A stretch of DNA of 52,110 nt from an uncultured Eubacteriales bacterium (GTDB lineage Bacteria > Bacillota > Clostridia > TANB77 > CAG-508). Below are positions 1 to 52,110 of this stretch, in pieces (position 1 is the stretch's first letter; every line of letters starts with the position of its first letter). The stretch is from positions 1 through 52,110 of the forward strand of contig CATKWX010000012.1 of the NCBI GenBank assembly GCA_949840345.1, in the 5' to 3' direction. Under the pieces are notes generated by a model that saw nothing but the letters and a program-made list of their open reading frames with translations, ran no database searches and had not been told where the DNA came from. A program made the translations under genes and the position numbers.

Positions 1-38
1 AATATTATTTAACACAAATTTACTATTCTTTGAAATTC

Positions 39-584
39 TTAATTTCCTCTCCAAATTTCAAAGTATAAATGCTCCATTCCCATATTACATACTACATATT
101 TGTCTTCTCCAATTCTCCAGTACCACCTGACAATTCCTGAACCTACTGTTCCACTAGGCTCACCTATTTCTGATACAAGTTCGTCATAAGTCATATCACT
201 ATCAAGATTAAAAAAATAATCTTCTGGAATTTCATTTATTAAATCAGATTTTATATTGTATGGAATCAAGCCCCCAACTCTTTTTGTAGTTGTAGCTGCA
301 ACATGTGTCTTAAATTTATTTTTATTATCTTCCTTTTCTATATTATCATCTGCAGGATTAGTATATTTTTCCCACTTAAATACAGTTTTTTTATTTCCAT
401 TTGTATATATATAATTATCTACTAATATTCCTTTATTTTTTTTATATAAATTACCTCCATTGTAGTCTTCAGTAAACCTTATAAATGGGCTATTATTAAA
501 AATTTTTGCTTGTAAAGTATCTATTAGCAATATACCTATTAAAATTCCTAAAATAATTAAAATAACACGTAATTTTTTATTCAT
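39..584 (-). CDS. Membrane-anchored hypothetical protein
   Basis: I do not recognise a named family. The 181-residue product has a basic N-terminus and one hydrophobic segment (about residues 5-24), so it is probably anchored in the membrane with the rest outside. The C-terminal part (about 130-178) has the pattern of small SmpA/BLIP-like modules: an acidic helix followed by a Gly-Glu-Pro turn and strands rich in Trp and Tyr (RWYWR). That resemblance is an inference from pattern only. The start is supported by a GGAGG site eight bases upstream. It stands alone on the minus strand and ends close to the left edge of the window. Confidence 0.75.
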   Translation of the reverse strand: MNKKLRVILIILGILIGILLIDTLQAKIFNNSPFIRFTEDYNGGNLYKKNKGILVDNYIYTNGNKKTVFKWEKYTNPADDNIEKEDNKNKFKTHVAATTTKRVGGLIPYNIKSDLINEIPEDYFFNLDSDMTYDELVSEIGEPSGTVGSGIVRWYWRIGEDKYVVCNMGMEHLYFEIWRGN

Positions 585-636
585 AATATTGCTTCCTCCG
601 TTTTAATATTCTACAACTCCATAATTCATTTTACTT

Positions 637-822
637 TTACAATACTAATGCCTTTTTAGGGCAAAAATTTGAACATTTCCCACATCTTATACACTTATCA
701 TGGTCTATTGTAGGTGCTTCAAAATCCTTTTGACTTAACGCTCCTACAGGGCAAACATTTACCGCTGGGCACTTGTGATTTTGAGGACAATTTTCTATTA
801 CTATTTTTAATTTTTTATCCAT
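637..822 (-). CDS. Small 4Fe-4S ferredoxin-like protein
   Basis: A 61-residue iron-sulfur protein, likely a soluble electron carrier. The second cluster motif is canonical (CIRCGKCSNFCP). The first is of the variant kind seen in a family of small clostridial and archaeal ferredoxins, with cysteines spaced as CPQNHKCPAVNVCP, so the clusters share ligands in an unusual arrangement. An ATG lies 24 bases further upstream (846), but the AAAGGAGAG ribosome binding site sits between the two ATGs, so the internal one at 822 is the start. No neighbour is close enough to suggest an operon. Its redox partner cannot be told from the sequence. Confidence 0.88.
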   Translation of the reverse strand: MDKKLKIVIENCPQNHKCPAVNVCPVGALSQKDFEAPTIDHDKCIRCGKCSNFCPKKALVL

Positions 823-937
823 AAGTTCTCTCTCCTTTAAAATCATAATTTAAAATAAATATATATACATTTATTTTTAATATATAACTTCTCTAAAAAT
901 AGTTTTTACTTTAATACTTTAGTAATTTTTAAACTTA

Positions 938-1822
938 CTATATAAAAGACAATTGTTCTTCTTGCTCAGTTCCTTTTTTATATGCTTTTACTATATCACT
1001 CATTTCATAAAAAAGTCCATACTTTTTACATTCTTCTTTAAATATTTTCTCTAGATTTCTATTTAACGGATAGCAGAAATAGTTATTTCCGTAAGTGTTT
1101 ATGTACTTTTCCTTTAATTTTGGAAAAGTTTTATCTAATTGCTCATAAAAATATTCTCTTTGATTTTCTCTTAATGTAACTCCCCCCATTGAAAATACAA
1201 ATCTGGCTCCGTTTTCATAAGACAATCTTATTACATTTCTAATGTTTTCTTCTGAATCCGTTATAAATGGGATAATTGGTGTTAGTAGTGTTCCCACAAA
1301 TAATCCCGCTTCAGATAATCGTTTCATTGCTTTTAACCTTTCAGAAGAAACACACACATTTGGCTCTATTTTTCTTGATAAATTATCATCTGCTGATGTA
1401 ATTGTAAATTTAAGTATTACATCAGCTTTTCTATTTATTTCCTTGAATATATCTATATCTCTAACTATTAAATTGCTTTTTGTTTCTATTGATACTCCAA
1501 ATTTATAATAGGAAATTAGTTCTAATGCCTTTTTTGTTATTTCGTATTGTTTTTCAAAAGGATTATACGTGTCTGACATTGCCCCTATTCCTATTACTCC
1601 TTTTTTTCTTTTCAATTTTAGTTCTTGATTTAATATTTCTATTTCATTTTTCTTTGCTCTAACTTTATCAAAATTATCTACTTGATAACAATTACTTCTA
1701 CTATCACAATAAATACACTTGTGACAGCACCCTTTGTATAGATTCATATTATAATCGATTCCAAACCATTCTTCACCATGTGTTGCCTTTTGAAGTATTG
1801 TTTTTGCTTCTATAAATTCCAT
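938..1822 (-). CDS. Radical SAM protein, spore photoproduct lyase-like
   Basis: A 294-residue radical SAM enzyme. The cluster motif C-x3-C-x2-C is visible near the N-terminus (CCHKCIYC) directly after NLYKG, the signature of the SplB-like/Rv2578c-like branch, which uses S-adenosylmethionine and a 4Fe-4S cluster. The true substrate is unknown; members beside spore photoproduct lyase itself are mostly uncharacterised. The frame is open upstream to 1888, but those codons lie inside a repeat element; an AAAGGA site precedes the ATG at 1822, which I take as the start. The gene therefore begins just after the hairpin element at 1856-1980, which forms its upstream region. Confidence 0.85.
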   Translation of the reverse strand: MEFIEAKTILQKATHGEEWFGIDYNMNLYKGCCHKCIYCDSRSNCYQVDNFDKVRAKKNEIEILNQELKLKRKKGVIGIGAMSDTYNPFEKQYEITKKALELISYYKFGVSIETKSNLIVRDIDIFKEINRKADVILKFTITSADDNLSRKIEPNVCVSSERLKAMKRLSEAGLFVGTLLTPIIPFITDSEENIRNVIRLSYENGARFVFSMGGVTLRENQREYFYEQLDKTFPKLKEKYINTYGNNYFCYPLNRNLEKIFKEECKKYGLFYEMSDIVKAYKKGTEQEEQLSFI

Positions 1823-1855
1823 AGTTTCTAGTAATTCCTTTCTATACATAAATAA

Positions 1856-1980
1856 AGTTTGAAAAAGAATCAGTATAGTGCAAGGCATTTCGGATGAGAA
1901 ATACCGGAAGCGTACTGGTGTACTCCAAAGGATTTTCTCATCTGAAATAACGAAGCAATATGCTGATTACTTTTCAAACT
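1856..1980. repeat. 125-nt hairpin element, copy 1
   Basis: The two ends are inverted repeats (AGTTTGAAAA... pairing with ...TTTTCAAACT), followed inward by a ten-base helix, a second long helix and an apical stem around GCGTAC/GTAC, so almost the whole element can fold into one hairpin. A second copy of exactly the same length lies at 22040-22164. Differences between copies fall largely as paired changes that keep the helices. It touches the stop codon of the gene at 1980. It may be a MITE or a structured RNA. Confidence 0.8.
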
Positions 1981-2618
1981 TATTCCTTTTTTCTTATTGG
2001 ATGCCTTACAACAGTCTTCAGTTTATCTGTTACACATCTTCTTGGATCACTTAAATAAATTTCGTGATGAAATCTAGTATCTGTAATATCTAGTTCATAT
2101 CCATTTTCTATCATATAATTATGCATTAAATTTATTGTTTCAGGCTCATTATCATAAGAACCTATGTGCATACACTGAACGCAAATTCCTTCATCATAAG
2201 TTAAAAATTCTACTTTCGAGAAGTCTTGTTTCTTCTTATTTGTTGCTTCTGCTATTGCCCAGTCGAAGTCACTCTTAGTTACAAAATCTGGTAATCTAAT
2301 TATCGAAATAAAATTGAATTTGTCTTTCTGCTTATAATCTATACCATCTTTATTCCCATCTTGCCACCAAAATCCTTCAAGTGGCGGAACTACATACTCA
2401 AAATAGCCATCTATTTTATATGTTCCCTTATAACTCATTTTTATAGTAAAAGCAATTGCATACAAAAGTCCTATAGAGTCTTTGTACTCACTACTTTCAT
2501 CATTTGGATTTCCGCTTCCTCTAACTGCAATATAATTCATTTTAGGAATCTTAACAATGCTAGGTTTGTTTTTTGGCATATAAAATTCCTTATATTCCTT
2601 TTTATAATCAAAAGCCAT
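1980..2618 (-). CDS. GyrI-like domain protein
   Basis: A 212-residue protein of the GyrI-like small-molecule-binding family. The typical N-terminal segment around YIAVRGSGNPN and the aromatic motif PLEGFWWQ are visible; the family folds as a duplicated SHS2 module that binds drugs or other small molecules. No DNA-binding domain is present, so it is a stand-alone binding protein or enzyme rather than a regulator. Start supported by AAAGGA nine bases upstream. It lies 15 bases downstream of another GyrI-like gene and just below a WYL-domain regulator, which suggests one stress- or drug-response operon. Its stop codon abuts the hairpin element. Confidence 0.85.
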   Translation of the reverse strand: MAFDYKKEYKEFYMPKNKPSIVKIPKMNYIAVRGSGNPNDESSEYKDSIGLLYAIAFTIKMSYKGTYKIDGYFEYVVPPLEGFWWQDGNKDGIDYKQKDKFNFISIIRLPDFVTKSDFDWAIAEATNKKKQDFSKVEFLTYDEGICVQCMHIGSYDNEPETINLMHNYMIENGYELDITDTRFHHEIYLSDPRRCVTDKLKTVVRHPIRKKE

Positions 2619-2633
2619 CTCTTTATTTCCTTT

Positions 2634-3098
2634 CTAATCTTTAATCGCAATATAAATATGAATTTCTTGATTTTGCATATCTTGTGAATTATTTTGATAT
2701 TCTTCAAAATCGCAATTATATTTTCTCTTTAAATCCATACTCCATATTTCTTGCCAAGCTTGTCCTACTGAATTTTGAACATCTCCTGTTATAATAAATT
2801 TGGCATATTTACCTTTTGGAATAATCTTAGTTACTATTTCTTTGTTATTTTCTAATTCTTCACTAACCTCTGCTCCTGCAATAAATGTATAAGGTTTTGT
2901 ATAATCTCCTTCATATTCTGTATATAATCCTATTGTTTTATTATTTACCTTATTTTGTATTTTTTCGTAAATTCCATCTGCAAATAGTTTTTGCCAAGTC
3001 ATGCCTATGTCTTCAATAGACTTTCCATTTTGATTAGTTGTTTTAATTTTAACTCCTACAACCTTCTTTTCTTCTAATTCTACAATTTCATATTTCAT
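2634..3098 (-). CDS. GyrI-like / AraC effector-binding domain protein
   Basis: A 154-residue single-domain protein resembling the effector-binding domain of AraC-type regulators (GyrI/Rob-like). Visible features are the opening VELEEKKVVGVK strand, the central GAEV segment and the closing IYIAIKD strand. It probably binds a hydrophobic or cationic ligand; no catalytic motif is evident. Start chosen at the ATG preceded by AGGAGG. It has its own promoter (ATGACA, 16 bases, TATAAT) overlapping an inverted repeat, and probably shares a transcript with the GyrI-like gene after it. Confidence 0.78.
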   Translation of the reverse strand: MKYEIVELEEKKVVGVKIKTTNQNGKSIEDIGMTWQKLFADGIYEKIQNKVNNKTIGLYTEYEGDYTKPYTFIAGAEVSEELENNKEIVTKIIPKGKYAKFIITGDVQNSVGQAWQEIWSMDLKRKYNCDFEEYQNNSQDMQNQEIHIYIAIKD

Positions 3099-3126
3099 AA
3101 TATCTACCTCCTAAAATGAAGTATAT

Positions 3127-3154
3127 ATTATATAACTTGACAACTGTATGTCAT
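3127..3154 (-). promoter_or_regulatory. Promoter and operator of the GyrI-like pair
   Basis: On the minus strand ATGACA and TATAAT lie 16 bases apart. The -35 region is part of the inverted repeat TGACA-N6-TGTCA (3138-3153). A closely similar sequence, sharing ATATGACA-N-ACA-N2-TGTC, lies in front of the WYL regulator gene at 4078-4117, so the regulator probably controls both itself and the two GyrI-like genes. The operator assignment is inferred. Confidence 0.6.
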
Positions 3155-3155
3155 A

Positions 3156-4055
3156 TTAAAAATAATTTTTTAAAGTTTTTTCTAATTTTTCCTTTATAAT
3201 TTTTTTGGCTTTATCTGGTGATAAAACTTTTGCATATTCTCCAAATGATAGTATATAGCCATATACCCACTCATTCTCTGGATACTCTACTGTTATAATA
3301 AAGTCTCCATTTTTATTTTTAGTTATTTCTTCACTTTCAAACTCATCATACACTCTATAAGCCATATCTTTACTTATCTCTAATTTAAGTATTATGCTTT
3401 TGAAATTATCTTCTCTATGATAATTTTCTTTTGGTAATTCTCGCTTAAAATGTTCTTCTAAAATTTTAACTTCTTTCATTCTTGTAATTTTAAATATTCT
3501 ATAATCGCTCTTATTCCTACAATAACTTATTAGATACCAAGACTTATTTTTAAAACATATTTGTAATGGTTCTGCAATTCTTTTACTTTCCTCTCCATTA
3601 GAGTTATAGTATGTAAATTCAATTATGTTTTTACTTAAAATCGCAGATTTAATAATTTCAAATCTATTTTTTTGTGTATCCTCTTTACTCCAATTAGAAA
3701 AATCTATTCTTATCCAATCATTTATTTCTTTATTAAATAATGTACTTAATTTCCCTAAAATATTTTTTTCATCTTCTCCTCTTACTTTTTTCATTCCTTG
3801 CAGTGCAAACAAAATTTGATTTTGTTCTTCTTCTGAAAGAATAGCCTTATTTAGAACATATTCATCCAAAAGCCCTATTCCACCATCTTTTCCCTTAGTT
3901 GCATAAATTGGTATATTTGCTGTACTTAATGCTTCTATATCTCTATATATAGTTCTTGTAGATACTTCAAATCTATCTGCTAATTCTTTCGCTGTAACCT
4001 TTTTCTTTTGCATTAGTATATATACTATTTCAAATAATCTATTATTCACTTGCAT
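3156..4055 (-). CDS. WYL-domain transcriptional regulator (YafY-like)
   Basis: A 299-residue DeoR/YafY-type regulator. An HTH occupies about residues 5-60 (the recognition segment reads VSTRTIYRDIEAL), a central WYL domain about 140-210 (WYLISYCR), and a C-terminal WCX-like extension follows. WYL domains bind small ligands or nucleic acids and switch the HTH. Start from AGGAGG at close spacing. A 40-base palindrome lies in its promoter and a related site in front of the next genes, consistent with autoregulation and control of the GyrI-like operon. The ligand is not evident. Confidence 0.9.
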   Translation of the reverse strand: MQVNNRLFEIVYILMQKKKVTAKELADRFEVSTRTIYRDIEALSTANIPIYATKGKDGGIGLLDEYVLNKAILSEEEQNQILFALQGMKKVRGEDEKNILGKLSTLFNKEINDWIRIDFSNWSKEDTQKNRFEIIKSAILSKNIIEFTYYNSNGEESKRIAEPLQICFKNKSWYLISYCRNKSDYRIFKITRMKEVKILEEHFKRELPKENYHREDNFKSIILKLEISKDMAYRVYDEFESEEITKNKNGDFIITVEYPENEWVYGYILSFGEYAKVLSPDKAKKIIKEKLEKTLKNYF

Positions 4056-4077
4056 AAATTCCTCCTAGAAGTATTAT

Positions 4078-4117
4078 AGCATATAAATACGACATTTGTC
4101 TGTCATATTTATATGCT
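4078..4117. promoter_or_regulatory. 40-base palindrome, probable WYL-regulator operator
   Basis: The outer arms AGCATATAAATA and TATTTATATGCT are perfectly complementary and enclose GACA...TGTC. It overlaps the -10 region (TATAAT on the minus strand) of the WYL gene. It also directly follows the stop codon of the upstream HTH gene, so a weak terminator role is possible, but it is AT-rich with no strong U tract. Confidence 0.6.
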
Positions 4118-4122
4118 AATTT

Positions 4123-4620
4123 TTACTTTTTATTATAAGCATTTTTCTCAATATATGCCATCATTCTATTATTTTCAATAATTCCACTTACAAAGCCTAT
4201 TACCATAAACAAATATTGAAACCCATTATCTTTTATAAACCCATATATAATAAAAAATACAATTACAAGCATTTCAATAGTTAATTCAAAAAAGTGTTCT
4301 TTTTCCCATTTTTTCTTATAAAATTCTATCTTTTCTTTTAGAGTAAACGAACTATTTTCTAAAGCATTTAATAAGTTATTATCTGCTACTTCCTTATATT
4401 TTTCATCAATTATTTTTTCTCCTATAAAAAGCTCATTTAAAGTAATATCTAATATTTTGCACAACTCTTGCATAATTGACACATCTGGAAGGTTTAGTCC
4501 TCTCTCCCACTTGCTAACTGCATTTTTGCTTATATTTAATTTCTCCGCCATCTGTTCTTGCGTTAAATTATGCTCTTTTCTTTTACTTGCAATAAATTTT
4601 CCGATCTTTTCTTGATTCAT
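4123..4620 (-). CDS. XRE-family HTH regulator with C-terminal membrane segments
   Basis: A 165-residue protein with an N-terminal Cro/CI-type HTH (about residues 8-62, including LTQEQMAEKLNISKNAVSKW) and two hydrophobic segments near 112-150. Many Firmicute genomes carry such membrane-tethered XRE regulators; their signals are mostly unknown. Start supported by AAGGGA. It lies upstream of the WYL regulator on the same strand but is separated by the palindromic promoter, so it is probably transcribed independently. A stretch of 119 bases on its other side (4621-4739) holds no gene that I can see. Confidence 0.88.
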   Translation of the reverse strand: MNQEKIGKFIASKRKEHNLTQEQMAEKLNISKNAVSKWERGLNLPDVSIMQELCKILDITLNELFIGEKIIDEKYKEVADNNLLNALENSSFTLKEKIEFYKKKWEKEHFFELTIEMLVIVFFIIYGFIKDNGFQYLFMVIGFVSGIIENNRMMAYIEKNAYNKK

Positions 4621-4739
4621 ATTATCCCTTCTTTCAAGAACAATTTTATAATATTAGCTTAAAAAAATACACATACTCTCGGTTTACTTTGCTTCCAAAT
4701 TGTAAGTTGTGTCTACAATATAGTTCATAATTTATTTTA

Positions 4740-5381
4740 TTATTCTTTTATTTTTACTCCTAATATTCCTATTAAATCTATTGCTTGAAATTGGTTTATT
4801 ATTGCTCCTTTTATCTCTTCTAAACTTATAATGATTCCTTCAATAATACTATCTGAAAAATCTATGCCATTTAATTTTGTTTTAAAAAACTGTGCCATAG
4901 TTAAATCTGCTTGTTCAAATATAATATTTTTTAATTTATTCTCTTGGAAACAACTATTTCTTAACCCTGTATTTTTAAATAAAACATTCTCCATAATTGC
5001 CATTGATAAATTATTATAATTCATATTGGTTTCTATAAAACTTACATTATACAATTTACTTTCTGTAAAATTGCAACCTGTTAATTTGCAATTATTAAAT
5101 TCGCATCTTATAAAGCTACAATTTTCAAAAGATGTATTTGAAAAATTACAATTGTTAAACTCTACATCTATAAATGTATTTTTTTCTAAATTACTTCCTA
5201 TTATTTCTGTATTACTTATAATTGCCTTTTCTATTGTAATATTATATAAATCAATTTTTTCATCTTTGTAATTTTCAACACAAATATTTTCTATCTCATC
5301 ATAATCTTTTAGTTCATTTACCAAGTTATCTACATTTCTTAAAGTGTCAAATGACATTTTTTGTGGTTTTAATATACTCAT
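4740..5381 (-). CDS. Pentapeptide-repeat protein (Qnr/McbG-like)
   Basis: A 213-residue protein built largely of pentapeptide repeats (about residues 45-180, with the central position mostly Phe or Leu and Asn/Asp/Ser before it: CNFSN, CSFIR, CEFNN, CNFTE). These form a right-handed square beta-helix. The ending (QAIDLIGILGVKI) is like the C-terminal cap of Qnr/MfpA-type proteins, which mimic DNA and protect gyrase. Quinolone protection is a family-based possibility only. It starts 11 bases after the ABC-F resistance gene and so belongs to that operon. Confidence 0.85.
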   Translation of the reverse strand: MSILKPQKMSFDTLRNVDNLVNELKDYDEIENICVENYKDEKIDLYNITIEKAIISNTEIIGSNLEKNTFIDVEFNNCNFSNTSFENCSFIRCEFNNCKLTGCNFTESKLYNVSFIETNMNYNNLSMAIMENVLFKNTGLRNSCFQENKLKNIIFEQADLTMAQFFKTKLNGIDFSDSIIEGIIISLEEIKGAIINQFQAIDLIGILGVKIKE

Positions 5382-5392
5382 TTTATTTTCTC

Positions 5393-6889
5393 CTAATAAT
5401 TTAATAAATTGTTTAAATTAACAATTTTTGTTGCTACTTTTTTTATAAAAGTTTCGTCGTGTTCTACAAAAATAATAGTAGGTTTATATTTTAAAATTGC
5501 TTCTTCTATTTGAATTCTTGTTAAAATATCAATATAATTAAGCGGCTCATCCCATATATACACATTTGCTTGTTCTGAAATACTTTTTTCAATTAAAACT
5601 TTTTTCTTTTGACCCTCACTTAGTTCTTTTATATCTTTTTCAAATTCAACATTAGAAAATCCCATTTTAACAAGCATTGCTTTAAATATACTTTCGTCTA
5701 CTTTATTATTTTTAGCAAATGTTTTTAAATTACCTTTTAAATCTTCCGTACTTTGAGATACGTAAGATATTTTTAAATCATTTGCAATTTTAAATTCACC
5801 ACTGTATTCTATTTCATTTCCAATAATTAGTTTTAATATACTAGATTTTCCTATGCCATTTTTTCCAACTATTGCAACCCTATCTCCGTTTCTTACTTCA
5901 AACGAAACCTTTGAAAATATAGGTTTATTATTGTATTTTATTTGAAAATTACTTGCTAATAATAATTCATTTTTTTTACTTTCTATTGGAACTATTTTTA
6001 AATCTTCGTTTCTATCTATATTTTTTAATAAATTAGTTTTTTCATCTATTGCTTTTGCAATTCTTTTTTCTATAACTTTAGATTTCTTCATCATTTTAGC
6101 AGACTGATGACCTACATATCCTCTATCAATATTAGCTTCAGAATTCGCACTTTTATATTTTGAATTTTCTATTTTACTTGACCAATTTGCAGTATTTTTT
6201 GAAGCGATTTCAAGTCTATTTATATTTTTTTGTAATTTTTCATTTTGTGTTGTTTCAAAGTTATCTTGATTTTTCTTATTTTCTTGCCATGAAGAAAAAT
6301 TACCTTTTTGAATATCAATATTTGTATTGTTTATAGAAATTATATGGTCTACAACTTTGTCTAAAAATTCTCTATCGTGAGATACTAAAATAAATCCCTT
6401 CTTTTTATTTAAATATTCTACTAAATTATTTCTAGTTTCTATATCTAAATGATTTGTAGGCTCATCTATAAGTAAAAAATTATTTCCCTTTAAAAATAAA
6501 CTTATTAAAAGTATTTTTATTTGTTCTCCCCCACTTAATAAGTTAAAGTTTCTATACAATATTTCTGGATCTGAATTTAATAAATTTATTTCTTTAATTA
6601 TTTCCCAATCCTCTACATTTGGTGCGATTTCATTTACTATTTCTATCGCCGTTTTTTCCTTATTATTTACCTCAAATGGGAAATAATCGAACTCCACATT
6701 TTTTGATATTATACCTGTATATTCTAACTTACCTAATAATAATTTTAAAAATGTAGTTTTCCCCTTGCCATTTCTACCTATCAGTCCTAGTTTCCAGTCT
6801 GTATCTATATTAAACGTTACATTTTCAAATACATTATTTAGGCTTCCGTCATATCGAAAGCTTAAATTATTTACACTTATTAAAGACAT
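5393..6889 (-). CDS. ABC-F ribosomal protection protein, Lsa/CplR-like
   Basis: A 498-residue ATPase with two nucleotide-binding domains and no membrane segments. First domain: Walker A GRNGKGKT (38-45), LSGGEQ, and LLIDEPTNHLD. Second: GKNGIGKS, LSEGQ and DEPLNYID, where the usual TNHLD is replaced by LNYID. Length, the opening block through FDYFPFEV and the linker match the Lsa group, which dislodges lincosamides, streptogramin A and pleuromutilins from the ribosome. The exact drug profile cannot be told. A promoter lies about 140 bases upstream and the long leader contains a GC-rich repeat, so attenuation-type control is possible. Followed closely by the pentapeptide-repeat gene. Confidence 0.93.
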   Translation of the reverse strand: MSLISVNNLSFRYDGSLNNVFENVTFNIDTDWKLGLIGRNGKGKTTFLKLLLGKLEYTGIISKNVEFDYFPFEVNNKEKTAIEIVNEIAPNVEDWEIIKEINLLNSDPEILYRNFNLLSGGEQIKILLISLFLKGNNFLLIDEPTNHLDIETRNNLVEYLNKKKGFILVSHDREFLDKVVDHIISINNTNIDIQKGNFSSWQENKKNQDNFETTQNEKLQKNINRLEIASKNTANWSSKIENSKYKSANSEANIDRGYVGHQSAKMMKKSKVIEKRIAKAIDEKTNLLKNIDRNEDLKIVPIESKKNELLLASNFQIKYNNKPIFSKVSFEVRNGDRVAIVGKNGIGKSSILKLIIGNEIEYSGEFKIANDLKISYVSQSTEDLKGNLKTFAKNNKVDESIFKAMLVKMGFSNVEFEKDIKELSEGQKKKVLIEKSISEQANVYIWDEPLNYIDILTRIQIEEAILKYKPTIIFVEHDETFIKKVATKIVNLNNLLNY

Positions 6890-6917
6890 CCTTCCTCCTC
6901 AAATCTCGAAGATTTTA

Positions 6918-6983
6918 GGGCACAGTGGTGTCGCAAGATACGGGTATTCCCCCAAACGGTGCCCCTACAATGTTTACAATATA
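6918..6983. repeat. GC-rich REP-like repeat, unit A
   Basis: A GC-rich island in an AT-rich intergenic region. It starts GGGCACAGTGGTGTC, ends ACGGTGCCCCTAC followed by the family tail resembling CAATGTTTACAATAT. The ends GGGCAC and GTGCCC pair. A close relative lies at 9862-9966; other members with different hairpins but the same tail are at 39521, 44340, 49771 and 50878. This copy lies in the 5' leader of the ABC-F gene. Confidence 0.75.
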
Positions 6984-7022
6984 TAAATTTAAAATCCAAA
7001 CATATGCCCATTTTATACAAAT

Positions 7023-7051
7023 ATTATAATGTAAAATAAATCAGTTATCAA
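7023..7051 (-). promoter_or_regulatory. Promoter of the ABC-F/pentapeptide operon
   Basis: On the minus strand TTGATA and TATAAT are separated by 17 bases. The predicted transcript has a leader of roughly 125 bases that includes the REP-like repeat before the ribosome binding site. Confidence 0.65.
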
Positions 7052-7143
7052 TATAACTACTCATTTTCAATACTTTTATATATATTAGCATATAAAGTTT
7101 CATTGTGGTTATAATACTTTTTAAGAATTAGGAGGTGCTTTAT

Positions 7144-7695
7144 ATGAAATTAACAATATGTGAATTAAGCGACTTAAATGAACTAATTACAAGTTGTGTT
7201 AACACAATTACATGTATGTCATTATTTAAAAATCAAGTAACTAATGAAGAATTAAAGTCTTTATTATGTACTCATTTTCCAATTCATATTGAGGATTATA
7301 ACAGAAAAGTGGAATTTGTAAAAAATGCAGATACAGCAACAGGTAAATTAAATGTGCCTGAACTTAATACTTCTATTTTTTCAGAAAATATTGAACAATC
7401 TAAACTTTGCCAAGCTGTTACTGTAAATACTAATGTGACAACTTTAACCGACAGAGAAATTGCTTTATCTTATTTTTTAACATTAAAACGAGCAGGAAAA
7501 GAATACGCCATTGCTTCAATGGAGGCTACTAACCCAGTATTAAGGCAATTTTTAAAAGATGCATATACTATGAGTTGTAATCATTCTTATGAAGTTTACG
7601 AATGGTTGGCAAAAAATAATTATTATCCTATAATTTTAGCAACTGGTGAGCAAACTGGCAATATTTCTAGCATTTATAATACTATTAGTTTATAA
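7144..7695 (+). CDS. CotF-like spore coat protein
   Basis: A 183-residue protein of the CotF/coat family with a ferritin-like helical fold. The diagnostic C-terminal block is clear: LTDREIALSYFLTLKRAGKE, then MEATNPVLRQFLKDAY and YEVYEWL. CotF-type proteins sit in the inner coat of Bacillus spores, and homologues are widespread in spore-forming Clostridia. A GTG nine bases upstream overlaps the AGGAGG site, so the ATG eight bases after that site is the real start. A TATAAT about 30 bases upstream marks the promoter; I cannot assign a sporulation sigma factor with confidence. Ends before a strong bidirectional terminator. Confidence 0.88.
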   Translation: MKLTICELSDLNELITSCVNTITCMSLFKNQVTNEELKSLLCTHFPIHIEDYNRKVEFVKNADTATGKLNVPELNTSIFSENIEQSKLCQAVTVNTNVTTLTDREIALSYFLTLKRAGKEYAIASMEATNPVLRQFLKDAYTMSCNHSYEVYEWLAKNNYYPIILATGEQTGNISSIYNTISL

Positions 7696-7718
7696 GGAAA
7701 AAACAGTTTTTCCGCAAC

Positions 7719-7752
7719 AAAGAAGCTAGAAAAAATAATTTCTAGCTTCTTT
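7719..7752. terminator. Bidirectional rho-independent terminator
   Basis: The stem AAAGAAGCTAGAAA pairs with TTTCTAGCTTCTTT around a short loop. It lies between the convergent CotF-like and anti-sigma genes and can serve both. Confidence 0.85.
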
Positions 7753-7756
7753 ATTA

Positions 7757-8200
7757 TTATTTTATTGTCATTTCTATACTTTCTTCTCCGTCTTTAAGAT
7801 TACTTTTTATCTTTTCTACTATAGACATATTTTCATTTTCTAGATAAGTTTTATTTATCATTGATTCAAACATTGAACCTTGATTATTATATTCGTAAAT
7901 TTCCCATACAGTTCCTTTCGAATCTGTACTTATTTTTCCTTCTAACTCTTTTTCTGTTCCATTATCATCTACAAAAACAACTTTTATTATTTTATCTTTA
8001 ATATTGTTTACTAATTGTCCATCTGTGGCAGCATTTACAGTAATAAATCCGCCTGATAAAAATAGAATAATTACCGCCGCTAATGAAAGTATCTGCTTCT
8101 TTTTATTTATTTTCATTTTTTCCTCACTTTCCAAGTTAGATACAACTATTTTGTTTCTAACCCTCTTTAATACTGCACTATTTAAATCTCTACTTTCCAT
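7757..8200 (-). CDS. Probable anti-sigma factor, single-pass membrane protein
   Basis: A 147-residue protein with a short cytoplasmic N-terminus, one membrane helix (about residues 37-56) and an external domain of about 90 residues. I see no zinc anti-sigma motif (H-x3-C-x2-C), and the external domain is not one I recognise. The function is inferred from position: its ATG overlaps the end of the ECF sigma gene by 11 bases, the usual coupled arrangement of a sigma factor and its membrane antagonist. The external part would sense the signal. Confidence 0.72.
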   Translation of the reverse strand: MESRDLNSAVLKRVRNKIVVSNLESEEKMKINKKKQILSLAAVIILFLSGGFITVNAATDGQLVNNIKDKIIKVVFVDDNGTEKELEGKISTDSKGTVWEIYEYNNQGSMFESMINKTYLENENMSIVEKIKSNLKDGEESIEMTIK

Positions 8201-8777
8201 AGTCGTACCCTCTTTCTTTAAAATTTTTCTTCACCTGTTTTCTTAATCTGTGCAAAGTTACTTTAACTTTAGTTTCTGTTATATTTAGTAATTTTGCAAT
8301 CTCTTTAACTTTATTTCCTTTATAATAAAACATAGTAAATATTTGTTTTTCTTGCGTCTTCATATTATCAATTAGTATTGAGATTATTTTACTTTTTTCA
8401 TTTTCTTCAATTAGTTCTTCAATGTTAATATCTGTACCAATTGCATTTTCCATATCATCAATATTCTCTGTATCACGCATATAATTTCTATATTTTTTCT
8501 TAATCAAGTTCTTTGCTATTCCTATTAAATAAGCTCTTATGTTAATATTTTTATCTAACTTAAAATAGTTTTTCCATAAAACAGTAAATACATCAGATAG
8601 TATCTCTTCTATATCCTCTTCATCTCTTATAGCATTTTTCAAAATCGTATAAATATAGTTATTATATTTCTCTATTACTTTTTCAATATTTAAAATGTTC
8701 TCTTCTTCAAAATCTGCTATTTTCTCATTATCATTCAATTTAGATCTAAACCCCTTATTAAAAGTACTTTCACTCAT
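8190..8777 (-). CDS. ECF-type RNA polymerase sigma factor
   Basis: A sigma-70-family factor of the extracytoplasmic-function type, up to 195 residues. Region 2 spans about 30-100 (RDEEDIEEILSDVFTVLWK) and region 4 about 130-185, ending in the HTH LLNITETKVKVTLHRLRKQV. An ECF-like promoter lies immediately upstream and its -10 element ends only three bases before the ATG at 8777, so a transcript from it would start within or after that codon. A TTG at 8738 with AAGGGG upstream is then the likelier start (182 residues). The anti-sigma gene follows, overlapping by 11 bases. Confidence 0.92.
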   Translation of the reverse strand: MSESTFNKGFRSKLNDNEKIADFEEENILNIEKVIEKYNNYIYTILKNAIRDEEDIEEILSDVFTVLWKNYFKLDKNINIRAYLIGIAKNLIKKKYRNYMRDTENIDDMENAIGTDINIEELIEENEKSKIISILIDNMKTQEKQIFTMFYYKGNKVKEIAKLLNITETKVKVTLHRLRKQVKKNFKERGYDYGK

Positions 8778-8780
8778 ATA

Positions 8781-8806
8781 ATACCATTTTTTATAAAAAG
8801 GTTACA
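8781..8806 (-). promoter_or_regulatory. ECF-type autoregulatory promoter
   Basis: On the minus strand TGTAACC lies 16 bases before GTAT, closely matching the AAC and CGT-type elements of ECF sigma promoters. It sits directly in front of the sigma factor gene, suggesting positive autoregulation. Confidence 0.65.
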
Positions 8807-8854
8807 AGTTTTTAAAAAATATAGAGATTAGTTATTTTCTAATCTCCATTGTTT

Positions 8855-9793
8855 TTAATTGTTTAAATCATTTGGATTGACATTATATATAATTTCAACA
8901 ACGTCAATATCTGCTCTATTTGCATTATTGGTTAATGTCTTCCATTGTTCTTCAGTTCCACCATAATATATTTTTTCGGTATTATAAAAATATTTATAAA
9001 ACTTATAACCATCATCTGAAGTTTGTAATGTCGATGGAATATATATGTTCTTTAAACGACAACCGCTAAATGTATCTTTAGACATAGTTACTAATCCTTC
9101 AGGTAAAATTACACTATCAATACTACTTCCATTAAATACTCTACCTGCAAAAGAAGATATGACATATTCTTTTCCGTCAATTGTATATGAACTAGCAATT
9201 CTTACCTTTTTGTCCTTACCAATGTATTTTTTTAAATATACATTGTTTCCATCTAAATAGTACTCAAAACTATCTATTGCTGTAATTTCATTTGCCCAAA
9301 TTGATGAATTGTCTGAGTTATTGTTTTTTGATCTCCCTAAAAAGCCAATAAGTATCAAAATTGATACAATTAAAAGTATTATCGAAACTATAAGATTTAG
9401 CTTCGAAGAATTTTTAGTTTTTGTAACATCTTCATCTGTTAAATAATCATAATTAAATCCACAGCTTTGGCAAACTCCCTCTCTTTTCTGTTTATAATTC
9501 GTTCTAGAATTTCTATTTCCCCAAACATGACCTACTCCTAGAAAAGTGGTTCCGCTACCATTTAAGCTACTGTTAGTTTCCACACCAGTTGTCACTGATT
9601 GTATTTTTATATCTCTACTACCACAATTAGGACATTCCATTGTGCTTGCTTCTAAATTTTTTGACCTAGAATACATTAAATAAGATAGAACAAAATAAAC
9701 GCCTGCTATAAATGGTAAGACAAATATTCCTACAGCTATTACCGCTGAAATAGCTATTAGTATTAAAAATATTGATAAGCAACCAGTAATCAC
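8855..9793 (-). CDS. Membrane protein with zinc ribbon and leucine-rich repeat
   Basis: A 312-residue protein starting at a GTG preceded by GGAGG. Two hydrophobic segments near the N-terminus (about 5-42) are followed by a split zinc ribbon (CPNCGSRDI and CQSCGFNY, about 54-115), a membrane helix (about 132-150) and an external domain. This domain contains BspA-type leucine-rich repeats (VILPEGLVTMSKDTFSGC, IYIPSTL) that usually end surface proteins. The role is unknown; binding to a host or other surface is a family-based guess. It stands alone. Confidence 0.8.
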   Translation of the reverse strand: MITGCLSIFLILIAISAVIAVGIFVLPFIAGVYFVLSYLMYSRSKNLEASTMECPNCGSRDIKIQSVTTGVETNSSLNGSGTTFLGVGHVWGNRNSRTNYKQKREGVCQSCGFNYDYLTDEDVTKTKNSSKLNLIVSIILLIVSILILIGFLGRSKNNNSDNSSIWANEITAIDSFEYYLDGNNVYLKKYIGKDKKVRIASSYTIDGKEYVISSFAGRVFNGSSIDSVILPEGLVTMSKDTFSGCRLKNIYIPSTLQTSDDGYKFYKYFYNTEKIYYGGTEEQWKTLTNNANRADIDVVEIIYNVNPNDLNN

Positions 9794-9861
9794 TTTAAAT
9801 TCCTCCTTATTTATTTGTAATGTATATGATTGTCTATTTTTTAATTACTATATTATAAGAA

Positions 9862-9966
9862 AAGGGCACAGTGGTGTCACGTCTCACAGGTATTCCCGCA
9901 AACGGTGCCCCTACGATTTTGCAATATGTTTTTTGTAGAGGCTGGCGTCCTCGACAGCCCGCATTA
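9862..9966. repeat. REP-like repeats, unit A plus a second hairpin
   Basis: The first part repeats the unit at 6918 (GGGCACAGTGGTGTC... GTGCCCCTAC). It is followed by the family tail GATTTTGCAATATGT and a second GC-rich unit, GTAGAGGCTGGCGTCC..., ending GCATTATATC. The same ending occurs at 49771-49856. Intergenic. Confidence 0.72.
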
Positions 9967-9968
9967 TA

Positions 9969-10562
9969 TCAACGAAAAAGTTGATTTTTCCTATGCAATA
10001 AAAAATTTACTGCTCTTTTTATTTCTTCTTTCTGTTTTTCAAAATTTGCTTTTGTAACTGGTATTCTTCCAATCATTTCAGTTTTCAAGAAATGATTTAA
10101 TATATCAAAAGATTTTAAGGTTTCTTCTGTTCCATTTCCACTTCCACCAGCACAAGCAATACAAATAATTTTTTTGCCTTTTATTTTAGAATTATCATTA
10201 AAAGCATCACATCTTTTTAATCTATCAAGGAAAGTCTTTGCAGATTCACTCATTTCCCAGAAATAAACTGGAGTAATGAATATGTAGACATCAAAATTAC
10301 TCATATATTCATAGATTTCGTTAAAGTCATCTTTCTGAATACATTTATGTTCTTCCAAACAAATTCCCCAACCTCTTTTTCCACAAGCTAAACATTTCTT
10401 AATATTTTTTTTATTTATGCAAATGTGTTCTACTTCAATTCCTGATTTTTCTAATTCTTTTTCAAATTCTTTTACACAAGAAAAAGTTAATCCAATTTTA
10501 TTTGGAATGAAACTCTCTTCATTCACTTGATTTGCACTAAAACTTAATATCAAAGCTTTCAT
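9969..10562 (-). CDS. Flavodoxin-fold NAD(P)H:FMN oxidoreductase-like protein
   Basis: A 197-residue flavoprotein-like enzyme. The N-terminal strand-loop (ILSFSANQVN) is the phosphate-binding site of flavodoxin-like folds and ITPVYFWEMSESAKTFLDRL is the conserved second FMN loop. Cysteines in the segment CLACGKRGWGICLEEHKC resemble iron-sulfur flavoproteins, though the spacing is not the classic one. It probably reduces quinones, nitro compounds or similar acceptors. It is the last gene of the minus-strand operon 12881 to 9969. Start supported by AGGGG. Confidence 0.85.
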   Translation of the reverse strand: MKALILSFSANQVNEESFIPNKIGLTFSCVKEFEKELEKSGIEVEHICINKKNIKKCLACGKRGWGICLEEHKCIQKDDFNEIYEYMSNFDVYIFITPVYFWEMSESAKTFLDRLKRCDAFNDNSKIKGKKIICIACAGGSGNGTEETLKSFDILNHFLKTEMIGRIPVTKANFEKQKEEIKRAVNFLLHRKNQLFR

Positions 10563-10573
10563 ATCATTAACCC

Positions 10574-11101
10574 CTATTCTTTTATTACATTATAGTATAC
10601 TTGTATTATATCTTCTTTTTCTTTCACTACTTTTTCTAATTTCAATTTATTTTCAAAATAATTACCTTTAAATATTGGTATACCCTTATTTAATACAAAT
10701 GGATTATAGTTTAAAATTATATTATCTACTATGTTTTTTTCCATAAAAGCATTATTTACAGTTGCACCACCAGAAATAAATAACTTTTCATATTTCAATT
10801 CTTCACATTTTTTTAAACAATTATCTACTGAATTACAATATATAACATTTGGAAATTTACTTTGTTGCTTAACTTTTTCACTTAAAATAATTATATTTAT
10901 GTCTTTTAAATCTTTTAAATAGTCATCTCCCCAAGATAATATGTTTTCCCAAGTTTTTCTACCCCATATTAGTACATCATATTCTTTTAAAAATTCTAAC
11001 ATTATCTTCCAACCTCTATAAGATAGAAAGTCCTCATTTCCATCTTCTGTTGCAATTAGTCCATTGATAGAACATGCCATTTCAATTGTAACTTTTATCA
11101 T
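10574..11101 (-). CDS. RibD C-terminal/dihydrofolate reductase-like protein
   Basis: A 175-residue protein with the dihydrofolate reductase fold of the RibD C-terminal family: SINGLIATEDGNEDF near the start, a WGRKTWE motif, and the NADPH-binding FISGGATVNNAFM segment. Such stand-alone proteins reduce pteridine- or pyrimidine-like compounds; the substrate here is unknown. Its ATG overlaps the stop of the preceding dehydrogenase gene (ATGA), so the two are translationally coupled. Confidence 0.85.
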   Translation of the reverse strand: MIKVTIEMACSINGLIATEDGNEDFLSYRGWKIMLEFLKEYDVLIWGRKTWENILSWGDDYLKDLKDINIIILSEKVKQQSKFPNVIYCNSVDNCLKKCEELKYEKLFISGGATVNNAFMEKNIVDNIILNYNPFVLNKGIPIFKGNYFENKLKLEKVVKEKEDIIQVYYNVIKE

Positions 11102-11997
11102 TTTAATTCTCCTAAATATTCTTTTATATTACTAATAACTTGATTTGTAGCCCTATTATAACATTGTTTCGTGTCTCCTGTAATCATATCAGCATATATT
11201 ACATTTTCGTAATCTAAAATTTCCTTTATATCTTCATTAACTGTTGGTTTATCGCATATATAATAATTATCCTTATTTTGCAACCATTTTTTTAAAGATT
11301 TTATCTCATAACAATAGCCAATTGAAGTATTTACAATTATTTTTCCATTTCCATATATATCTAAATTATCATCCCCTATAAGGCATACATTTCTATTAAG
11401 GTTAATAGAAATTATATCTACAGTAGATAATAACTTTTTTAACTCTAAATATTTAATTCCATTTTTTTCTGCATTCTCTTTTCTTGTTCTACTATAGTAA
11501 TAAACATCAGACCCCAGTAATTGAAATGTCTTCGCAATTCTTGTTCCAATATCGCCTAATCCTAATATCCCTATTTTTATATCTGTCAAATCTAATTGCT
11601 CATTTTTCCATCTTTTATTTCCAAAGCCATGTATTAAGTTGATTATTTGAGAAACCGTAAATTCAACAACACCATTATCTCCATGTCCTTTTAAGTATGA
11701 AAATGAAATGCCTTTTTCTATAACTGTATCTATATCTACCTTTGAATATTGTTTTCCATAAAAAGAGCAACACATTGCAATATATTTTAAGTTTTTACAG
11801 TGATTTATTATATTATTATTTATTACAGTTTTATATGATACTAATATACAATCAGCATCTCCTATTCTTTCAATTGTATCTTCATCGCTAATTGTATCTT
11901 TTTCATTATATATTAGTTCTTTGCAATATTTCTTTAATTCTTCTAGTCCTTGTTTAGTTACTAATACTGGTTCTACAATTACAATTTTGTTAAACAT
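11098..11997 (-). CDS. D-isomer-specific 2-hydroxyacid dehydrogenase family protein
   Basis: A 299-residue NAD-dependent dehydrogenase of the D-2-hydroxyacid family. The Rossmann dinucleotide loop ILGLGDIGTRIAKTFQ is clear near residue 145, with a following strand reading VYYYSRTR, and the catalytic region is more divergent than usual: the expected conserved arginine and glutamate segments are not obvious, so activity or substrate may differ. Start by AAGGAG. It sits in an operon after a VOC-family gene (13 bases) and overlaps the next gene by four bases. Confidence 0.82.
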   Translation of the reverse strand: MFNKIVIVEPVLVTKQGLEELKKYCKELIYNEKDTISDEDTIERIGDADCILVSYKTVINNNIINHCKNLKYIAMCCSFYGKQYSKVDIDTVIEKGISFSYLKGHGDNGVVEFTVSQIINLIHGFGNKRWKNEQLDLTDIKIGILGLGDIGTRIAKTFQLLGSDVYYYSRTRKENAEKNGIKYLELKKLLSTVDIISINLNRNVCLIGDDNLDIYGNGKIIVNTSIGYCYEIKSLKKWLQNKDNYYICDKPTVNEDIKEILDYENVIYADMITGDTKQCYNRATNQVISNIKEYLGELK

Positions 11998-12010
11998 ATA
12001 TTCTCACTCC

Positions 12011-12409
12011 TTAGCCATTTTCGATTATTTCTACTAATATTCCGTTTGGATCTTTTATGAAGAAATATGGTTTGCCTAGTCTCCCAACTTTTATTTCCAC
12101 ATTATTTGATATTTTGTTTTCTATTACAAATTCTTTTGCTTTTTCGATATTTTCTACCCCTAATGCAAAATGTTTTGTTCCAATTACTGGTAAATCTGTT
12201 GCTATTGACTTTGCCGTTTCTGGTAACTTTGCATATTCTTTGTAACAGAATATTTCTAATACTGTATCACCTAATTTTAACATATCTATTTTTATACTTC
12301 CATCTTCTGCTTCCCATTTTTTAAATTCTTTGAAACCAAACTTTTTATAAAATTCTATAGTTTCCTTGTTATCTATTACACTAATTGAAACATGATTAAA
12401 ACTAAACAT
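12011..12409 (-). CDS. VOC-family (glyoxalase/bleomycin-resistance-fold) protein
   Basis: A 132-residue protein of two beta-alpha-beta3 modules. It opens FNHVSISVIDNKETIEFY and closes with FIKDPNGILVEIIE, both typical of the family; H6, the central histidine (KHFALGV) and the final glutamate could bind metal. The group includes glyoxalases, dioxygenases and drug-binding proteins; I cannot choose among them. Start by GGGGAGG. It is the second gene of the deaminase-led operon. Confidence 0.88.
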   Translation of the reverse strand: MFSFNHVSISVIDNKETIEFYKKFGFKEFKKWEAEDGSIKIDMLKLGDTVLEIFCYKEYAKLPETAKSIATDLPVIGTKHFALGVENIEKAKEFVIENKISNNVEIKVGRLGKPYFFIKDPNGILVEIIENG

Positions 12410-12443
12410 TTTGCATTCCTCCCCAATAAATGTTTTTATTTTA

Positions 12444-12881
12444 TTATTTATGCTGTTTTAATACTTCTATTGCCTTTTCTCTATGTAACTCTTTTATTAT
12501 TTCAATTTTAGTATTTGCATACTTTGCTAGTTCATCTATATTAGTAATCATTTCTGGGCAATAGTTGTCATTGCTATCTTGTAATGTTGCTGCATATACA
12601 ATTTTTGAAAATCCCTCATATAGAATTGCTCCCATACACATCATACAAGGTTCACAAGATACATATATTGTTGCACCTTTTAAATCTCCATAAAGATTTT
12701 TATTCTTTGATGCACTTTCTATTGCTTCTAATTTTGCATGAGAATACATACTTGTTTCCATTAAAGTTCTATCATCACTTCTACCAATTATCTCATCATC
12801 CTTTACCACAATAGCACCATAAGGATATTTGGCTTTTTTAGATATATCTATTGCAATATCAATATATTGTTCATCAGTCAT
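12444..12881 (-). CDS. Nucleoside deaminase family protein with altered catalytic Glu
   Basis: A 145-residue member of the cytidine/guanine/tRNA-adenosine deaminase fold. The zinc ligands H48, C79 and C82 (PCMMC) are present. The catalytic motif, normally H-A-E, reads H48-A49-K50: codon AAA at 12734-12732 replaces the expected GAA, a single-base change. The proton-shuttling glutamate is therefore missing and the protein may be inactive or changed in function. Start by AGGAGG. It leads a five-gene operon. The true TadA, with an intact HAE motif, is at 18160. Confidence 0.85.
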   Translation of the reverse strand: MTDEQYIDIAIDISKKAKYPYGAIVVKDDEIIGRSDDRTLMETSMYSHAKLEAIESASKNKNLYGDLKGATIYVSCEPCMMCMGAILYEGFSKIVYAATLQDSNDNYCPEMITNIDELAKYANTKIEIIKELHREKAIEVLKQHK

Positions 12882-12976
12882 ATAGTTTACCTCCTAATAA
12901 TTCGCTTGTATTAAAAATGAATAGTGAATAGTACAAATGTGCTTTTCTGCCCTTTTATATTATTCACTATTCATTC

Positions 12977-13239
<263 letters not shown>

Positions 13240-13307
13240 ATATATGTATACGCAAGTAATATTATAATATTTTATTCAATTTATTTCAATAGAAAAACCT
13301 AAAAATG

Positions 13308-13336
13308 TTGAAATCTAAATAAAAATATTATATAAT
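13308..13336 (+). promoter_or_regulatory. Promoter of tRNA-Arg(CCT)
   Basis: TTGAAA and TATAAT are separated by 17 bases; the tRNA begins ten bases after the -10 box. Confidence 0.75.
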
Positions 13337-13346
13337 CCATTTATAC

Positions 13347-13423
13347 GCATCTATAGCTCAGTAGGATAGAGCGCTCCCCTCCTAAGGGAGAGGTCATTGG
13401 TTCGATTCCAATTAGGTGCACCA
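13347..13423 (+). tRNA. tRNA-Arg (anticodon CCT)
   Basis: Complete cloverleaf with encoded CCA: acceptor GCATCTA/TAGGTGC, D stem GCTC/GAGC, anticodon stem CTCCC/GGGAG with loop CTCCTAA, T arm GGTTCGATTCC. It reads AGG. Its last 21 bases are repeated at 13556-13576. Confidence 0.96.
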
Positions 13424-13576
13424 AAACTTGTCTCACGACAAGAGTGAAGAGTTAAAAGTGAATAGTGAAGATACTTAAATGGAATCGAAAAGGACGTGCC
13501 GTAACAAAGTGAAGGCAAAAACAGTCCAGTGGACTGTTTTTAGGACGCGGCTCACCGATTCCAATTAGGTGCACCA
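13424..13576 (+). mobile_element. Gene-free tRNA-associated element, copy 2
   Basis: Directly downstream of tRNA-Arg(CCT). It contains GGAATCGAAAAGGACG, the palindrome around CAGTCCAGTGGACTG, GGACGCGGCTCAC and then a second copy of the 3'-terminal 21 bases of this tRNA (13556-13576). The core is nearly identical to copy 1, while the flanking tRNA-derived bases match the local host tRNA in each case. Confidence 0.78.
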
Positions 13577-13728
13577 GACTTGCCTTATGGCAATAATTAA
13601 ATTTGCTTTGTTTAACAAAAATATTGGTATATGCAACGATAGAATTATAATTTATGAATTGAGAACTGATTATTAATGAATAAAATAAAAATGTATTAAA
13701 ATTAAATTATGAAATTTTAAATATTTGC

Positions 13729-13757
13729 TTGTCTTTTTGTAAATCGTATGATATAGT
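13729..13757 (+). promoter_or_regulatory. Promoter of the small hydrophobic peptide mRNA
   Basis: TTGTCT and TATAGT are separated by 17 bases. The predicted start near 13764 coincides with the beginning of the left inverted repeat, TATAGGAAATGAA. Confidence 0.65.
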
Positions 13758-13843
13758 ATTTGCTATAGGAAATGAATATAAAGCAGATGTGTGTTGCCAC
13801 TAAACTTTATAGCTTCTAGCTATTAGAAAGCGAGGTGGTGTTT

Positions 13844-13945
13844 ATGAGATTTATATTATTTTTAATATATATTTTAATGTTTTCATTAACCATAAACGTA
13901 GCCTTATTAGCATTTATATACATACTTTGGACAAATAAGGAATAA
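13844..13945 (+). CDS. 33-residue hydrophobic peptide, candidate type I toxin
   Basis: The peptide begins MRFILFLIYILMF and ends YILWTNKE: one membrane helix with a short charged tail, the form of type I toxins (Fst, TxpA, Ldr types). The start has GAGGTGGTG upstream. The mRNA would begin 80 bases upstream at a clear promoter. A convergent, near-consensus promoter lies downstream on the other strand, and a strong hairpin between the two can stop both RNAs. Toxicity is not shown; a small membrane regulator is the alternative. It is too short for most gene finders. Confidence 0.65.
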   Translation: MRFILFLIYILMFSLTINVALLAFIYILWTNKE

Positions 13946-14032
13946 ATAGAGACACTACATTATGCTTTGGCAGGCAATGTAGTGTCTTAACGTAAATATA
14001 TATGGCAACACATTCTAAATGCTTCATTTCCT
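13946..14032 (-). ncRNA. Candidate antisense antitoxin RNA
   Basis: Predicted from the minus-strand promoter at 14039-14067 and the hairpin at 13950-13987, about 85 bases. It is antisense to the 3' region of the peptide mRNA. No reading frame with a ribosome binding site is apparent in it. Confidence 0.5.
13950..13987. terminator. Shared hairpin between convergent small transcripts
   Basis: The 12-base arms AGACACTACATT and AATGTAGTGTCT are perfectly complementary around a 14-base loop. It starts five bases after the peptide's stop codon. U tracts on both sides are weak. Confidence 0.7.
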
Positions 14033-14038
14033 ATATTT

Positions 14039-14067
14039 ATTATACACATATACTATTGATTTGTCAA
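14039..14067 (-). promoter_or_regulatory. Consensus promoter on the opposite strand
   Basis: TTGACA and TATAAT separated by 17 bases, a perfect match to the housekeeping consensus, pointing toward the peptide gene. Confidence 0.8.
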
Positions 14068-14178
14068 ATAGATTTTTTATACAATGAGAATTATTTTCTA
14101 GTTTGACATTTGCTTAATTATTATATATATTATTGGTATTCTAAGTATTTACATTTAGAATAAAAGGAGTGAATTTAT

Positions 14179-14739
14179 ATGGAAACTGTAAAATCAATAG
14201 AGGATAGAAGAAGTATAAGAAATTACACTGACAAAAAAATATCAGAAGATATTGTAAAAGATATATTAAATTGTGGTAGATTAGCACCATCTGCAAAAAA
14301 CAGACAACCTTGGTATTTTGTAGTTGCTAAAAATGAGATTAAAGATAAAATAGCAGATATGATGATTGACTACTCAATAAATGCTGATGACACAATAGAA
14401 AGTGCAAGAATAGGTCATAAAAGTAGTGTTAACCCCACAGCAAATATAATAAAACAAGCACCTATACTAATATTAGTATTTAGAGAAAAAAACGATAATT
14501 GGATTATTGGAGATAATTTATCAATTGGTGCTTGTGTACAAAATATGTGTTTAAGAGCAACTGATTTAGGCTTAGGAACTCTTTGGATTAGAGACATTGT
14601 ATATGTTGCTGAAGATGTTGCCGAAATGTTAAATCATAGCGATTTAGAGTTAAACTGTGCCGTATCTCTTGGTTATCCAAATGAATCTCCAAAAATGAGA
14701 CCTAGAAAAAATTTAGAAGATATAATGGAATGGGCTTAA
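14179..14739 (+). CDS. Nitroreductase-family protein
   Basis: A 186-residue FMN-dependent oxidoreductase. The opening ETVKSIEDRRSIRNY carries the conserved FMN-contacting arginines, followed by CGRLAPSAKNRQPW and, near the C-terminus, GLGTLWIRD, all typical of the nitroreductase superfamily. It probably works as a dimer reducing nitro, quinone or flavin-like acceptors with NAD(P)H; the natural substrate is unknown. Start by AAAGGAG. The MFS transporter gene follows 30 bases later on the same strand and may be cotranscribed. Confidence 0.9.
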   Translation: METVKSIEDRRSIRNYTDKKISEDIVKDILNCGRLAPSAKNRQPWYFVVAKNEIKDKIADMMIDYSINADDTIESARIGHKSSVNPTANIIKQAPILILVFREKNDNWIIGDNLSIGACVQNMCLRATDLGLGTLWIRDIVYVAEDVAEMLNHSDLELNCAVSLGYPNESPKMRPRKNLEDIMEWA

Positions 14740-14769
14740 TATTAAATACAAAAAAACAGGAGCAAACAT

Positions 14770-15988
14770 ATGAAAAATCAAAATAAATTATCTTTCGGTT
14801 CAAAAATTATTATATTAGATAGAGCCATTGGAAACATTCTTGATTTATTCTCAAACACTTTTTTAACAGCATATTTTTACAAGCTTACTCGGCGACAATA
14901 TGATTTATATTTCAACTTATTACATTATTGTTTGGATTGCCGCTACAATTGGAGCATTATTAGTAGGAAATTATATAAAAAGAAAAAACAAAGTAGCATT
15001 ATATAGATGTGGAATTGTAATATTAACTGTATTCATTCTTTTAATAATTATTTTAAATGAAAAAATATTAGACTATGTGTGGTTAATGGCTATTATATAC
15101 GGTATATCGGTGTCTACTACTGGATTTCCTTTTAATATGATGGAATCTGAATTAGTTAGTGATAAGGAAAGAACAAAATATATAGGGTATAAACACGCTT
15201 TTGGAGAAGCAACAAAAGTAATTGCACCTATATTTTTAGGCGCTTATATTACATATACTTCATACAAAACCGCTGCTATACTCGTATTAGCATTTTCTAT
15301 TATAAAGTTAATCAATAGTTGCTTTATAAAGAATGTAAATGTAGTAAAAGAAAAAATAGATTTAAGAAAATTTGTAAATACTCTAAAAAAACACTCTCAA
15401 TATCCAATATTAAAACTATATATAATTGAATTTTTAAAAGGTATCACAGTTAATGGAGTATTAGATAAAATAATCGCATTATTGATTATATACGAAGTAA
15501 AAACTGACCTAAATTTAGGAATATGGTCATCAATTTTTTCTGTATGTATGATTATTACTATGTTTGTATTTGCAAAGAAATATAATAAAAATAGCTCAAA
15601 TACGATATTAACAGTATGTTCTTTTAATATTATAGTAAGTTTTATATTGTTATTATTTTCAATAAATATCACTACTATTATTTTATATAATATTGTGTAT
15701 TATATATTTATAAAAATAGTTTTCTCTATTTCAGAAATAAATCTATTTGATTATGCGAATAAACCACCATTTAGCAAAGAATTGAATGTTGAATATTTTA
15801 TTTTTAGAGAGATATTTTTAAACTCAGGCAGAATATTAGGATATGTAATTTTACTACTTATAGGACTTACACGTAATTTGGAATATTTAAAAATCTTTTT
15901 CTTATGTATGACAATTGCTTTAATACTTACTATAAGAATTAGCAAAAATATAAATAGAAAAAATCAGGAAAATTATAAAAATACCTAG
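14770..15988 (+). CDS. MFS-type transporter, reading frame broken at CGG
   Basis: A polytopic membrane protein with about twelve helices, resembling major-facilitator permeases without a clear subfamily. The start by AGGAG gives MKNQNKLSFGSK... up to YKLT; then an in-frame CGG at 14890-14892 sends the reading into an unrelated tail. Skipping its C gives YKLT-GDNMIYIS and the frame stays open to 15988, about 405 residues in all. I annotate both parts as one gene. Either the gene is broken, the base is an error, or translation shifts +1 at CGG. The same pattern occurs elsewhere in this window. Confidence 0.8.
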
Positions 15989-16010
15989 ATTACTTTTTAT
16001 CTAGGTATTT
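15979..16010. terminator. Bidirectional terminator
   Basis: AAATACCTAGAT pairs with ATCTAGGTATTT around a T-rich loop, overlapping the MFS stop codon. It separates convergent genes. Confidence 0.8.
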
Positions 16011-16021
16011 ACTAATATAAC

Positions 16022-16891
16022 TTAATTTATTATAAATTGACTTGCTAATTTATCTATTGTAATTCCACCTTCGTTTTTCCAGTCTATTTCAATATTGTTA
16101 AATCTTTCATCTTGGAATTTATTAAGTATTTCAATATCTCTTGAATCTAGGCTAAAACTTAATGATTCTAAATTACTATCTATATTTTGTATTGTATTAG
16201 TTTTAATTATTGTATTTAGTCCTTTTTCTTTTATCATCCAATTAAGTAATATTTGATTTTGTGTTTTATCATATTTAGTTGCCATCTGTAGTAAAAATGG
16301 ATAATTCATTTTTGCAATATTATTTCTTCTTAAAGCTTGGTAACATACAAATTTAATATCATTTTCTTTGCAAAAGTCTATTAAACCTACATTTTCATAA
16401 TATTTACACTCTAAGTTATAAACTCCCTCGTAGCTAAATAATTTAAATTTCTTTTGAAGTTCCTTCAATGTTTCTAAACTTGTATTACTTGCAGATAAAT
16501 ATTTAACTTTTCCCTTTTTTACTAATTTATCCATTTCTTCATATGTTTCTAACAACGGAATTTTTGATGCATATGATGTGTGTACTTGTAAAGCATCTAC
16601 ATAGTCAATGTTCATTCTTTTTAAATATTCGTCTAATTGTTTTTCTACATCTTCTCTTTTTTCAATATATGGCTCTAAATGACAAGCAAGAAATATATTA
16701 TCTTTATTTACTTCTTTAAAAAAGTCATTTAAAAAGTTTACTACATTGCAATTATCATATATTAAACTTGTGCTCATAAAATTCTGTCCTTTTTCAAAAG
16801 AATGTAATAATGCTTTTAATGTTTTTTCTTTATCCTCCAAATCTAGTTTATATGTACCTATTCCTATAGGATTTATTTTGTTAATTTCCAT
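16022..16891 (-). CDS. Aldo/keto reductase family protein
   Basis: A 289-residue TIM-barrel oxidoreductase. It opens with INPIGIGTYKL, has the Tyr of the catalytic tetrad in TSLIYDN and the motif NIDYVDALQVHT, and the C-terminal nucleotide-binding part TIIKTNTIQNIDSNL. The usual sequence GSAEGYG-Asp is replaced, so active-site details are uncertain. Translation more likely begins at the ATG at 16891, which has AAAGGG before it, than at the GTG nine bases earlier. It overlaps the end of the MATE gene by 11 bases and so is cotranscribed with it. Confidence 0.82.
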   Translation of the reverse strand: MEINKINPIGIGTYKLDLEDKEKTLKALLHSFEKGQNFMSTSLIYDNCNVVNFLNDFFKEVNKDNIFLACHLEPYIEKREDVEKQLDEYLKRMNIDYVDALQVHTSYASKIPLLETYEEMDKLVKKGKVKYLSASNTSLETLKELQKKFKLFSYEGVYNLECKYYENVGLIDFCKENDIKFVCYQALRRNNIAKMNYPFLLQMATKYDKTQNQILLNWMIKEKGLNTIIKTNTIQNIDSNLESLSFSLDSRDIEILNKFQDERFNNIEIDWKNEGGITIDKLASQFIIN

Positions 16892-18068
16892 TTTCTTCAC
16901 CCTTTCTAATTATTTTTTCCTTTTTAAACCTCACCATAATATTACTATAAATTAACTGATATGTCATTGAAGCTAATTGCCCAATTACTGTGCAAAATGG
17001 TGTTGGAATAAATGAAATTATAAATCTAATTGTATCTGCAATTTGCTTATTTATTGTTGTTTTTAATGCAGATCTTTCTATTTGAATATAACACATTTTT
17101 ATATAGTATAGTGGATACACAATAAAATTTATTATTTCAATTCCAATATATATTAAAGTTATGTCTAATTGAGTTTTATATATTGGATACAATATTCCAA
17201 ACATTGCTATAATTGATATTAAAATTAGCCCTATTAAATTAAAAGCATTTTTTAAGTGTTCACTATATTTAAATTTATTTTTTACAATGTCTATTCTTGC
17301 AGCAACTCCTATACTATGCGTTATATCCCATTGCATATCTGTAATTAGAGTTGAGAAAGACATTGCTAATGCATAATTTTCTCCATATTTAAATGCATTA
17401 CTTAGTCCAAATAAGTATATTAAAAAGAACATTATAGAAGTTATTAAATCTACAGAATCATATTTTATCCATTTGAATATATTTATAGAAATCCTAAATT
17501 TTTCTATGTTTCTAAATAAAATAAATATTACTGTAATAGCAGTAGCAACTAATGCAATTGTAGCAACTATAATTTGATTTTTAATAAAAATTGCAGGAAT
17601 TATTAAAAATGAAAAATTAACTATATTAAATATTGTAGATAATTTATTTGCTTTTTTATTTTCTTCTTTATAATGTAGCTTATTTATTACTAAATATAAT
17701 ATTAGTTGTAAATAAATTTGTAATACTGAATATATTCCAAAAATTCTATATTTATCTACATCCATTCCCATAAATAATATGTATTTATCAATATTTATGG
17801 CAATCGCAATAAACGTAAATAATCCTACTATAATACCTAAAACAATTCCAGAATTTATTGCATTTTTGTTATCTACCTTATATGCATATACGTTTGTACC
17901 TACTCCAAATAACGATTTATATATACTCATTATAAATTGCATTGGATAAGTTAAAGAAAATATATTTATTAAACTTGGTTCTATTAATATTCCTAGCAAA
18001 AAATAGCTTGCTATTGGAACTATTGATGTTACTAATATATCTAAGCTTATTCTTAGTAATCTTTTCAC
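16881..18068 (-). CDS. MATE-type efflux protein
   Basis: A 395-residue protein with about twelve hydrophobic helices, resembling multidrug and toxin extrusion (MATE/MVF) antiporters. The first half carries an ...PIASYFLLGILIEPSLIN... opening and a FGVGTNVYAYK segment like the MATE N-lobe. The frame is open to 18143, but AAGGAG stands nine bases before a GTG at 18068, which I choose. The protein is shorter than the usual 440-460 residues. Substrate unknown. It forms a two-gene unit with the aldo/keto reductase and is divergent from tadA. Confidence 0.75.
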   Translation of the reverse strand: MKRLLRISLDILVTSIVPIASYFLLGILIEPSLINIFSLTYPMQFIMSIYKSLFGVGTNVYAYKVDNKNAINSGIVLGIIVGLFTFIAIAINIDKYILFMGMDVDKYRIFGIYSVLQIYLQLILYLVINKLHYKEENKKANKLSTIFNIVNFSFLIIPAIFIKNQIIVATIALVATAITVIFILFRNIEKFRISINIFKWIKYDSVDLITSIMFFLIYLFGLSNAFKYGENYALAMSFSTLITDMQWDITHSIGVAARIDIVKNKFKYSEHLKNAFNLIGLILISIIAMFGILYPIYKTQLDITLIYIGIEIINFIVYPLYYIKMCYIQIERSALKTTINKQIADTIRFIISFIPTPFCTVIGQLASMTYQLIYSNIMVRFKKEKIIRKGEENGN

Positions 18069-18159
18069 AAATTTTGCTCCTTTTAATATTGTAAATTTTA
18101 ATAAACATGATATACTTATACTACAAAAATACAAAAAACACAATATATGGAGGTTTAAT

Positions 18160-18618
18160 GTGCACGAAAAATTTATGAAAATTGCACTAGCTGAAGCAAA
18201 AAAGGCCTTTGATAAAGAGGAAGTACCTGTTGGTGCTGTAATTGTTCAAGATGGAAAAGTTGTTGCTAAAGCTCATAATTTAAAAGAAACAAAAAATGAT
18301 ACTATCTGTCACGCAGAAATTTTAGCAATTCAAAAAGCAAGTAAAAAATTAAAAAAATGGAGACTTACAGATTGTGAAATGTATGTTACCTTAGAGCCCT
18401 GTAGTATGTGTGCCGGAGCATTAATTAATTGCAGATTAAAAAAATTATATATTGGAACTATGGATACAAAAACTGGTGCTTGTGGCTCTGTATTAAATTT
18501 GTTGGAAGATTATAAATTTAATCATGTAGTTGAAATTGAAACTGGTATTTTACAGGAAGATTGTGAAAAGATTTTAAAAGATTTCTTTAAATTTTTAAGG
18601 AGTAAAAGAAAGGATTAG
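18160..18618 (+). CDS. tadA: tRNA-specific adenosine deaminase TadA
   Basis: A 152-residue zinc deaminase converting A34 of tRNA-Arg(ACG) to inosine. Catalytic H51-A-E53 and zinc ligands C81 and C84 (PCSMC) are intact, and the C-terminal helix is of normal length. The GTG start is preceded by TGGAGG. The substrate tRNA is encoded at 13163-13239. Since inosine reads U, C and A, the TadA/tRNA pair covers CGU, CGC and CGA but leaves CGG without a decoder in this window. Followed by a hypothetical membrane protein three bases later. Confidence 0.95.
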   Translation: MHEKFMKIALAEAKKAFDKEEVPVGAVIVQDGKVVAKAHNLKETKNDTICHAEILAIQKASKKLKKWRLTDCEMYVTLEPCSMCAGALINCRLKKLYIGTMDTKTGACGSVLNLLEDYKFNHVVEIETGILQEDCEKILKDFFKFLRSKRKD

Positions 18619-18621
18619 TGT

Positions 18622-19368
18622 ATGGATAAGCTTAACGAAAAAAGAAAAAAGTTAATTAAAATTTGTTTGTGTCTTGCTTTATTTATTTTTTTTCTTGCAA
18701 CAATTATAATTTTAGTATTTCGTTATAGTATAGAAGGAGAAAAAAATTTACCTTTTAATTTAACAAGTATTAAAGTTGCTAGCACAGCCACAGGAAATAA
18801 TAATGAAACTTCAGAAAACTACTGGGATTTAGATATTATTCAGAAAAATGATTTTTATTTTTATTTTGAAAAAAATCCTGATTATAAAAAGGAAGAATCT
18901 ATATCTAAAATTACTTTTGAAAACTTTGAGTTTAGGAGAACGTCAGATAAAGGCATAGTAAATATTTATAAACCTGACGAAGATTTAATTAATTATCATT
19001 ATACAGACGAATATAAAATTGATAATAGTATTTCTTATAGTGGTGCTCTTAATACAAACCTTCACGCTCTAGAAATAGGTAACCAAAATGGATTAATTGG
19101 GTTTAGCATTGCTTTAACCAATTTAGGAAATTATACAAAAAACGATAATTCAGATATGGTTTATGATGGAACTTTATTATCAAAATTAGATTTAACTATG
19201 GAAGATATTTCTATGGAAGTTTCTTTTGATGTAATAATAGAAACTGCTTCAAATAAAAAGTTTAAATGTACTCTTTACTTTGACTTACCAACAGGAAATA
19301 TAATTGAAGAAGGTAGGTCTGTTTTAGATAAAAGTAATTCTCCAGATATAATTTTTAAAAGATTTTAA
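18622..19368 (+). CDS. Membrane-anchored hypothetical protein
   Basis: A 248-residue protein with a lysine-rich cytoplasmic start, one membrane helix (about 12-36) and a long external domain rich in Asn, Asp and Glu. The domain appears to be mainly beta strands; I do not recognise it. Start by AAAGGA, three bases after the tadA stop codon, so it is cotranscribed with tadA, which need not mean a functional link. A tRNA-Pro gene follows. Confidence 0.75.
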   Translation: MDKLNEKRKKLIKICLCLALFIFFLATIIILVFRYSIEGEKNLPFNLTSIKVASTATGNNNETSENYWDLDIIQKNDFYFYFEKNPDYKKEESISKITFENFEFRRTSDKGIVNIYKPDEDLINYHYTDEYKIDNSISYSGALNTNLHALEIGNQNGLIGFSIALTNLGNYTKNDNSDMVYDGTLLSKLDLTMEDISMEVSFDVIIETASNKKFKCTLYFDLPTGNIIEEGRSVLDKSNSPDIIFKRF

Positions 19369-19394
19369 TTTTTAAAAAATTATTGCAAAAGGTA

Positions 19395-19423
19395 TTGCAA
19401 TTTAAGCAAATTCATATTATAAT
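19395..19423 (+). promoter_or_regulatory. Promoter of tRNA-Pro
   Basis: TTGCAA and TATAAT are separated by 17 bases, about 30 bases before the tRNA. Confidence 0.7.
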
Positions 19424-19454
19424 ATATAAGCAATTTGGTTTTAATTGCTTATTT

Positions 19455-19530
19455 CGGGGTGTGGCTCAGTTGGTAGAGCGCGTGGTTTGGGACCATGAGG
19501 TCGCACGTTCGATCCGTGTCACCCCGACCA
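19455..19530 (+). tRNA. tRNA-Pro (anticodon TGG)
   Basis: Complete cloverleaf with encoded CCA: acceptor CGGGGTG/CACCCCG, D stem GCTC/GAGC, anticodon stem CGTGG/CCATG with loop TTTGGGA, T arm GTTCGATC. Confidence 0.97.
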
Positions 19531-19622
19531 AAAAAATAGGAAGTCCAACCATAAATAGGTACAAAGAAGAAAGACTTAGGATTATTCCTAGTCTTTTTTC
19601 TAAATAGAAAGGTATTTAAAAA

Positions 19623-20306
19623 ATGAAAATATTAAACTTTATTTTATCTAATCCGTCGTACTTAGAAGATTTAATTACAAGAAACACCTACCATTCAAAT
19701 GCTATTGAAGGAAGTACTCTTACTTATGCTGAAACTTACGCTATTCTTTACAACGACAATAGCTTTAAAATTGAAGGGAAAGAGCCAAGGGAAATATATG
19801 AGGCTATTAATCATAAAAAGGCCTTAGAGTTAGTTTTTAAGAATTTACAAAATAATGAAGAACTTGATGAGAAATTTATAAAAAAATTAAATGAAACTAT
19901 AAATAGAGATATTAAAGATACTGAAGGATATAGAACTGTACAAGTATTTATTCAAGGTAGCGAACATATCCCACCAGAACCTGAAAAAGTGCCAAACTTA
20001 ATGATGTATTATATATATAATTATAATCACAATGGGCAAGATATATTTGAAAAAATTGCAAAATATCATATTGAATTTGAAAAAATACATCCTTTTGAAG
20101 ATGGAAATGGTAGAACAGGAAGATTACTTTTAAATTATGAATTATTAAAAAACAATTTACCTCCTGTAGTTATAGCAAAAGAAGATAGAGTAAAATATTT
20201 TGAATTTTTAAGAAATAATGATGACTTAGGTTTATCAAAATGGCTAAAGGAATTATCTACTAAAGAAAATGAAAGAATGAAGAAATTTGGATATAAAGAA
20301 GATTAG
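19623..20306 (+). CDS. Fic-domain protein with N-terminal inhibitory motif
   Basis: A 227-residue Fic/DOC protein that would transfer AMP (or a similar group) to a target protein. The active-site motif HPFEDGNGRTGR begins at residue 156. An inhibitory-helix motif of the S/T-x3-E-G type lies at the N-terminus (S25-N-A-I-E29-G30), so it is of the self-inhibited kind in which the glutamate blocks ATP binding. Start by AGAAAGG. No antitoxin gene is adjacent, consistent with internal control. The target is unknown. Confidence 0.92.
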   Translation: MKILNFILSNPSYLEDLITRNTYHSNAIEGSTLTYAETYAILYNDNSFKIEGKEPREIYEAINHKKALELVFKNLQNNEELDEKFIKKLNETINRDIKDTEGYRTVQVFIQGSEHIPPEPEKVPNLMMYYIYNYNHNGQDIFEKIAKYHIEFEKIHPFEDGNGRTGRLLLNYELLKNNLPPVVIAKEDRVKYFEFLRNNDDLGLSKWLKELSTKENERMKKFGYKED

Positions 20307-20330
20307 AGAATTGTTTCTCTAGTCTTTTTT
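20298..20330 (+). terminator. Rho-independent terminator after fic
   Basis: AGATTAGAGAA pairs with TTTCTCTAGTCT across a three-base loop, followed by a T tract. Confidence 0.8.
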
Positions 20331-20342
20331 CTTTTATTTTAA

Positions 20343-20372
20343 AACGTGTCTCCTCTATAGAGGAGACACGTT
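20343..20372 (-). terminator. Perfect 30-base palindrome, terminator for ddh
   Basis: AACGTGTCTCCTCTA is perfectly complementary to the second half. On the minus strand it is followed by TTTTAAAATAAAA. It lies 20 bases after the ddh stop codon. Confidence 0.75.
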
Positions 20373-20392
20373 GAGGTATTTGCATAGTTGTC

Positions 20393-21370
20393 TTATAACA
20401 ATTCCTTCATTATGTCGTATTTTGATTTTGGGGTAAGCATCGCCGGTGGAACATCAAAAACTGTTTTTGCGCCACTCATGCCATATTCTTTCAGTCGTAA
20501 TGCCGCTCTTGCGTAAGCAACCAGAATGCTACCTGTAAATTCAGGATTTGATTCCAGCTTTAAAGAATATTCGATAACCTGCTTATTTTCGCCTGTGTTA
20601 CCACTGCGAATTACAAAGCCGCCGTGAGGCATTGCCGAATGCTCTTTTTCGAGAGTTTCTTCGCTTACAAAGTGGACAGTTGTGTCGTAGTCTGCAAAAT
20701 AGTTAGGCATCTCTTTGATTTCTCTTTCGATTCTTTCAAGATCTGCCCCTTCCTCTGCCACTACATAGCAAACTCTTTTGTGCTTTTCCCTTGTAGAAAG
20801 CGTAGGATTTTCGCCAGAGCGAACTCTGTCCATTGCTTCTTCGATAGGAACAGTGTACTGCTTAGCGTCAAGTACGCCATCGATTCTTCTGATAGCGTCT
20901 GAATGTCCTTGGCTAACGCCTTTGCCCCAGAAAGTGTAGTCCTTTCCGTCCGAGAGAATCGCTCCTCCATAGAGCCTTGCAAGAGAAAACATGCCGGGGT
21001 CCCAGCCTACCGAAATAATCGATACATTTCCGTCTTTGATGGAAGCTGCATTCATTGCTGCATAATATCCCGGTATTTTCGCGTGTGTGTCGAAGCTGTC
21101 AACCGTGTTGAAGTACTCTGCAATTTTAGGACCTTGCTCGGGCAAATCTTTTGCGGAGCCACCGCAGAGAATTACCACATCGATTTCGCCGACATAGTTG
21201 TAAATTTCATCAATATGAATAACACCTACGCCTGACGCCGGATGGATGTCTTCCGGATTCCGCCTTGTGAAAATTGCAACTAATTCCATATCCCGGTTTG
21301 CAGGATTAGAAAGCGCTTTCTCCACACCTCGTCCAAGATTTCCATAACCACAGATTGCTACTTTTGCCAT
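20393..21370 (-). CDS. ddh: meso-Diaminopimelate D-dehydrogenase
   Basis: A 325-residue NADP-dependent enzyme that makes meso-diaminopimelate from tetrahydrodipicolinate and ammonia in one step, for lysine and peptidoglycan. It has the N-terminal GYGNLGRGV dinucleotide loop, FTRRNPED, WDPGMFSLARLYG and GKGVSQGHSDAIRRI, all typical, at normal length. Base use differs sharply from its neighbours: counted 60-base samples give 35 and 48 % G+C, and GC-ending codons are common. It contains two in-frame CGG codons read as conserved arginines (R26 and R37), unlike any native-looking gene here. I infer horizontal acquisition. Confidence 0.96.
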   Translation of the reverse strand: MAKVAICGYGNLGRGVEKALSNPANRDMELVAIFTRRNPEDIHPASGVGVIHIDEIYNYVGEIDVVILCGGSAKDLPEQGPKIAEYFNTVDSFDTHAKIPGYYAAMNAASIKDGNVSIISVGWDPGMFSLARLYGGAILSDGKDYTFWGKGVSQGHSDAIRRIDGVLDAKQYTVPIEEAMDRVRSGENPTLSTREKHKRVCYVVAEEGADLERIEREIKEMPNYFADYDTTVHFVSEETLEKEHSAMPHGGFVIRSGNTGENKQVIEYSLKLESNPEFTGSILVAYARAALRLKEYGMSGAKTVFDVPPAMLTPKSKYDIMKELL

Positions 21371-21588
21371 AAAGTTTACCTCATCTTTCTGCCTAATTAG
21401 GCTTTTTTATTATAACAATTGCTGTTACGTCAATATTATATTATGTTTCGATATTCTTGTCAAGTATTTATGTAATCTGTATCGTGTGGCAAAACTTTTC
21501 TTATTTTCCTACGATTTTGTTTATAAATATTACTAATCTATTTTTTCATAATAATTCCCATACTATATTTTACTAATTCACAGCCCTT

Positions 21589-21708
21589 TTATTCTTTGGA
21601 TTTCATATATTTCTCATAATCCTTTTTATTAATTACTTTTTCACCCTTAAAATAATTCTTGAAGTCTTCTTTAGAAATAGCAAAAGACTCTAAAGTAGTC
21701 TTTTTCAT
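21589..21708 (-). CDS. Small 39-residue basic protein
   Basis: A short frame starting MKKTTLESFAISKEDFKNYF and ending YMKSKE, with GGAGG nine bases before the ATG. The composition (many Lys, Glu, Asp, Tyr) is that of a folded small soluble protein. I do not recognise it. It stands in a 870-base region between ddh and the agr-like locus. Confidence 0.55.
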   Translation of the reverse strand: MKKTTLESFAISKEDFKNYFKGEKVINKKDYEKYMKSKE

Positions 21709-21797
21709 AAAATAGATACCTCCATTTGCAGAATTTGACAAATTGGCGAATGAAGTATATAATTAAATTGGTGTATATATTTATATACTTCTTTTAA

Positions 21798-21840
21798 AAT
21801 AAGATGACTAAATACGTTCCAAAACTTTGGTCATCTTATT
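21798..21840. terminator. Hairpin between small genes
   Basis: AATAAGATGAC and GTCATCTTATT are complementary around a 21-base middle that adds AAA/TTT. It lies between the 39- and 50-residue genes. Confidence 0.6.
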
Positions 21841-21853
21841 GCTTTATAATATA

Positions 21854-22006
21854 CTATTTATCTAATCCTATTACTTTCAATTTTTTATTTATTCTAATAA
21901 TTTTCTCTAATAATTGTTTATATTTTTTTACCTCTACACTTTCTTCTCCATAAATATCAATTTTATCGTTTATTATTACTTTTAATTTCTGTATTGCTTC
22001 TTCCAT
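21854..22006 (-). CDS. Small 50-residue helical protein
   Basis: A 50-residue product starting MEEAIQKLKVIINDKIDIYG. It has the length and helix-turn-helix spacing (IN..I..YG..S.EV, then a second helix) of Spo0E-like phosphatases, but the diagnostic SQELD motif is absent (KYKQLLEKI stands there), so that assignment is only a suggestion. Start by AAAGGA at long spacing. Confidence 0.55.
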   Translation of the reverse strand: MEEAIQKLKVIINDKIDIYGEESVEVKKYKQLLEKIIRINKKLKVIGLDK

Positions 22007-22039
22007 ATTTATTCACATTCCTTTCTAAAGCACAAATCA

Positions 22040-22164
22040 AGTTTGAAAAAGAATTAGTATATTGCTAGGCATTTTTAATAAGAAATACCAGAAGCGTACT
22101 AGTGTACTCTCAAGGATTTTCTCGTTAAAAATAACAACGCGAGATGCTGATTATTTTTCAAACT
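22040..22164. repeat. 125-nt hairpin element, copy 2
   Basis: Same length and architecture as 1856-1980. Ends AGTTTGAAAA/TTTTCAAACT are unchanged, while the second helix has changed on both sides (for example TTAATAAG/CTCGTTAA against GGATGAG/CTCATCT) and the apical stem changed from GGA/TCC to AGA/TCT. Confidence 0.8.
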
Positions 22165-22243
22165 CTTCTCCCTTCTTTCGACATTTCTTGCCTTATTATA
22201 TAAAAAAATATCCACACCTTTCTAGTGCGGATATCGAAAAAAA

Positions 22244-22873
22244 TTATTTTTTATCTAATTCTGTAGGAAGATTACAAAATACTTTAAAACTTAATAATAT
22301 ATTGTCTAGTTTTTCTACTATTCTTCGCTGATTTACACCTGTTTTTGCTTCTATATTTTCTAAAGACAGAGATTCATTATACTCATTGCGCTCACGAAAT
22401 CTCATTTTATAAATATCATATGTCCTTCCATCACCACATGACTTTAATCTGTTTTCAAATTCTAGTAACTCTTCACTATTAGGATAAGTTTCTATGTAAT
22501 CATCAATTAACTTATATTTTGTTCCTCCTTTAGGCTTATACATAAATCCTTCTTCTAAAAGTTTTTTAGTTGATTTCCTCGGTATTTTACTGTCAGACAA
22601 ATTTATTGCAGCAAATAGTGTACTTATTAATGCTAACACAAAACTTATTTTCAAAATTAGAAAAATAGATGTCATTACTGCCATTGTCATAAGAAAACAC
22701 TCATATCTATTTTCATAATGTTTAGCTCCTAATATAGTTCTCACAATCATAAATTCTAAAATTAGTATTAATCCTTCTAGCCAATTATTTTTAAGTATTA
22801 TATTAATTATTATTAATATAAACATTTCTAATATTGTTATAATCTTATTTAATTTGCAATATTTCTCACTCAT
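22244..22873 (-). CDS. AgrB-like membrane protein with C-terminal HTH-like domain
   Basis: A 209-residue protein. The N-terminal half has about four membrane helices and the pattern R-x6-H-x6-C in VRTILGAKHYENRYEC, matching the arginine, histidine and cysteine of AgrB peptidases that process cyclic peptide signals. The C-terminal half is soluble and ends with an HTH-like stretch (LSLENIEAKTGVNQRRIVEK). This fusion is unusual; it could be a membrane-bound regulator. Start by GAGGAG. It is the last gene of a minus-strand cluster of membrane proteins with a tiny peptide gene. Confidence 0.7.
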   Translation of the reverse strand: MSEKYCKLNKIITILEMFILIIINIILKNNWLEGLILILEFMIVRTILGAKHYENRYECFLMTMAVMTSIFLILKISFVLALISTLFAAINLSDSKIPRKSTKKLLEEGFMYKPKGGTKYKLIDDYIETYPNSEELLEFENRLKSCGDGRTYDIYKMRFRERNEYNESLSLENIEAKTGVNQRRIVEKLDNILLSFKVFCNLPTELDKK

Positions 22874-22945
22874 TTTTTCTCCTCTTTCGTACAGCTTGTC
22901 CTTTTTTACTTTTTTATACTCGCACTTTGATAGTGCGAGATTTTA

Positions 22946-23264
22946 TTATACTTCTTCGTTTTTAATATTAGCTCTTCCGAGTTAATATGTATGCTTCAAA
23001 TATTGTAATGCCTATTGCTATATTTATATTTATTTTCGCTACTAAAAAAATTGATGTAAAAACTAATGTTGACCACACTAAACACCTTTGCCATTGCTTA
23101 TAATGAAGCGCTCCTCCTAAAATTGTTCTTACTATTGAAAATAAACACATAATTATTAATATTTCTAATATCTTCAGGTTCATAAGATGTCCAATTAGAA
23201 ATATTATAATAGTTTCACATAAATTAAAAAATATACTTGGTAAATAAATTAATATCTTTTTCAT
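22946..23264 (-). CDS. Short AgrB-like protein with terminal CGG
   Basis: A roughly 100-residue protein with four membrane helices and an AgrB-like R-x7-H-x6-C pattern (VRTILGGALHYKQWQRC). In the plain reading it ends TRKS at 22968. The third codon before that stop is an in-frame CGG (22979-22977); skipping its C gives TGRANIKNEEV and a stop at 22946, which I use for the end. It is much shorter than AgrB (about 190 residues). Its ATG lies right after the stop of the 16-residue peptide gene, so the two are coupled. Confidence 0.65.
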
Positions 23265-23266
23265 AA

Positions 23267-23317
23267 TTATTCTCCTGCTTCTGTATCACAGAACCATAAA
23301 AATGACCAAACTGGCAT
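23267..23317 (-). CDS. 16-residue peptide, candidate signal peptide precursor
   Basis: The frame encodes MPVWSFLWFCDTEAGE and has a very strong AAAGGGGGTG site seven bases before the ATG. Its stop codon is almost joined to the start of the short AgrB-like gene, whose GGAG site lies inside this frame. A hydrophobic core followed by an acidic tail is the layout of AgrD around its processing site; a ring through S5 or C10 can be imagined. It lacks the AgrD leader helix. A translational leader peptide is the alternative. Confidence 0.55.
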   Translation of the reverse strand: MPVWSFLWFCDTEAGE

Positions 23318-23342
23318 ATTAGCACCCCCTTTAACAAAATAT

Positions 23343-23900
23343 TTAGTTAAATTTATGAATAATACTTAATGTAGCTAAATATATAAAAAACATTAATACA
23401 TTAAGTAATATTAAACTTATATTCCTTACACTAATACTCTTAATAGGTCTCTTTTTATTATCATTTCTATTCCAATATTCATTATATTTATTATATATTG
23501 TTCTAATTTTTTTCATAAATATAAATGGTATAATAAATAATATTTTGTTAATTAGCAAGCAAATATAATAATTTTCAAGGTTATCTTTCATAAAAAGTGA
23601 CGGCACTAACGCTGTTAAAAACATATATAACAAAGTAAATCCTATTAAAAATGTATCAGTTATATTAGATTTATCTTTATATACTAGATATATTGAAAAA
23701 TATATTAATATTATAAACAACGTATAGTAGATTACATCATATCTTTTAACTACCATACATATTATATATGACAATAACACTAATATAAATAGCCATATTT
23801 TCTTTGCTCTAATTCTTTTTATTGTAACAATAAAAAACGTTATAAATAGCGTATCTGGTAATATTCCTAATAATATGCTTCTTATTATTTGTAACGCCAT
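23343..23900 (-). CDS. Polytopic membrane protein of agr-like cluster
   Basis: A 185-residue protein with about six hydrophobic helices and a short basic loop near the end (RNDNKKRPIKS). I recognise no family; the topology resembles the membrane sensor half of AgrC, but no kinase domain follows. Start by AAAGGAGG. It is the first gene of the cluster that continues with the 16-residue peptide and two AgrB-like genes, so a role in sensing, exporting or immunity against the peptide is possible. Confidence 0.7.
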   Translation of the reverse strand: MALQIIRSILLGILPDTLFITFFIVTIKRIRAKKIWLFILVLLSYIICMVVKRYDVIYYTLFIILIYFSIYLVYKDKSNITDTFLIGFTLLYMFLTALVPSLFMKDNLENYYICLLINKILFIIPFIFMKKIRTIYNKYNEYWNRNDNKKRPIKSISVRNISLILLNVLMFFIYLATLSIIHKFN

Positions 23901-23974
23901 ATTATTTCCTCCTTTGTATATTTAATCATATTACCTAAAATCAAAAATATTCCTCTTTTTTATTTTAGTTTTAG

Positions 23975-24003
23975 TTGACATTATTTACATAATGTCTTAT
24001 AAT
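23975..24003 (+). promoter_or_regulatory. Consensus promoter with internal operator
   Basis: TTGACA and TATAAT are exactly 17 bases apart. The spacer contains the perfect palindrome GACATTAT-TTAC-ATAATGTC (23977-23996), a classic place for a repressor site. Confidence 0.8.
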
Positions 24004-24009
24004 AAAAAT

Positions 24010-24082
24010 GGTACTATTAAGTATCGCAACAATAGAGGAGGTAGCCACTGTCGCCAAATTGTAGTCTACCTCTTCTATTTTT
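24010..24082 (+). ncRNA. Candidate small RNA
   Basis: From the promoter at 23975 a transcript would start near 24010 and end at a strong terminator whose 14-base stem is AATAGAGGAGGTAG with CTACCTCTTCTATT (one G-U pair), followed by Ts. The stem contains GAGGAGGT, which looks like a ribosome binding site, and its complement. An 18-codon frame (24009-24065) has no ribosome binding site. The rest of the 300-base gap holds only AT-rich sequence. Confidence 0.6.
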
Positions 24083-24212
24083 CAATAGAACTAGTTTATC
24101 ATATAATTCTAATATATTTCAACATATTTATATAAAAATAACTATAATAGTTATAAAACTTTTAATTATTTATATATAAAAGCTAAAAATCGACTTTTTT
24201 CGACTTTGACTT

Positions 24213-24833
24213 TTATATTTCTATATGCACTGCATTTTTCATATTACTCTCATTCGTATATGTATAATTTGCTCTTCCACACCTTACGTAATCTTTGCAT
24301 TTAGAAAGTAACTCGGCTTTTCTTATCCCATTTATCCAAATATCTGCGGCTTTTCCTTGAACGTGCTTGCTATTTTTTATAGAACCTCTTAAGCTATCAT
24401 TGTATTTTTGGCATCTGCAACCACTTGTAACAATGCATGGTTTCCCAAAATATTCTCTAATTTCATTTAGTATTTTAACTAATTTTAAATCTATATTATT
24501 TAATCCACAGCCGCATTTACAGTTGAATTCTGATTTTTTAAAATACTTTATATCGTTCCATGCTAAACTTACATTTTTATCATCCCTTGCATTAATTGTA
24601 ATTGGTCCAACAATACCATCAACTTTTACACCTAATTTAATTTGTTCTTCTTTTATTACTTCTATTAATTTAGCATTTGTTTTAACTCCATAAATCCCAT
24701 CAATTACAAGTCCATAATCTTTTTGAAAATTTCTATATGCTTGCTTAGTAAGAGCTCCTACTATTCCATCAATTTGTCCTTTATAATATCCCAAAAATTG
24801 CAAATTAGCTTGTCTTTGTTTTATCGTCAACAT
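24213..24833 (-). CDS. Phage endolysin: peptidoglycan-binding plus M15 peptidase
   Basis: A 206-residue cell-wall enzyme. N-terminal PG_binding_1 repeats (about 1-70: LQFLGYYKGQIDGIVGALT) are followed by a Peptidase_M15-type D,D- or L,D-carboxypeptidase domain with zinc residues in SKHVQGKAADI and the final AVHIEI. It would cut peptide stems at lysis. An ATG 21 bases upstream precedes the AAAGGAG site, so I take the ATG after it. It directly follows the holin stop codon. Confidence 0.88.
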   Translation of the reverse strand: MLTIKQRQANLQFLGYYKGQIDGIVGALTKQAYRNFQKDYGLVIDGIYGVKTNAKLIEVIKEEQIKLGVKVDGIVGPITINARDDKNVSLAWNDIKYFKKSEFNCKCGCGLNNIDLKLVKILNEIREYFGKPCIVTSGCRCQKYNDSLRGSIKNSKHVQGKAADIWINGIRKAELLSKCKDYVRCGRANYTYTNESNMKNAVHIEI

Positions 24834-24834
24834 A

Positions 24835-25185
24835 TTATTGTTCTCCTTTATCATTATTCAACTTTTCTTTAATCTTATTAGGTACAGGTATTCCTAATTT
24901 TGTGCAATTTTCTGCTAATGATACTATCTCCATATAGCACACATAAATTACCATAAAATACATTATTGCAGCTATTCCAAATGCAAAATTAAAAGCTGTT
25001 CCTACTAATATGTAACATAGTTCTGCACACTTTTTCCCAAGTCCATCCCTCATTTTCGAACTTGATACTTCTTTATTTTTCCAAGCATTATAATACCCTG
25101 TTAATATGTCTAAAATCATTAAAATTAATGGTAATAAAAATACCCATATAGCATTTAAAAAATGCAAATTCATTAATTCTTCCAT
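24835..25185 (-). CDS. Phage holin (toxin-secretion/lysis holin family)
   Basis: A 116-residue protein with three hydrophobic segments, containing LILMILDILTGYYNAWKNKEVSSSKMRDGLGKK, where the DxxTG and SS..mR.G motif is typical of the phage_holin_4 family (the lengthier run is split by the loop). It would form membrane holes that release or activate the endolysin encoded next. The start follows AGGAGG by six bases; an earlier in-frame ATG at 25233 lacks a site and overlaps the previous gene. Confidence 0.9.
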   Translation of the reverse strand: MEELMNLHFLNAIWVFLLPLILMILDILTGYYNAWKNKEVSSSKMRDGLGKKCAELCYILVGTAFNFAFGIAAIMYFMVIYVCYMEIVSLAENCTKLGIPVPNKIKEKLNNDKGEQ

Positions 25186-25201
25186 AGTAATCCTCCTAAC
25201 T

Positions 25202-25774
25202 TTATTTTGTTTGCCATGCTGACCAAGTTCCATTATTTTGAGTTCTAAATTTCATGCCATTTAATCCAAACGATAGTTGACTTCCATACTTAAGCTCGCC
25301 ATACTGCATACCTAACACGGTGTGAGATGCACCATTTTGTATATAAACTCCATCTTCAATTGGATGATTTGTTATGCAATATGCTTCATAATCTTTTAAA
25401 TCACTTATAATTTGAGAAACATTGTCGAACTTGTTATCATTCGTGTGTACACTAATATTTTTAAGATACTTCCTTTCTTCTAAATTTGTTATTTTATTAT
25501 TTAATTCTTCTGTTATTCCTTTTACTGCCTTTGCACTATATATATTTTCTGTAGTTGCCTCTCCACCTTTTTGTATTACTTCTATATTTTCTAATGTATC
25601 TAATTTTGCCTTATCTTCTTTGCTCATTAATCCATTTTGTATATCACTTGCTGTTTCTGTTATTATTGTGTTAGATATTTCTTGTATTGCTTCTTCTATA
25701 TTATCTTGCATTTTATTTAATGTAGCATCACTTAGATACGGAGCTTGTCCGTTTTTAAAACTTATTTTATTCAT
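25202..25774 (-). CDS. Tail fibre tip-like protein (pyocin-knob type)
   Basis: A 190-residue protein. The first part is helical (about 10-50), followed by a stalk, and the last 70 residues (GVYIQNGASHTVLGMQYGEL... FGLNGMKFRTQNNGTWSAW) have the pattern of pyocin-knob or fibre-tip modules that contact the target cell. Start by AAAGGGG, overlapping the end of the tail spike gene. It may be the variable receptor-binding part of the particle. Confidence 0.72.
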   Translation of the reverse strand: MNKISFKNGQAPYLSDATLNKMQDNIEEAIQEISNTIITETASDIQNGLMSKEDKAKLDTLENIEVIQKGGEATTENIYSAKAVKGITEELNNKITNLEERKYLKNISVHTNDNKFDNVSQIISDLKDYEAYCITNHPIEDGVYIQNGASHTVLGMQYGELKYGSQLSFGLNGMKFRTQNNGTWSAWQTK

Positions 25775-28741
25775 TACTTGTACCCCTTTCCAATTTTTCT
25801 ATTCTTTTAATTAAGTTTTCTATTATTTCATTTTTTTGCTTATTCCACTTTTGCAATTCTTCTATCATACTTTGTTGCTCTTGTATTGCCTTTGTAGCTG
25901 TTGCGATAATTGGCAGTTCATTTATGTAATATCTTTCTTCTGTTTTTTCTGTTTTCTCTCGTTTTAAAACAAAGTTAGGATCAATCTTTTTCATCTCTTG
26001 TGCTATATAGCCTATATTATAATGTTTATTATCCTTTTTCATATCAAATTGTTTATGCCTAATTTGTTTTATTATATTTAGTGCATTTGTTTTACTATTT
26101 TTAATATTCTCTTTCAACCTCTTATCTGATGAAATATTTAAACCAAAAACGTAACCATCTGCTGAAATATTCTTGGTCGTATATATACTTCCAGTTATAT
26201 TAGCATCTCCATAAATATGACATCCTTTATAATCGTTTCCGCCATTACGCCCTATTGTTGCTCCTCCATATAAATATGATACACCTTTACAATCAATACC
26301 TCTACTAGTAGATAATTCTCCTGAACAATATATATCACCACTATCGATTATTCTAACATAATTATTATTATTTCCAATTTGAAATGAATTACTTCCTGCT
26401 TTATTTTTTAAGAAACTTATTTTATCAAGAATGTAAATATAATCTTCTGTGTCAAAGCTTTGCACAACAAGAAATGTTTTTTCCATATCCATACTTTGGA
26501 ATCTAAATCCTGATGGTTCTGCCGTCAGCTTTATTCCTCCCATAATAATACCTGTGTTTATTCCGTTAAATAATAAATCACAACTTCCTAACTCTAATAT
26601 TCCATATGAAGTGTCTGATTGTAATGGTCCATTTCTAAATCCTCTTATATATAAAATTGGATGAAACTTACCATCACTTTTAGTTGTAATTCCCCAAGCC
26701 ATACCATCTTCACTTGTTTTTCCATACTCTCCTTCAATAGAGAAGTTTATATAATTCTTACTTTTTTCATTGCCGTAATCATCTGTTTCTTTTATTGTTT
26801 TTACTCCTAATTCTCCAAATACTGTCCCGTCTTCTTTATAAAAATGTTGTCCCTTTTTATCTAGCGCCATTAAAAGGTTCTTATTTTCATCTAATATAGC
26901 AAAACTTGCATTTTTGTTTATTACCATCATCTGTATAAATTCTGATATTTGATTCCAAGCCATCTTTAATGCATCCTTATTTAAAGCTAATTGTGTTCCA
27001 AATTCTTTTTTACCAACTTTTTCATATATCTCTGCTCTTATATCTTTTGAGGTCTGATTAAATGAACTATTTAGCTCGGTAACCGACTCTTCCAATTCAT
27101 TTTGTGTTGCAAAAATATTAGCATATTCATTATCTGTTATATATTTACAGTAATACTTTAACGACTCATATTCTTTTATATAAATATATGTACCTTTATC
27201 AAAAGTTTTTAATTTTATATCTTCTAATGCTAAAACTTCTTCTAAATCTAACACATATAAACTTAAATCATCATTTACACCTATTCTTCTTTTAACTATT
27301 ACTTTCCCATTAGTGATTATTAATTCATCATATACTTCTTCTACATTTCGTAATGGCTCTTCTAGCCAAACCTCATACTCTATCTTATTGGAGCTAGGAT
27401 TCAGCCTACTTTGACTATCACATACAATAGTAAAATGTTCTCCGTAACGGCTTTAAGCCTTCTTTTGATGTCAAAATATCATTAGGAGATAAATATACAA
27501 AGTTTTTAGTATTACCTTCTACCTTGAATTCCAAGATTAAATTATCTGAATCTAATGTATCCTCCAAATAAACTTCACTAATTTGCGTAGCTTCTCTCGT
27601 AAAATCTACTATATCTTGTACCTTTTGTCTTATGCTATCAGTTGCTTGTTGTATTTGTGTAATTTTCTCTTGATATTCATTCGATTCTTGTACTAACTGT
27701 GTTATTTTTCCTTCTTGCTGATCTATTTGGCTTTGTACTCTTCTATTTATTGTTTTTTGTGATGGAGTTCTTGTTGTTGTTTCTTGCTTTGCTTTGCATT
27801 GTATTTTACTAGATATACTCGCTTTAAACTTACCTGCATATTGGCTAGACCCTTGATATATTACATATCTGTTATCTATTAATAGTAAATCTCCAACATC
27901 TAATGCGGGGTCTATAATACTATCTCCTTCAAAACTATATACTTCTAAATTATTTAATTTATCATAAATATTATCTATCTGCTCGTTATCTACTATATAC
28001 ATATTGTCTTGATTAATATACACAGTATTTCCCGTTTCATTTCCTTCTTCAAATAACTGCACTCCGTCCTCATATTTAACACGGCTGATCTTAAACTTTT
28101 CTCCCCATTCAAAATTCTGAAAGTATTTTATAGATAGGTTTGCTTTATCTTCTCCTATTGTTTTTATATACAACTTCCCATCTCTTCCTATACATGCAAA
28201 TCCTCCAGCTTGTTCTGATATATAGCTTAAATATGTTCTTGCCGAAATTGTATTATCATACACTGCTATTTGTTTACTCATATTTAAAAAAGAAGTAGAG
28301 CCGTAATTCCACTCCTGCTTTTGTACATATATCTTGTAAAACTGTTGATATTTTACATGGATATTCTAATGCACTTCCATCATAATTAAATTCAAATTTA
28401 ATCATATTATCTAGTAAATTTAATGTAACTGTATAATCATCATTTATACTTATATCGTCTACATTAAAATATCCTATTGGAATTGCTTCTCCGTTTATAC
28501 CACTTTCAATATACACTTTATTTATAATTTCAGGTACTGCTGTTTTGTATAACTTTAGTTCAACAGCTTGTGCGGTTACAGAGCCTAAAGCAAATTCATC
28601 ATTGTTAAATAATGTTTGAGAAAGTTTACAATCTAATATATATTTTTTATCAATTTCTACATCATTAATAAATACTTTTAATATATGCCTAGTACTAGGC
28701 TCATATATTTTCAATTTATAATTATCACTTGTTTTATACAT
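25767..28741 (-). CDS. Long tail spike/tip protein with S74 chaperone, two CGG frame breaks
   Basis: Three consecutive frames form one protein of about 990 residues. The N-terminal 350 residues resemble siphophage baseplate hub/tip proteins; a coiled coil follows (around QSQIDQQEGKITQLV), then beta-rich fibre and a C-terminal Peptidase_S74 intramolecular chaperone (SSDKRLKENIKNSK, IGYIAQEM) that trims itself after trimerisation. Breaks lie at in-frame CGG 28303-28301 and 27446-27444; skipping the C gives GVEL-GSTSFLNMSKQIA and LKPL-GEHFTIVCD. Without a +1 shift only a 155-residue fragment would be made. Start ATG overlaps the previous stop by one base and has GGAGG upstream. Confidence 0.82.
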
Positions 28742-29187
28742 TAATTTGCCTCCTCTACCGCTACTTTTTGTGCCTCTGTTAACTCCTTTTGCATTAAACT
28801 AAAAGATACTTTCCATTTTGTTTCGGAAGTACCTTGTCCCAATTCAGTTTTTATACAATCTACTTTTCTTTTTGATACTCTAAACTTTGCATTTTCTAAT
28901 ACCCCACCATTTACAACTGGAACTTTAATAGTTAATACAAGCGGATTAATATATGTTATTCGTATCAGCTTCTCTGCTTCTTCTTCTGAATTAAAATCCC
29001 AATCCATAGAAAGCTTTAATAGTCCAACAGCTATTGGATTATCTATTAAAGAACCATCAATTGCAGATGAATAGCTATCCTTGTCTGTATCCTCTATATC
29101 TGCACTATAATTAGATGGCGTTGGTAATATTTCATTTCCTCTTTTCCATATCATAATTGTTATATCCTTTCCATAAAAATAAGACAT
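28741..29187 (-). CDS. Probable distal tail/baseplate component
   Basis: A 148-residue protein between the tape measure and the tail spike, the usual place for the distal tail protein of siphophages. The sequence (DSYSSAIDGSLIDNPIAVGL, then FRVSKRKVDCIKTELGQG) is reminiscent of small Dit-like or DUF-type tail proteins, but I cannot name the family. Its start codon lies within the descending arm of a strong hairpin (29175-29209), which may reduce its translation. It is separated from the tape measure by a cargo gene. Confidence 0.65.
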   Translation of the reverse strand: MSYFYGKDITIMIWKRGNEILPTPSNYSADIEDTDKDSYSSAIDGSLIDNPIAVGLLKLSMDWDFNSEEEAEKLIRITYINPLVLTIKVPVVNGGVLENAKFRVSKRKVDCIKTELGQGTSETKWKVSFSLMQKELTEAQKVAVEEAN

Positions 29188-29209
29188 CTTCTTTAGATGC
29201 CTTATTTTT
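29175..29209 (-). terminator. Hairpin overlapping a start codon
   Basis: On the minus strand AAAAATAAGGCATCT pairs with AGATGTCTTATTTTT around five bases (one G-U pair). It ends in a T run and so is probably the terminator of the preceding cargo gene, but the ATG of the tail gene at 29187 lies inside the descending arm. Confidence 0.75.
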
Positions 29210-29252
29210 ATTATTTTATTTATTCATTTTTTCATATACATAAATTTGTACC

Positions 29253-30173
29253 TTATTTTAATAATTCATATTTTTTTATACTATACTCATAATCAGTTAA
29301 TATACCTTCTCTATGTAATCTTTCTAATTCTTCTAGCTTTTGTTCATATCCTTTTTCTTCTATATATCTATGTTCTATTTTTGTTATAGTTCCTTGCTCC
29401 ACATACTTTTCATTATTTTTAGAAATAATAAGTCTAAATAAAGATAAAATTTCATTAGCCCTTTTTATAACATCCTTATATTTTTGTCCACCTGTATTTA
29501 ATAATCCTTTTCCTCTTACATTTAATTTAATATTTGGATTGTTAAAATCATCTACTGTTATATTTAAATATAATTCTCCGCAATAATCAGTTTGAGTTGA
29601 AATTGTACTTGTTCTAGATTTTATTTTTCCGTTGCTTTTTATCTTTCCTTTAGTATTTCCGTATGTATTACTTATTGAACTGTCATTTTCTATCAATTCA
29701 CAATCTATTATTTGTGAAAAACCATATTTTTTATCATTTATTGAAATACACTTATCACTTTCATTTATAAATAAACTTGTATATATCTTTCTATATCCTT
29801 CGCTTAATAATCTCTGCTCTTTTAATCTTTCTTCTTCCATTATTTGTTTCTTCTTATTATTTTGCTTTATTAACAATTGTATTATTAAACTGACACCGCA
29901 AGTAGCTATTGCTAGAATTCCCCATAAAATATATCCAAGCCATTTATTATTAGTATTATTTCTTTTAGAAGTTTTATCATATCTTTTATCAGTATTATTA
30001 TCCAATTTATTTAAAATTACTTTATAAGATAAAATTAATATTGCCTCAATAATAATACTTGTTATTAAAGTTGAGCTATCTTTTCCTATACAAGAAATAA
30101 TCCCTAATCCAAAAAATACTATTAAAGTAATAAAAATTGCTGATACTATTTTTTTTAGTTTATCTTTATTCAA
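29253..30173 (-). CDS. Cargo membrane protein with SHOCT domain
   Basis: A 306-residue protein with two or three membrane helices at the start (about 8-58 and 72-95), a basic coiled region, a PH-like middle and a C-terminal SHOCT motif (LEELERLHREGILTDYEYSIKKYELL). The TTG start has GGGAGGG six bases upstream. It interrupts the tail genes, has tandem Spo0A-like boxes upstream and a terminator downstream, so it behaves as an independent cargo (moron) unit. Function unknown. Confidence 0.75.
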   Translation of the reverse strand: MNKDKLKKIVSAIFITLIVFFGLGIISCIGKDSSTLITSIIIEAILILSYKVILNKLDNNTDKRYDKTSKRNNTNNKWLGYILWGILAIATCGVSLIIQLLIKQNNKKKQIMEEERLKEQRLLSEGYRKIYTSLFINESDKCISINDKKYGFSQIIDCELIENDSSISNTYGNTKGKIKSNGKIKSRTSTISTQTDYCGELYLNITVDDFNNPNIKLNVRGKGLLNTGGQKYKDVIKRANEILSLFRLIISKNNEKYVEQGTITKIEHRYIEEKGYEQKLEELERLHREGILTDYEYSIKKYELLK

Positions 30174-30211
30174 GTTAATCCCTCCCTTGAATCAAGTATA
30201 ACATTTTCATA

Positions 30212-30230
30212 TTGTCGAAATTTGTCGTAA
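30212..30230 (-). promoter_or_regulatory. Tandem Spo0A-like boxes before SHOCT gene
   Basis: TTGTCGAAATTTGTCG reads as two overlapping-style TTGTCGAA/TTTGTCGTA boxes ten bases apart, as at 33654 and 34662. The match to the Spo0A consensus TTTGTCRAA is established knowledge; regulation here is inferred. Confidence 0.55.
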
Positions 30231-30264
30231 TTTGTATTTTAGTTAAATTTTTTTTATATTTTTT

Positions 30265-32925
30265 CTATATTGTTACCATTGCCGTTCCATTTTGTCTTCT
30301 TGCTTGTTGTAATAATTTTTCAATTTCTAGAGCTACTTTTGTACTTCCAAATTGAATTACCAGTTGTTTTAATTCTCCTTTATAATTATTTCTGTTATTT
30401 AACTCACGATTTGATAAAACATCTTCAAATGTTTCCCTCATAATATTTTGTGGAGTTGTAATTTCTGGGTTTGTACTTGCTCCAGAATATTCTCCGAATA
30501 TAGCCATTGTTTCTGAATATGCAACATTACCTTTTGCTAAACGTGGTAGTGAAATTGTATTCAATGTTTGAATATTAAAACCAAATTCTGCTCCACCTAA
30601 CCAATCTGGCATTTTAAACCTTAACCTATTAAGTGCTCTTATCACTGTGTTTATACCATTTATTACACCATTTCCCATATTTTCGATTCCATTTAATATC
30701 CAGTTAATTACAGTTTTAATAGCATTCCATATTCCATTAAATATATTTGTAACAGTATTTTTTAATCCATTCCATATATTATCCCATACTGTTTTTATTG
30801 TATTAAGTACATTTGAAATAGTATCTTTTATTCCGTTAAATATTGAACTTGCAGTTTCTTTTATTCCATTCCATATATTAGAAAAGAACTCACAAATTCC
30901 ATTCCATATATTTGTTATAGTATCGCATATTCCTTGCCATAAATTACTAAAGAATTCTCCTATTGCTGTAAATATCTCCTCTGCTTTTTGTTTTATCCAT
31001 TCCCATGTGTTTGTTATAGCTTTCATAATGTCATCCCAATTCATTATAGCTAATACAATTAGAGCTATTACTGCTATTATTGCTATTATTATTCCTATTA
31101 GAGGTAATAATGTTGTATTTAAAGCCGTTGCAACAATTGTTAGTGCTTCTTTTGCTTTAGTCCATATTGACATTATCGTTGTTAAGGTACTTATTGCTGT
31201 TGTAACTACTCCTATAGCAATAGCAATAGCTAATAGTATTTCTGCTAACATTGGATTTTCTACCAGCCATTTAAATATATTTACTAATCCACTTAAAATT
31301 TCAAGTGCTATTGTTCCCACATTTTCTCCTATCTTTACTAATGCATCAACTAACGGTTGCCAATTTATAGCTCCTATTTTTTCTGACATATCTCTAAACT
31401 TATCTGAACATAATTTTAAAAAGTTTTGAAAGCCTTCATTTTTTACTACATTATCTATTGCTGTTAATAAATTATTAAATGCATTTGCTAAATTTTGTAC
31501 TATTGCATCTCCATTTCCATTGTAATTCCAAGCATTTTTAAATGCATTTGCTATATCACCTATTATTTTTAATATATTTTCTAAAATTGAATATACTGTT
31601 CCATTAGTAATAATGTTTTCAAAACTTCCCCATACTGATGCTATTAATCCGCCTACTTGTCCTGCAGTTGTTTTAACTTGCTCTATTAATCCTGTTCCGT
31701 AATTATCCCAACTTTCTTTTAATGGTTTGAAAAAATCATACAGTTTTGTAGCTAATCCACTCATTTGCAAATCCATTTGAGACAAATCCATATTTGGTGC
31801 TATTGTTGCACTTCCTCCACCACTATCACCTTCTGATACGTTGCTTATGTCACTATGTATTCCGCCTAATGATTTATTTACTTTACTTGCACTATTCGCA
31901 GTTTTATTCATAGATGAAGCTGTTGATTTTGCAAATATATTTATTCCACTAAATGCGTAAACTACGCTTTGAATTGCCTTCATTAATTGATAAACTAGAC
32001 CTACCACATATTCAATAACTGGTGCAAATACACCACCCATAGCATACTTCATATATTCAATGTTTGCACTTAATTGTTGTGCATCTGAATTCTGGCTTGA
32101 TAGCCAACTATTTGCAAAATCTTTTAATGTAGAGTATACCTTTTGTAAACTAAATAGCGAAGCCACTTGTTTTACAATATAGCCTAATCCTTTTGCTAAT
32201 CCACTTCCTATAGCTTTTATTGGTGCAGTTATTTTTAGTACCACTTTTGATACTTGGCTAGCTACTTTTTTAATACTTTCAAAGCTTTCTTTTACCTTTT
32301 CTATTTTTCCTTTAGCTGAATTAAAAAATCCGCTAAATATATTTTGCACCTCTGTACTTTTACTAGTTTCTTCTTGCAATTCTGTTATTTTGGATTTTGC
32401 AATATCTAACTCCTCACTCTCTACCATTATATCTAGTGTAAATTCATCCTTTTGTAATGATAAGCTTGAATAGTCTTCTTTTTCAAATGAACTTCTACTT
32501 AATGAACTTTTACCTCCAGAGTCTCCTACACTTGTTTCTTCTTGCATAAATCCTCTTGTTGTTTGTTCATTAACTTCATTTAATTTTGATGATGTAAAAC
32601 TTAATTTTATATGTCGTGAACTTATTTTCTTTTGCAAGCTATCGATTTCTTTTTCTATTTGAGTTATTTGTTTTTTTACATTTTCATTATTTATCTTTAT
32701 TTCTATTTCATTTGTTCTCGAACTATTTTTTAAATCTTTAATTTTATTTTTAATAAATTGTACTGCTTTACCTATCTTATTAGTAACTGCATTCATATTT
32801 ATTTTTTGAAAATTTTTTTGTGTTTCTTGTACTATTTTTAAAACAACTGGCGTTATTTTTCTAAATTGTCCTATAATTGTTTCCACTTTTGCAGTTACCA
32901 TCTTTTCTATTTCTTTAGCATTCAT
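30265..32925 (-). CDS. Tail tape measure protein
   Basis: An 886-residue protein setting tail length. Helical coiled segments occupy about 1-170; a long hydrophobic central region (about 560-640) is followed by many amphipathic W-x-x-I-x-N-G-I-type repeats (IWNGICEFFSNIWNGIKE, IFNGIKDTI, IWNGLKNTV), all typical of siphophage tape measures. It ends with a short tail-tip segment. An in-frame ATG 36 bases upstream is preceded by no site, whereas AAAGGGGG precedes the chosen one. It indicates a long non-contractile tail. Confidence 0.92.
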   Translation of the reverse strand: MNAKEIEKMVTAKVETIIGQFRKITPVVLKIVQETQKNFQKINMNAVTNKIGKAVQFIKNKIKDLKNSSRTNEIEIKINNENVKKQITQIEKEIDSLQKKISSRHIKLSFTSSKLNEVNEQTTRGFMQEETSVGDSGGKSSLSRSSFEKEDYSSLSLQKDEFTLDIMVESEELDIAKSKITELQEETSKSTEVQNIFSGFFNSAKGKIEKVKESFESIKKVASQVSKVVLKITAPIKAIGSGLAKGLGYIVKQVASLFSLQKVYSTLKDFANSWLSSQNSDAQQLSANIEYMKYAMGGVFAPVIEYVVGLVYQLMKAIQSVVYAFSGINIFAKSTASSMNKTANSASKVNKSLGGIHSDISNVSEGDSGGGSATIAPNMDLSQMDLQMSGLATKLYDFFKPLKESWDNYGTGLIEQVKTTAGQVGGLIASVWGSFENIITNGTVYSILENILKIIGDIANAFKNAWNYNGNGDAIVQNLANAFNNLLTAIDNVVKNEGFQNFLKLCSDKFRDMSEKIGAINWQPLVDALVKIGENVGTIALEILSGLVNIFKWLVENPMLAEILLAIAIAIGVVTTAISTLTTIMSIWTKAKEALTIVATALNTTLLPLIGIIIAIIAVIALIVLAIMNWDDIMKAITNTWEWIKQKAEEIFTAIGEFFSNLWQGICDTITNIWNGICEFFSNIWNGIKETASSIFNGIKDTISNVLNTIKTVWDNIWNGLKNTVTNIFNGIWNAIKTVINWILNGIENMGNGVINGINTVIRALNRLRFKMPDWLGGAEFGFNIQTLNTISLPRLAKGNVAYSETMAIFGEYSGASTNPEITTPQNIMRETFEDVLSNRELNNRNNYKGELKQLVIQFGSTKVALEIEKLLQQARRQNGTAMVTI

Positions 32926-32950
32926 TACTTTTCCCCCTTTCCATCTAAAA

Positions 32951-32986
32951 CAAAAAAACACCAGATTTTTTATCCAGTGTTTTTTA
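32951..32986 (-). terminator. Terminator after the DUF4352-like cargo gene
   Basis: On the minus strand AAAACACTGGAT pairs with ATCTGGTGTTTT around A-rich loop, followed by Ts. It stands between the cargo gene and the tape measure gene. Confidence 0.85.
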
Positions 32987-33016
32987 TAATTTTTAAATAT
33001 TTTTTTCTCTTTTATT

Positions 33017-33592
33017 CTAATACATTGAAGCTTCTACAACTTTAAATGTAGCATTTTTCATTGCATCTATTTTATCTGAAGATACCAATTTAAATATATC
33101 AAAATTTTGAGTTTGTCCTGCGTTAAGGTTATTTGCATAAACGTAATCGTTCATTATTCTTGAACCATCTGGATTAACCGCTTCTACTTGAATATTGAAA
33201 GATTTATTCTCAGAAGTTTTGTTAGTAACTTTAACTGTAAGCTTTGTATTTGTTGTATACTGTCCTTTATCAACTTCAAAATTTCCTAATGTAACATCAA
33301 CACTATTAGCTAATATCTCTTCTGTTTTGTCTCCTGTCATAGTACCTATTGCATCTGATAACTCTTTCTGTGAATTTATAGTAACGGCAACTGCAATTAT
33401 CCCTAATATGATAACAGCAATAACTTTGCCTTTACTGTCCTTTTTTGCAAATGCAATAACTCCAAAAATGATTGCTAGTATACCCATAACAAATGATAAA
33501 TTATTAATTATTGGTATAAAAGAAGTACATACTCCTATAATTCCTAGTACTAGACCAGCAGTACTAAAACCACTCTTTTTTGTTCCTTCCAT
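33017..33592 (-). CDS. Cargo membrane protein, DUF4190/DUF4352-like
   Basis: A 191-residue protein. The N-terminal 75 residues hold three hydrophobic segments with the glycine-rich pattern of DUF4190 (AGLVLGIIGV, MGILAIIFGVIAFAKKD). After a linker, an external beta-sandwich of the DUF4352 type follows (VDVTLGNFEVDKGQY... VEAVNPDGSRIMNDYVYA). Such proteins are lipoprotein-like or surface-bound, of unknown function. It has its own promoter region (shared 92-base repeat) and terminator, so it is an independent unit within the tail operon. Confidence 0.78.
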   Translation of the reverse strand: MEGTKKSGFSTAGLVLGIIGVCTSFIPIINNLSFVMGILAIIFGVIAFAKKDSKGKVIAVIILGIIAVAVTINSQKELSDAIGTMTGDKTEEILANSVDVTLGNFEVDKGQYTTNTKLTVKVTNKTSENKSFNIQVEAVNPDGSRIMNDYVYANNLNAGQTQNFDIFKLVSSDKIDAMKNATFKVVEASMY

Positions 33593-33682
33593 AATATAAC
33601 CTCCTATATTTATTTTAACATATGGGTATTATACTATAATAATTTATATAATGTTGTCGAAACTTGTCGAAAAGATAATTTT
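33590..33682 (-). promoter_or_regulatory. Duplicated promoter region, copy A
   Basis: About 92 bases, nearly identical to 34598-34690. On the minus strand it includes TTTCGACAAGTTTCGACAAC (tandem Spo0A-like boxes, 33654-33673), a -10 region (TATAGTATAAT) and AGGAGG before the ATG. Confidence 0.7.
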
Positions 33683-33775
33683 TTTACTTTTTACTCTTTT
33701 TTATTCCATTATTTCTCTCACAATTTAAATCATAATTTCTATATTTTCTTATAACAATAAATATACTTATTATAA

Positions 33776-34600
33776 TTAATATTTTAATAACTCAGTATTT
33801 ATTTGTCCAATTCTAGAACATATTTCCACATATCTTTCATTTTCTTCTTTAGATAAAGTAACTTTAGTTATTTGCTCATCAAAATTTTTTTCTTGTATTG
33901 TCTTTTCTAATTCCGCCATTTGCTTTTCTAATTCATCTAATTTCGCTCTCTTTTTTTCATATGCTTCTATTTCTTTCTTCAATCTTTCTATTTCATTTAT
34001 ATATTCTTGCTTTTCTTTATCTGAGGTTGATGAATTTGCTCTAGCAGTTAACTCTTCGATTTGTTTATTCGCTTCATTCACATTTATATATGGATAAGTA
34101 CTTAGCAATATTATCTCTTTTTTTAAGGCTACCTTTTGTGCCTCTAATTCACTTTTTTCCATTTCTAATTCACTTCGTTTATGTATTTTGTCTGAATATA
34201 TTTTGTATTCCTTTTCTAATTCTTCCTTTTCCTTTATTAATTCTCTTTGCTTATTATCTTTTATTGTAATATTTTCTAATTGTTTATATACTCCTTGAAC
34301 TTTATATGTACTGTTTAATGAATTTACTTTAGCTTGTAAGTCATTTATAATTTGGTCTTTATTTTCATCATCACTTTCAACAGAATCACTTTTTTCCTTT
34401 AATATTTCAATTTCTTCTTCGGCTTTTGTTAATCTTTGCTTTAATTCTTCTATCTCACTAGCATAATTAATTTGTTCTGTTTTTATTGTATCTTTTTGAT
34501 TAGAATTTGCTACAATCATATTATATCCACCTACAACTATAATACTTGCAGCAGTAAGTGTCCCAATTATCCAATATGGTTTTGGAATTTTGATCTTCAT
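33776..34600 (-). CDS. Cargo membrane-anchored coiled-coil protein
   Basis: A 274-residue protein with an N-terminal membrane helix (about 9-28) and otherwise a very long, charged coiled coil (from EIEELKQRLTKAEEEIEIL to the end) with heptad leucines. No enzymatic motif is visible. It could reach across the cell wall or act as a scaffold. The promoter region is a near-exact duplicate of that of the DUF4352-like gene, including the Spo0A-like boxes. It lies between tail chaperone genes and the tape measure. Confidence 0.75.
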   Translation of the reverse strand: MKIKIPKPYWIIGTLTAASIIVVGGYNMIVANSNQKDTIKTEQINYASEIEELKQRLTKAEEEIEILKEKSDSVESDDENKDQIINDLQAKVNSLNSTYKVQGVYKQLENITIKDNKQRELIKEKEELEKEYKIYSDKIHKRSELEMEKSELEAQKVALKKEIILLSTYPYINVNEANKQIEELTARANSSTSDKEKQEYINEIERLKKEIEAYEKKRAKLDELEKQMAELEKTIQEKNFDEQITKVTLSKEENERYVEICSRIGQINTELLKY

Positions 34601-34690
34601 AATATAACCTCCTATATTTATTTTAACATATGGGTATTATACTATAATAATTTATATAATGTTGTCGAAACTTGTCGAAAGGATAATTTT
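34598..34690 (-). promoter_or_regulatory. Duplicated promoter region, copy B
   Basis: The twin of 33590-33682 with about one difference, including the tandem TTGTCGAAA-C-TTGTCGAAA boxes at 34662-34680. Confidence 0.7.
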
Positions 34691-34692
34691 TT

Positions 34693-34986
34693 TTATATTT
34701 TTGAGTCGTTTTTTTCTACCTTCATTATTTCCCTCATTCTTTTTGTTATTTCTTCTGGAGATTGTATATTTTCTTCTTTACTTGGAAATAAATTTTTAAA
34801 TACCTTTTGTAGTTGTATTATTTTAGGTTTTTTGTTACTCATAGCATCTGCCATAATAAGCTTGTCTGTTACGGCTTCTTGCAGTCTAATATCTTGCCTA
34901 AAATTATCTATTACATGGCACAAATTTGCCTGTGTATAAATATTTATTTCCCTATATGTACTATTCCAGAACTCATTTGGTTTCAT
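34693..34986 (-). CDS. Tail assembly chaperone, T-domain (gpGT-like)
   Basis: The 97-residue frame (from MKPNEFWNSTYREINIYTQA) corresponds to the second part of a siphophage G/GT tail chaperone pair. The same frame is open further upstream, through LDDIVNKVKEANTLLDLIYA, and meets the end of the preceding gene near 35085. The upstream gene would join it by a -1 shift, as in lambda, though I see no classic slippery heptamer. The protein holds the tape measure during tail assembly. Unlike the CGG breaks, this is the well-known phage mechanism. Confidence 0.7.
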   Translation of the reverse strand: MKPNEFWNSTYREINIYTQANLCHVIDNFRQDIRLQEAVTDKLIMADAMSNKKPKIIQLQKVFKNLFPSKEENIQSPEEITKRMREIMKVEKNDSKI

Positions 34987-35069
34987 TGAAAAGTAGTAAC
35001 AAAGTCCTTCTAAAGCATAAATTAAATCTAATAATGTATTTGCTTCTTTTACCTTATTTACAATATCAT

Positions 35070-35519
35070 CTAAACTTTGAAGCCCTGAAATTGTTCCTCT
35101 GCTATTCTGCTTATTGCCTTCTCTGCTGATTTTTGAATCAATTCGTTCATATTTGTTCCTGATAAAGGATTTGATATCATTTCTGCTAGTTCCTTCTTGC
35201 TTCTCTTCTTTATAAAAAAACCTTCTTCATTTATTACCTCTGTTAATTCCTTAAATATATCTTCATAACTTTTTCCTTTTTCTTTTCTATAATCATCTAA
35301 AAATTCATACACTTCTTCTGAACTATTAAATGAATGTTTCCCTTCATTATCTTCTGCCAATGTATATATAATTTTTGATAATGCATTTAAATCATTATCT
35401 TGTAATGCTTTAAAATACGCATCTTCAAAATTCTTGTTTTTCAAAGTATTTGTAATATCAACTATCTTCCTTGTTTTTAATACTAATTTTATTGTTTTAT
35501 TTTTAGTTTCTAATATCAT
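35070..35519 (-). CDS. Tail assembly chaperone, G-domain
   Basis: A 149-residue protein with an N-terminal beta segment (ETKNKTIKLVLKTRKIVDI) and helical core (FEDAYFKALQDNDLNALSKIIYTLAEDN), typical of gp13/gpG-like tail chaperones. It lies directly after the tube gene and before the T-domain frame, as in siphophages. A -1 shift near its end (around 35085) would extend it into the next frame. Start by AAAGGAG. Confidence 0.78.
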   Translation of the reverse strand: MILETKNKTIKLVLKTRKIVDITNTLKNKNFEDAYFKALQDNDLNALSKIIYTLAEDNEGKHSFNSSEEVYEFLDDYRKEKGKSYEDIFKELTEVINEEGFFIKKRSKKELAEMISNPLSGTNMNELIQKSAEKAISRIAEEQFQGFKV

Positions 35520-35544
35520 TTTATTTATCTCCTTTTCTTTTATA

Positions 35545-35584
35545 GAAGAAAAAGGACACTTTGTTTTTGTGCCCTCTTTTCTTC
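35545..35584 (-). terminator. Terminator/attenuator after the tail tube gene
   Basis: On the minus strand GAAGAAAAGAGGGCAC pairs with GTGTCCTTTTTCTTC. It follows the tail tube stop codon and could lower expression of downstream genes relative to the abundant tube protein. Confidence 0.75.
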
Positions 35585-35601
35585 GTATTTATTATTCAAT
35601 T

Positions 35602-36048
35602 CTATACTTCACTTGCTGTTGGAAATCCTTTAGTTTCTTCAATTGCAGATGTTCTATATAATGTTACTTTTGCTTTTAACATATCGTCAATAGCAATTTC
35701 TGACATTCCAACAAAGCATGTAGCTGTAAAGTTCCATGTAAGTGGTTTTTTAGTCTCACTTGTTTCTTCTGGTAATTGAATAAACCAATATCCATTTGTT
35801 TTAGCTTTTTCTATAGCTTTTAATTCATCATATTGTTCTTCTGTGAATATGAACTCAATTTCCATATTTTCTGATTTTTGTCTTCCTTCTGCTTGTCTCT
35901 CATCTACTATATCTAAAGCAGAGTATGTTATTCCTTCTGGTGCTGTTAAAAATTGTGGTATGCTTTGTACTAAAGCAATTTGTTTTTTCTCTCCTGTTTT
36001 TGTATCTGCATGATACACTTTTGTTAATGTACTTGTTCTTGGTTCCAT
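35602..36048 (-). CDS. Phage tail tube protein
   Basis: A 148-residue protein with the features of small siphophage tube proteins: a short N-terminal arm, beta strands around VQSIPQFLTAPEGITYSALD, an acidic helix (FTEEQYDELKAIEKA) and C-terminal strands (WNFTATCFVGMSEIAIDDMLKAK, shown in two parts as WNFTATCFVGMSE and IAIDDMLKAK). It would polymerise in rings on the tape measure. Start by GGGAGG. The position between the terminator-like and chaperone genes supports this. Confidence 0.83.
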   Translation of the reverse strand: MEPRTSTLTKVYHADTKTGEKKQIALVQSIPQFLTAPEGITYSALDIVDERQAEGRQKSENMEIEFIFTEEQYDELKAIEKAKTNGYWFIQLPEETSETKKPLTWNFTATCFVGMSEIAIDDMLKAKVTLYRTSAIEETKGFPTASEV

Positions 36049-36068
36049 AAATAATTCCTCCCTATTTT

Positions 36069-36458
36069 TTATTTTACTGACATAAAAGATTTAACTAATG
36101 CATTCCAATAAACTTCGTATGTAGTTATTAAATTATATTTTTCAATTTCCTTATCATATTTAATTGGCAATGTATTAGTTTTTACAAACTTGTATTCTGA
36201 TAACTTATTATCAGTTTGGCTTACCATTTCCATACATTCATTTGACGAAATCCCAAAATGAGATATGGATATTTGGAATTGCTTTAACAAATTAACTCCT
36301 TTTCTATCTGTTTTTTGTACAACCTCTATTGGTGTACTTATAATTCTACATGGAAAAGTACTTCCTATAGTTGGATCAGATAAACTTACTTCTTCTTCTA
36401 ATTCGCTTAATTTGTTATAAGTTAAATCTGAGAATTGTTTTATTGTTAATTCCTCCAC
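36069..36458 (-). CDS. Probable tail terminator/completion protein
   Basis: A 129-residue protein immediately upstream of the tail tube gene, the place of the tail terminator in siphophages. It has a helical start and a beta-alpha core (LLKQFQISISHFG, MEMVSQTDNKLSEYKF, YNLITTYEVYWNALV) as in small terminator proteins. The sequence itself is not one I can name. Start is a GTG with GAGGAGG upstream. The 190 bases before it hold an inverted repeat with GTTAAC and no gene. Confidence 0.62.
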   Translation of the reverse strand: MEELTIKQFSDLTYNKLSELEEEVSLSDPTIGSTFPCRIISTPIEVVQKTDRKGVNLLKQFQISISHFGISSNECMEMVSQTDNKLSEYKFVKTNTLPIKYDKEIEKYNLITTYEVYWNALVKSFMSVK

Positions 36459-36646
36459 TTAATAACCTCCTCGATTTTATACAAAAACTTTTATTAAGCT
36501 TTTGTAAAATATCTGAATACAATTTAAATTTTATAGGCTATAAATTTAAGTTAACACAATAAATAACTATTAAAACACCACCTCTATTCTCATTAAATTT
36601 GTTAACTTATTTTATTACCTATTAGCATTTTAGCACCATTTTTTGC

Positions 36647-37072
36647 TTACTTTTCGCCACCTTTATGCCATTTTTTTAATTCTTTATTTACTGCATATAT
36701 TAGTTCTTGTTTTCTTCTTGAAAATGTCCTATCAGACAATCCTCTTTCGTCTATTATCTCCCACTTCGTTTTATTTTTTCTGTAATATTCTTCAAATATG
36801 TATCTACAATCATCATTAACTATTTGTAAAGCTTGTACTACTGCTTTGTATTCTTTTATAGAATTTTGTAATTCCTCATTTTCTTCTAGTTCCATTACTT
36901 TTTTTAATGTCGTATCTCCTATATAATATGGTGTTTTAGGCATTCCATTATTAGGTAATATATTAATACTTAATATATCCGACTGTATATTAAGTATATT
37001 TGTACAATTATAATTATATCTTTTTAAACATTCTACAGCTTTATTGTACTCATCTTTGCTTAATCTCTCCAT
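36647..37072 (-). CDS. ArpU/RinA-like late-gene activator
   Basis: A 141-residue sigma-like regulator, as in phage late transcription control. The last 50 residues have an HTH (KWEIIDERGLSDRTFSRRKQELI), preceded by a helical segment (LQNSIKEYKAVVQALQIVND) typical of the ArpU/DUF1492 group. The frame is open to 37171, but the ATG at 37072, after a GGGGGAAAG site, is the start. It probably activates the tail operon. It is divergent from the repressor gene across a region with three operator-like sites. Confidence 0.82.
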   Translation of the reverse strand: MERLSKDEYNKAVECLKRYNYNCTNILNIQSDILSINILPNNGMPKTPYYIGDTTLKKVMELEENEELQNSIKEYKAVVQALQIVNDDCRYIFEEYYRKNKTKWEIIDERGLSDRTFSRRKQELIYAVNKELKKWHKGGEK

Positions 37073-37201
37073 TTCTCTTTCCCCCTTTATAATTGATTTT
37101 ATATATTCATTTTTTAATGATAAATATATTAAACAGAAACTTAATACTAAGTATGCTAAACCAAACGGCATTACTCACCTCCACTCTTTTAGTTGTTTTT
37201 T

Positions 37202-37377
37202 ATTCAACTTTCTTGAATATTTAAAATAACAAATATCACTTGCTACATGGGTTGTCGATGGCTTCGACCTTATAACACTCATAATATGTTCCTATGCAGC
37301 AAGCAACTTCAATATTGTTGAAGTTATTATACATAAGTTAATTACTTTAGTCAATATAATATTCAATTTTTTTGAAT
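37202..37377. promoter_or_regulatory. Three operator-like inverted repeats
   Basis: TTCAA-N5-TTGAA occurs three times with identical spacing: ATTCAA-CTTTC-TTGAAT (37202-37218), AACTTCAA-TATTG-TTGAAGTT (37305-37325) and ATTCAA-TTTTT-TTGAAT (37361-37377). They lie between the divergent activator and repressor genes, as repressor sites would. Between the first and second a large imperfect hairpin (37232-37306, CTTGCTACATGGG with CCTATGCAGCAAG) is also present. Confidence 0.75.
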
Positions 37378-37396
37378 TTTATCTCTATGTTCTATA

Positions 37397-37425
37397 TTTA
37401 CATTATAAATAAATAGTGCTATAAT
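37397..37425 (+). promoter_or_regulatory. Promoter of the tail-cluster repressor
   Basis: TTTACA and TATAAT are 17 bases apart, about 30 bases before the repressor ATG and just after the third operator-like repeat. Confidence 0.7.
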
Positions 37426-37452
37426 TCGAATATAATATGTAGGGAGATAGTT

Positions 37453-38115
37453 ATGGAAGGGAAAAATGATATTGGTAATAGAATAAAGCATTTAAGAGAA
37501 ACTAATGGATATACTCAAAAAAAATTAGCAACAAAACTAGGATTAAAAGGCGAAACAGCTATTGCTAACTACGAATCTGGATATAGTATTCCAAAGGATA
37601 ACGTAAAACTAAAAATGTGTGAAGTTTTTAATTGCTCTTTGGATTACTTAATGTGTAAATCTGACGAACCAAAAAATAAAACAAACACTGATGACTTATC
37701 TAATAAATTGTTCTTAATACCTGTTTTACAAAAAGTATATTCTAATTTAAATCTTTTTAAAGATGATAATATAGATTTTTACTTACCAATTGATCCTAAT
37801 ATGTATCATATATCTAATCCTGATAACTATTTCTTTTTTAAAGTTTCTGAAGAGGGTATTAATAAATTAGTAAAAATGGGAAGTTATGTTCTTATTCAAG
37901 TGCAAGATTATGCAAAAAATGAGGATATTATTCTTTCTTTAGTAAATAACAGTAAAAAGGCTATATTAAGAAGATATAAAAAACTAAATGAACAGTTTGT
38001 TATGCTAGAACCTATTAGTGAAGATAGTTCTTTTCAGCCAATAACAATAGATTTAAAAAAAGAAGCTTTTGAAATTATTGGGAAAGTAGTAGGAGACTTT
38101 AAAAGTTGGATTTAA
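37453..38115 (+). CDS. CI/LexA-type repressor of the tail cluster
   Basis: A 220-residue regulator: an N-terminal XRE HTH (about 8-65, KKLATKLGLKGETAIANYE) and a C-terminal S24-type domain (about 115-215). The S24 domain seems to lack its catalytic pair: where Ser is expected the sequence reads EEGINKLVKMGSYVLI, and where Lys is expected, AILRRY. It may thus not cleave itself in the SOS response and may need another inducer. Start by GGGAG. It probably binds the TTCAA-N5-TTGAA sites upstream and controls the activator gene. Confidence 0.85.
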   Translation: MEGKNDIGNRIKHLRETNGYTQKKLATKLGLKGETAIANYESGYSIPKDNVKLKMCEVFNCSLDYLMCKSDEPKNKTNTDDLSNKLFLIPVLQKVYSNLNLFKDDNIDFYLPIDPNMYHISNPDNYFFFKVSEEGINKLVKMGSYVLIQVQDYAKNEDIILSLVNNSKKAILRRYKKLNEQFVMLEPISEDSSFQPITIDLKKEAFEIIGKVVGDFKSWI

Positions 38116-38247
38116 ATAATATTATTACAAATTGAGATAAATTAAATAATTACTCTATTTGTAGAAGATTTAAGAATATATATTTTACTTTCTTAAACTA
38201 ATTTCTTTATTCTTATTGCGTTTTCTCTATAAATATGGTATCATTAA

Positions 38248-38256
38248 TTTGTCGAA
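38248..38256 (+). promoter_or_regulatory. Spo0A-type box before the AbrB-like gene
   Basis: TTTGTCGAA, an exact match to the Spo0A consensus TTTGTCRAA, about 30 bases before the AbrB-like start codon. In Bacillus, Spo0A represses abrB through such boxes. Confidence 0.6.
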
Positions 38257-38283
38257 AAATGTAGCTTTTAGGGAGGTATTTTT

Positions 38284-38541
38284 ATGAAATCAACAGGCGT
38301 TGTAAGAAGAGTAGATGAACTAGGAAGAATCGTAATACCTATTGAATTAAGAAATAAACTTGGAATTGTAGAAAAAGATCCACTAGAAATATATGTTGAC
38401 GGTTCTAATATCGTTCTTAAAAAATTTGAAACAAATTGTGTGTTCTGTGGTAGTTCAAAAAAATTAGTAGAATATCAAGATAAATTAGTTTGTAGCAAAT
38501 GTATTAAAAAACTTACTTCTTTATCATCTTCAGAAGATTAG
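38284..38541 (+). CDS. AbrB/SpoVT-type transition regulator
   Basis: An 85-residue DNA-binding protein. The N-terminal swapped-hairpin barrel (MKSTGVVRRVDELGRIVIPI) is unmistakable; instead of an AbrB C-terminal domain it carries two CxxC pairs (CVFCGSSKK and CSKCIKK), probably a small zinc site, as in many Clostridia. It likely regulates the onset of stationary phase or sporulation. Start by GGGAGG. It lies next to rsmI and trmN6 as in Bacillus. It is followed by a strong terminator. Confidence 0.9.
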   Translation: MKSTGVVRRVDELGRIVIPIELRNKLGIVEKDPLEIYVDGSNIVLKKFETNCVFCGSSKKLVEYQDKLVCSKCIKKLTSLSSSED

Positions 38542-38568
38542 AAAACAGCCTATATAGGCTGTTTTTTT
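38542..38568 (+). terminator. Rho-independent terminator
   Basis: AAAACAGCCTATA pairs with TATAGGCTGTTTT and is followed by Ts, directly after the AbrB-like stop codon. Confidence 0.9.
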
Positions 38569-38659
38569 AAATACAATCGCTACCCCTTTGAGATTTTCTT
38601 CTTACAGCCGAAAAACCAAATCGGAAATGTTCAAATCAAAGAAAAATCTTCGATTTTTC

Positions 38660-39493
38660 TTATTTGTTCGTAAATAATTTATATATTTCGTTTTTGTTTA
38701 CATTTCTGTCTTTTGCAATTTTCTTTATTATTTCCTTCTTTTCATACCCTAAATCTTCATAATATTTATAATGCTCTTCTACTGTCATTTCGTTTAATTT
38801 ATTAGCTTTTATCTCTTTTTTACTTAATTTGCTACCTTCTACTATTATTACATATTCTCCCTTTGGTTCTTGTATTTTTTCTAATATCTCTGTAATTTCT
38901 CCTGTCAAAAACTCCTCATGGATTTTTGTCAATTCTCTTGCTAAACATATAGTTCTATTTCCCAATATATTTTGCATTTCATTTAAAGTAGCTATTAGCT
39001 TATGTGGTGCTTCGTAAAATATAAGAGTTTTTGTATCTTCTGATACTTCTTTTAAAATTTCATCCTTTTCCTTTTTATTTACTGGTAAAAAACCTATGAA
39101 ACTAAACTCCTTCGCACTCATTCCAGAAGCTATTAATGCTGTAATTAATGCACATGGTCCCGGAATTGGAACTACTTTTATATTATTTTTTATAGCTACT
39201 TTTACAACCTCTTCTCCAGGGTCTGAAATTACTGGTGTTCCTGCATCGGAAACTAGCGCTATGTTTTTTCCCATTATTAATTTTTCCATTAATATTTCTG
39301 TTTTTACTTTTTCGTTTTGTTTATAATAGCTTATTAATGGTTTTGAAATTCCTAAGTGGTTTAATAATTTCAAGGTATGCCTTGTATCTTCTGCCGCAAT
39401 TATATCCGCTTCTTCTAATGTTTTTATTGCTCTTAAGGTTATATCGTCTAAATTTCCAATAGGTGTTGCTACTATATATAAAATTCCACTCAT
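38660..39493 (-). CDS. rsmI: 16S rRNA (cytidine-1402-2'-O)-methyltransferase
   Basis: A 277-residue tetrapyrrole-methylase-fold enzyme that methylates C1402 of 16S rRNA at the 2' oxygen. The sequence opens LYIVATPIGNLDDITLRA and contains ADIIAAEDTRHT, SDAGTPVISDPG and VPIPGPCALITAL, all diagnostic. Length is normal. Start by AAGGAGG. A hairpin with AAGAAAAATC/GATTTTTCTT at its end acts as terminator. It lies next to trmN6 and the AbrB-like gene, the same set as in Bacillus. Confidence 0.96.
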   Translation of the reverse strand: MSGILYIVATPIGNLDDITLRAIKTLEEADIIAAEDTRHTLKLLNHLGISKPLISYYKQNEKVKTEILMEKLIMGKNIALVSDAGTPVISDPGEEVVKVAIKNNIKVVPIPGPCALITALIASGMSAKEFSFIGFLPVNKKEKDEILKEVSEDTKTLIFYEAPHKLIATLNEMQNILGNRTICLARELTKIHEEFLTGEITEILEKIQEPKGEYVIIVEGSKLSKKEIKANKLNEMTVEEHYKYYEDLGYEKKEIIKKIAKDRNVNKNEIYKLFTNK

Positions 39494-39520
39494 ATTTTAC
39501 CTCCTTATTTAAATGTTACT

Positions 39521-39555
39521 TTGGAGACGGAACGACGTTGGTCTGTTCCCTACAT
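39521..39555. repeat. REP-like repeat, partial unit
   Basis: GGAACGACGTTGGTCTGTTCCCTACA: a hairpin of the form GGAAC...GTTCC with the family ending CCCTAC. It resembles the unit at 50878 but lacks the TTTGCAATATGT tail. It lies between rsmI and trmN6. Confidence 0.55.
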
Positions 39556-39575
39556 TAATTATTCATTATAATTCA

Positions 39576-40319
39576 TTATAATTTATTGTATATATTCAAA
39601 ATCTCCTTCGTATACGTTCCATCTTCATTATAAACAAACAATGGCTCTTGTACATTTAAGAACTCTCTTGCTCCTTTTACTGCTTTTATTAAAACCATAT
39701 TTGGTTTTTTGTTTATATTTGGGTGTACAAATCTAATTTCTTTTATTTGCATTTTATATTTTTCTAAGTTAATTATTATATCTTTTATTCTCTCTGGCCT
39801 ATGCACCATAAAAAATTTCCCGTTATTTTTTAGCAATTTACTTGATACTCTAATTACATCTTCTAAATTACATTTTACTTCATGTCTTGAAATTATTTCA
39901 TATTCATTATCATTTTTAAGTCCTGTATTGTCCTTTTTATACGGTGGATTAGTAACTATTGCATCAAAGCTTTGTAGTTCTAGTTTCTTATCCAATTCTT
40001 TTATATCCTCATTAATCACAGAAAACTTGTCTTCTAGGTTATTTAATTTAATGCTTCTTTTTGCCATATCAAATACATCTTTTTGAATTTCTACCCCAAT
40101 AATATTTTTTAATTCAGTCTTTTTACAAAGTAAAATTCCAAGTATTCCTGTTCCAGTTCCCAAATCTAAAACTTTACTTTCTTTTTTTATTTCTTTAGCA
40201 AAATCAGATAATAGCACTGCATCTATCCCAAAGCAAAATCCATTTTTATTTTGAATAATTTTTAATCCTTTATATTCTAAATCATCTATTCTTTCGTCTT
40301 TCTTTAATTCAACCTCCAT
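39576..40319 (-). CDS. tRNA1(Val) adenine-N6-methyltransferase-like (TrmN6/YabB)
   Basis: A 247-residue Rossmann-fold methyltransferase. SAM-binding VLDLGTGTGILGILLC and the adenine-N6 catalytic NPPY (in FDAIVTNPPYKK) are clear; the N-terminal GIDAVLLSDF is typical of YfiC/YabB enzymes modifying A37 of tRNA1(Val). The target is inferred from family and the neighbouring rsmI. Start is an ATG without a strong site (AAAGGAATATTATG). Confidence 0.9.
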   Translation of the reverse strand: MEVELKKDERIDDLEYKGLKIIQNKNGFCFGIDAVLLSDFAKEIKKESKVLDLGTGTGILGILLCKKTELKNIIGVEIQKDVFDMAKRSIKLNNLEDKFSVINEDIKELDKKLELQSFDAIVTNPPYKKDNTGLKNDNEYEIISRHEVKCNLEDVIRVSSKLLKNNGKFFMVHRPERIKDIIINLEKYKMQIKEIRFVHPNINKKPNMVLIKAVKGAREFLNVQEPLFVYNEDGTYTKEILNIYNKL

Positions 40320-40399
40320 AATATTCCTTTCACTATCTGTAATATTATTACATATTATATATTACTATACTATTATGGTCAATATAGATTGGAGGCAAT

Positions 40400-40540
40400 A
40401 TGGGAAAAGATAAACCTAAAGGAATTCCTTTTAAAAAAAGAAAAGAGAACCTTTGCAGTTCTCTTTGTGATGTAGAAAGATTTTTACACGATTTAAATAA
40501 AAGTTTAAAATATATAAATATATTTAAGTCCTTTAAATAG
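40400..40540 (+). CDS. Small 46-residue basic protein
   Basis: A frame starting MGKDKPKGIPFKKRKENLCS and ending YINIFKSFK, with GGAGG four bases before ATG. It is basic and probably soluble. I know no family. Its last eight bases overlap the end of the convergent GerMN gene. Confidence 0.5.
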   Translation: MGKDKPKGIPFKKRKENLCSSLCDVERFLHDLNKSLKYINIFKSFK

Positions 40541-41105
40541 CACTATCCGTTTTTCTAACAAAAATGTCATTAAACTTTATTTCTCCGTCCTCGAAACACA
40601 TATTCTCTTCTCCATTTATTAGAATCTTTACTCCACTAACCTCTGTTAATTCAGTTAAGGTATTTACTATAGAATATATTATCTTACTCTCTTCTTCAGC
40701 CCCCATATTTCCTACTTTAGTAAATTCCTCTGAAAAATCGATATGTACAATTCCTTTTGATATTTCTACATTATTAATATTAGTTCCTTCTGGTATTAGC
40801 TTTTCTAAACTATCATTTTTTGGCCCATCCACTAATAATTTTACCAATTCATTATATGGATTATTTAACAATAATTTAGAATCCAACATTCTTGCCTCTG
40901 GCATTAATTCTTTTGTTTCTTTATTTCTAAAATATAAAGTTACCAAAGTCTGTCTTAATTGCTCGCTTGAAATCTCCTCTTGTGGAGTATACTCAGTAAT
41001 TTCCGGACTCTTTTCTTCTCCTTTTCCATTTTTAGTAACTAAAGCTATAACAACTCCAATAACAATTAATAAAATTACTATTAAAAATATAGTTTTCTTT
41101 GTTTT
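40533..41105 (-). CDS. GerMN-domain membrane protein
   Basis: A 190-residue protein with a membrane helix (about 5-25) and an external GerMN domain (about 70-175): TLYFRNKETKELMPEAR, then LVKLLVDGPKND and GIVHIDFSEEF. GerM contributes to sporulation and germination in Bacillus. The frame is open to 41147, but the best site (AAAGGGTGA) precedes a TTG at 41105. It may act in spore envelope formation. It lies after the VanW gene, 65 bases away. Confidence 0.87.
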   Translation of the reverse strand, partial: KTKKTIFLIVILLIVIGVVIALVTKNGKGEEKSPEITEYTPQEEISSEQLRQTLVTLYFRNKETKELMPEARMLDSKLLLNNPYNELVKLLVDGPKNDSLEKLIPEGTNINNVEISKGIVHIDFSEEFTKVGNMGAEEESKIIYSIVNTLTELTEVSGVKILINGEENMCFEDGEIKFNDIFVRKTDSAI

Positions 41106-41170
41106 CAATATTATCACCCTTTCTTTAGTTAATAATATTAAAGACAAGTTTATTTTAGAACTATGAGTTG

Positions 41171-42022
41171 TTATTTTGTCCCTATAATTATAATTTCGTT
41201 CATTACATTATATGTATCAGTAGATATTAGCGATTTAGAAATAATTTCTCCATTTAAACTTATTACTTTATATACTTTACATTCATATCCGTTCTTTCCT
41301 TTTTGTGCTACTATATTCTCCCCTTTTTTTACATTTCTATTATATTCATATATAGTTTTGTATGGCTTAACTTCCTTTAACACAGTTTGAATTTTTATAT
41401 CATATTCTGTATCTTGTTTTCTTCCATATATTTTTACCTTTACTACTCCATTTTGCGCACTACAAATAATCTTTATAGGATATTTTCTCGTATTTTTAAA
41501 TTTAAAGTCTATATATCCATCAGCGACAGTTGCATCTCTTCCAACTTCAATATATGCAGGTAGAAATTGATGACTTTTCCTTTCTATAACTTCTAAATTT
41601 GCACATAAAACTGCGTTATACAAAGTTGATGAAACTTGACACACTCCACCTCCTATTCCATCCACTAATTTTCCCCCTATATACATAGGTGTTAGCTTAA
41701 ATCCATCCGTTTCTGTTCTATATCCTACTGTATTATTATAAGAAAATATTTCCCCTGGCAATACAACCGTACCATTAATTTTAGTTGTCGCTATTTTTAT
41801 ATTTTGACTTCTATTTAATTGCTGTTCATTAAATTTTGTTTCATATTCTGCTAATAAATCAGTATAAAATTCCTCAATTTCTTCTATTCCATCTACAAAA
41901 ACTTCTTTGCTTATGTATCTATTTTTTACATTCATATATATATAACTACTAATAATTATTATAAGTATGAATAGTTCTATAAATACTCTTATTTCCTTCT
42001 TTGAGATATATTTTATTTTCAT
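41171..42022 (-). CDS. VanW-family protein with C-terminal G5-like domain
   Basis: A 283-residue protein with an N-terminal membrane helix (about 11-30) and a VanW domain (GTVVLPGEIFSYNNTVGYRT, IGGGVCQVSSTLYNAVL, with the conserved Cys) that belongs to the cell envelope, possibly related to L,D-transpeptidase-like folds. The last 60 residues resemble G5 domains. The function of VanW proteins remains unclear; they are common in Clostridia, not only in vancomycin-resistance clusters. Start by AGGAGGGCAA. Confidence 0.9.
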   Translation of the reverse strand: MKIKYISKKEIRVFIELFILIIIISSYIYMNVKNRYISKEVFVDGIEEIEEFYTDLLAEYETKFNEQQLNRSQNIKIATTKINGTVVLPGEIFSYNNTVGYRTETDGFKLTPMYIGGKLVDGIGGGVCQVSSTLYNAVLCANLEVIERKSHQFLPAYIEVGRDATVADGYIDFKFKNTRKYPIKIICSAQNGVVKVKIYGRKQDTEYDIKIQTVLKEVKPYKTIYEYNRNVKKGENIVAQKGKNGYECKVYKVISLNGEIISKSLISTDTYNVMNEIIIIGTK

Positions 42023-42063
42023 TTGCCCTCCTACTAAATGTTATTCTTATATCCCTTTGTTTA

Positions 42064-42261
42064 TTACTCTGCAAAAAACACTTCAGATACTGGTTTTCCT
42101 AAAACCTTTGCTATTTTATCCATCTTTTCAAAAGATGGATTTTTTCTAGATCCATTCTCTAGATGACTTAAATAGCCTATTGATATTCCTGTTTTCTCTG
42201 CCATACTTGTTAAAGTTATTCCCTTTTCCTTCCTTATTTGCTGCATTTTATTTTGGTACAT
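42064..42261 (-). CDS. Small XRE-family regulator
   Basis: A 65-residue single-HTH protein (GITLTSMAEKTGISIGYLSH) of the Cro/CI family without other domains. Start by AGGAGGCG. It lies divergent from a LexA-like regulator, with operator-like palindromes in the shared 176-base region. Confidence 0.88.
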   Translation of the reverse strand: MYQNKMQQIRKEKGITLTSMAEKTGISIGYLSHLENGSRKNPSFEKMDKIAKVLGKPVSEVFFAE

Positions 42262-42294
42262 GTTTATCGCCTCCTATTGTCTTAATAACAATAC

Positions 42295-42404
42295 TATATC
42301 ACAAACCAATTTGACAAGTCAAGCTTTTTATGATATTAATATATAAAAAATATATTTTTTTGTCTTTACTGGTAGACAAAACTAAAATTTTCAGATATAA
42401 TATT
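42295..42404. promoter_or_regulatory. Divergent promoters with palindromes
   Basis: Minus strand: TTGACT and TATAGT (18 apart), with the palindrome TTGAC-TT-GTCAA at the -35. Plus strand: TAGACA (42373-42378) and TATAAT (42396-42401) 17 apart, with TTTTGTCT-N8-AGACAAAA (42358-42381) covering the -35. The two palindromes differ, suggesting two regulators. Confidence 0.65.
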
Positions 42405-42437
42405 GCTGAAATTAGTAGAAAAGAGAGGTAAAAAAAC

Positions 42438-43007
42438 ATGATTGGTGATATGATTGCAAAAGTAAGAAAAGAGAAAGGAATGTCTAAAACAGAACTAGCA
42501 AGATTAACAGACATAAATATTGGCCATTTAACACATATTGAAAAAGGAGAAAGAAATCCTAGCCATAAAGCTTTAAAAAATATTTGTAAAGCTTTAGATA
42601 TCCCTTATCAACAATTAATGTACACATATGATAAAACTATCAGTGAAGAACAAGAACAATATAACCTTATTGAACATATATCATATAATAAAGTTATAGC
42701 TATCGATAAAATCAGTGGCTTTATCGACTGTCCATCTTCTGTTCCTAGTTCTTGTGTAGCTATAAAAGTTACAGACGAATCTATGGAACCTACATTAGAA
42801 AAAAACTCTTATGCATTTTTAGAGTTTAATTCTCTTCTAAATAATAAAGATATAGGATTATTTAGTGTAAACAAAAAAATAATAATAAGAAGATTTTTCA
42901 ACAAAAAAGGTAAAATAACTCTAAAGGCTGATAATAAAGAGGTTGAAGATATTGTATTAACAAATGAAGATTCTTTCTTTATAATTGGAAAATTTTTAAC
43001 AAAATAA
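42438..43007 (+). CDS. LexA/CI-like HTH-S24 regulator
   Basis: A 189-residue protein: XRE HTH (about 8-62, MSKTELARLTDINIGHLTHI) and an S24 domain (about 90-185). The nucleophile serine is present in DESMEPTLEKNSYAFLEF; the usual lysine seems to be Arg (IIIRRF), so autoproteolysis is doubtful. It could be a stress regulator of the chromosomal type. Start by AGAGAGG. Divergent from the small XRE gene, probably autoregulated through TTTTGTCT-N8-AGACAAAA. Confidence 0.87.
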   Translation: MIGDMIAKVRKEKGMSKTELARLTDINIGHLTHIEKGERNPSHKALKNICKALDIPYQQLMYTYDKTISEEQEQYNLIEHISYNKVIAIDKISGFIDCPSSVPSSCVAIKVTDESMEPTLEKNSYAFLEFNSLLNNKDIGLFSVNKKIIIRRFFNKKGKITLKADNKEVEDIVLTNEDSFFIIGKFLTK

Positions 43008-43095
43008 TACAACTTTTTTAGCAAAAATACTTGAATATTGTAAATTTTAATAATATAATACCAATAACGAAAGATAAATGAGGAGAGAAATTCAA

Positions 43096-43569
43096 ATGGA
43101 ATTAGTAAAAAATATATTCTTTAACACAGATAAATTAACACAAAATTCAACAATAAAGATATCCTATACTGGTAAATTTTTTCAAGACAATTCTGAAGAA
43201 GTTTATATTCATTATGGGTTTGGTTTATTGTGGGAAAATCTTACTGAAGTAAAAATGGAAAAAACAGAAATAGGATTTCAAACAGAAATTAATTTAATAG
43301 AATCTGATACCTTTAACTTCTGTTTTAAAAATGGAAACAATGAATGGGATAATAATAATTGCCAAAATTACATATTTCCTTTAGAAAAAATAGAAACAGA
43401 TTTAGTAGTTGTTCCTGATCAAAACACTTCTTTATCTACAGCAAGAAGATTAAGAAGATCATATATATGGAGCAAAAAAATAAGGATAGCAGTTTATAAA
43501 ATTATTACTTATTTACCAAAAATAATATCTGGAAATTATAAAAGAAAATTAAAAGAAACTGATGCATAA
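43096..43569 (+). CDS. Starch-binding-module-like protein (CBM25/CBM53-like)
   Basis: A 158-residue protein. The first 100 residues form a beta-sandwich like carbohydrate-binding modules of families 25/53: VYIHYGFGLLWENLTEV, FNFCFKNGNNEWDNNNCQNY. A basic tail follows (ARRLRRSYIWSKKIRIAVY). No enzyme domain is attached, so it may be an intracellular glycogen-binding or regulatory protein. The ATG 18 bases upstream precedes the GAGGAGAG site; the one at 43096 is the start. A strong terminator follows. Confidence 0.8.
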   Translation: MELVKNIFFNTDKLTQNSTIKISYTGKFFQDNSEEVYIHYGFGLLWENLTEVKMEKTEIGFQTEINLIESDTFNFCFKNGNNEWDNNNCQNYIFPLEKIETDLVVVPDQNTSLSTARRLRRSYIWSKKIRIAVYKIITYLPKIISGNYKRKLKETDA

Positions 43570-43585
43570 TCAGTTTCTTTTTTCT
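43553..43585 (+). terminator. Rho-independent terminator
   Basis: AAGAAACTGAT pairs with ATCAGTTTCTT, followed by T-rich sequence, at the end of the starch-binding-like gene. Confidence 0.85.
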
Positions 43586-44296
43586 TAAATTACCATTCCA
43601 CCATTTACAGAAATAATCTGTCCTGTTGTATAATTATCTTCAATTAACCACTCTACACATTTATATATATCTTCTGGTCTACCTATTTTATTTAAAGGAA
43701 TCTCCTCTTTTAATTCATTAATTGTATCATTGTCTAGGTTCTTATTCATATCTGTATCAATTACTCCTGGTGCTATTGCATTTACTCTTATATTTGATAA
43801 TCCTAGCTCTTTTGCCATTGCCTTAGTTAATCCATTAACGCCAGCCTTAGATGCTGAATAATGTGTTTCACAAGATGCGCCAACTTCTCCCCACATAGAA
43901 GAAATATTTATTATGCACCCATTTTTATTTTGAATCATATTTTTTGCAACCTCTTGAGATACTCTAAAAACTGAAGTTAAGTTAGTATCTATCATCTCTG
44001 TCCAGTCCTTATCTGTTATTTCAGTAAACAATTTTATTTGAGATATACCTGCATTATTTATCAATACATCTATTTTTCCATATTTATCTATACAATATTT
44101 AACCATTTTATCTGTTTCTTCTCGTTTTGTTATATCTGCCCTAAATATATCAATATTATATTCTTTTTTTAACTCAAGCGCCTTTTCTTCTGATTTATTG
44201 AAATTTGCTATTACTGTATAACCGTTTTTTACTTAAATTTATTGCTATACATCTGCCAATTCCTCTAGATGCACCAGTTATTAGAACCGTTTTCAT
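43585..44296 (-). CDS. SDR-family oxidoreductase (FabG-like), frame broken at CGG
   Basis: A short-chain dehydrogenase of about 236 residues when restored. The start (GGAGG, ATG at 44296) gives MKTVLITGASRGIGRCIA, the NADP loop, up to NLSKK; then an in-frame CGG (44224-44222) leads to a stop after ten codons. Skipping its C gives KK-GYTVIANFNKSEEKA and continues to DVLINNAGISQ, catalytic SS...YSASKAG and the end VNGGMVI, fully FabG-like. Without that the first 35 residues are separate from the rest. The same CGG pattern occurs in other genes. Confidence 0.88.
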
Positions 44297-44339
44297 AAAT
44301 TCATTCCTCCATTTAAAACATTATTAATTAAATTTTTCT

Positions 44340-44470
44340 AGGGTATTGCTTCCGAAGCTCGGGCGGACTTTAGTCTCGCCCCTACAGCGTTTGCATTGTG
44401 TTTATGTATGTTTATCTGCGGGTCGTCGAGGACGCCGACCCCTACAATATTTGCAATGTGTTTTTTGTGG
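44340..44470. repeat. REP-like repeats, two hairpin units
   Basis: Unit 1: GGGCGGACTTTAGTCTCGCCCCTAC, then CAGCGTTTGCATTGTGT. Unit 2: GGTCGTCGAGGACGCCGACC then CCTACAATATTTGCAATGTG. Each is a GC-rich hairpin followed by the common tail. Between SDR and tRNA genes. Confidence 0.72.
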
Positions 44471-44536
44471 TCAAATATCATAATACAAAATAAAAGCCAA
44501 GAATTAAGAACAATTTCAAAACTCTTGACTTTTTAA

Positions 44537-44612
<76 letters not shown>

Positions 44613-44620
44613 ATTTTTGT

Positions 44621-44695
44621 TGGTGACCCGTACGGGAATCGAACCCATGTCTCCGCCGTGAAAGGGCGATGTCTTAACCGCTTGACCAACGGGCC
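44621..44695 (-). tRNA. tRNA-Glu (anticodon TTC)
   Basis: Complete cloverleaf with CCA: acceptor GGCCCGT/ACGGGTC, anticodon stem TCGCC/GGCGG with loop CTTTCAC, T arm GGTTCGATTCC. Confidence 0.96.
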
Positions 44696-44734
44696 ATAAA
44701 TATGAATGAAATAAATTACTTTATTTCATTCATT

Positions 44735-44810
44735 TGGTGAGCTATCCGCGACTCGAACGCGGGACAACTTGATTAAAAGTCAAGTGCTCTACCACCTGAG
44801 CTAATAGCCC
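44735..44810 (-). tRNA. tRNA-Lys (anticodon TTT)
   Basis: Complete cloverleaf with CCA: acceptor GGGCTAT/ATAGCTC, anticodon stem CTTGA/TCAAG with loop CTTTTAA, T arm GTTCGAGT. First gene of the operon. Confidence 0.96.
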
Positions 44811-44857
44811 ATGTCACCAATTATATAAGCAACCATTCTTCAAACAGTTGCTTATAT

Positions 44858-44886
44858 ATATTACAACATTTTTTTGCATATGTCAA
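44858..44886 (-). promoter_or_regulatory. Promoter of the Lys-Glu-Thr tRNA operon
   Basis: TTGACA and TAATAT are separated by 17 bases on the minus strand, about 45 bases before tRNA-Lys. Confidence 0.75.
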
Positions 44887-44927
44887 TATTTTTTATAAAA
44901 ATTATTTTTATTTTTTGTTTTTATGTC

Positions 44928-45110
44928 TTACGCATTCAACATTTTTAGTAATTCTTCAACATCTATTCCATGTACGTCACATGCCTCTGCTAATGTTTCT
45001 GCCTGTGATGCAGGGCAACCTAAGCAATGCATTCCAGCTTCTAGCAATATATTTGCTTTTTCTGGTGCAATTTCTAAAAGTTCTCCTATTTTTGTATCTG
45101 CATTTATCAT
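44928..45110 (-). CDS. DUF1858 redox-disulfide protein
   Basis: A 60-residue protein of the DUF1858 family (hybrid-cluster-protein-associated): the opening TKIGELLEIAPEKANILLEA and the CxxC pair in GMHCLGCPASQAETL are diagnostic. It is probably a small redox or sensor protein for Fe-S or persulfide chemistry; the partner is unknown. Start by GAAGGAG. A Spo0A-like box lies about 27 bases upstream. Confidence 0.9.
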   Translation of the reverse strand: MINADTKIGELLEIAPEKANILLEAGMHCLGCPASQAETLAEACDVHGIDVEELLKMLNA

Positions 45111-45136
45111 TTAAAAAACTCCTTCCAATAATTCTA

Positions 45137-45145
45137 TTTGTCGAA
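45137..45145. promoter_or_regulatory. Spo0A-type box between DUF1858 and T4SS-like genes
   Basis: TTTGTCGAA, an exact consensus match, in the intergenic region between divergent genes. It may influence either. Confidence 0.45.
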
Positions 45146-45256
45146 AAAATGTGTTTTTTGACTTAAATATTTTATCACATTTTTACTAAAAAGTATAGAC
45201 AAATATAAAATTATGTAATATTATTTGATAAACTTAAATCGAAGGGAGGCATTAAA

Positions 45257-45400
45257 ATTAATAATTTAATTCATTTATTTTTTATATCTTTTATTATTAA
45301 TATTTTTATTACTTTTTATTCTATTTATTCATTTATCGAACAACATATCTTTCATTCATTACAAGGTTCAAAATTAAAATTAAAAAAATTAAATAATTAA
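45257..45400 (+). CDS. Small membrane protein with probable ATT start
   Basis: A 47-codon frame opening INNLIHLFFISFIINIFITF, one membrane helix followed by a basic tail (SKLKLKKLNN). A full GGGAGG site lies upstream, but no ATG, GTG or TTG occurs in the frame; an ATT seven bases after the site fits best. It ends 12 bases before the VirD4-like gene and so would be the first gene of that operon. The short length and unusual start keep confidence moderate. Confidence 0.45.
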   Translation: MNNLIHLFFISFIINIFITFYSIYSFIEQHIFHSLQGSKLKLKKLNN

Positions 45401-45412
45401 TTTGGAGGTTAT

Positions 45413-47200
45413 ATGCAATACTTAATTAAACGTATTTTATTTGTAATTTCCCTATCGTCACTTTTTTGCTTTTGTATTATACAATTCTTCTTATCTATTT
45501 TCCAAGCGTCCTCTGTGATTATTCCATATTCCCTTAAAGCCTTTGATATATGTAAGGTTGCACCAGATGTATGGTACTTATTAAAATTTCTGTATATTAT
45601 TTTTTCTTATATTTCCTGTTTAATTATTTCAAATTCTATATTTACTAAATTCTTTCGCAAATCTCAAAAGCATAAAAATCATAGAGATGAAATTCATATT
45701 AATAATAATGAGCTTAATTTATATATAGGTACAGAATTCTTGTCTAATAAAACAGTGTTCATTCCGGAAAAAGGTTTGTTTCAAAACATTTTAGTTACAG
45801 GAACAATTGGTAGTGGAAAAACCAGTTCTTTTATGTATCCCATAACAAAACAATTAATTGAATATGAAAGTAACAATATAAATAAAAAATTAGGCCTACT
45901 TATACTTGATGTAAAAGGAAATTATTATGCTAAAGTTGAAGAATATGCAAAAAAATGTGGTAGAGAAAATGACTTAGTAATTATAGAGCTTGGTGGAAAT
46001 GTAAAATATAACCCGCTTCATAAACCTAATTTAAAACCAAGCATACTTGCAAATAGATTAAAAACAATTTTAACTTTATTTTCTCCGAACAACACTGAAT
46101 CCTACTGGCTCGATAAGGCCGAAGAAGTTATTACTGAATGTATTAAACTTTGTAGGCTCTACAACAACAATTATGTTACTTTTATGGAAATACATAAATT
46201 AATAAATATGCCAAACTACTATCTTGACAAAATCTCTTGTCTTAGAGAATCCTTTCAAAAAAATATGTTTTCAGTACAGCAAATATATGATTTAAAAACC
46301 TCTTTAGATTTCTTTGAAAATGAATTTCATTCTTTAGATTCGAGAGTTCTTTCTATATTAAAATCTGAAATAACAAGAATTACTAATACCTTTATTTCTG
46401 ATTATGATGTAATAAATACTTTTTCTCCCCCTAAATCTTCACTTAATTTCTATGGATTTAAACAATTAATAGACGAAGGAAAAATAGTTGTTTTAAATAT
46501 GAATATATCCGAATATAGAAATTTATCTAAAATTATTGCTACATATTTAAAATTAGATTTCCAAACAGAAGTAATGTCTCAACTATCTCGTAATGGTCCC
46601 AAAAGAATAACTGCATTTGTAAGTGATGAATTTCATGAGTATGTATCCTCTATTGATTCTGAATTTTTTGCACAAAGCAGAGAAGCAAAATGTATTAATA
46701 TCGTTGCAACACAAAGCTATACATCTTTACAAAATTCACTAAAAGACCCAGCTTGTGTTAAGGTTATTGTTCAAAATTTAATTAATAAAATTTGGTTTAG
46801 AACAGACGATATGCTAACAATAGAAGATGCTCAAAAGCAAATTGGTAGAGAAGAAAAAACAAGGACATCAAATACTATTTCAGAAAACTCTAAAACTACT
46901 AAATTTAATTATTTCACTAATTCTTTAAATTCTACAGATTCTAATCTTTCCGAAAGTATTAATACTTATACCCAACTAGACTTTACATATGATACTAATT
47001 TCTTTACGCAAAATTTAGAAACATTCTCTTGCCTGTCTTTCCTATCTACTGGCTCTAAAATTCAAAAACCACAAAAATTAAAATTGATTCCATACTTTTT
47101 ATTTGAACCCACTTCAATAAAAAATTACCATCAACAAAAAAGTTTAAATTCTACACCATATAATACTTTAAAAAAACACAATAAAACAAAAATAATTTAA
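45413..47200 (+). CDS. VirD4/TraG-like type IV coupling ATPase
   Basis: A 595-residue protein with two N-terminal membrane helices (about 7-30 and 52-75) and a large ATPase domain: Walker A GTIGSGKTSS near residue 140, Walker B-like ITAFVSDEFHEYV and a later Q-x-S..L segment. This fits TraG/VirD4 proteins that bring substrates to a type IV secretion channel. Start by GGAGG. Followed in the same direction by VirB2-, VirB6- and PrgI/VirB3-like genes. No relaxase or VirB4 gene is in the window. Confidence 0.88.
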   Translation: MQYLIKRILFVISLSSLFCFCIIQFFLSIFQASSVIIPYSLKAFDICKVAPDVWYLLKFLYIIFSYISCLIISNSIFTKFFRKSQKHKNHRDEIHINNNELNLYIGTEFLSNKTVFIPEKGLFQNILVTGTIGSGKTSSFMYPITKQLIEYESNNINKKLGLLILDVKGNYYAKVEEYAKKCGRENDLVIIELGGNVKYNPLHKPNLKPSILANRLKTILTLFSPNNTESYWLDKAEEVITECIKLCRLYNNNYVTFMEIHKLINMPNYYLDKISCLRESFQKNMFSVQQIYDLKTSLDFFENEFHSLDSRVLSILKSEITRITNTFISDYDVINTFSPPKSSLNFYGFKQLIDEGKIVVLNMNISEYRNLSKIIATYLKLDFQTEVMSQLSRNGPKRITAFVSDEFHEYVSSIDSEFFAQSREAKCINIVATQSYTSLQNSLKDPACVKVIVQNLINKIWFRTDDMLTIEDAQKQIGREEKTRTSNTISENSKTTKFNYFTNSLNSTDSNLSESINTYTQLDFTYDTNFFTQNLETFSCLSFLSTGSKIQKPQKLKLIPYFLFEPTSIKNYHQQKSLNSTPYNTLKKHNKTKII

Positions 47201-47217
47201 TAAAGGAAAGTGATATT

Positions 47218-47550
47218 ATGAAAAAACACAAAACTATTTTCTATTTACTTATTTACATAGCTATATTTATACTATTTATCCCAAACTTTACCTTAGCGGC
47301 TTACCCAAAACTTGTTTCTACAATAAGTTCTAGCTTCACTAAAATTAAAGAATGGATTATTAATATTGCAACGCCTGCTGCTGCAGTTGCTGTAGGAACA
47401 GGGATACTTATGAAAAAATTTAGCTTTGGTGATGAAGAAAAAATTAGAACTGGAAAAAGATTAATTAGAGGTTCTCTATTTTCTTATGCTTTTATCTTAG
47501 CAGTTGATTTAATTTTAGCTACAATTAAATTACTAATTACATCAGAATAG
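47218..47550 (+). CDS. VirB2/TrbC-like pilin
   Basis: A 110-residue protein with a signal-like first helix (cleavage likely after LAA near residue 28) and two more hydrophobic helices (about 46-66 and 86-106), separated by a basic loop (KFSFGDEEKIRTGKRLI). This is the VirB2/TrbC pilin plan. It lies 17 bases after the VirD4-like gene with AAAGGA before the ATG and would form part of a conjugation-type channel. Confidence 0.78.
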   Translation: MKKHKTIFYLLIYIAIFILFIPNFTLAAYPKLVSTISSSFTKIKEWIINIATPAAAVAVGTGILMKKFSFGDEEKIRTGKRLIRGSLFSYAFILAVDLILATIKLLITSE

Positions 47551-47561
47551 AGGTGTTTTAT

Positions 47562-48449
47562 TTGGAAGAAGCTGTAAATCTACCACAAACTATTATACAA
47601 TCTGTTAACACTATCTTTTCTAATTTTTTTACTTCTTTAGATTCTAATATTTACTCAATTTTAGATGATATTGTTTTCATAAATTCCGATGTCTTAAACG
47701 ATTCTTTCATTAACAATATATTAGGAAATTCTCCTACATCTGGTTTGTTACTCCTTTGTAATTCATTATTATTTGGATTTATACTATACTATCTTATTTC
47801 TCTAATTTTATCTCATATAGTTTTGTTCAAATTACAAACACCTTATCAATTTGTATGTAAACTAATAATAGTTTCTATTTTAGTAAATCACACCTATGAT
47901 ATTTGCGCATTTTTGTTAGATTTAAATTCAAATATCTCCTTAGGGATTCGCTCAATTGGCGAGGATTTATTTGAATCTGAAATTTGCTTTTCTGCATTGG
48001 AAAGTAGAATTAACCCCTACATTTCTGATTTTTCTAATTCATTTAACTTATTTTCTATACAAGGATTTTTGAAAAGCTTTTCTTCTGTTGGCATATTAAA
48101 CTTAGTACTTTCTTATTCGTTAAGATATATTATGATTAAAGTTTTTATTTTACTTTTTCCCTTCGCAATAATATCTTTGTTGAATGAAACTACTTCATAT
48201 TTTGTTAAGTCTTATATAAAATCTTTTATTTCTCTATTGTTTTCCCAGTCTGTTGTAGCATTAATATTGCTAATAACATTCTCTCTAGACTTTACTAATA
48301 ACATTTTATTTTCTCAAGTTATATTCATTGGCTCAATTTATTGTTTATCTAGAGTAAATTATTTTATGAAAGAATTAATGGGAGGAATTACTACTACCGT
48401 TTATTCTAATGCTAGCAATTTAAAAGCATTATTTAAAGGAGGATTTTAA
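47562..48449 (+). CDS. VirB6/TrbL-like membrane protein
   Basis: A 295-residue protein with six to seven membrane helices, as in VirB6/TrbL. It has the positionally typical amphipathic start and a ...RYIMIKVFILLFPFAIISLL... core. The frame opens with a GTG at 47553, but the AGAGGTG site overlaps it, so the TTG at 47562 is likelier. It ends at the start of the next gene. Assignment rests on topology and operon context. Confidence 0.65.
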   Translation: MEEAVNLPQTIIQSVNTIFSNFFTSLDSNIYSILDDIVFINSDVLNDSFINNILGNSPTSGLLLLCNSLLFGFILYYLISLILSHIVLFKLQTPYQFVCKLIIVSILVNHTYDICAFLLDLNSNISLGIRSIGEDLFESEICFSALESRINPYISDFSNSFNLFSIQGFLKSFSSVGILNLVLSYSLRYIMIKVFILLFPFAIISLLNETTSYFVKSYIKSFISLLFSQSVVALILLITFSLDFTNNILFSQVIFIGSIYCLSRVNYFMKELMGGITTTVYSNASNLKALFKGGF

Positions 48450-48731
48450 TTGAAATTTATATTTCCACAAAATTATAATTTAAAAAATAAGTTTTTAGGT
48501 GTTTTAGACTATTCTACTCTTTTTGTTAATTTGGCTTGGGTTTACCTAGTATTTAGTATTAGTCGTTTATTTGGGTTGTCCCTACACCTACAGTTATCAC
48601 TAGTAATTATACTTTGCCTTCCTTTAATTCTATTTAGCATATTAGGTATAAACAACGAAAGAATTCTAAATGTTATTATTTATTTAGTAAAATATCTATT
48701 AAAACCAAAATTATATATTTTTTACAAGTAG
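48450..48731 (+). CDS. PrgI/VirB3-like small membrane protein
   Basis: A 93-residue protein with two membrane helices after a short N-terminal segment (FPQNYNLKNKFLGVLDYSTL), like PrgI/VirB3 proteins that precede a VirB4 ATPase in type IV systems. The TTG start follows AAAGGAGG and the upstream stop codon. No VirB4 follows here; the next gene is a DnaD protein after 68 bases. Confidence 0.65.
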   Translation: MKFIFPQNYNLKNKFLGVLDYSTLFVNLAWVYLVFSISRLFGLSLHLQLSLVIILCLPLILFSILGINNERILNVIIYLVKYLLKPKLYIFYK

Positions 48732-48799
48732 ATTTATTGTAAAACCTCTAATAAAATGATATAATTTTACAAAATACGTTTTTTATAAGGGGTTTTATT

Positions 48800-49765
48800 A
48801 TGAAGATTGAACAAAAAGATACATCATTTATTTTTTCTACAACATCAATTCCAGATATATTCTTCACTGAATACTTATCTTGTGCAAATGGTGATTTCAT
48901 TAAAGTATATTTATATATGGTTTTTCTATCAAAATATAATAAAGATATAAAAATCAATGACTTATCTAAAGCCTTGAATATTCCTGTTAAGATAATTCAG
49001 GAAGCTTGCATTTATTGGGAAGGAACTAAAGTTATTACTAAAAAACCAAATGGATATATTGTTAATAATCTTCAAGATATTGAACTTCATAAATTATATT
49101 CACCAAAAGTTACATTATCTCCAAAAGACATTGAACAAAATTCTAAAAATCAATATAGAGCTAAAGCAATTGAAAGTATTAATAATAACTATTTTCAAGG
49201 AATAATGTCTCCTTCTTGGTATGGAGATATAGAAATGTGGTTTAAAAAATATGGGTTTGATGAACAAGTTATGATAACTTTATTTGATTATTGTTTTAAT
49301 AAATCAGCTCTTCATAGAAACTATATTCAAGCCGTTGCTGACGCTTGGTCTAAGAACAATATAAAAACATATTCAGATTTAGAAAATTATGAGCAAGCCC
49401 AAGAAAAGCTTGTATCTATAAAAAAATCTATTTCAAAAAAATTAAAACTTACAAGGCAATTAACTCAATATGAAGAAGCATACATTGAAAAATGGATTGT
49501 AGACTTTAAATACGATATGGATGTAATTGATTTAGCACTAAAGAAAACCACCTCAAAAACAAATCCTAGCTTCGATTATTTAGATAAATTAATTTCAGAC
49601 TGGCATGACAGAAACTTAAAGAACCCTAGCGAAGTTGAGCAATTCTTATCTACATACAAAAAACAAACAAGCAATATAAAAGAACTTGCAAAGAAAACTG
49701 GATATTCAAACTACGAGCAACGTTCTTATGAAAATTTAGATTCTTTATATGCAAATAATATGTAA
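48800..49765 (+). CDS. DnaD-domain replication protein
   Basis: A 321-residue DnaD/DnaB-like primosomal protein. An N-terminal winged helix (about 20-75, FLSKYNKDIKINDLSKALN) is followed by two DnaD/DnaB2 domains (about 140-205 and 210-275; the ending ILDYLDKLISDWHDRNL-like motif reads FDYLDKLISDWHDRNLKNP). It would help load the replicative helicase at origins, together with the loader encoded next. Start by AAGGGG. Confidence 0.88.
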   Translation: MKIEQKDTSFIFSTTSIPDIFFTEYLSCANGDFIKVYLYMVFLSKYNKDIKINDLSKALNIPVKIIQEACIYWEGTKVITKKPNGYIVNNLQDIELHKLYSPKVTLSPKDIEQNSKNQYRAKAIESINNNYFQGIMSPSWYGDIEMWFKKYGFDEQVMITLFDYCFNKSALHRNYIQAVADAWSKNNIKTYSDLENYEQAQEKLVSIKKSISKKLKLTRQLTQYEEAYIEKWIVDFKYDMDVIDLALKKTTSKTNPSFDYLDKLISDWHDRNLKNPSEVEQFLSTYKKQTSNIKELAKKTGYSNYEQRSYENLDSLYANNM

Positions 49766-49770
49766 GAAAC

Positions 49771-49856
49771 AGAAGGGCGCTAATCTGCGCCCCTACGGTT
49801 TGCAATATTTTTATCGTAGGGGCGACCATTGGTCGTCCGCTTGCATTATATCAATA
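49771..49856. repeat. REP-like repeats between dnaD and dnaI-like genes
   Basis: Unit 1: GGGCGCTAATCTGCGCCCCTAC with the tail GGTTTGCAATAT. Unit 2: GTAGGGGCGACCATTGGTCG, ending TGCATTATATCAA as at 9862-9966. Confidence 0.75.
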
Positions 49857-49876
49857 TAAAATAAAAGGAGTCGCTG

Positions 49877-50873
49877 ATGGAAAATAATATTATAGTTAAA
49901 GAATTATTAAAAGATTACGAAAAGAAACACCAAAAAGCATTAACAGACCTAGAAAACAGAAAACAAGCATTATATAGTAAATGTCCTGAACTTTTAGAAA
50001 TTGAAAATAGGCTTCATACCCTTGGAATATCTACAGCAAAATTCATCCTTGGCAATAATAATTCTACACATTTAACTAATTTAAAAAATGAAATTGAAAA
50101 ATTAAAAATAGAACGAGCAAATCTCCTAAAAAAATTAAATATTGATGAAAACTATTTAAAACCAACATATGAGTGTAACATATGTAACGACACAGGATAT
50201 ACTTATCGGGAATTATCAAACTGTTATGTGTTCTTGTTTAAAACAAAAACTATTAGATATTGAATACAACAAATCTAATATATTTAATTTAGGCAAAGAA
50301 AATTTTAACAACTTTAATTTTAATCTTTATTCAGATGAAATAAATAAAGAAAAATATAATTCAAATATTTCTCCTAGAGAAAATATTAAAATTATAAAAA
50401 ACCTTGCAGAACAATTTATAAAAGACTTTGAAAATCCAAATTCAAAGAATTTATTATTTACTGGAAATACTGGACTAGGAAAAACATTTATCTCAAACTG
50501 TATAGCAAACGAAGTATTAAAATCTGGTAAAACTGTACTTTATCAAACAGCTCCTGTAATGTTAGACTCAATTATTGATTATAGATTTGGCAAAAAAAAT
50601 AGCCAAAATATTTGCGACTCAATTTATTCTGTAGACTTACTAATAATAGACGACTTAGGAACAGAAACAATAAACAGTATGAAATTCACAGAACTATTTA
50701 ATATTATAAATACTAGATTATTAAATAATTCTAATAATGTTACTAAAACAATAATCTCTACAAACTTAAATATGAAGAATTTATACGAAACCTATGACGA
50801 AAGAATTGTTTCAAGATTTGTTGGATATTATAATATCTGCAGATTCTTTGGAGAAGATATAAGATTTAAATAA
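49877..50873 (+). CDS. DnaI/DnaC-type helicase loader, frame broken at CGG
   Basis: An AAA+ helicase loader of about 331 residues when restored. A helical N-terminus is followed by the zinc ligands CNIC and CSC, then Walker A GNTGLGKT, Walker B LLIIDDLG, and a sensor I region TIISTNL. Between the zinc pairs an in-frame CGG (50207-50209) breaks the frame; skipping its C gives DTGYTY-GNYQTVMCSC, restoring the second pair and the entire ATPase. Without it only a 128-residue fragment is made, lacking all ATPase motifs. This gene should be essential, which argues against a simple pseudogene. Start by AAAGGAG. Confidence 0.9.
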
Positions 50874-50877
50874 GAAA

Positions 50878-50940
50878 AGTGGCTTCGCCACACGGAACGA
50901 CGAGGGCGTCGTTCCCTACAACGTTTGCAATATGTTTATT
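50878..50940. repeat. REP-like repeat
   Basis: GTGGCTTCGCCAC hairpin, then GGAACGACGAGGGCGTCG with CGTCGTTCC complement, CCCTACAACG and TTTGCAATATGT. Family tail is complete. Between the loader and htrA genes. Confidence 0.72.
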
Positions 50941-51001
50941 ACAAGCAATTAAATATATTTTTCCTATACTATAAAAAACAAGAAGTGTGGCTATTATATT
51001 T

Positions 51002-52110
51002 CTACCTTTGCCCTAGTTTTATTTGTATTTCACGTGTTTGTTTATTCTTCAGTACAGTTAAAGTAACCGTATCTCCCGGAGATTTCGTATATATATAATT
51101 TCTTAACTCACTCATTTTATTTATTTCGTTATTATCAATTCTTGTTATTATATCTCCTACTTTTAAGCCAGAATTTTTAGCAGGTCCATCAAGAGATATC
51201 TCTGCTACATATATTCCGTTTTCAAACTCTATAGACGAATCTAAGTATGGTATTACTTCTTTATCATATGCAAATATTCCAATATATCCTTCTTCAAATT
51301 TATTTTCACTAATAAATTTTTCTATTATTGGTTTTATTATATTTATAGGTATTGCAAATCCAATTCCCTCTGCAGATGTTATTTTTACTGAATTAATTCC
51401 AATCATTTCTCCATTTGAATTTATAAGCGGTCCTCCACTATTTCCGTGGATTAATCGTTGCATCTGTTTGAATTAAATTTTCCATATAAACGGCACTATT
51501 TTTTTCTTCTATTTTTATGGTTCTATTAACTCCACTTATTATTCCTGAAGTTACTGTCCTTTGAAATTCATATCCGATAGGATTTCCTATAGCATATACG
51601 TTTTGACCTACTTTAATATTATTTGAATCACCCAAACTCATATAGCTTAGTCCCCTAGCATTTATTTTAACTATTGCTAAATCCAAATCTGCATCTGCCC
51701 ACACAACATTGCCATTATATACTTTTCCATTTTCTAGCGTAACATAACAGTTACTATATTTGTTTCCAGCTACGTGTTTGTTTGTAACAATATATCCATT
51801 TTCAGATACTATTACTCCGCTTCCTAACCCTAATTGTTCTTCATTTGTTTTCGTTGAAAAAATTGTACTTCCATTATTTTTTATTTTTGATATCCCTACA
51901 ACATTTCTTGTTGCGTTTTCTAAAATTTGTGGTGCATCATTTGTGTCATTATTATTTCCTTCTTTTATACTCGGAGTATCTTGTGTTGTTCCATAACTCT
52001 TAACTTCTATTCCTAAATAAATATTATATATTTTTATACTAAAAAATGACACTAAAATCATTGCAATTAAAAATATTAAAATATTTCTAAATTTATGTTT
52101 TTTCTCAACC
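51002..52110 (-). CDS. htrA: HtrA/DegP-type serine protease, partial, frame broken at CGG
   Basis: A membrane-anchored trypsin-like protease with C-terminal PDZ domain. The right edge cuts off its start; the membrane helix (ILIFLIAMILVSFF) is included. Catalytic His (NKHVAG) and Asp (ADLDLAIVKI) are in the first frame. It then reads QTDATINP and meets an in-frame CGG at 51446-51444; skipping the C gives NP-GNSGGPLIN, the active-site Ser motif, followed by the rest and a PDZ domain (GLKVGDIITRIDNNEI). Without a +1 shift no catalytic serine is made. It would degrade misfolded envelope proteins. Confidence 0.92.

Follow-up and report, generated by a model that had tools for sequence, protein, structure and literature searches.

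What is the role of a gene for a 33-residue hydrophobic peptide that lies between two promoters facing each other, in a cassette whose two RNAs would start with mirrored sequence? This question is raised by a locus in a contig of an uncultured Eubacteriales bacterium (GenBank CATKWX010000012.1), of which the whole analyzed stretch of 52,110 nucleotides is here called the window. The best supported answer, a chromosomal cassette of the type I toxin-antitoxin kind, is in our view highly probable; an earlier note made from the bare sequence had already proposed a candidate type I toxin-antitoxin. The fuller explanation given below, in which such a cassette is joined to a proposed switch mechanism, is likely as a whole.

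Layout and surroundings of the window copy

The peptide gene, the convergent promoters with their 17-nt spacing and the shared hairpin between them, all described in the earlier note, were found in place (Table 1). The hairpin has a clear U tract on neither side in this copy; many relatives have one.

Table 1. Parts of the cassette in the window and their positions.
Feature	Position	Strand	Details
Toxin mRNA promoter, P+ (predicted)	13729-13757	+	TTGTCT 13729-13734, 17 nt, TATAGT 13752-13757; TG before -10; 9/12 matches
5' arm, start of toxin mRNA	13764-13799	+	
Anti-SD segment of 5' UTR	13796-13801	+	predicted pairing with 13834-13839 in terminated mRNA
Shine-Dalgarno (SD), GAGGTGG	13832-13838	+	
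33-aa hydrophobic peptide ORF, putative toxin	13844-13945 (including stop)	+	MRFILFLIYILMFSLTINVALLAFIYILWTNKE
Central hairpin	13950-13987 (stem halves 13950-13961 / 13976-13987)		perfect 12-bp stem
3' arm, complementary to 5' arm	14003-14035	+	minus strand is the antisense RNA 5' end
Putative antisense RNA antitoxin, ~85-95 nt	13950-14036	-	from ~14036 to central hairpin
Antisense promoter, P- (predicted)	14039-14067	-	TTGACA 14067-14062, 17 nt, TATAAT 14044-14039; 12/12 matches

Both RNAs had been said to begin with almost the same 33-36 bases. The arms are indeed mirrored, but this wording slightly overstated their likeness, since a dissimilar stretch splits two perfect blocks, namely TATAGGAAATGAA (13 nt; 13764-13776 / 14023-14035) and TGTGTTGCCA (10 nt; 13790-13799 / 14003-14012). 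A duplex between the two arms is predicted at -35 kcal/mol, and a plus-strand RNA that reads through the hairpin is predicted to fold end to end at -80.4 kcal/mol (z = -7.3), a value equaled by none of 200 shuffles. In these models nucleotides 13796-13799 have alternative partners, i.e. the SD or the 3' arm.

In a congener, a glyoxalase-like gene occupies the interval between the tRNA and a nitroreductase-like gene, and the cassette is missing (the gene names are our own reading of the sequence), and the window copy is therefore regarded as lineage-specific. The occupation of this orthologous site by another gene, together with dispersed copies that number up to 12 per genome, would also suit a small transposable element with the arms as its terminal inverted repeats. 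Such an element is nevertheless very improbable, as both arms are internal to the promoters and would be transcribed, and similarity between cassettes ends at both -35 boxes, which belong to promoters of different sequence. Furthermore, nothing but this kind of peptide gene was seen between the arms; the counter-case raised in the earlier note, in which the arms would be transposon ends with different cargo, was looked for and no instance was seen.

Two repeats were observed upstream. A tRNA gene occupies 13347-13420, and its 3' end (CGATTCCAATTAGGTGCACCA, 13404-13421) recurs ~150 bp downstream at 13557-13575, a pattern such as integration of an element at the tRNA would leave; the cassette follows shortly after. 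At ~12991-13600, two divergent tRNA genes stand within a long imperfect inverted repeat, and parts of this repeat are dispersed in many copies across the genome.

Distribution, selection and decay in the family

When all sources were pooled, 107 distinct complete cassettes of one layout were recovered, a conservation that makes the arrangement more than a chance one. By a whole-cassette search, matches were found in 22 out of 37 relatives, at several places per genome and usually with both halves and their spacing conserved. In about 40 retrieved copies the SD reads GAGGTGGT and is followed by a gene for a small hydrophobic peptide, the peptides forming four sequence groups. A scan of a genome collection for the antisense-promoter pattern gave at least 114 stretches; among the matches listed were MAGs labelled Clostridia, Clostridium, Clostridiaceae or Eubacteriales, many of them named for animal gut samples.

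The distribution was analyzed using a model of the promoter and antisense RNA (R1), which was built from sequence only because a structure-free MAFFT alignment yielded no consensus fold, and which matches the window at 13950-14067 (minus strand) with 58.7 bits. Between one and 12 copies were found in each of 121 out of 145 genomes drawn evenly from the window's family, and 84 of 143 genomes drawn from the order were positive, among them members of families f3, f4 and f5. The phylum draw gave a single positive genome out of 299, namely the window's own. Matches outside the order in the class draw reached at most 35 bits and mostly concerned the promoter end of the model, resembling phage promoters; a strong R1 match outside the order was thus found in neither the class nor the phylum draw, and phage and plasmid collections gave weak short matches only. 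The cassettes apparently constitute a large and hitherto undescribed family within one order of gut Clostridia, in which a tiny gene for a membrane peptide faces a predicted antisense RNA. No description of it was found in the searched part of the open-access literature.

Like the coding selection and the arm coevolution treated below, the parts of the cassette and their conservation are established at the sequence level. In the relatives P+ follows TTGNNN-17-TATANT, mostly with 8-9 out of 12 matches, and the first 11 nt of the 5' arm (ATAGRAAATGA) are nearly invariant across the family. Every complete cassette contains a small hydrophobic peptide, nearly all of 33-42 aa. The central hairpin is A/U-flanked in many relatives, in the manner of a bidirectional terminator; the count of T residues 3' of the stem is an uninformative measure here, since the U tracts themselves take part in the stem pairing.

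Several loci showed particular configurations. Cassettes are tandem or adjoining in L027 (G004:C13), L143 and L086, and the L027 copies, which come from two peptide groups, have a nearly identical promoter and 5' arm, which suggests module exchange between cassettes. An insert of ~70 nt with repeated AATAAGC flanks is found in the 5' UTR of three cassettes, each from a different genome (L013 2675-2752, and similarly L166 and L169); it had no Rfam match and is single-copy in its own genome. A different candidate, at L012 ~2700-3350 (G000:C3:61700-62350), has two same-direction promoters with near-identical starts (ATAGCTTAAGCA) and a small peptide, MTKYDIIFLVIVLLLGKQWGKGKGRR, on the opposite strand between them. 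The 23 viral contig stretches with the antisense-promoter pattern proved to be ordinary phage promoters before other genes and were rejected as cassettes. In the viral contigs L178-L200, many TTGACA-17-TATAAT promoters are followed at once by ATAGAAAATGA, the start of the cassette RNAs.

Peptide genes gave a median dN/dS of 0.35 over 455 pairs, with 98% of the pairs below 1 and most change at third positions; the peptides are under purifying selection. Statistics on P- in the 107-cassette set are biased because that search was anchored on P-, whereas a search starting from the toxin is unbiased. The latter gave 25 intact peptide genes followed by enough sequence, and each of the 25 had, 118-133 nt beyond its stop codon, a P- matching 11-12 of 12 positions. 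In the reverse direction, 24 of the 109 antisense units with enough upstream sequence had no intact peptide gene (24/109 against 0/25 antisense-less peptide genes, Fisher p = 0.007). The eight R1 matches in the window's own genome likewise comprise five intact peptide genes, one degenerate (L011) and two antisense-only relics. Loss of the peptide with the antisense kept fits a toxin-antitoxin pair, as the toxin should go before the antitoxin, and we infer that the peptide would be toxic. It could instead be a benign or regulatory small membrane protein under antisense control, a reading with which the lack of any match to Pfam, NCBIfam or PADLOC toxin families at curated cut-off agrees. This seems quite unlikely in view of the one-sided decay, no intact peptide gene being without an antisense promoter, and of the tandem copies and numerous divergent paralogues within a genome, which are typical of toxin-antitoxin loci.

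Two predicted partners for the 5' arm

In minimum free energy folds, which are models only, the SD core is paired with the 5' UTR in 105 out of 107 cassettes. Positions in this pairing vary yet stay paired, the partner base changing together with the SD flank, while the SD and anti-SD are too highly conserved for a within-locus coupling test. According to the models, the 5' arm has two mutually exclusive partners, i.e. the SD and the 3' arm. The mean modelled cost of opening the SD over the 107 cassettes is 7.9 kcal/mol in the terminated mRNA, 5.6 in the read-through mRNA and 8.0 with a shuffled 3' arm; read-through lowers it in 90 of the 107 and raises it in two. For the window copy read-through makes little difference (6.7, 6.5 and 8.0 kcal/mol, respectively).

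These costs bear on the fold-back of some toxin mRNAs, to which the earlier note had compared the locus. In hok and AapA mRNAs, long-distance pairing of the 5' and 3' ends sequesters the SD and holds the mRNA inert (PMC6733600), and the strong end-to-end fold of the read-through mRNA would allow the same here, with 5'-3' pairing making the full-length mRNA inert and trimming of its 3' end activating it. We consider this unlikely, since in the models opening the SD becomes cheaper and not dearer when the 3' arm is present, and the 5' UTR by itself suffices to close the SD. The analogy thus holds for the end-to-end fold and fails for sequestration by fold-back, of which the fold-back is here modelled as a competitor.

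The fold-back itself gains support from the relatives, in which the covariation of the arms that the earlier note had proposed to look for was found. Beyond the common 11 nt, the inner arms coevolve within loci and the control regions do not. Within-locus similarity is 10.74 against 9.75 (sd 0.14) after permutation within clusters, the arm-arm duplex energy is -24.2 against -22.1 (sd 0.26) after permutation within peptide clusters (z = -8.1), and a partial Mantel test gave r = 0.41 (p = 0.002), none of three controls exceeding 0.02. Gene conversion between the arms could be an alternative source of this signal. A hairpin at the antisense 5' end also shows within-locus coupling (z = -8.7). Arm mismatches are G-U 133 times in the mRNA sense and 13 times in the antisense sense, the events not being independent; part of this asymmetry is shared consensus, since cross-locus arm pairs show 1609 and 231, respectively. 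Two further pairings were tried and rejected for no or weak within-locus coupling as compared with the -8.1 for arm and arm, namely antisense with SD in trans (z = -1.4) and mRNA arm with antisense hairpin (z = -2.8).

Such coevolution within loci is at odds with a strictly par-like system, in which both RNAs would end, and start pairing, at the central hairpin, and the arms would be mere matching 5' leaders, serving stability or as initial transcribed sequence, and would take no part in 5'-3' pairing. The layout is that of par of pAD1 (PMC7472228), and the A/U-flanked hairpins of many relatives resemble bidirectional terminators. In unrelated phage contigs, too, strong promoters are followed by ATAGAAAATGA, and there is a weaker sign of this in other Clostridia; the outer arm block may therefore be generic, and ATAGAAAATGA may be a general initial transcribed sequence. 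Against this stand the inner arms, which coevolve where control regions do not, the excess of G-U mismatches in the mRNA sense and the window hairpin with no clear U tract, and we find the strictly par-like reading doubtful.

The preferred reading remains a type I cassette with competing folds, for which we infer transcription, read-through and an RNase III step. The weaker promoter P+ would yield a toxin mRNA in which the anti-SD of its own 5' UTR closes the SD, and the near-consensus convergent promoter P- would yield an antisense RNA of ~90 nt ending at the central hairpin. As the earlier note had it, this RNA covers the mRNA 3' end, being fully complementary to the 3' UTR of the read-through mRNA, and to the hairpin of an mRNA terminated there. 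In the read-through mRNA the 3' arm would capture the 5' arm with its anti-SD and weaken the closure of the SD. Having a 5' end that repeats the sequence of the mRNA 5' arm, the antisense RNA would then take the 3' arm and send the 5' arm back to the SD, and the duplex of mRNA and antisense would be an RNase III target. This particular switch between 5' and 3' arm is put forward tentatively, at somewhat short of an even chance. As modelled it is partial, because opening the SD of the read-through mRNA still costs 5.6 kcal/mol on average, and read-through may be rare, because many relatives carry a good mid-cassette terminator. More speculatively, the antitoxin RNA may act by mimicry, its copied 5' end displacing the mRNA 5' arm from the 3' end so that the SD is closed again.

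Relation to known type I systems

The family resembles par/Fst/Ldr in its small hydrophobic peptide (33 aa in the window), convergent promoters, shared hairpin (terminator-like in many relatives) and, in the models, SD closed by a 5' stem-loop. It differs from Fst in the PXXXG(C) motif, which is present in none of the 107 peptides, and from par in its mirrored (inverted) ends, no direct repeats like DRa/DRb joining the ends of the window copy. Relatives, inspected by eye, showed only a short direct match resembling GTGGTTT. The antisense RNA would be ~90 nt long, whereas RNA II of par has ~40 nt (PMC7472228). In the absence of PXXXG and of a direct repeat joining the ends of the window copy, the family is not filed as Fst, and from sequence comparison we conclude that it is very probably a type I family with a par/Fst-like layout and not an Fst member.

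With aapA/IsoA of Helicobacter and hok/Sok, compared by description, it has in common a toxin mRNA that pairs end to end and an SD sequestered in layers, but in the models its long-distance pairing competes with the closing of the SD. Among Clostridia, Clostridioides difficile CD2517.1-RCd8 and related type I modules also have a convergent, overlapping toxin gene and antisense RNA; by their description in the review PMC6563280, their toxins have 50-53 aa as opposed to nearly all 33-42 aa in the family, and the passages on them make no mention of mirrored 5' ends. TxpA/RatA and BsrG/SR4 of Bacillus subtilis are alike in that the antisense RNA overlaps a short membrane-toxin mRNA in its 3' part (in part after PMC6563280); none of 35 peptides of the family matched a curated Pfam toxin family. 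Rfam gave no match in 13600-14200 up to E = 1, and a profile search of solved structures gave nothing.

Lastly, the cassettes would provide uncultured gut Clostridia with an order-wide and apparently new type I family, of which most genomes in the window's family carry copies. If the mimicry were true, end-to-end pairing of the mRNA would favor translation, the opposite of hok and AapA. The mirrored 5' ends lead to the testable prediction that the antisense RNA acts by copying its target's own leader, and the 107 cassettes hold enough natural variation for this to be tested.
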